A stretch of 24,476 bases of DNA, from IMG/VR virus record IMGVR_UViG_3300048690_000109, positions 1 through 24,476 of that record, one strand, 5' to 3'. This DNA comes from a virus. Numbering within the stretch: the first letter of the stretch is position 1; each line of letters starts with the position of its first letter. Below the pieces are notes generated by a model. That model did not search any database. It was given only the letters and a program-made list of their open reading frames with translations, and had not been told where the DNA came from. Of this stretch, positions 1-24,476 are shown piece after piece. The position numbers and the translations under genes were made by a program.

Positions 1-128
1 AGCGTTGACTTATATAAGCGTTGACTTATATAAGCGTTGACTTATATAAGCGTTGACTTATATAAGCGTTGACTTATATAAGCGTTGACTTATATAAGCG
101 TTGACTTATATAAGCGTTGACTTATAGC
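1..128. repeat. Eight tandem 16-bp direct repeats (iteron-like array)
   Basis: The 16-bp unit AGCGTTGACTTATATA starts at 1, 17, 33, 49, 65, 81, 97 and 113. The copies are identical except that the last one ends in GC instead of TA. There are no spacers, so this is not a CRISPR array. It lies just upstream of a DnaA box and an AT-rich stretch, an arrangement typical of iteron-type replication origins. Because the array begins at base 1, its true length is unknown and the contig may simply have broken here. Confidence 0.9.
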
Positions 129-148
129 ATAAAAACAACATCAAATAG

Positions 149-228
149 TTATCCACAGGTTTTGCACAGGTTATAAACAATGAATACTTTTATTTGCAAT
201 AATATTGAGAAACAAAAGTTTACACAGG
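149..228 (+). other. Candidate replication origin: cluster of DnaA-box-like sites
   Basis: A consensus DnaA box, TTATCCACA, lies at 149-157. It is followed in direct repeat by TTTTGCACAGG (160-170) and then TTTACACAGG (219-228), and all three share a CACAGG core. The surrounding sequence is AT-rich and directly follows the 16-bp repeat array. Iterons, DnaA boxes and an AT-rich region together are the classical parts of a theta-type origin, so I infer an origin. Function is not shown by sequence alone. Confidence 0.5.
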
Positions 229-362
229 GTTTATCCCTATAAAAATAGTTGCGTTGTTGCAGAAAAACAACGGAAATATCTATATAATTGATAGCAAGGG
301 GGCAGTAATCGTACTAACCCGGTAAACTGAAAACAAAGGTTTACATGTTCGTTAAAAATTGA

Positions 363-411
363 GAGTTTTCCATTATTAGTGCAAATAAAAGTACTAATAA
401 CCCCAAAACTC
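363..411 (+). promoter_or_regulatory. Imperfect stem-loop upstream of the first small ORF
   Basis: GAGTTTT (363-369) and TATTAGT (374-380) pair with ACTAATA (393-399) and AAAACTC (405-411). This gives two 7-bp stems separated by an unpaired 4/5-nt internal loop, with a 12-nt apical loop. No T-run follows, so it is not an obvious intrinsic terminator. It ends 17 bp before the ATG at 429 and may be a leader structure. Confidence 0.5.
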
Positions 412-428
412 ACAAATGAAAGTATTAA

Positions 429-566
429 ATGAATATCAAATTACAATCAGAGAATGCATTAATTGAAGCAATTCAAAAACGTTTAGATTTTTCATGCTTG
501 GGTTTCTCAGATAATGGCAAGATTTCCCGATTTTGCCGCATTAGAAACGAATGGATTATTTATTAA
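429..566 (+). CDS. Small protein, 45 aa, possible primase-fragment-like
   Basis: This ATG-to-TAA ORF of 45 aa lies between the putative origin and the next small gene. It has no strong Shine-Dalgarno sequence. The C-terminal half (FSDNGKISRFCRIRNEWIIY) resembles the short DGK-hRF...W-Y segment seen at the N-terminus of some phage and plasmid primases, but there is no room for a catalytic domain. Its place beside the origin suits a small replication accessory protein. That is inference only, and the ORF may not be translated. Confidence 0.4.
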   Translation: MNIKLQSENALIEAIQKRLDFSCLGFSDNGKISRFCRIRNEWIIY

Positions 567-581
567 ACTGGAGTTTATATT

Positions 582-743
582 ATGACAAAATCAAATCTTT
601 TAAATGTTTTCACGATTATCTTTTTATTTGTTGTAGCATTATCTTGTATTTTCTCAGCCTTGATTTTTAATATCTGGCCATTATGTTTTTTGAGTATATT
701 GTGCTCATTATGTGCATTTGTTTTAATGTTCAACGGTGAATAA
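582..743 (+). CDS. Small membrane protein, 53 aa
   Basis: This 53-aa ORF has a GGAG Shine-Dalgarno sequence about 9 nt upstream (569-572 region). After a short polar start (MTKSN), residues 6-27 and 31-50 are almost wholly hydrophobic (Leu, Ile, Phe, Val, Cys), so two transmembrane helices are predicted with a short FNIWP turn between them. No family is recognised. It precedes the first copy of the two-hairpin leader element. Confidence 0.55.
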   Translation: MTKSNLLNVFTIIFLFVVALSCIFSALIFNIWPLCFLSILCSLCAFVLMFNGE

Positions 744-751
744 TGTTATCT

Positions 752-800
752 GATAATATATTGGTTTAAACAGTATATTATCGGGCTAATATTGGCCGAT
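752..800 (+). promoter_or_regulatory. Two-hairpin leader element, copy A
   Basis: Hairpin 1 pairs GATAATATA (752-760) with TATATTATC (774-782), extended by TTG/CAG around a GTTTAAA loop. Hairpin 2 pairs ATCGG (780-784) with CCGAT (796-800) around the near-palindrome CTAATATTGG. The two hairpins share bases 780-782, so they are partly exclusive. The ATG of the downstream gene follows 18 nt later, preceded by TTATC. Copies B and C repeat this layout. Confidence 0.65.
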
Positions 801-818
801 TTTGATAATGAGATTATC

Positions 819-1082
819 ATGCAAAAACTTTATACAAAAACTGTATTCATTAAATCCACTGACCAATATAATGAATTTGCGAAACTTAAAATCGGACAAT
901 GGGTTAGTGGATTATTCCTTGATAACAAATCGGTATTATATAGGGGTCAATTTATGGGTTTCGACAATAATGATAAACCGATTATTAATTTCCGAATTGA
1001 TAATGCAAAGCATAATCTAGATTGGAAAAACCAATTTATATCTAATAAATATCTTCGACAGTTTGCTAAAGTGAAAGCCTGA
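819..1082 (+). CDS. Small protein with GQWV motif, 87 aa (paralogue of the 1388 gene)
   Basis: The frame is open from a TTG at 792, but that codon lies inside the leader hairpin. The ATG at 819 sits at the same distance from the element as the starts of the other two elements' genes, so it is preferred (87 aa). The segment KIGQWVSGLFLDNKSVLYRG and the C-terminal LRQFAK match GQWV, DNK, Y-G and LRDYAK in the 73-aa protein at 1388-1609, so the two are diverged paralogues. No named family is recognised and the function is unknown. The protein is soluble and rich in Lys and Asn. Confidence 0.65.
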   Translation: MQKLYTKTVFIKSTDQYNEFAKLKIGQWVSGLFLDNKSVLYRGQFMGFDNNDKPIINFRIDNAKHNLDWKNQFISNKYLRQFAKVKA

Positions 1083-1093
1083 TAATGTCAGAT

Positions 1094-1140
1094 ATAATAC
1101 CTTAATAATATAGGGTATTATGTCGGATAATATTGTCCGA
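1094..1140 (+). promoter_or_regulatory. Two-hairpin leader element, copy B
   Basis: Hairpin 1 pairs ATAATACC (1094-1101) with GGTATTAT (1114-1121). Hairpin 2 is TCGGATAATATTGTCCGA (1123-1140), a 9-bp self-complementary stem with one G-T pair. Compared with copies A and C, the pair at one stem position is A-T here, C-G in A and T-A in C, so pairing is kept while the bases change. An ATG in an AATATCATG context follows 17 nt after the element. Confidence 0.65.
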
Positions 1141-1157
1141 AAATGAAAGTTAATATC

Positions 1158-1373
1158 ATGAAATTGATTTCCACTATTAATAAGTCAATCGGTTTTCAAG
1201 CTAAAGTTTATTATAATTCAGACTATAATGAATATGTCGTTAAATATTATGATGAAAACAAACGGATTATGTCAGATAATACATGGTATTATACTGATGA
1301 TAAAGAAGACGCAATTAACACGGCATATAAAGAAATAGAATACATGTCGAATAATAAAGTATTGGCAGATTAA
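1158..1373 (+). CDS. Small hypothetical protein, 71 aa
   Basis: There are in-frame ATGs at 1143 and 1158. I prefer 1158 because it lies 17 nt after the leader element, matching copies A and C, and has GAAAG 8 nt upstream. The product is a small charged protein (MKLISTINKSIGFQAKVYYNS...) with a central aromatic-rich stretch and a DDKEDAINTAYKEIEYM helix-like segment. The layout is beta-rich then alpha. I recognise no characterised family. It is followed within 15 bp by the 1388 gene, so the two are probably co-transcribed. Confidence 0.6.
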   Translation: MKLISTINKSIGFQAKVYYNSDYNEYVVKYYDENKRIMSDNTWYYTDDKEDAINTAYKEIEYMSNNKVLAD

Positions 1374-1387
1374 TCGGAGATAATCAA

Positions 1388-1609
1388 ATGAAATATATTC
1401 AAGCATTTAATATCTGGAATATACCAAATGAATTGATTAAGTATATTCAACCGGGACAATGGGTTTATGCGGGTGCAAAAGACAATAAAGGAATATATCA
1501 GGGGATTAAAAAATCAGGTATTATTGTAGTTGCTTGGCAAGGGAATATAAATAACCATAAAGATAAAAAGCAATATATTAAAACATTAAGGGATTATGCA
1601 AAATCATAA
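1388..1609 (+). CDS. Small protein with GQWV motif, 73 aa (paralogue of the 819 gene)
   Basis: A CGGAG Shine-Dalgarno sequence lies about 10 nt upstream of the ATG. The product has PGQWVYAG, DNKGIYQG and a C-terminal YIKTLRDYAKS. It aligns end to end with the second half of the 87-aa protein at 819-1082 (GQWV, DNK, Y[RQ]G, LR[QD][FY]AK). The two therefore look like a local gene duplication flanking the 71-aa gene. Unlike its paralogue it has no two-hairpin leader directly in front. Function is unknown. Confidence 0.65.
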   Translation: MKYIQAFNIWNIPNELIKYIQPGQWVYAGAKDNKGIYQGIKKSGIIVVAWQGNINNHKDKKQYIKTLRDYAKS

Positions 1610-1624
1610 TTAATAGTATTTTCT

Positions 1625-1677
1625 GATAATATCTTAGATTATATCTAGGGTATTATCGGGTTAATATTAACCGATAA
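1625..1677 (+). promoter_or_regulatory. Two-hairpin leader element, copy C
   Basis: Hairpin 1 pairs GATAATATC (1625-1633) with GGTATTATC (1649-1657), including one G-T pair. Hairpin 2 pairs TTATCGG (1653-1659) with CCGATAA (1671-1677) around the palindrome TTAATATTAA, with one bulged G (1660). The arms share 1653-1657, so only one hairpin can be complete at a time. The ATG at 1698 follows 20 nt later. This is the most stable copy of hairpin 2. Confidence 0.7.
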
Positions 1678-1697
1678 TCAAACCAAGGATAATGATT

Positions 1698-2474
1698 ATG
1701 TCATGCTCAAAAACCAACGCACAATATACAGAAGATAACATTTTCACGGGTTTCAAGTCAGACAATTTATTATCTATTTCAAGCGATGCAAAAACATCAA
1801 AAGGAGAGAAATTAGGGTTTCTAACTGGCATTCTATATCTGGCCCCATATAAAACAATATCCATTTATAATACGTGTGCAATGGCCGAAATAGCAGGTTG
1901 TGACGTGGCTTGCTTATATACGGCAGGCAGGGGTGTATATTCAAGCGTACAAAATGCACGCATTAATAAAACAAATTGGTTTTATCAGGATAGACAATCA
2001 TTTATTAATCAATTGATTAAGAATATATATTCCCTTATTTATAAGGCTAATAAACTAGGATTAACCCCATTAATCCGATTAAATGGTACAAGTGATATTA
2101 AATGGGAAAATATCGGTTTTGAATATGAGGGTAAATCGTATAATAACATTATGCAATTATTCCCCGATATTCAATTTTACGATTATACAAAGATTATTAA
2201 TCGAGATAATATCCCGAGTAATTATGACCTTACATTTTCATATTCAGGTAAACCAGAGTTTATTAAATATGTTAATCAAGCCATTAATAAACAAATGAGA
2301 ATCGCCGTAGTATTTAAAGACAAGAATAATCTGCCTAATGAATATATGGGGTTAACTGTAGTTAATGGCGATAATTCAGATATTCGACATATTGACCCAC
2401 ACGGGGTTATTGTCGCATTATACGCAAAGGGTAAAGCGAAGAAGGATAATACGGGTTTTGTTGTGCATAACTAA
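1698..2474 (+). CDS. Conserved phage protein of unknown function with Cys motif and RLNGTSDI motif, 258 aa
   Basis: AAGGA at 1685-1689 sits 8 nt from the ATG at 1698 but only 2 nt from the ATG at 1692, so 1698 is preferred. Residues about 60-75 carry a Cys cluster (C-A-M-A-E-I-A-G-C-D-V-A-C, that is C-x7-C-x3-C) followed by LYTAGRG. A second conserved-looking block is PLIRLNGTSDIKWE, and the C-terminus has an HIDPHGVIVALYAKGKAKKD segment. I recall similar phage and plasmid proteins annotated only as unknown function. The Cys spacing suggests a metal or Fe-S site, but that is inference. It is the largest gene of the AT-rich early module and has the strongest leader hairpin. Confidence 0.7.
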   Translation: MSCSKTNAQYTEDNIFTGFKSDNLLSISSDAKTSKGEKLGFLTGILYLAPYKTISIYNTCAMAEIAGCDVACLYTAGRGVYSSVQNARINKTNWFYQDRQSFINQLIKNIYSLIYKANKLGLTPLIRLNGTSDIKWENIGFEYEGKSYNNIMQLFPDIQFYDYTKIINRDNIPSNYDLTFSYSGKPEFIKYVNQAINKQMRIAVVFKDKNNLPNEYMGLTVVNGDNSDIRHIDPHGVIVALYAKGKAKKDNTGFVVHN

Positions 2475-2485
2475 TAAGGGATTAT

Positions 2486-2611
2486 ATGAATATAATTGAA
2501 TATTGGTTTATTATCTTGGGTTTAATCTATTTATTTTGTTGGGTTATTATCGGCGGCATTGTATCGGTTGCAATAATCAAGCATAAAATAAAGGAGTTTG
2601 CAGGGGTTTAA
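2486..2611 (+). CDS. Single-pass membrane micro-protein, 41 aa
   Basis: This 41-aa ORF follows the 258-aa gene after 11 bp and has an AAGGG Shine-Dalgarno sequence about 5 nt upstream. Residues 3-31 are hydrophobic (EYWFIILGLIYLFCWVIIGG and on), followed by a basic tail KHKIKEFAGV, so one transmembrane helix with a cytoplasmic basic end is predicted. No family is recognised. It is the last gene before the terminator at 2635. A CAGGGGTTTAA direct repeat (2601-2611 and 2613-2623) covers its stop codon. Confidence 0.55.
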   Translation: MNIIEYWFIILGLIYLFCWVIIGGIVSVAIIKHKIKEFAGV

Positions 2612-2634
2612 ACAGGGGTTTAAGCGCATAGAAT

Positions 2635-2671
2635 AGCCGGGTTATATCGTAGGATGTAATCCGGCTTTTTT
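2635..2671 (+). terminator. Rho-independent terminator of the early rightward module
   Basis: AGCCGG (2635-2640) pairs with CCGGCT (2661-2666), extended inward by GTTAT/GTAAT with G-T wobbles, and is followed by a run of T. It lies 23 bp after the 41-aa gene and closes the 429-2611 gene run. Confidence 0.85.
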
Positions 2672-3252
2672 ACGTTATAGCGCCTATAAATCATTATAGG
2701 TTTATTTAATTAAGTGCTTAAACCGATAGCCAGTGACATGGGCCAGGTTTTACTAATGACCAATGAGTCAGTAAAAACAGCGATAAAATGAGTACTGTAT
2801 AAAAACACAGTAATACCATGCAAAAAAATTCGCCTAAGCCACGTTATACATTATTGATTATTCAAATATTAATTAATACCGAATACCAATACCATAATAC
2901 AATTATATGATGCTAACGCATGATATAACGAAAAGGAATAACAGATATTTTAAAATCATAGTATTATCATACTTTACCTAATGCCGACCTATCAAGCACC
3001 CAAGACTTACAGCAAATAATAATCCGCATATCTATCCCGTAGCTTTTACCCTAAACAATCACCTAACAATTGCTTCCAATACTGTTATCAGCACTTTACA
3101 CCCTCAACAAGCTACTTAAAACCGCTGTGGATAGCCTCAATCTGCACTCTACATAGCATCTATGCAGTTAAACCTTATAATGCCTTCTAGAGCGTTTAAA
3201 GCCTTGTACGTGCTCGAAGAGTTCGAACACTTGCTATGATATTTACCCAAAG
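2672..3252. other. Intergenic region without a recognisable gene, about 580 bp
   Basis: I see no convincing ORF in any frame. The region lies between the rightward early terminator and the leftward operon's terminator. It holds small hairpins: TTTTACT (2748-2754) with AGTAAAA (2770-2776), and a strong one, GTGCTCGAA (3210-3218) with TTCGAACAC (3222-3230), which has one mismatch and a GAG loop. No promoter or tRNA was convincing. It may be a spacer or a replication or packaging locus. Confidence 0.5.
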
Positions 3253-3284
3253 AAAAAACCCCAAGGCTGTTAAACCAAGGGGTT
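3253..3284 (-). terminator. Terminator of the leftward operon
   Basis: On the minus strand, AACCCC and GGGGTT form a stem with an inner GG/CC pair, followed by six T (plus-strand A-run at 3253-3258). It lies just after the stop of the ClpP-like gene. Confidence 0.8.
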
Positions 3285-3302
3285 GTAAATTTTAATTTTT
3301 AT

Positions 3303-3983
3303 TTATTTAGAATTATCTTCTTTAAGCAGTTGCTTAAGATTCTTAGCTTCAGCTTTTGCTCGTTTCTCTTGCATTTGACTTCTGATCTCTAATCTGCGAA
3401 CAATCTCTTCAGCGTCAAACCACATCTCTTTACCCATGATAACTTCTTCAAGTTCTTTATCGGTTAAGAAATCACGATAGACACTGTGCATCAATACTCT
3501 AACTTGCTTATCTACGAATGAAGCATGAGAGATAACATCTGACTGCTTACCGAAAGCTCCAAACGTAGCAGAGTGAACCATCATTGTAGCGTAAGGCGAT
3601 ACACTGATACTTGGTGCAGCTAGTGCAATAAGCGAAGCCGCTGATGCAGCTACACCGTCAATCTCAGCATGTACATCAGCATCTGTATTGTCAATAGCGT
3701 TAATAATTGCAATTGCACCATCAAGTTGACCACCGTAGCTATTAATCTTCATGAGCACAACATCGCCTTCACCTAAAGATTCAATACCTTGTAGGACTGT
3801 GCGATAATATTTAGCTTCTCTGATATTTTCATCCAAAGGAATCTTGATGCAGCGATTAGTCTTTGTGCTTTCAAAATAAGGTAAATACTGCGGGTTACTT
3901 CTGATATTTACTTCACCCTCTTCATCATCGTCATCATTACGGGCTACTCTTGTAAAATTTTTATATTTACTTGTGTTTGGCAT
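3303..3983 (-). CDS. ClpP-like serine protease (head maturation protease family), 226 aa
   Basis: This is a ClpP/crotonase-fold protease of the kind phages use for head maturation. The order is a polar acidic N-terminus (NDDDDEEGE), INSYGG (80-85), the nucleophile motif GVAASAAS with Ser114, then MMVHSA with His137, and a WFDAEEIVRRLEI block near 190 that corresponds to the end of the ClpP fold. Length is normal for a stand-alone protease. The C-terminus is Lys-rich. A strong AAAGGAG precedes the start, which overlaps the PhoH-like gene by 17 bp. It is far from the capsid genes, and a second, XkdF-type protease is encoded beside the capsid. Its target could therefore be something other than the prohead. 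Confidence 0.85.
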   Translation of the reverse strand: MPNTSKYKNFTRVARNDDDDEEGEVNIRSNPQYLPYFESTKTNRCIKIPLDENIREAKYYRTVLQGIESLGEGDVVLMKINSYGGQLDGAIAIINAIDNTDADVHAEIDGVAASAASLIALAAPSISVSPYATMMVHSATFGAFGKQSDVISHASFVDKQVRVLMHSVYRDFLTDKELEEVIMGKEMWFDAEEIVRRLEIRSQMQEKRAKAEAKNLKQLLKEDNSK

Positions 3984-4746
3984 TGGCTACTCCTTTAGTA
4001 TTAAATTGATCAACTACACTAGACTTAGTAAATTCAGCTTCAATCTCGTCTTCAAAAGCAATTACGAACTCTTTAGTCAAACCACTACGAACTACGTGCT
4101 CTCTACTGAAGGTAGTAAAGCTGCAATCATTGATGTTGTACTTCTGGCAAATCTTCTCTAAGTACGTCAGTCCATCCATGCCTTTTTTAACATCAGTTTG
4201 TGGACCTGTGTTATCACCGCAAAAGATAATCTGAGAGTCGTTACCTACACGAGTAGTCAGTGCTTGAATCTCAGGTACATACAAGTTTTGACTTTCATCT
4301 ACAATAATGATACTGTCATTCCAGCTTCTACCTCGGATAGTCTCCAAGCTACAAATCTCAATTGTCTTATTCTTTAGGTGAATCTCTGTAGTTGCCTTAC
4401 CTAAGTAATCCTCAAAGTAGTCAATCATTTGCTGATAAAAAGGAAGTAACTTCTCTTCTGCAGTACCGGGAAGAAAACCAATGCTTCTACCAGCTAACGG
4501 TTGATATGCACGAATCAATACAACTTTCTTGATGTCACCATAATGCAATTTCTTAGCTGCATGATGAATTGCAAGCAACGTCTTACCTGTACCTGCAGAA
4601 CCACGAGCTACCACTAAAGTATTATACTTCAAAGCTTCCAGTAATTCCTGCTGTTTATCATTCATTGCATGTAAAACAGGAAATTGACTACGTTGGAACT
4701 TCTCTTTTTGGATTCGCTGAGATTGCACTTTTTGATTTCTTTTCAT
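3967..4746 (-). CDS. phoH: PhoH-like P-loop ATPase, 259 aa
   Basis: The Walker A motif GSAGTGKT is at residues 49-56 and the Walker B VDESQN at 149-154. The PhoH signature GRSIGFLPGTAEEKLLPFY (86-104) and the SLETIRGRSWNDSIIIVDE block are present. PhoH-family proteins are ATP-binding, helicase-related proteins common in phages, and their role in infection is still unclear. An ATG at 4752 is in frame, but AAAGG sits directly against it and 6 nt from the ATG at 4746, so 4746 is preferred. The N-terminus is basic (MKRNQKVQSQRIQKEKFQR). The 3' end overlaps the ClpP-like gene, which implies translational coupling. Confidence 0.9.
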   Translation of the reverse strand: MKRNQKVQSQRIQKEKFQRSQFPVLHAMNDKQQELLEALKYNTLVVARGSAGTGKTLLAIHHAAKKLHYGDIKKVVLIRAYQPLAGRSIGFLPGTAEEKLLPFYQQMIDYFEDYLGKATTEIHLKNKTIEICSLETIRGRSWNDSIIIVDESQNLYVPEIQALTTRVGNDSQIIFCGDNTGPQTDVKKGMDGLTYLEKICQKYNINDCSFTTFSREHVVRSGLTKEFVIAFEDEIEAEFTKSSVVDQFNTKGVANAKHK

Positions 4747-4777
4747 TACCATCCTTTACTGCTTAGGATAAATTAAT

Positions 4778-4810
4778 ATAATACCTTAATTATTATCTCA
4801 AGGTATTATG
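4778..4810 (-). promoter_or_regulatory. Intercistronic hairpin related to the early leader elements
   Basis: ATAATACCTT pairs with AAGGTATTAT around a 12-nt AT-rich loop. It lies in the gap between the 84-aa gene and phoH. The plus-strand arm ATATAATACCTTAAT is identical to the start of hairpin 1 in leader copy B (1092-1106). There is no T-run, so an RNA-processing site or attenuator is more likely than a terminator. Confidence 0.55.
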
Positions 4811-4825
4811 CTTTATAATATTACA

Positions 4826-5080
4826 TTATTGTTTTGGTTTACGACCACGTTTAACTTCAGTATTATCTTGCGCTTCAGTATCTGAACTATCTTGCACAAT
4901 AACTTGAGTATCTTCAGTTTGCTCTTCAGCTTTAACCATACCTGCAACTAGCATTGAACCAAACATAGTTGGAAACAATTCGTTGCTGTCAAAGTCAAAT
5001 CTCCAGCCTTCAGTTACAGCTTGTTCTACGGTCTGACAGAACTCATATAAGCTATAAGTTTCAATTTTCTTAATTTGCAT
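4826..5080 (-). CDS. Small hypothetical protein with acidic tail and RGRKPK end, 84 aa
   Basis: This is the first gene of the leftward operon, 46 bp downstream of a strong promoter, with an AAAGGAA Shine-Dalgarno sequence. Residues 1-50 look folded (MQIKKIETYSLYEFCQTVEQAVTEGW...). Residues 52-76 are acidic and Gln/Thr-rich, and the protein ends in KRGRKPKQ, an AT-hook-like RGRK motif that could touch DNA. The family is not recognised. The position suggests an early product made with PhoH and the ClpP-like protease. Confidence 0.7.
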   Translation of the reverse strand: MQIKKIETYSLYEFCQTVEQAVTEGWRFDFDSNELFPTMFGSMLVAGMVKAEEQTEDTQVIVQDSSDTEAQDNTEVKRGRKPKQ

Positions 5081-5125
5081 AATATTCCTTTGTTAATTTA
5101 GGTTTAAACGATTGCGACATGTCAA

Positions 5126-5154
5126 ATTATAGCACAATCTAAAGTTGAAGTCAA
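5126..5154 (-). promoter_or_regulatory. Sigma70-type promoter of the leftward operon
   Basis: Read on the minus strand: TTGACT (5154-5149), a 17-bp spacer, then TATAAT (5131-5126) with an extended -10 TG one base upstream. It is about 46 bp before the start codon of the 84-aa gene. Confidence 0.85.
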
Positions 5155-5176
5155 CTAAAATATTTTGTAAAAGTAC

Positions 5177-5205
5177 TTGACAAACGATAAAACGTGTGAT
5201 ACCCT
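5177..5205 (+). promoter_or_regulatory. Possible weak rightward promoter
   Basis: TTGACA (5177-5182), a 17-bp spacer and TACCCT (5200-5205). The -35 is perfect but the -10 is poor. It would be divergent from the leftward promoter and would transcribe the repeat-rich leader and the RNA candidate at 5485-5703. Confidence 0.35.
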
Positions 5206-5221
5206 AAGAAATACATAAGAT

Positions 5222-5470
5222 ATAACATAGGTAATAACATTGGTTATTACAGCAGGTATACATAGGTTACAACATACATTAACCTTATATTTGTACTTAT
5301 ATAAGTATATCTAATAGTAACATCAGATGTTAACATTAAATGTACTTATAGTTTAATTGATTTATTAATAAGATATATATAAACTAAAGATTAATATAGG
5401 TTATAACATAGGATAAACTTCAGTTGATACTTTAAGTTATAACCTATGTTATATTCTATAATAGTCGTAG
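5222..5470. repeat. Cluster of ATAACATAGG / CCTATGTTAT inverted repeats
   Basis: GTAATAAC (5231-5238) and GTTATTAC (5243-5250) form a perfect 8-bp hairpin. Further on, ATAACATAGG near 5404 pairs with CCTATGTTAT near 5443, with inner AT pairing, making a long stem. The same word also occurs near 5223, and a variant occurs near 5260. The region has no ORF. Repeated inverted words like this could be operator sites for a dimeric regulator or folded leader RNA. Confidence 0.5.
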
Positions 5471-5484
5471 TGCTATTTTATTTT

Positions 5485-5703
5485 AAATTATCAATTCCTT
5501 ATTTTTAGTTATTTCGTATAGACGCTCAAGGCGCTCTGCCTGTCCTACGGACGGTTAGCTGCACTAGTCACTGAAGCTGCTCAGTCAAAACCTTCAGCAA
5601 ACCCCCTAGAAGCCTCTACAAGCTCTCAACTTCAGTTAGTCTAGGGCTTGGTAGCCTGAAGGTACGAAACGAGCGTATAGAGCTTTTAAACAAATTGATA
5701 ATT
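5485..5703 (+). ncRNA. Candidate structured RNA with nested stems, about 219 nt
   Basis: Five helices nest without conflict. P1 is 5486-5496 with 5693-5703 (AATTATCAATT/AATTGATAATT, 11 bp). P2 is TTTCGTA (5512-5518) with TACGAAA (5663-5669). P3 is CC-GTCC with GGAC-GG around TAC (5539-5554). P3b is ACTGA with TCAGT (5570-5585). P4 is CCTTCAG (5591-5597) with CTGAAGG (5656-5662), and P5 is CCCTAGA (5604-5610) with TCTAGGG (5640-5646). P4 and P2 abut at 5662/5663, allowing coaxial stacking on the 3' side. The region is more GC-rich than its surroundings and has no ORF. The strand is inferred from the flanking rightward genes. I do not recognise a known RNA family. Confidence 0.6.
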
Positions 5704-5741
5704 GTGCAAGAAGATTAGATGTCAACTTTAAGAAGGTAAGC

Positions 5742-6191
5742 ATGAAAATAAAAGAATTAATTGATTATGATTTGCTTGAAGGTAGTTTCTTTATTTTAAA
5801 GAATAACACTAGATACCGAAAGATATTTCCAAATGAAGAAGGTTATTTAGTATTTTATAAACAAAGTAAAAGAATAAAACTTAAAGCTAATAAAGTAGCA
5901 ATTGAATTGGTGCAAAACATAATTGTGCAAAAAGATAAAGTAGTATTGCACAAAAACTTAAATGAAACAGATTATAGATATAATACTATAAAAGAAGCTT
6001 ATAGAAACTTGAATGGATATTTAAAACTGCAGCCTCATCCTAAAGATATGTTTTCATATGTACTTATCTGGAAAGAGAACGGCAAAGACAAAATATTAGT
6101 TGTGCAAGATGTAGTCGTTGCGAAACGAATGCTGAACAAGTTGCAGTTGAAGTACGCTAAAATCTTAAATAGGCACTGTATATTTGACTGA
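5742..6191 (+). CDS. Hypothetical phage protein, 149 aa, possibly a relic of an HNH-associated family
   Basis: An AAGGT Shine-Dalgarno sequence precedes the ATG. The N-terminal segment (EGSFFILKNNTRYRKIFPNEEGYLVFYKQSKRIKLKANKVAIEL) follows the layout of the beta-rich start of phage HNH endonucleases, but the catalytic His-Asn-His residues are absent. The middle and C-terminal part (YNTIKEAYRNLNGYLKLQPHP, then a basic helix KRMLNKLQLKYAKILNRHCIFD) looks conserved and DNA-binding-like. I infer a small phage DNA-binding or accessory protein. It lies alone between two non-coding RNA-rich stretches. Confidence 0.6.
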   Translation: MKIKELIDYDLLEGSFFILKNNTRYRKIFPNEEGYLVFYKQSKRIKLKANKVAIELVQNIIVQKDKVVLHKNLNETDYRYNTIKEAYRNLNGYLKLQPHPKDMFSYVLIWKENGKDKILVVQDVVVAKRMLNKLQLKYAKILNRHCIFD

Positions 6192-6206
6192 TCCTTGATA
6201 TTACGC

Positions 6207-6235
6207 TTGAAATTACCAATTTTATATGATATAAT
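6207..6235 (+). promoter_or_regulatory. Strong sigma70 promoter with extended -10
   Basis: TTGAAA (6207-6212), a 17-bp spacer, and a perfect TATAAT (6230-6235) preceded by TGa. GCTTGA (6205-6210) and TCAAGC (6235-6240) form an inverted repeat flanking the promoter and could be an operator. The predicted start is near 6242, giving a leader of about 250 nt before the next gene. Confidence 0.85.
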
Positions 6236-6241
6236 CAAGCA

Positions 6242-6497
6242 TCTATGTAAATTAAACTTACAATCTTTAGTAAATCATGGTATTAAGCGCCACGACCCTG
6301 CGTAAGATACAACTTGGTTTAACCCTGCTAGATATAAACCTTTGTATGTTAGCCTATGTATCTTTAAACTCCTTTCAGTCATAGGTACTTCAGTACAAGC
6401 TGGATAAGTAACCAGCACTAATTTCGCTTCGCTAATTAGTCAAGCACTAACAACAAATCGTATCTCATTGTAGACAAATCTACAGTGTTTGTCCATA
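6242..6497 (+). ncRNA. Hairpin-rich leader or small RNA downstream of the 6207 promoter
   Basis: About 256 nt without an ORF follow a strong promoter. Visible stems are GGTTTA/TAAACC (6316-6340), GCTGG/CCAGC around an 8-nt loop just before the next stem, ACTAATT (6417-6423) with AATTAGT (6434-6440), and TGTAGA/TCTACA (6469-6484). An alternative stem, GACAAA (6473-6478) with TTTGTC (6488-6493), excludes the last one and lies right before the zinc-ribbon ORF. This could be an independent RNA or a regulatory leader. No known riboswitch is recognised. Confidence 0.45.
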
Positions 6498-6737
6498 ATG
6501 GTTAACAAAAAGAATAATACAACTATGAACTGCATTACATGCAATCGTTACTTTAAGCAAAACGCTTTCAACAAAACAGCAGAGTGTGAAGAATGCTTGG
6601 ATGCTGCTTTTTTGAACTTAGATTCAGAAGTGCAAGTTGACTTTGAATTGCTTAAGAATCCTTCTGGTAAAACAATCCCTGTATTCTATGATGACGAGTA
6701 CAACGATCCAGAAATAGATACAAGAGATTCTATTTAA
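6498..6737 (+). CDS. Small zinc-ribbon-like protein, 79 aa
   Basis: Possible starts are TTG 6489, ATG 6498 and ATG 6525. None has a good Shine-Dalgarno sequence, and I chose 6498. Two CxxC pairs (NCITCNRYFKQ... and ECEECLD), about 15 residues apart, form a zinc-ribbon or treble-clef-like knuckle near the N-terminus. The rest is acidic (DSEVQVDFELL, DDEYNDPEIDTRDS). Small zinc proteins like this often act as regulators or nucleic-acid adaptors, but no specific family is recognised. It sits between the long 6242-6497 leader and the tRNA promoter. Confidence 0.6.
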   Translation: MVNKKNNTTMNCITCNRYFKQNAFNKTAECEECLDAAFLNLDSEVQVDFELLKNPSGKTIPVFYDDEYNDPEIDTRDSI

Positions 6738-6741
6738 AGTA

Positions 6742-6770
6742 TTGACAGAAGGTAAAACTGCTGTTACAAT
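6742..6770 (+). promoter_or_regulatory. Promoter of the tRNA cluster
   Basis: TTGACA (6742-6747), a 17-bp spacer and TACAAT (6765-6770). The predicted start is near 6777, only a few bases before tRNA-Thr at 6781. It overlaps the end of no gene. Confidence 0.85.
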
Positions 6771-6780
6771 AGCTTTATTG

Positions 6781-6854
6781 GCTGGATTAGTTCAACGGTA
6801 GAACAGGGGTTTTGTAGTCCTCAGATGAGTGTTCGATTCATTCATTCAGCACCA
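6781..6854 (+). tRNA. tRNA-Thr (TGT)
   Basis: The acceptor GCTGGAT pairs with ATTCAGC, followed by A and an encoded CCA. The D-arm is GTTC/GAAC with a GG-containing loop. The anticodon loop TTTGTAG gives TGT; the last base pair of that stem is a T-T mismatch. The T-arm is GAGTG-TTCGATT-CATTC. The gene is 74 nt. Confidence 0.85.
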
Positions 6855-6859
6855 AACAT

Positions 6860-6935
6860 GCTATCATCTTCTAATGGTTAGGAAAACGGGTTTTCATCCC
6901 GTCAATCGTGAGTTCGATTCTCCGTGATAGCTCCA
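6860..6935 (+). tRNA. tRNA-Glu (TTC)
   Basis: A perfect acceptor GCTATCA/TGATAGC is followed by T and an encoded CCA. The anticodon stem ACGGG/CCCGT closes loop TTTTCAT, giving TTC. The D-loop AATGGTT and T-loop TTCGATT are normal. The T-stem pairs CG-GAG with CTCCG only if one T is bulged. Confidence 0.9.
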
Positions 6936-7022
6936 GTAAACGTGTATTCCGCAACTACGTTAAAAGTTCGGCTGCTCAATCGCCAACGGAAAGAGCATAA
7001 GGTTACAGTTGGATAAATTTAT

Positions 7023-7101
7023 TCCGTAAAACCCGAGCTAGGCGCATGGGCGTGACTGTTAATCACTGGTTAGATTGGTTCGAATCCAATGTACGGAGCC
7101 A
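7023..7101 (+). tRNA. tRNA-Asn (GTT)
   Basis: The acceptor TCCGTAA pairs with GTACGGA (last pair A-G mismatched), then G and an encoded CCA. The anticodon loop CTGTTAA gives GTT. The T-arm ATTGG-TTCGAAT-CCAAT is perfect. The D-arm CCCG/TGGG has a long 11-nt loop containing GG. The outermost anticodon-stem pair is C-T. Confidence 0.85.
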
Positions 7102-7104
7102 TTA

Positions 7105-7180
7105 CTGAGTGTAGCCTAGATAGTCAGGCACTTGATTTGGGGTCAAGATCACGGGTATGCGAGTTACTCCATTCAGACCA
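7105..7180 (+). tRNA. tRNA-Pro (TGG) with altered D- and T-loops
   Basis: The acceptor CTGAGTG/CATTCAG is followed by A and an encoded CCA, and the total of 76 nt is canonical. The D-arm is GCCT/AGGC. The anticodon stem CTTGA/TCAAG closes TTTGGGG, giving TGG with G37. The D-loop AGATAGTC lacks the usual GG, and the T-loop is TGCGAGT instead of TTCRANT. It starts 3 nt after tRNA-Asn. Confidence 0.8.
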
Positions 7181-7204
7181 ATTTAACGTCATCGAAGGAT
7201 AGAC

Positions 7205-7609
7205 ATGATAGATAAAAAGAAAGAGCAACTTGGAATGAATCCAAGTACAGCAAGCGGTAGACTAGTAAAAGATATTTTATGGTCTTTTATTGTAAAAAAT
7301 TGTCAAGATACTTGTTGCAAATGCGGTAATCAAATGACAAGAGAAACGTTTTCAATTGAACATTTAAAACCTTGGTTAGATAGTGATGATCCTGTTGGGT
7401 TGTATTTCAATCTAGACAATATCTCGTTTAGTCATCTATCTTGTAATATATCTGATGCTAGAAAACAAGAAGCTGTTTGTGGAACATACACCAGATATAA
7501 AAATCACTCGTGTCGCTGTGATCCGTGCAAATTAGCTGCGTCAGATTTCAAAGCAAAGTATTATACAAAAGAGTCCAGACAAAAACAATATGTTAGAACT
7601 GGAAACTAA
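7205..7609 (+). CDS. HNH endonuclease, 134 aa, inside the tRNA cluster
   Basis: A GAAGGA Shine-Dalgarno sequence precedes the ATG. The HNH domain has C37-x2-C40, then IEHLKPW (Glu52-His53), DNISFSHLSCN (Asn72, His77) and Cys80, which gives catalytic and zinc-binding positions. The C-terminal part, CGTYTRYKNHSCRCDPCKLA (92-111), is a second Cys-rich module of the GT-Y-CRC-C type seen in some phage proteins. The gene interrupts the run of tRNAs, between tRNA-Pro and tRNA-Tyr, as free-standing homing endonucleases often do. It probably nicks or cuts related phage DNA lacking the insert. Confidence 0.85.
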   Translation: MIDKKKEQLGMNPSTASGRLVKDILWSFIVKNCQDTCCKCGNQMTRETFSIEHLKPWLDSDDPVGLYFNLDNISFSHLSCNISDARKQEAVCGTYTRYKNHSCRCDPCKLAASDFKAKYYTKESRQKQYVRTGN

Positions 7610-7613
7610 TTTA

Positions 7614-7698
7614 GGATGAGTATCCCTTTAAAGAGGAGGTGTGGCCTGTAAAGCCGCTGTCATTGACTCGCTAGGAGCGTTACCTAGATCATCCACCA
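7614..7698 (+). tRNA. tRNA-Tyr (GTA), type II, with altered D- and T-loops
   Basis: The acceptor GGATGA pairs with TCATCC (seventh pair G-A), then A and an encoded CCA. The anticodon arm GTGGC-CTGTAAA-GCCGC gives GTA. The 13-nt variable arm TGTCATTGACTCG closely resembles that of bacterial tRNA-Tyr. The T-stem CTAGG/CCTAG is perfect, but its 7-nt loop is AGCGTTA rather than TTCGAAT, and the D-loop has no GG. It begins 4 nt after the HNH stop codon. Confidence 0.75.
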
Positions 7699-8035
7699 AA
7701 CATGACCTGAAATAACGGTCCGACAGGTGAAATGCCTGTACCTAACACCAAAGAACCGTTCGAGAGGTAGCTTCGGCTATTACGGGAAGTAGCAGGGGAT
7801 GCGCCCTACGCTATAAGTTAAAACGCATACCTTTATTTTAATAAAGGGTATAACTTACATTAAAGAACCTACCTTGGGTCCGAAGTCCCTTCGGTTTTAG
7901 GCGTCCCACGAATCTGTTGCGTGGTAACACGGAGTTTAGAAGCTTCGGGTGAGTATTGCCAAATGCTCATGCAAAGGATACAGCGTATTATCTGCGGTAG
8001 ATACGAAAAGGCTACTCGGGAATCGTAACCCGAAC
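7699..8035 (+). ncRNA. Candidate large structured RNA after tRNA-Tyr, about 335 nt
   Basis: Dense helices without an ORF. AACGGT (7714-7719) pairs with ACCGTT (7755-7760), enclosing ACAGG/CCTGT (7723-7739). TAGC-TTCG-GCTA is at 7768-7779. The long-range helix AGTAGC (7788-7793) with GCTACT (8011-8016) encloses TACGC (7807-7811) with GCGTA (7983-7987). TAAGTTA/TAACTTA (7814-7857) encloses CCTTTAT-TTTA-ATAAAGG. Local stems are CCGAA/TTCGG (7880-7894), CCACG/CGTGG (7906-7924), TGAG/CTCA (7950-7969) and TCGGG/CCCGA (8016-8033). Large phage RNAs such as GOLLD and ROOL also lie next to tRNAs, but I cannot assign this sequence to either from memory. It is not an evident group I intron, tmRNA or RNase P RNA. 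Confidence 0.6.
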
Positions 8036-8054
8036 TAATTTATAAGGAAATAAT

Positions 8055-8399
8055 ATGACGTTCAAAAAAGGCGAAAGTGGTAATCTAAAAGGAAGACCCA
8101 AAAGCGTAAACTTACTTGAAAAGCCAACTAACCGTGAACTAAAAGAGCGTGAATTAGTAATGCTCTTACGTAAGATTAAACCTCACGTAGCTGAAGCTAT
8201 TATGCAAGCTGCTGCGATTATGAAGAATGAAGAAGCTAGTCACCAAAACCAACTAAAAGCTGCAACTATCCTTTTGGATAACTATCGCAGACTAACTCTT
8301 GATATGTATGATGGTGAAGAACAAGCCGAAGAAGCTGGTGTAGAAGTACAGCAAAATAATGCTCCAATTTTCAGCTTGAAGGTTGTAAACGAAGAATAA
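8055..8399 (+). CDS. Putative small terminase subunit (DUF5681-like start), 114 aa
   Basis: An AAGGAAA Shine-Dalgarno sequence precedes the ATG. The protein opens with FKKGESGNLKGRPKS, the Gly/Arg/Pro-rich DUF5681-type motif found at the N-terminus of many phage small-terminase-like proteins. It continues with predicted helices (NRELKERELVMLLRKIKPHVAEAIMQAAAIM and QNQLKAATILLDNYRRLTLDMY) and an acidic tail. Location immediately upstream of TerL, apart from an inserted HNH gene, supports a DNA-recognition role in packaging. The assignment is by motif and position, not by a full domain match. Confidence 0.65.
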   Translation: MTFKKGESGNLKGRPKSVNLLEKPTNRELKERELVMLLRKIKPHVAEAIMQAAAIMKNEEASHQNQLKAATILLDNYRRLTLDMYDGEEQAEEAGVEVQQNNAPIFSLKVVNEE

Positions 8400-8488
8400 T
8401 TTTATGCAACAGCTAGGTTGGCCCACCGAAAAGACGATTACTCACCGTCCTGCTGCTTGTCTATTCAGTGAGATCGTTGGAGAATGAA

Positions 8489-9010
8489 ATGAAAATTTGT
8501 AGCACATGTAATGACGAAAAAGATTTTAACTTTTTTGCTAAGAATAAATCTAAAGCTGGTGGATATCAGTCACAATGTAAAAGTTGTGTAAAAAGTCATT
8601 ACCATAAAAATAAAGAAAAAATATCAGAAAAATATAAAATCTGGTATGATAAAAATAAAGAACAAAAACAAGGTAATCACAGAGAGTGGTACGAGAAAAA
8701 TAAAACACTTCGTAGTGAATACAACAAAGCTTGGCGAGAAAATAACATTGCTTATTGTAGAGCAAGAAACATGCTACGTTATGCTGAAAAAAGTAGCGCA
8801 ACACCACCTTGGTTGACAAATTTGGATAAATTACTTATTCAGGAATTTTACATAACTGCTAGAAAACTAGAACTTGAGACAGGAACTAAATATCACGTAG
8901 ATCATATTGTACCACTTCAAGGTGAAAATGTTTGTGGTTTGCACGTACCGTGGAATTTACAAGTAATTACAGCAGAAGAAAATTTAAAGAAAAGTAATAA
9001 ATATGAATGA
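8489..9010 (+). CDS. HNH endonuclease with N-terminal zinc knuckle, 173 aa
   Basis: An in-frame GTG exists at 8468, but GGAG (8479-8482) is 6 nt from the ATG at 8489, which is preferred. The N-terminus has C4-x2-C7 and C30-x2-C33, a zinc-binding pair. The middle (about 40-100) is a highly charged Lys/Glu/Tyr-rich helical linker with repeated W-Y/W-K-NK words. The C-terminus carries the HNH core: VDHIVPL (Asp138, His139), GLHVPWNLQVI (His152, Asn156) and ENLKKSNK. The stop codon overlaps the start of terL. It is inserted between the small-terminase-like gene and terL, a common place for free-standing homing endonucleases. Confidence 0.85.
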   Translation: MKICSTCNDEKDFNFFAKNKSKAGGYQSQCKSCVKSHYHKNKEKISEKYKIWYDKNKEQKQGNHREWYEKNKTLRSEYNKAWRENNIAYCRARNMLRYAEKSSATPPWLTNLDKLLIQEFYITARKLELETGTKYHVDHIVPLQGENVCGLHVPWNLQVITAEENLKKSNKYE

Positions 9011-10472
9011 ACAAGTGATTATTGGACCTGCAAGTAAAAAACAGGAGTTATTTTTAAATAGCGAGGCAACAATTACTTTAGCGGGTGGTGCAGCAGGTTC
9101 TGGTAAAACATACACGGCTTTACTAATTGCACTAAAGTTTATGCAGAATCCGAGGGCTACTGGTGTAATCTTTCGTAGAACTTCTAAGATGCTTACTGCT
9201 CCCGGTTCAATCTGGCATGAAGCAGTGCATTTATACACAAGTCTTTATCCTAACTTAAGAATTAGATCGAGAGAGCTAGAACTTGTATTTCCTAATGGAG
9301 CACTTCTAAAATTCAGTCACATGCAACATGCTACTAATGCTATGGATCACAAAGGTGGTCAGTACTCATTAGTTATTTTTGATGAAGCAACTGACTTTGA
9401 AGAAGAAATGGTAGTATACCTATTATCCCGTATGCGAAATGCTTATGTAGATTATAAACCACAGATGTTTTTAATGACGAATCCCGATTATAATTCATTC
9501 TTGAGAAATTGGTTAGAAGATTACTACTTAGACCCAAACACAGGTATTCCGTTACCTGAGCGCACAGGACACAAGCGTTATTTCTTTCGTCAAGGTAATA
9601 CAATGCTTTGGTACAATAGTCTAGCTGAAGCTGAAGCTGCTCACGGTGCTGGTAACGAATCAGGTATTTCATCTTTTACCTTTATTGGTGCTACTTGTCG
9701 AGATAACCCTCCGCTACTCAAAGCACAACCAGATTATATCAGTCGATTGATGTCACTTCCTCGTGTAGAGAAAGAAAGACTACTAGACGGTTCATGGTTT
9801 GCTCGTCAAGAGTCTGCTGGTCTATTCAAACGTGAATGGGTGGGTTTAGTCGATCATGCCAACGGTAGAGCAAGAAAAAGAATTAGAGCTTGGGACTTTG
9901 CGTTTAGTAAACCATCTGAACAATATCCAAATCCCGACTGGTCAAGAGGTGTTTTAATCTCTAAAGACCCACACAATCTATACACAGTAGAAGATGTAGT
10001 ATCCATTAGAGATAGAGTACACGAAGTAGAAAAGCTGGTATTCGATACTGCACTACAAGATGGTCAAGACGTAACGATCAGCATTCCGCTAGACCCTGCT
10101 GCAGCCGCTGGCGCTTACGCCAAGGATTTACAGCGCAAGTTAGCTGAAATGGGTTTTAACGTAAGATTAACAAAGCCTGTCAAATCAAAGATTACTCGCT
10201 TTGCACCTTTCTCAAGTATAGCACAAGCTGGTTTCGTAAACGTAGTAAAAGCCAACTGGAATAAAGATTTCTTTGACGAATTAGAAGTCTTTGATGGTGA
10301 TCCGAAGAAGAAAGACGATCAAGTTGACTGCTGCTCAGATGCAATGCTTTTGTTGAATAAAGATACTCAGCTACCGCAGTTTACTCTACCAGATTTTACA
10401 GGTACTAGTCCATTTGATGGAAGTGTATCAGGTTTCAATATCCCTACTTTTAATAGTTCATTAGTTTCATAA
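9003..10472 (+). CDS. terL: Terminase large subunit, 489 aa
   Basis: This is the ATPase and nuclease of the DNA-packaging motor, which docks on the portal. The Walker A GGAAGSGKT is at 28-36 and the Walker B LVIFDEA at 123-129, followed by the LMTNPDYNSF coupling segment. The RNase H-like nuclease domain begins with RAWDFAFSKP near 298 and ends with DDQVDCCSDAM near 438-448, giving the acidic metal-binding residues. Length is normal. The start ATG overlaps the end of the HNH gene, so translation may be coupled to it. The portal gene follows directly. Confidence 0.95.
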   Translation: MNEQVIIGPASKKQELFLNSEATITLAGGAAGSGKTYTALLIALKFMQNPRATGVIFRRTSKMLTAPGSIWHEAVHLYTSLYPNLRIRSRELELVFPNGALLKFSHMQHATNAMDHKGGQYSLVIFDEATDFEEEMVVYLLSRMRNAYVDYKPQMFLMTNPDYNSFLRNWLEDYYLDPNTGIPLPERTGHKRYFFRQGNTMLWYNSLAEAEAAHGAGNESGISSFTFIGATCRDNPPLLKAQPDYISRLMSLPRVEKERLLDGSWFARQESAGLFKREWVGLVDHANGRARKRIRAWDFAFSKPSEQYPNPDWSRGVLISKDPHNLYTVEDVVSIRDRVHEVEKLVFDTALQDGQDVTISIPLDPAAAAGAYAKDLQRKLAEMGFNVRLTKPVKSKITRFAPFSSIAQAGFVNVVKANWNKDFFDELEVFDGDPKKKDDQVDCCSDAMLLLNKDTQLPQFTLPDFTGTSPFDGSVSGFNIPTFNSSLVS

Positions 10473-10487
10473 TCAAAGGAGCCGTTG

Positions 10488-11963
10488 ATGGCACGTAAAT
10501 CACAAAATAACTCAGTACAAAAAGCAGTGGATGATACACCGGATCGTTTCAAGTTAAGTGAATCAGGATATCTTGGTTTAAACGTCTTCAGTGGTGTTTC
10601 CAATGATGAACTAAAGCGAGAACTGAACTTTCCTAGTAGCATCAATACCTATAAGCAAATGTCTTATCACGGTACTATCAATGCAGCTTTAACTTTGTAT
10701 GAAAACTTAGTTGGTAAAGTCGATTGGAGTTTTAAACCGATTAAAGATGCTAATGCTGAAGAAACTCGTCAAGCTGAAATGATCAATGAAATGATGCATG
10801 ACCTTACTGATCAAAACTGGTCAGAGTTTATTTCAGAAGCAATGTCTGCAAACATGTACGGTTTCTCAGTGCAAGAAAAAGTATACCGTAGACGCTTAAA
10901 AGCAAATGGTTCAAAGTACAACGATGGTGTAATCGGTTGGAAAAAGCTACCAATTCGTAATCAAGAGACAATCGAAAAGTTTATCTTCAGTGAAGATGGT
11001 AACGAAGTAAAAGGTGTAAAGCAAAACCTTTCAGCCGTTTCAGATGTATATAATCGCTACTCAAGTCGTGTAAATAATGAAGTAATTTTACCTCGTAGTA
11101 AGGTTATGTTGTTTCGTGCAGGTAAGCACAAGGGTGATCCATTCGGTAAATCAATGCTTCGTGATGCGTACTTAGCTTGGAGATTTCTAAGCGTAATCGA
11201 AGAGATTGAAGCCAACGGTGTAGCCAAGGACTTAGCGGGTTTACCCGTACTAAAGCTTCCTCCACAGTATCTGTCTTCAGATGCATCTCCAGATCAAAAA
11301 GCAATTCGTGCTTACTATGAAAATGTAATGCGTAACTTGCAGCTAAATCAGCAATCTGCTTTGATTCTACCACAAGCACATGATCCTGATTCCAAGCAAC
11401 CAATGTTTGAGCTAGAGCTACTATCGCTAAACGGTAGTAAAGCAATGGATACGTCTAAGATTAAAGAATACTATAAAAATCTAATTTTAACATCCTTGTT
11501 TGCTGATATTCTAGTATTGGGTCAATCAGGTGGTGGTTCTAACGCTCTTGGTCAGGTTAAAAACTCCTTATCCGCTACTGCAGCAGAGGCAATGCTTCGC
11601 AAGATTCGTGATGTAATTAATGAAGACTTAATTAAGCAAACATACGAACTAAACGGTTGGGATACTTCTAGAATGGGTCACATGGACTTTGACAACCTAG
11701 AAACCGAAGACCTAGAATCATTCTCTAAAGCTGTTCAGCGTTTCGCTAGTACTTCTGTTATTGAAATTGACCGTGCTGTACTAAATAGAGTTCGTGAGAG
11801 TATTGGTGTTGATGCACTACCTCAAGATCAGGAACCTAATCAGGAATTATTACCTGCAATGACCTCTCGTAGTGGTGATGGTTTTGCTACTGCAGGTGAA
11901 GGTACAGCAACTTCTCCTTCCGGTAACGATACCAGTTCTGGTAACTTAGAGAATGCAGCGTGA
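10488..11963 (+). CDS. Portal protein, 491 aa
   Basis: AAAGGAG at 10475-10481 is 6 nt from the ATG at 10488, which is preferred over the TTG at 10485. It is the expected gene after TerL and has typical portal features: an N-terminal YLGLNVFSG segment, the MSYHGTINAALTLYENLVG helix, a central GKSMLRDAYLAWRFL block, and a GGSNALGQV motif followed by AEAMLRKIRDVINEDLI near the C-terminal stem and wing. It forms the dodecameric ring at the head vertex. The tail (after about 445) is Ser/Thr/Gly-rich and disordered. The last 11 bp overlap the GIY-YIG gene. Confidence 0.88.
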   Translation: MARKSQNNSVQKAVDDTPDRFKLSESGYLGLNVFSGVSNDELKRELNFPSSINTYKQMSYHGTINAALTLYENLVGKVDWSFKPIKDANAEETRQAEMINEMMHDLTDQNWSEFISEAMSANMYGFSVQEKVYRRRLKANGSKYNDGVIGWKKLPIRNQETIEKFIFSEDGNEVKGVKQNLSAVSDVYNRYSSRVNNEVILPRSKVMLFRAGKHKGDPFGKSMLRDAYLAWRFLSVIEEIEANGVAKDLAGLPVLKLPPQYLSSDASPDQKAIRAYYENVMRNLQLNQQSALILPQAHDPDSKQPMFELELLSLNGSKAMDTSKIKEYYKNLILTSLFADILVLGQSGGGSNALGQVKNSLSATAAEAMLRKIRDVINEDLIKQTYELNGWDTSRMGHMDFDNLETEDLESFSKAVQRFASTSVIEIDRAVLNRVRESIGVDALPQDQEPNQELLPAMTSRSGDGFATAGEGTATSPSGNDTSSGNLENAA

Positions 11964-12345
11964 CGAGTTTTGCGAGACAAAGCTCTTGCAGGATAAAATT
12001 GCTGCTGTCTACTGGTTGCACCTAAAAGATGACACTGACGTGTTCACACAAGGATACGTTGGTGTTACGACCCGTTTGATTGAAGTTAGGTTTAAAGAGC
12101 ATTGTAGTAAGTTTATGAATTCTTACAACCCTTACAATCCTTTGCACTTAGCATTTGCCAAACACGGAATAGAAAATATCGTAATAACTAGACTTTGTGT
12201 GTGCAATGAAAAAGAAGCATATAACATAGAAAAGATTTTTCGACCATTTGAATACATGGGTTGGAATTCCGCACAAGGTGGTAAATTCTCACCAAAAGTA
12301 ATAGAAATTATACATAGGAAAAGAAATGCCATACTCAGCAGATAA
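11953..12345 (+). CDS. GIY-YIG homing endonuclease, 130 aa
   Basis: The N-terminal GIY-YIG module is seen as VYWLHL (19-24) and GYVGVTTRLIEVRFKEH (34-50), with VYW replacing GIY and YVG replacing YIG. It continues with LAFAKHGIENIVITRL and a catalytic-region EKIFRPFEYMGWNSAQGGK, matching the E...GWN...GG pattern of the family. No separate DNA-binding domain is evident, so it is a minimal free-standing enzyme like the phage Seg proteins. It overlaps the portal gene by 11 bp at the start and the ChaB-like gene by 20 bp at the end, so it is tightly wedged into the packaging operon. Confidence 0.8.
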   Translation: MQRDEFCETKLLQDKIAAVYWLHLKDDTDVFTQGYVGVTTRLIEVRFKEHCSKFMNSYNPYNPLHLAFAKHGIENIVITRLCVCNEKEAYNIEKIFRPFEYMGWNSAQGGKFSPKVIEIIHRKRNAILSR

Positions 12346-12547
12346 CGTCCCTCAATGGGCAAGCAAAAAATCAAAATCAGTTCAAGAAGTAGCTATTAGA
12401 GTATTTAACCAGACTTTAAAAGATACAGGTTCTGAAGAGAAAGCTAGAATTGCTTCCTTGGCAGCTATGTCAAATGCAGAAGAAGCGAACAAAAAGAATA
12501 AAGTAAAGAAAACCGTAGAGGATATTATTAAAAGTAAATACACTTGA
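12326..12547 (+). CDS. ChaB-like small protein, 73 aa
   Basis: AGGAAA precedes the ATG. The sequence MPYSADNVPQWASKKSKSVQEVAIRVFNQTLKD...SEEKARIASLAAMSN follows the ChaB fold pattern: MP-, a short linker, then helices around VFN and EEKARIASLAAM. The C-terminal third is Lys-rich and probably flexible. ChaB-like domains are common in phage structural regions, but their role is not settled. The N-terminus of the next gene product (MPWSANNTVP...) is related to it, so the two may be duplicates. The 3' end overlaps the -35 region of the next promoter. Confidence 0.7.
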   Translation: MPYSADNVPQWASKKSKSVQEVAIRVFNQTLKDTGSEEKARIASLAAMSNAEEANKKNKVKKTVEDIIKSKYT

Positions 12548-12572
12548 ATTAATAGTAATTCTATGATATAAT
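12544..12572 (+). promoter_or_regulatory. Sigma70 promoter of the fibre module
   Basis: TTGAAT (12544-12549), a 17-bp spacer and TATAAT (12567-12572) with TGa before it. The predicted start near 12579 places the hairpin at 12583 at the very 5' end of the transcript. Confidence 0.85.
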
Positions 12573-12582
12573 AGTTTAAAAT

Positions 12583-12604
12583 ACCCCGGCTAACTGCTCG
12601 GGGT
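12583..12604 (+). terminator. GC stem-loop, terminator or 5'-protecting hairpin
   Basis: ACCCCG (12583-12588) pairs with CGGGGT (12599-12604) around GCTAACTGCT, followed by TTATTGTTGTTT. The broken T-run allows weak termination of the packaging operon. It also lies about 4 nt after the predicted start of the fibre-module transcript, where a 5' hairpin could stabilise the mRNA. Confidence 0.6.
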
Positions 12605-12629
12605 TATTGTTGTTTATAAAGGAGAGAAC

Positions 12630-14030
12630 ATGCCGTGGTCAGCAAATAATACAGTACCCGCTATTCAAAGTAAGTCTTTAAAGTTAAGGGAATTATTTGC
12701 AAAAGTAGCTAACGCTTCTCTCGATAAAGGTTTATCTGAACAAGAATCAATCTTCGCTGGAATTAACGCAGTAAAGATAGAAGAACGTAAGAATCAACCT
12801 GCAAAAGTAAAAGAACCTAAGAAACCTTCACACGTAGAATCCCTAAGAAGCTACACAAATCCTTTTGAAGTAGTTACTAAGGCTGAAAACGAACTACCTG
12901 TAGCTGCTACTGTAAAAGCTGCAGAATTTGACGCACAAGGTCATCTTGTTATTTTAATGTCAGATGGTAGACGAGTAGTAACCAAAGGTAAAGCTGTAGA
13001 GCAACATATTGATCAAAGGATTGGTGTAAGCGTAAACCCTGTATTTGACCATGTTCAAATGAACACAACTGCTAACTATACAGCAGAAGATAGAGTTCCC
13101 GGTATGCTCATTTGGAACGAATTTGAAGATTGTTTAGATATCGTACAGAATGATAACACAATTCTTCAAGTAGGTCTTGAGCAATATATTGAAGTAATTA
13201 ATAAAACAGATAGCACTTTAACCAATGGTTCCGTAGTTAGATTTTCTGGTGTTAGCTTAGATGAAATTCCAGAAGCAACACCTTTGCTTGCAGACGGTAG
13301 TATTCCTTCATTATACATTATTGGTGTCTTAACAAATACTTTGATTCCCGGTCAAAGAGGTAGAGCTACTATTTTAGGTAAAGTTCGTAACCTTAATACT
13401 ACAGGTTCTGATGTAGGTGAGACTTGGCAAAAAGGTACACTACTTTGGGCACACCCTACAATACCCGGAAAACTCACAAGCGTTCAACCAACTGCACCTA
13501 ACGTAGTAATTTCAGTAGCTGCTGTTTTAAAAGCAGATGCAACTCAAGGTATTATCTTAGCAAGACCTGTGATCTTCCCTCGTTTATTTTACGGTGTTTT
13601 CTCAAGTTCTGTAAATCAAACTGCTCCTAGTATAAACACTCCACATAACGTGCATTTTCAAAATACAGATATTGCAAGTGGAATAAGAATAGTAGATCAA
13701 AATAAAATAACTATAGATAATGCAGGTCTTTATTCTTTTGATTTTAGGTTGCAGTTAACATCTTCAAATTCCTCCCAAAAAGAAATATACATTTGGGCTA
13801 GAAAAAATGGAGTAGATGTTCCACGAAGTACTTCAAAAGTTACTTTGTCAGGTAATGGAGTTGAGTTAGTACCATCTTGGAGTTTTTCACTTAGTATGCA
13901 AATTGGTGACTATTTTGAATTAATGTATGCTGTAAGTGATTTGGCTATTACAATAAACGCTCCCAATGGTGTATCTTTTGCACCGTCTACACCTTCTGCT
14001 ACGTTACGTGTAAGTCAGATTAACTTATAA
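12630..14030 (+). CDS. Virion surface protein: ChaB-like N-terminus and C1q/TNF-like C-terminal domain, 466 aa
   Basis: AAAGGAG precedes the ATG. Residues 1-50 (MPWSANNTVPAIQSKSLKLRELFAKVANASLDKGLSEQES) resemble the preceding ChaB-like protein. The middle has beta-rich segments and a decoration-like GRATILGKVRNLNTTGSDVGETW region. From about 323 the sequence (FYGVFSSS, then NTPHNVHFQNTD, ITIDNAGLYSFDFRLQLTSS, EIYIWARKNGVDVPRS and GDYFELMYAVSD) matches the jelly-roll pattern of C1q/TNF-like domains often found on phage fibres and decoration proteins. I infer an exposed, possibly carbohydrate-binding virion protein. It opens the fibre module behind its own promoter. Confidence 0.7.
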   Translation: MPWSANNTVPAIQSKSLKLRELFAKVANASLDKGLSEQESIFAGINAVKIEERKNQPAKVKEPKKPSHVESLRSYTNPFEVVTKAENELPVAATVKAAEFDAQGHLVILMSDGRRVVTKGKAVEQHIDQRIGVSVNPVFDHVQMNTTANYTAEDRVPGMLIWNEFEDCLDIVQNDNTILQVGLEQYIEVINKTDSTLTNGSVVRFSGVSLDEIPEATPLLADGSIPSLYIIGVLTNTLIPGQRGRATILGKVRNLNTTGSDVGETWQKGTLLWAHPTIPGKLTSVQPTAPNVVISVAAVLKADATQGIILARPVIFPRLFYGVFSSSVNQTAPSINTPHNVHFQNTDIASGIRIVDQNKITIDNAGLYSFDFRLQLTSSNSSQKEIYIWARKNGVDVPRSTSKVTLSGNGVELVPSWSFSLSMQIGDYFELMYAVSDLAITINAPNGVSFAPSTPSATLRVSQINL

Positions 14031-14042
14031 TAGGAATAATAA

Positions 14043-14399
14043 ATGCAACCAGCACACATTGATTTGGAAGTCTACAAAGGTTCAACTTTTGTAAAAATTA
14101 TCCAATGGAAAACAGGCATTCCAACAGCAGCGGTTAATCTTACTGGTTGTACTGCTAGAATGCAAATTAGAAAAGCTGTAAACGATACTGCAGTTTTAGA
14201 TACTCTTACTACAGAGAACGGTAAAATTGTAATTCACGAACCTTTAAATGGTAAGTTTAAAATTGTAATTCCAGCGACTACCTCTACTTCTTATACTTTC
14301 ACAAGTGCAGTATATGACTTAGAGATTATTTTTGCTGATCAAACAGTTACCAGAGTAATTGAAGGTTGTTTAACTGCAGCACCAGAGGTGACACGATGA
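14043..14399 (+). CDS. Conserved virion-associated beta-sandwich protein, 118 aa
   Basis: The sequence follows a pattern seen in many phages of Gram-negative hosts: MQPAHIDLEVYKGSTF, FQWKTG-like (IIQWKTG), LTGCTARMQIR, LTTENGKI, YDLEIIFADQTVTRVIEG and a terminal EVTR. It is probably an all-beta, immunoglobulin or BppU-like domain that attaches or supports receptor-binding components. AGGAA precedes the ATG. The stop codon shares ATGA with the next start, implying coupled translation. The exact role is not known. Confidence 0.65.
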   Translation: MQPAHIDLEVYKGSTFVKIIQWKTGIPTAAVNLTGCTARMQIRKAVNDTAVLDTLTTENGKIVIHEPLNGKFKIVIPATTSTSYTFTSAVYDLEIIFADQTVTRVIEGCLTAAPEVTR

Positions 14400-14674
14400 C
14401 AACAAACGTTATTGTAGAAACACAGTATGACACAATAATTGTAGATGATTCACAAGATACTATTCTAGTTGAAACTCCCGGTGAAGTTACAGTAATTACT
14501 TCTGCAGAACAAGGACCACCCGGACCTGCTGGTATTCAAAATATTAGCGATGCTTCTGATGTAGATTCTTCAAATAAGATCAATGGTTCAGTATTAGTTT
14601 ATTCTAGTCAAAATCAAAAATGGGTTGCAACTACCCAACTCGAAAACCAGAATGTTGAATCTGGACATTATTAA
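14396..14674 (+). CDS. Small virion protein with collagen-like GPPGPAG motif, 92 aa
   Basis: An ATG at 14366 is in frame, but the start at 14396 overlaps the previous stop as ATGA and gives the expected MTTNVIVETQYDTIIVDDSQDTILVE opening, with repeated beta-strand words. GPPGPAG near residue 43 is a short collagen-like hinge found in phage fibre-associated proteins. The C-terminal ISDASDVDSSNKINGSVLVY segment resembles the start of fibre repeats. It is likely a small adaptor for the large fibre encoded next. Confidence 0.65.
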   Translation: MTTNVIVETQYDTIIVDDSQDTILVETPGEVTVITSAEQGPPGPAGIQNISDASDVDSSNKINGSVLVYSSQNQKWVATTQLENQNVESGHY

Positions 14675-14687
14675 TTAAGGAAAAATT

Positions 14688-16970
14688 ATGGCTTCTATTG
14701 TAAGAATCAAACGTTCAGAAACTGGTGGTAATCCAGCTACACTTGGACAAGGTGAATTAGCTTACTCAGCATTACCGGATAACGGCTCAAACGGTGGTGA
14801 TCGCTTATACGTAGGCATGGGTACTGAAACTTCAGGTAATGCAGTTAACCACGTAGTCATCGGTGGTAAATACTTCACTGATAAATTAGATCACACTCCC
14901 GGTACTGTTACCCCTTCCTCTGCAATTATTGTAGACAGTAACGGTAAGATTGATAACCTCAAAGTAGACAATATTGAAATTGATGGTAATACGATCAGTT
15001 CAACAAATGCAAATGGTAACGTAAACATTGCACCAAACGGTTCAGGTTCCGTTGTTCTAGATGGTCAGTCTTGGCCTCAAACATCCGGTTCTACTGGACA
15101 GTATCTAAAGACAGATGGTTCTGGTCAAACTGCATGGAGTACACTACCTCCTAGTGATTTTACTATTCAAGGTGATTCAGGTAGCGATTTATTCAGTACT
15201 GGTGATACGCTTATCTTTTCAGGTACAGACGCAATTGATACTGTAGTAACTGATAATGAAGTTACAATCTCTGTAAAAGATGCAAGTAATACTCAAAAGG
15301 GTGTTGCAAGTTTTAACACTACAGACTTCTCTGTAACAGGTGGTGCTGTAAGTATCAATCACGAAGCTATTCAAGATTTAGTCGGTGGAATGCTCAGTTC
15401 TAACGTAGAAACTGGTATTGCTGTTACTTATGATGATACAAATGGTAAGATTGATTTTGCAGTAAATAACCCTGTAATTACTATTTCTGGTGACGTAGAC
15501 GGTACTGCTACGATGACCAACTTGGGTAACACAACCATTGCTGTTACACTAGACACAGTTAACGCAAACACTGGTAGCTTTGGTTCTTCAAGTTCAGTTC
15601 CAGTTATTACTGTAAATGCTAAAGGTTTAGTTACTGCTGTATCAACCGCAGGTATCTCAACTTCATTTACAATCGCTGCAGATTCTGGTACTCCTGATGT
15701 ATTTAATAACGGTGAAACGTTATCTATTGTGGGTGGTGAAGGTATTGATACTACTGTCAGTGGTTCAACTAATACAATTACAATTTCTGCTGAAAATGCA
15801 TCAGATACTAATAAAGGTGTAGCTACTTTTAATGCAGCTAACTTCTTAGTAACTTCTGGTGATGTTGTCATCAAAGATGCAGGTGTTACAAATGCAAAGT
15901 TGGTAAACTCCAGTGTAACCGTAGGCACTTCTAACGTAGCACTTGGTGCAACGATTACTTCCTTAGCTGGTTTAACCGAAGTTCAAGTTGATAATTTAAA
16001 CCTCAATGGTAACTCTTTAACTGCAACCGATGTAAACGGTAGCATAGTGCTTGTTCCTAATGGTAACGGTGTAGTTGATGTTTCAGATTCTCGTATTACT
16101 GGTGTTGCTGAACCTGTCAATGCAACAGACGCAGCTAACAAAGCTTACGTAGATAATGCTGTTACTGGTCTAAGTTTTAAAGAAGCTGTTAATCTTTTTG
16201 CTAATACAAATATTGCACTAACAGGTAGCACTTCAACATTAGTTATTGATGGTCATTCTGCTTTAGATCAAACTGACAATGGTTATCGCATTTTACTTAC
16301 TGCACAAACAACAAGTTCTCAAAATGGTATTTATGTTTACGCTGATAATGGCACAACTTATACATTATCACGTACTGCTGATGCTGATGCTTACACTGAA
16401 CTCGATGGTGCTTCAGTATTCGTTGTAGAAGGTGCTACATATGCCAATACAGGTTGGGTACAAACTAACCACTATCTAACTAGCTTTGCAGGTCAGACTT
16501 GGGTTCAATTCTCAGGTTCTGGTGCATATGTAGCTGGTGAAGGTTTAACACTAACTGGTACAACTTTCGATGTAGGTGCTGGTGCTGGTATTAGCGTAAC
16601 TGCTAACGCTGTGGCTCTTGCTGATTCAGTTGCAGGTGCAGGTCTTACATTTAATGCAGGTGTAGTAAACGCAGTTGGTACTTCAAATAGAATCAGTGTA
16701 AGCGCAGATGCAATCGACATTGCTTCTACATATGTAGGTCAAACAAGTATTACTACATTGGGTACAGTTTCAACAGGTACATGGTCTGCTAATACAATTG
16801 CTACTACCAAGGGTGGTACAGGCTTGACAACTTATGCAACTGGTGATATACTGTATGCTAACGGTTCAAATAGTTTAGCTAAATTGACTATTGGAACCAG
16901 TGGTAAAGTATTACAAGTAAACGGTAGCGGTGTTCCAGTTTGGGCCGATATTGATGGTGGTACTTACTAA
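14688..16970 (+). CDS. Tail fibre / adhesin protein with internal duplications, 760 aa
   Basis: AAGGAAA precedes the ATG. The N-terminus (MASIVRIKRSETGGNPATLGQGELAYS) is the attachment-type start of many phage fibres and is shared in style with the 401-aa fibre downstream. The body is Ser/Thr/Gly/Asn-rich beta repeats. Two long paralogous units are visible at about 157-224 (FTIQGDSGSDLFSTGDTLIF..) and 325-395 (FTIAADSGTPDVFNNGETLSI..), each ending in a GVA-FN--F-V-G-V-I segment. The C-terminus has TKGGTGLTTYATGDILYANG and VLQVNGSGVPVWADID, seen in T4-like and marine phage fibres. It probably forms a trimeric fibre. A strong terminator follows. Confidence 0.85.
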   Translation: MASIVRIKRSETGGNPATLGQGELAYSALPDNGSNGGDRLYVGMGTETSGNAVNHVVIGGKYFTDKLDHTPGTVTPSSAIIVDSNGKIDNLKVDNIEIDGNTISSTNANGNVNIAPNGSGSVVLDGQSWPQTSGSTGQYLKTDGSGQTAWSTLPPSDFTIQGDSGSDLFSTGDTLIFSGTDAIDTVVTDNEVTISVKDASNTQKGVASFNTTDFSVTGGAVSINHEAIQDLVGGMLSSNVETGIAVTYDDTNGKIDFAVNNPVITISGDVDGTATMTNLGNTTIAVTLDTVNANTGSFGSSSSVPVITVNAKGLVTAVSTAGISTSFTIAADSGTPDVFNNGETLSIVGGEGIDTTVSGSTNTITISAENASDTNKGVATFNAANFLVTSGDVVIKDAGVTNAKLVNSSVTVGTSNVALGATITSLAGLTEVQVDNLNLNGNSLTATDVNGSIVLVPNGNGVVDVSDSRITGVAEPVNATDAANKAYVDNAVTGLSFKEAVNLFANTNIALTGSTSTLVIDGHSALDQTDNGYRILLTAQTTSSQNGIYVYADNGTTYTLSRTADADAYTELDGASVFVVEGATYANTGWVQTNHYLTSFAGQTWVQFSGSGAYVAGEGLTLTGTTFDVGAGAGISVTANAVALADSVAGAGLTFNAGVVNAVGTSNRISVSADAIDIASTYVGQTSITTLGTVSTGTWSANTIATTKGGTGLTTYATGDILYANGSNSLAKLTIGTSGKVLQVNGSGVPVWADIDGGTY

Positions 16971-16986
16971 TCAGTTAGTGATCAAT

Positions 16987-17014
16987 GGGCGGTTTTTACC
17001 GCCCTTTTCTTTTC
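16987..17014 (+). terminator. Rho-independent terminator after the 760-aa fibre gene
   Basis: GGGCGG (16987-16992) pairs perfectly with CCGCCC (16999-17004) around TTTTTA, followed by TTTTCTTTT. It may be partly read through, because no promoter is evident before the next fibre gene. Confidence 0.92.
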
Positions 17015-17033
17015 CCTTTGTTAAGGATTGCAC

Positions 17034-18239
17034 ATGGCAAGTAAGATTATATTAAAGAAGTCATCGGTAGCTGCTAAAGCTCCTGTAGCTGGTGATTTAG
17101 ATTTTGGCGAATTAGCTATTAACTATACAGACAGTAAGTTATATTTTAAGAAAGCTGATGGTTCAATTGACGCTTTTTCAAGTGCAGCAGCTTCTGCTCC
17201 TGTTAGTTCAGTAGCTGGTTACACAGGTGCTGTAACTGCAACAAATTTACTAGACGCAATTAAAACTGTAGATGGTGCAGGTAGCGGTTTAGACGCAGAT
17301 ACTTTAGATGGTTTATCTTCAGCTTCTTTTTACTTAGCAAGCAACCCTAACGGTTATACAAGTAATTTAGGTACAGTAACTAGCGTAGGTGCTACATCTC
17401 CTGTTGTCTCTTCTGGTGGCACTACTCCTACGATCTCTATGCCAGCGGCTACTGCTAGTGCAAACGGTTATATGACTGCTGCATATGCGAGTAAATTAGA
17501 TGGTGTTGCTGCAGGTGCTACAAACGTAACCAATACCAATCAGTTAACTAACGGCGCAGGGTATATTACTAGTACTGGCTCTATCAGTGGTAATGCTGCT
17601 ACTTCTTCACAAAGTTATCAAAACACCAATCCTACTTCTAGTACTTATCGTATTTTACTTGGTAATGGTACTAATAGTAACGGACCAGTCTATAATTATT
17701 CAGCTTTATATTGGAATAATGCTACCGCTACTATTGAGGGTGCAAACATTAGTGGTAATGCGGTAACTGTGACACACCCTTTTCCATCGGGAACCAGACT
17801 CCCTTTTGCTCAAGCAAGTGCTCCTGTAGGTTGGGTACAAGATACTAGTGACAACGCAAATAATCGTATGTTAAGGGTTGTAAATACTGCAGGAAACGGT
17901 GTTGGAGGTTCTAGTGATCCTATTCTGAATAATGTTGTACCATCACACACGCATGGATTCTCAACAGGCACTCAATCAGCAAACCATAACCACGGAATTT
18001 CAGACCCAACACACCGACATGATATTCGTTTACACTGGACAGCCGCTAGTGCTCCCGGTCAACTTTCTGGTCGTGAAAACAACTTTGCTGCGACAAGGGT
18101 GTCAGAGTATGCTTCAACTGGTATTTCCACCGGAACAAATAGTGTAAGTCACACACACTCTGGTACAACGGATAATGGATCAAGTCAAACAAGTTGGACA
18201 CCAAGATATATTAACATGATTATTTGTACGAAAGGTTAA
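17034..18239 (+). CDS. Tail fibre with HxH metal-binding tip, 401 aa
   Basis: AAGGA (17023-17027) sets the ATG at 17034 rather than the in-frame TTG at 17028. The N-terminus (MASKIILKKSSVAAKAPVAGDLDFGELAINYTDSKLYFK) is a fibre attachment domain of the same type as in the 760-aa fibre. The C-terminal region starts at LPFAQASAPVGWVQD, a tail-collar-like segment. It then carries HTH, HNH, HRH and HTH motifs (about residues 300-380) and ends in PRYINMIICTKG. Such HxH motifs bind iron along the needle tip of T4 gp12-type fibres. It is the likely receptor-binding tip protein. Confidence 0.88.
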   Translation: MASKIILKKSSVAAKAPVAGDLDFGELAINYTDSKLYFKKADGSIDAFSSAAASAPVSSVAGYTGAVTATNLLDAIKTVDGAGSGLDADTLDGLSSASFYLASNPNGYTSNLGTVTSVGATSPVVSSGGTTPTISMPAATASANGYMTAAYASKLDGVAAGATNVTNTNQLTNGAGYITSTGSISGNAATSSQSYQNTNPTSSTYRILLGNGTNSNGPVYNYSALYWNNATATIEGANISGNAVTVTHPFPSGTRLPFAQASAPVGWVQDTSDNANNRMLRVVNTAGNGVGGSSDPILNNVVPSHTHGFSTGTQSANHNHGISDPTHRHDIRLHWTAASAPGQLSGRENNFAATRVSEYASTGISTGTNSVSHTHSGTTDNGSSQTSWTPRYINMIICTKG

Positions 18240-18242
18240 ACA

Positions 18243-18488
18243 ATGACAAATCAACAAACGGTTAAGGGTTACCAGTGGGGAGATGATTTATCTTATATTG
18301 GAGAATACGAGTTTCCTATTCCTCCTAATGGTGTTCCACATTTACCACCAAAAACAACATTAGTACCTCCACCTGAAGTTCCCGATGGTTACGAGGCAGC
18401 AATTGATTTGGACTCTGGTAAATGGATAATCAGACCAGAAGATTTATCTTGGATGACCAATCCAAAAAATCTAGCACCGGGAGTTTGA
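18243..18488 (+). CDS. Small Tfa-like protein, possible fibre chaperone, 81 aa
   Basis: AAAGG lies in the end of the preceding fibre gene, 3 bp away. The sequence is rich in Pro (FPIPPNGVPHLPPKTTLVPPPEVPDGYEAAIDLDSGKW), and the P-PP..GY.A..D...W pattern recalls the C-terminal part of tail fibre assembly (Tfa) proteins. It stands directly after the fibre gene, where fibre chaperones are usual. The match is short, so the function is only probable. Confidence 0.55.
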   Translation: MTNQQTVKGYQWGDDLSYIGEYEFPIPPNGVPHLPPKTTLVPPPEVPDGYEAAIDLDSGKWIIRPEDLSWMTNPKNLAPGV

Positions 18489-18489
18489 T

Positions 18490-18795
18490 ATGGATATTAA
18501 AGCTAAATTAAGTTGTCCTCTGGGCTCAAAATGTGAAGAAATTAAAGATAACACCATGTATCGTTGTGCTTGGTTTATCCAATTGGCGGGTACTAATCCA
18601 AACACAGGTGAATCTGTAGATGAGAGAGGTTGTGCAATGGCGTGGATTCCAATTCTTACGATAGAAAATTCAGCTCAACAACGTAGCACTGCATCTGCAA
18701 TTGAATCTTTTAGAAATGAAGTAGTTGCAACTTCTTCTGTACCAATTCTGTTTACAAATTATCCTAAAATAAATACACCAATTATTAATAACTAA
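18490..18795 (+). CDS. Conserved small phage protein with Cys residues, 101 aa
   Basis: GGGAG precedes the ATG, which is 1 nt after the previous stop. Cys residues at CPLGSKCEE, YRCAWF and RGCAMAW, with intervening LAGTNPNTGESVDERG, suggest a small metal- or disulfide-stabilised fold. The C-terminal half holds a helix (SAQQRSTASAIESFRNEVV). I recall the pattern C-G-CE...RC...L-G-P-TG...CA-AW-P as recurrent in phage virion modules without an assigned role. The halogenase gene begins 2 nt after its stop, so the two are probably translated together. Confidence 0.6.
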   Translation: MDIKAKLSCPLGSKCEEIKDNTMYRCAWFIQLAGTNPNTGESVDERGCAMAWIPILTIENSAQQRSTASAIESFRNEVVATSSVPILFTNYPKINTPIINN

Positions 18796-18797
18796 CT

Positions 18798-20285
18798 ATG
18801 AAAAAAATAGCCATTGTTGGAGGTGGTACAGCAGGTTGGATGGCAGCCTTGTTGTTACAAAAACGCCACCCTGAAAAAGATATCATGTTGATCGAAAGCT
18901 CTGAGATAGGTATACTTGGAGCAGGAGAAGGTACAACTCCGCATTTTTTTGATTTTCTTAGAGATGTGGATATTGCTGTTGAAGAGTTGATTAAAAATTG
19001 CGGAGCTACTTTTAAATTGGGTATTTCATTTGAAAACTGGAGCGATACTCCACAAAAATACACTCACAGTTTTTTAAACGCCCCCTCTTTGTGTTTACTG
19101 GATGCTCGTTGGACGCATCTGGTTCAAGATGAAATATCTAACAAGCGAAATTTGGATGAGTTAAATTTCAATGCAAAATGTATAAGTGAAAGAAAGCTAC
19201 CACTTATCTATGGAAATTATCCTGATGCTAAAAAATCATCTGAAGCTTACGATGAACTTGGTGTTTTTGGTTTGCATTTTAATGCTCAACTTTTAGCTAC
19301 TGAGTTAAGAAAAGTTGCTGTCTCTCGTGGTGTAAAAAGAATTGATACAAAAGTTACTGGTTTTATCCAAGATGAACAAGGAAATGTGATATTTATAAAG
19401 ACATCTGATTTTGATATCCCTGTTGACTTTGTTTTTGATTGTACAGGTTTTTCTAGAATGATTATCGGAAAGTTATATAATACACCTTGGAACAGTTATA
19501 GTGATTTTTTACCAATGAAAAGTGCAATTCCGTTTTTTATTAAGCACGATGATAATATAGAACCTTGCACAAAAGCTGTAGCAATGAAACATGGATGGGT
19601 TTGGCAAATACCTGTACAGGGGCGATATGGCATGGGTTATGTGTTCGATTCTGATTACATTACTGCAGATCAAGCTTTGCAAGAGGTTCGTCAAGTGTAT
19701 GGTGAGAATGTAGAGTCAACAAGAGAGTTTAAATTTTCAGCGGGTTGTTTTACAGAAACATGTGTAAATAATGTTGTTGCTGCTGGTATATCTCAAGGAT
19801 TTGTAGAACCATTAGAAGCAACATCTCTTTGGGTAACATATCTAACGATAAAAGATGCCCTTGATGAAAAAATTATTGACACCCCATCAAGCGAAGCCAC
19901 TGATAGAATTAATATAAACTTTAGACAAAGAACAGACGAAATTGCAAATTTTATTTACGCGCATTATTTGACTAACCGTAAAGATTCTCTATTTTGGACT
20001 GAATTTGAAAAGAAAAATAAACCACCAGAAAAGTTTCAGCAATTTGTGGATGAAATTCGCAAGGATGTAACTTTGGCAGATTCATCCTTAACTTTTGGAG
20101 CTTATAGTTGGATGCTTGTTTTACAAGGTATTGGTAAAAAAATAAACATACCTTCTAATAATCAGGCACTAACCTCTGTAACAAAAAATATGTTTGTTGA
20201 AAATCAAGCTAGAATTTTGCAACAATGTTTGCCTCATGATCAGGTGCTAAGAGATTTTGGTGCTAAACTTTCCAGCTTCAATTAA
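18798..20285 (+). CDS. Flavin-dependent tryptophan-halogenase family protein, 495 aa
   Basis: This family uses FADH2, oxygen and halide to make hypohalous acid and halogenate an aromatic substrate. The FAD-binding GGGTAGW is at 8-14. ATFKLGISFENW (70-81) carries Lys73 at the position of the catalytic Lys of PrnA-type enzymes. FDCTGFSR is at 213-220, and WVWQIP (267-272) matches the halogenase hallmark WxWxIP. GFVEPLEATSLW follows. Length is typical and the gene looks intact. There is no Shine-Dalgarno sequence, but the start is 2 nt after the previous stop, so coupling is likely. It lies in the fibre module. Related viral enzymes are known from marine cyanophages (VirX1). The substrate is unknown; it could be a small molecule, a host surface component or a virion protein. 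Confidence 0.88.
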   Translation: MKKIAIVGGGTAGWMAALLLQKRHPEKDIMLIESSEIGILGAGEGTTPHFFDFLRDVDIAVEELIKNCGATFKLGISFENWSDTPQKYTHSFLNAPSLCLLDARWTHLVQDEISNKRNLDELNFNAKCISERKLPLIYGNYPDAKKSSEAYDELGVFGLHFNAQLLATELRKVAVSRGVKRIDTKVTGFIQDEQGNVIFIKTSDFDIPVDFVFDCTGFSRMIIGKLYNTPWNSYSDFLPMKSAIPFFIKHDDNIEPCTKAVAMKHGWVWQIPVQGRYGMGYVFDSDYITADQALQEVRQVYGENVESTREFKFSAGCFTETCVNNVVAAGISQGFVEPLEATSLWVTYLTIKDALDEKIIDTPSSEATDRININFRQRTDEIANFIYAHYLTNRKDSLFWTEFEKKNKPPEKFQQFVDEIRKDVTLADSSLTFGAYSWMLVLQGIGKKINIPSNNQALTSVTKNMFVENQARILQQCLPHDQVLRDFGAKLSSFN

Positions 20286-20306
20286 TAATTTATGAAAGGT
20301 CATAAT

Positions 20307-20717
20307 ATGAAATTTATGATTAATGTACCAGATGGTATGGTGGCGATAGATGGTAAAAAAACATCTGAAGTATCAATGGAAGGTATTCACCCTAACATAC
20401 TTAAAATCCATTGGTATGGTTCTTTCGGTGATGAGCATTTTTCAGACAACGATACGGTTAAAGTCCGTAGATTTTTTGATATAACACCTTATATTCCAAT
20501 TCTAGAAACTGCAGAAGAATTAATTACAGAGGAACTAAACGCAAGTGAACCCGTCATTACTTATGTAGAATTAAGGGCTGCAGAATATCCCGATGTTAGA
20601 GATTACTTAGATGGAATTGTTAAGGGAGATCAGATGCAAATTGATGCTTATATCGAAAAATGTCGTCAGATAAAACTTAAATATCCTAAACCAGAATCAA
20701 AGTTGATTGACATCTGA
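20307..20717 (+). CDS. Tail fibre assembly-like / virion accessory protein, 136 aa
   Basis: GAAAGG lies 7 nt before the ATG at 20307, which is preferred to the ATG at 20292. The N-terminus (MINVPDGMVAIDGKKTSEVSMEG..) with LKIHWYGSFGDEHF matches phage proteins that begin NVPDG..V.VDG...DM.G..IHAVQW.G. The C-terminal helix region, YVELRAAEYPDVRDYLDGIVKGD..QIDAYIEKCRQIKLKYPKP, is also a recurrent phage pattern. It probably helps fibre assembly or is a minor virion protein. It is the last gene of the fibre module. Confidence 0.6.
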   Translation: MKFMINVPDGMVAIDGKKTSEVSMEGIHPNILKIHWYGSFGDEHFSDNDTVKVRRFFDITPYIPILETAEELITEELNASEPVITYVELRAAEYPDVRDYLDGIVKGDQMQIDAYIEKCRQIKLKYPKPESKLIDI

Positions 20718-20839
20718 CAACTAAGCAATACTTTAAATCAAATACATATGTGAATAACTCATTCTTGAATATTTAAAGGTTCAATAACTATTGTTCCCTT
20801 TAGAAAAATATACTTTATACCAACTTTTTATTATTGTAC

Positions 20840-20868
20840 TTGATTTTCTAATAATCTTATGGTATAAT
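20840..20868 (+). promoter_or_regulatory. Sigma70 promoter of the head module
   Basis: TTGATT (20840-20845), a 17-bp spacer and TATAAT (20863-20868) preceded by TGG, an extended -10. It lies in the 182-bp gap before the protease gene, with a predicted start near 20875. Confidence 0.85.
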
Positions 20869-20899
20869 TATGTTTATACTGCACTAAATAAGGATGAGC

Positions 20900-21694
20900 A
20901 TGGAAACAATTAATAAAGCTAAAAGTTTTGCTCCCACAGATGCAATGCGAAATAATGCTAGAAGAGGTTTAGCACTACGAGAGAAATACAATCGTGGTGG
21001 ACTAGATGCTTCACAAGCTAAATCAGAAGGTGTAGGTTCCGGTGTAGCTAGAGCAAGAGATATCATTAATGGTAATCTGAGCTTAGATACAGTCAAGCGA
21101 ATGTATGCTTTCTTTAGTAGACACGAAAAGAATTACAATCCTAAGAAGAAAATGCCTGATGGTGGACCTACTGCTGGTACTATCGCTTGGTTACTTTGGG
21201 GTGGTTCTGCTGGTTTAGCTTTTGCTAGACGAGTCTTAAAACAAGAAGACATTCTAAAGAGCTATATTAAAGAGATTACCGATACTGAAGTTAATTCAGA
21301 GGATATCTTACCGGGAGTTAAACTACCCGTTACAAAAGCAGTTGATGAAGAATTAAAGCAAGCTACTTTTATCGTAATGGTTCCAGAAGAAGTTGATGCA
21401 CACGGTGATGTAACCAGTGAAGCTGAAGTTCGTAAGGCTTGCCATAACTTTAATAAATACAGCATGAAAGCTAATCTATTTCACTTAGTTGAAACCGATA
21501 CTTTTGAGTTCTGTGAAAGCTACTGCTGCCCTAGCGATTTTGTGCTAGGTGATAAATTTGTAAAAAAGGGTACTTGGTTAGCAACTATTCAATCCTTAGA
21601 TGATAATCTTTGGGAATTAATCAAGTCTGGTGAAATCAATGGTTTGAGTATTGGTGCGTTAGCATCTGTCGAATCAATCGAAGAGGATGAATAA
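20900..21694 (+). CDS. Prohead protease, XkdF-type, with N-terminal accessory domain, 264 aa
   Basis: AAGGA is directly against the ATG at 20894 but 5 nt from that at 20900, so 20900 is preferred. Residues 1-120 (ARRGLALREKYNRGG, then VGSGVARARDIINGNLSLDTVKRMYAFFSRHEKNY and AGTIAWLLWGGSAGLAFARRV) form a conserved phage domain often fused to head proteases. From about 150, ATFIVMVPEEVDAHGDVTSEAEVRKACHNF, LFHLVETDTFEFCESYCCP and GTWLATIQSLDDNLWELIKSGEINGLSIGA match the XkdF putative serine protease. It should cut scaffold and capsid precursors. Stop and next start overlap as TAATG. Confidence 0.82.
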   Translation: METINKAKSFAPTDAMRNNARRGLALREKYNRGGLDASQAKSEGVGSGVARARDIINGNLSLDTVKRMYAFFSRHEKNYNPKKKMPDGGPTAGTIAWLLWGGSAGLAFARRVLKQEDILKSYIKEITDTEVNSEDILPGVKLPVTKAVDEELKQATFIVMVPEEVDAHGDVTSEAEVRKACHNFNKYSMKANLFHLVETDTFEFCESYCCPSDFVLGDKFVKKGTWLATIQSLDDNLWELIKSGEINGLSIGALASVESIEEDE

Positions 21695-22923
21695 TGGCAA
21701 CACAACGAAAAGCTAAAAGAAAGCTATCTGATATCAGTTTTGAAAAAGATGGTGCTCACGTAGCTCTTACATCTAAGTCTCAAGGTGGTCCTGCTAATAC
21801 ACACGATTATGCACTCGTACTAAAAGCTAATAAGTTTAGCGAAGAGTTTGTACAAAAGATGCAACAAGTTCGTGTAACTATGGAACTACCTGATTTTCTA
21901 CGTAAGTTCTTCTCAGTATATTACGAAGATGCAGAAGTTCTAGCTCGTATGATGGGTTATGAGAAGCCTGAGCCAGAAGTACAGGAAGTCGAAGCACCTA
22001 AAGATTACTACGAAGATTACATTCAATCTAAGTTAGAAGCTTTTGAAGTTTTAAAATCTGCTAATGATGCAGAAGCTCTTTCTGAAGTTCTGTCTGAGTT
22101 AGATGAAACAGAATACCTTGCAATGCTCAATGATCAAGCTCTGATTGAAAAAGCATTTGAAGAACTAGAAAAAGCATATAAGCCTAAAGTTGGTGACATT
22201 GTAGCATGGAATTCCAGCGGCGGTAAGGCAACAGGCAAAGTTACCAAGATCGTAACTGATGGTAAAATGCAAGTTCCCGACACAGAATTTACTTTGAATG
22301 GCACTGAACAAAATCCTGCCGTTATGATTAAGTTATACAGAGATGGTGAACCTACTGATACAATGGTTGGTCACAAAGCGGGTACTCTTAGTAAAGTACA
22401 AAAGTCTCTAACACAAGAATCTGAACCTGCTGCTCTTGCAGACGGTAATGATACCTCAACAAACGCTGGCGTTGAGAATATTGAAGGGGTGTCTACCTCT
22501 GTTAACAAAGAAGAATTGGAGAAATCTAAGATGGAAGACGAAGTAAAAGTCGAAACCGTTGAGAAAGCTCAGTTTGAACTTGTGCAAAAAGCTCTAGACG
22601 AGCAAAAGGTACAACTACAAAAAGCTCTCGAAACAATCGCTGCATTTGAAGCTGCTCAAAAAGAAGCTATCAATAAAGCAAAAACTGAAAAAGTTAAAGC
22701 TATCGTGAAAGACGAAAGCAAGGTAGAAGCAATCGCTAAGGCTGCTCTATCACTAGAATCCGAAGATGATTTTACTGCCTTCCTAGATGCTATGCAATCT
22801 ATGGTAGCAACTGTAGATGCATCTGAGATGTTCGTAGAAAAGGGTGCTTCTACTCAAGAAGAACCTGCTGTTAAAGAATCTGCTGTGGCAAAATTACTTA
22901 AAGCCAAGCAAGTAACTAAGTAA
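21694..22923 (+). CDS. Scaffold-like head protein with an internal Tudor (DUF2945-type) domain, 409 aa
   Basis: It lies between the protease and the decoration and capsid genes, the usual scaffold position. Residues 1-160 are charged and helical. Residues about 163-237 (KPKVGDIVAWNSSGGKATGKV, TDGKMQVPDTEFTLNGTE, NPAVMIKLYRDGEPTDTMVGHKAGTLSKV) match the hypervirulence-associated Tudor domain. Residues about 275-345 form a long Lys/Glu/Ala-rich coiled coil (ELVQKALDEQKVQLQKALETI). The C-terminus (AVAKLLKAKQVTK) is basic, as in many scaffold capsid-binding tails. The scaffold role is inferred from position and composition. Confidence 0.72.
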   Translation: MATQRKAKRKLSDISFEKDGAHVALTSKSQGGPANTHDYALVLKANKFSEEFVQKMQQVRVTMELPDFLRKFFSVYYEDAEVLARMMGYEKPEPEVQEVEAPKDYYEDYIQSKLEAFEVLKSANDAEALSEVLSELDETEYLAMLNDQALIEKAFEELEKAYKPKVGDIVAWNSSGGKATGKVTKIVTDGKMQVPDTEFTLNGTEQNPAVMIKLYRDGEPTDTMVGHKAGTLSKVQKSLTQESEPAALADGNDTSTNAGVENIEGVSTSVNKEELEKSKMEDEVKVETVEKAQFELVQKALDEQKVQLQKALETIAAFEAAQKEAINKAKTEKVKAIVKDESKVEAIAKAALSLESEDDFTAFLDAMQSMVATVDASEMFVEKGASTQEEPAVKESAVAKLLKAKQVTK

Positions 22924-22940
22924 TATAAAAGGAAATTAAA

Positions 22941-23255
22941 ATGCCACTAATCGCAACAGAAGCAAAACGTCTTTCTAACGTTGTCAAACAAGAACTCTTC
23001 CCTGAATCTGGCTACTGCCGTGCCGTTCTAACTGCTACTGGTACATTCGTTCCCGGTACTGTTATTGCTGATGCCGAAGATGTAGTTCTAGGTGTAGCTA
23101 TGGAAGAAAAAACAGGTACTGGCGCTAACGTATTAGCTCTAGTACGTGGTCCAGCTATCGTATCTAAAGATGGTCTATTCGTAGGCGACCTAGTTGCTGC
23201 TGATGTATACGCTGCTCTAGAAGCCAAAGGTATTCTCTGCAACGATGCAGTCTAA
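22941..23255 (+). CDS. Head decoration protein-like, 104 aa
   Basis: AAAGGAAA precedes the ATG. Size and position between scaffold and major capsid protein match lambda gpD-type decoration proteins. The sequence is small, beta-rich and Ala/Val-rich (AVLTATGTFVPGTVIADAEDVVLGVAM, ANVLALVRGPAIVSKDGLFVGDLVAADVYAALEAKGIL). The VRGPA-V and VLG-A words are typical of this fold, which trimerises on the expanded capsid. I infer that it stabilises the mature head. Confidence 0.75.
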   Translation: MPLIATEAKRLSNVVKQELFPESGYCRAVLTATGTFVPGTVIADAEDVVLGVAMEEKTGTGANVLALVRGPAIVSKDGLFVGDLVAADVYAALEAKGILCNDAV

Positions 23256-23292
23256 TATCTAAATTACCGAACAATAAAATAAGGAAATTATA

Positions 23293-24306
23293 ATGCAAAC
23301 TCGTAGTTTTGAAAAACCATTTGAACTAGTCGATTACACAGAAGAACTACTCTTAGTTCCTAATAAGTGGGGCTTGATCAATGAATTAGGTCTATTCGGT
23401 GAAGAAGGCGTAGCTCAACACAGCGTTACCGTTGAATCCAGCGAAGGTACTCTCGGTCTAGTTACCGATAAGGTCCGTGGTGAGCGCAATAACGTAGCTA
23501 AGAGCGATACTCGTGCTCTACGTTCATTCCCTATCCCGCACTTCCCAATGGATGACGCTGTTAAGCCAGAAGATGTCCAAGGTAAACGTGCTTACGGTTC
23601 CGCTGATCAAGCCGAAACTGAAGCTGCTGTTATCGCTCGTAAGCTAGAGCGTATCCGTATGAACCACTCAGTAACTCTAGAAGCTGCTCGTGCCTTCGCA
23701 ATTACTGCTGGTGCTATCTACGCTCCTAACGGCACTGTATCTGGTAACTTCTACACAGACTTTGGTATCACACGTAAGTCAATCGACTTCGTACTAGGTA
23801 CTACTACTACTGACCTAAACGCTAAGTCAGAAGAAGGTATTGCTCACATTCAAGACACCATCCAAAGCGGTGAAGTCGTTAGCAACATCATCGTACTTTG
23901 CTCACCTGCTTTCTTCGGCAAGTTGATCAATCACGCTACTGTTAAAGAAGCTTACAAGTATTACTCTAGCACTCAAGAGCCACTACGTAACCGTCTAGGT
24001 TCCGGTGTATATCGCCGTTTCGTACACGGTGGTGTTGAGTACATCGAATACCGTGGTTCTTACAACGGTACTGCTCTAATCCCTGCTGGTGAAGCTTACA
24101 TGCTACCACAAGGTACTGCTGACATGTTCAAGACCTATTTTAGCCCTGCTAACAAGTTCAGCCATGTTAACACAATTGGTGAGCAAGCCTATGTCTTTAC
24201 CTACAAAGACCCCAAGGATAGCGAAATCCAAATTCAATCTGAAGCAAACTTCTTGAACCTAATCCGTAGACCTCAAGCTGTTGTTCAATTGACAACTTCT
24301 AACTAA
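23293..24306 (+). CDS. Major capsid protein, GpE family, 337 aa
   Basis: AAGGAAA precedes the ATG. It follows the GpE pattern: LVDYTEELLLVPNKWGLINELGLFGEEGVAQHSVTVE, then LGLVTDKVRGERNNVAKSDTRALRSFPIPHFPMDDAVKPEDVQG. The central domain contains LIN-type helices (FFGKLINHATVKEAYKYY) and the EYIEYRGSYNG strand, and the C-terminus has AYMLPQGTADMFKTYFSPA, FVNTIGE-like (SHVNTIGEQAYV) and IQSEANFLNLIRRPQAVV. Codons are more GC-rich than in the rest of the window, in keeping with high expression. It forms the HK97-fold shell. Confidence 0.93.
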   Translation: MQTRSFEKPFELVDYTEELLLVPNKWGLINELGLFGEEGVAQHSVTVESSEGTLGLVTDKVRGERNNVAKSDTRALRSFPIPHFPMDDAVKPEDVQGKRAYGSADQAETEAAVIARKLERIRMNHSVTLEAARAFAITAGAIYAPNGTVSGNFYTDFGITRKSIDFVLGTTTTDLNAKSEEGIAHIQDTIQSGEVVSNIIVLCSPAFFGKLINHATVKEAYKYYSSTQEPLRNRLGSGVYRRFVHGGVEYIEYRGSYNGTALIPAGEAYMLPQGTADMFKTYFSPANKFSHVNTIGEQAYVFTYKDPKDSEIQIQSEANFLNLIRRPQAVVQLTTSN

Positions 24307-24317
24307 TCATTAGATAA

Positions 24318-24344
24318 TTAGATTGCCTCTTCGGAGGCATCTAA
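24318..24344 (+). terminator. UUCG stem-loop after the major capsid gene
   Basis: TTAGA and TCTAA enclose TGCCTC-TTCG-GAGGCA, an 11-bp stem with one bulged T and a stable UUCG tetraloop. No T-run follows, so it may be a processing or mRNA-stabilising hairpin rather than a full terminator. Confidence 0.7.
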
Positions 24345-24352
24345 CATTAGTC

Positions 24353-24381
24353 TTGCGTTGTAACAAATCTTATGTTATAAT
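24353..24381 (+). promoter_or_regulatory. Sigma70 promoter downstream of the capsid gene
   Basis: TTGCGT (24353-24358), a 17-bp spacer and TATAAT (24376-24381) with TGt directly before it. The -35 is weak, but the extended -10 matches the other promoters of the window. It would transcribe genes beyond the right edge. Confidence 0.75.
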
Positions 24382-24390
24382 TCAAGATTA

Positions 24391-24476
24391 ATGTTAGATA
24401 AATTAGCTAGGCTGATCCCCGAAAAGAACTACTATCCACAGTTCCTGCTAATATATTTTAGTGGAAATTTCGGGAG
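24391..24476 (+). other. Leader or partial ORF running off the right edge
   Basis: The frame from the ATG at 24391 is open to the end (MLDKLARLIPEKNYYPQFLL and on). However, this ATG has no Shine-Dalgarno sequence and would lie only about 3 nt after the predicted transcription start. CCCGAAA (24418-24424) and TTTCGGG (24469-24475) can pair, which suits a leader region better than a gene. Confidence 0.3.

Follow-up and report, generated by a model that had tools for sequence, protein, structure and literature searches.

The early message of phage T7, about 7,000 nt long, is cut at five RNase III sites (PMC4858673), R0.3, R0.5, R1, R1.1 and R1.3, which lie between the early genes of one polycistronic message and have a long stem with U.G pairs and an irregularity on the 3' strand. 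At R0.5 the stop codon lies in the lower stem and the AUG is 18 nt from its end. In Escherichia coli, the distal box recognized by RNase III (UU/AG, that is, U.G then U-A) is at positions 10-11 from the cleavage centre (PMC5141509), and a 12-bp stem with a tetraloop suffices (PMC8708148). Other repeated elements precede phage genes. The SAS/ESAS repeats of cluster K mycobacteriophages (PMC3203893) are mostly in one orientation, stand before non-structural genes of unrelated families, partly with inverted repeats just upstream, and have a suggested role in translation initiation, although their function is unknown; SAS is a 13-bp GGGATAGGAGCCC sequence that overlaps the Shine-Dalgarno site 3-7 bp from the start. 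A 26-bp repeat before several gene starts of Citrobacter phage Mordin, for which no two-hairpin structure is described, has been likened to SAS (PMC4611695). HK022 put RNA has two adjacent hairpins in early phage RNA, acts on RNA polymerase near promoters and has no link to stop or start codons.

Here we describe a folded RNA element, carried by many freshwater and other environmental phages and unrelated to any catalogued RNA, that lies between the end of one gene and the start of the next. Its shape and spacing suggest a cutting site that would split a long phage message and leave a small protective hairpin on the front of the next one, in the manner of the T7 early-mRNA sites. Nevertheless, the element is distinct from those sites: model R3, which detects window elements A and C, found no match in T7, and the element has a clean 22-25-bp helix with a single bulged C, a covarying alternative partner strand and a conserved 14-nt hairpin exactly at the predicted new 5' end, whereas T7 is cut in an internal loop. 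The SAS 13-mer was absent from the aligned copies and the leaders read; in the present element the conserved part is structural, ends about 20 nt before the start and is tied to the upstream stop codon. The Mordin repeat differs in being a linear sequence repeat. No put sequence was compared, and antitermination activity was not examined. No Rfam 15 family matched the element in covariance-model searches.

A repeated element at gene junctions

The window, that is, the whole stretch of DNA analysed, is a linear viral contig of 24.5 kb. Its close relatives include Limnohabitans phage DC31 (76 kb, 78% identical over 1.8 kb that includes the elements) and several IMG/VR contigs of 12-77 kb. The phage has a T4-type terminase, a Mu-type portal and a capsid-E major capsid protein, and the elements lie in a block of small + strand genes that ends at GP88; a strong intrinsic terminator at 2635-2666 (14 bp, T-rich tail) may end this early operon. 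Likely tRNA-Asn, tRNA-Pro and tRNA-Tyr genes at 7020-7180 and about 7617-7705 were missed by ARAGORN and Rfam but are annotated in DC31, and are possibly degenerate. An ORF region at 7205-7609 is similar in DNA to HNH-endonuclease regions of Pseudomonas, Klebsiella and Salmonella phages and is unannotated in several of them.

The initial annotation had proposed three repeated two-hairpin elements with compensatory base changes before early genes, and this observation was confirmed, although the element proved larger than described. Covariance model R1, built from nine sequences that include copies A and C but not B, scored 82.3, 69.0 and 43.0 bits (E 5e-17, 5e-14 and 5e-8) at 1624-1679, 751-804 and 1092-1145. 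The + strand folded at -22.6, -20.9 and -24.0 kcal/mol (z -3.6, -3.9 and -4.3), whereas the minus strand was weaker (-13.9, -13.2 and -15.4) because many pairs are G.U.

Element A (740-797, +; R1 69.0 bits, R3 63.6 bits at 740-797, and two alignments) comprises an upstream strand at 740-749, hairpin 1 at 750-784 and hairpin 2 at 784-797. The TAA stop codon of the upstream ORF (582-743), at 741-743, lies inside the pairing strand, 9 nt before hairpin 1, and the element is followed by gene 1 (819-1082, 87 aa, weak match to PHROG 21585), whose ATG is 21 nt after hairpin 2. Element B (1080-1139, +) comprises the stop codon TGA at 1080-1082, hairpin 1 at 1091-1124 and hairpin 2, CGGATAATATTGTCCG, at 1124-1139. 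It precedes gene 2 (1158-1373, +, 71 aa from ATG 1158, PHROG 7884), which no element follows before gene 3 (1388-1609, +, 73 aa, PHROG 21585). Genes 1 and 3 are therefore likely paralogues, but only gene 1 has an element before it. Element C (1607-1672, +; R1 82.3 bits, R3 43.4 bits at 1613-1672) comprises the stop codon TAA at 1607-1609, the upstream strand at 1613-1622, hairpin 1 at 1623-1659 and hairpin 2 at 1659-1672, and precedes the GP88-family gene (1698-2474, +; PF17338, 2.6e-44). R1 also returned a hairpin-1-like stem without hairpin 2 at 4778-4809 on the minus strand, upstream of phoH (4752-3967, minus strand), which is a doubtful relative (20.2 bits, E 0.007).

In relatives the elements stand before the same genes, but not always: relative contig L006 has one before another gene and none before gene 1, and in L010 copy C precedes an inserted gene, so they are modular. 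The whole DC31 genome holds just three copies, in this one cluster. R1 further found distant copies in GP88-carrying phages (contigs L014-L020) with an entirely different hairpin-1 sequence but the same GGGCTAATATTGGCC. A scan for that 15-mer gave 66 contigs, of which about 40 have a stable hairpin 1 ending at it; relaxing the two central loop bases, with TTATC required upstream, gave at least 119 contigs and 66 distinct canonical elements in all, in IMG/VR contigs and in DC31; the family is larger than this collection. Whole-record searches showed one to three copies per contig, close together, and none in T7 or MW202701. Contigs with a T7-like primase-helicase, contigs with ArdA and DC31-like contigs all carry the element, indicating that unrelated phages share it. 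Among named phages, none other than DC31 was found by DNA similarity. Five matches to the gapped pattern in 84,980 bacterial and archaeal genomes, none with a proper hairpin 1, were judged to be chance, and a pattern with a free hairpin-2 third pair (GGGDYAATATTRHCC) gave essentially chance hits.

In 55 of 55 diverse copies, the stop codon of the upstream gene begins 9-18 nt before hairpin 1; in 27 it begins exactly 9 nt before, being the UAA or UAG within the upstream strand. The start codon follows hairpin 2 by 19-24 nt in 48 of the 53 copies with a called start. Downstream proteins fall into 26 unrelated clusters and upstream proteins into 21, indicating that the element is tied to gene junctions and not to particular genes. 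Copies precede genes as different as GP88, tiny membrane peptides, a DnaN-like protein (judged by eye) and an ArdA antirestriction protein (PF07275, 1e-23; L144:7904-8386 and L147:2373-2855 (minus)), the last of which fits early anti-defence expression.

A third strand and two exclusive folds

The structure differs in several respects from that first proposed. Hairpin 1 is longer than the GATAATAyC/GRTATTATC stem of the initial annotation, having 12-16 bp that include U.G pairs, and hairpin 2, GG-N-Y-A-(AUAU)-U-R-N'-CC, abuts it with no linker. A strand of about 10 nt just upstream of hairpin 1, consensus YUARNNUUAU, had been missed; it pairs with the 3' half of hairpin 2, UAANNUUGG, as proven by compensatory changes. 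Most copies, window copies A and C included, therefore fold as one 22-25-bp hairpin with a bulged base (the extended helix spans 21-26 bp across 56 copies), whereas B folds as two hairpins. RNAalifold, unprompted, chose the long helix, and the partition function gave it over 50% in 56 of 56 copies (median 0.99).

To test whether this pairing is maintained by selection, we examined covariation in an alignment of the 55 diverse copies, of which one clade (the L014 type) makes up a large share. The extended helix paired in 98.4% of cells, with 199 double-change cells against 56.6 in shuffles, and covariation was 0.582 against 0.221, with slid controls at most 0.127. The hairpin-2 loop base at column 55 and the upstream strand at column 5 paired as UA 30, AU 18, GC 4, CG 2 and UG 1, and when the loop NN changes (UA, UU, CU, UC, UG, CA) the upstream strand changes with it. 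Swapping upstream strands dropped pairing from 63/64 to a mean of 44.4 and a maximum of 53 in 2000 trials. Copies were collected by pattern and kept only if hairpin 1 had at least 10 bp ending at GGG, so pairing of the first 10 pairs is partly by construction; the loop-to-upstream-strand covariation, pairs 11-12, the 10-nt rule described below and the codon distances were not selected on. Divergence of the arms without compensation in homologous phages, which had been named in advance as the outcome that would overturn the proposal, did not occur, either across nine copies of the window lineage or across the 55 diverse copies.

Hairpin 2 is nevertheless conserved. GGC and GCC pair with each other only in hairpin 2, its third pair changes as CG, UA and AU in the window lineage (GC in DC31 copy B), and a pattern that left those bases free returned GGGC and GGCC in every real element. 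The two folds exclude each other. A simultaneous pseudoknot of the upstream strand with the hairpin-2 loop was rejected because no loop nucleotides remain to span the helix.

The interpretation in the initial annotation was thus supported only in part. A repeated, strand-specific element with compensatory changes before early genes, matching no described family, was supported, as was a possible role in processing, and two exclusive folds exist. However, the proposed switch between hairpin 1 and hairpin 2 through their overlapping arms was not supported as stated: both folds keep hairpin 1, and the competition is between hairpin 2 and the upstream strand, so the partial exclusivity does not rest merely on the shared C/G. 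This simple two-hairpin reading was replaced by the three-strand model, in which the exclusive fold is weak in copy B. Nothing suggests that the Shine-Dalgarno site is sequestered; inspection by eye across classes showed no conserved complementarity in either fold. Transcript 5' ends, the other point named as a test, were not examined.

A predicted RNase III-type processing site

We propose that the element is a phage intercistronic mRNA-processing site of the RNase III type with a built-in 5'-end hairpin (probability about 0.6). Our analysis establishes the covarying long helix with its single bulged C, formed by a strand at or just after the upstream stop codon, hairpin 1 and the 3' half of hairpin 2; the alternative use of the same 3' segment in the local hairpin 2; and a nearly invariant U.G pair exactly 10 nt 5' of the start of hairpin 2. 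What we infer from these features is that host RNase III docks on the long helix with the U.G in its distal-box pocket and cuts the 3' strand at the hairpin 1/hairpin 2 border, and that the downstream mRNA then starts with the first base of hairpin 2, whose 5' arm is free to displace the upstream strand. In this view the long helix is the substrate and hairpin 2 the product, which would account for both conserved folds. The next gene would be left with a blunt 5'-terminal hairpin about 20 nt before its start codon, which would protect it from 5'-end-dependent decay and give each early gene its own message. It is speculative, but a plausible addition, that a ribosome terminating on the stop codon covers the upstream strand and so gates cutting.

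Several measurements are consistent with this proposal. Hairpin 1 never has fewer than 12 bp, although 10-11 bp would have passed our filter, and with the extended helix it fulfils the stem-length requirement of E. coli/T7-type sites. With the cut placed at hairpin 2, position 10 is U.G in 50/55, and among hairpin-1 positions above its base only positions 4 and 10 are near-invariant. The distance from this G to hairpin 2 is exactly 10 nt in all 12 window-lineage copies listed, B and C types included, although their hairpins differ in length; in element A the pair is U761-G773. The predicted cuts are 783|784 in A, 1123|1124 in B and 1658|1659 in C. The same count of 10 nt 3' of the distal-box G gives 5887 for T7 R1.1, the reported cut (PMC8708148). 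It also gives 3138 for R1 and 890 for R0.3, in agreement with the mapped sites. After the cut, the upstream duplex (mean -5.6, 31% G.U) and hairpin 2 (-4.7) would be close in energy, so strand exchange is feasible. In the first 12 pairs of hairpin 1 in 40 copies we counted 99 U.G, 2 G.U and 0 A.C, a pattern that points to selection on the RNA of this strand; why the U is almost always on the 5' strand and the G on the 3' strand is unexplained, although T7 stems show mostly the same orientation.

Other observations fit less well. Cleavage was not assayed, and no 5'-end or expression data exist. Position 11 is U-A in 18 copies but C-G in 23, and because the cut site itself is assumed, these counts do not settle whether a distal box is present. 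The E. coli proximal-box consensus (CWUW/WAWG at positions 2-5) is matched as CWUW in only 10/55 and as CWWW in 30/55, with W at position 4 in 54/55; the consensus is known not to be strict (PMC5371410, PMC8708148), and this comparison likewise argues neither way. The predicted cut lies between paired bases 2 nt above the bulge and not inside an internal loop as in T7, and the G+10 rule cannot be applied to T7 R0.5 (C-G there, not U.G) and gives 6445/6451/6457 at R1.3. RNase III sites usually lack a conserved primary sequence, yet hairpin 2 and the upstream strand are strongly conserved, which could mean a dedicated binding protein. The rules are from E. coli, whereas the hosts are mostly unknown, and copy B does not favour the extended helix.

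A more elaborate possibility, which we regard as tentative and more likely wrong than right, is a new class of phage RNA device, a stop-codon-embedded strand-exchange processing site, in which RNase III cleavage of a 22-bp helix triggers refolding of the downstream end into a blunt protective 5' hairpin and the terminating ribosome on the upstream gene decides whether the site is formed and cut. The element is in any case a widespread, uncatalogued RNA family in environmental phages, independent of the genes it separates and supported by strong covariation. It gives a base-exact prediction, suggests how phages outside the T7 group divide early operons into separate, protected messages, and gives a handle for finding gene junctions in unannotated phage contigs.

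ALTERNATIVES

The other explanations all appear unlikely, to differing degrees. The least unlikely is a ribosome-gated RNA switch, in which a terminating ribosome covers the upstream strand so that hairpin 2 forms, whereas the long helix forms without upstream translation, the two states differing in how well the downstream gene is translated or in mRNA stability. Gating is attractive because the stop codon is inside or directly before the switching strand in 55/55 copies, at exactly the same offset in 27, because the two conserved folds are mutually exclusive, and because structure after a stop codon is reported to affect translational coupling (PMC12548453); it is compatible with processing rather than opposed to it. 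However, the long helix dominates at equilibrium, neither fold includes the Shine-Dalgarno region, copy B lacks a good alternative fold, and a switch does not explain the exact 10-nt U.G-to-hairpin-2 spacing or the 12-bp minimum. A translational operator, with hairpin 2 plus the U.G-marked stem bound by a phage or host protein that controls the downstream gene, is less likely still. Although hairpin 2 GGCUAANNUUGGCC and several pairs are nearly invariant and the distance to the start codon is nearly fixed, the two central loop bases change freely as long as the upstream strand changes with them, so they are not read as sequence, and the element ends about 20 nt before the start codon, outside the usual operator position. 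No partner gene common to all these phages was found, GP88 being absent from four carrier contigs, though these may be fragments.

Action at the level of transcription, as a put-like antiterminator, pause site or terminator, is improbable. The two abutting hairpins recall put RNA, and antitermination may be used nearby, but no U-run follows the hairpins, antitermination needs no fixed distance to stop and start codons, and the copies sit at internal gene junctions, not next to promoters. A promoter inside hairpin 1 (TGATAATAT, TATAAT) was rejected, since no -35 or -10 hexamer is shared between hairpin-1 classes and promoter-like sites were no more frequent than in shuffles. Least likely of all is a DNA-level inverted repeat (operator, origin or recombination site) or chance repeats in AT-rich DNA. 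Hairpin 2 of copy C is a perfect palindrome and an origin-like region lies upstream, but this reading is already contradicted by the wobble asymmetry, by the much worse folding of the minus strand and by covariation exceeding all shuffles; a DNA operator or a geminivirus-like TAATATT nick site was rejected on the wobble asymmetry and the free variation of the loop.

The origin-like region comprises eight 16-bp direct repeats (AGCGTTGACTTATATA) followed by a perfect DnaA-box sequence TTATCCACA (window 1-126 and 150-180), and relatives have iteron-like repeats and many TTATCCACAG at the same place, so that it looks like a replication origin beside the early operon. The leader of the early operon (window about 318-410; relative contigs L004 5470-5560, L006 3610-3710 and L008 3640-3740) has a GTAAAC..GTTTAC hairpin, then an rrn-boxA-like sequence (AGTTCTTTAACAATTG in L008 and L009), then a hairpin whose inner stem changes with compensation between relatives (TTATTAGT/ACTAATAA, TTATGTAT/ATACATAA, TAGTGTAT/ATACACTA), and is possibly an rrn-type (NusB/S10) antitermination leader in a phage.
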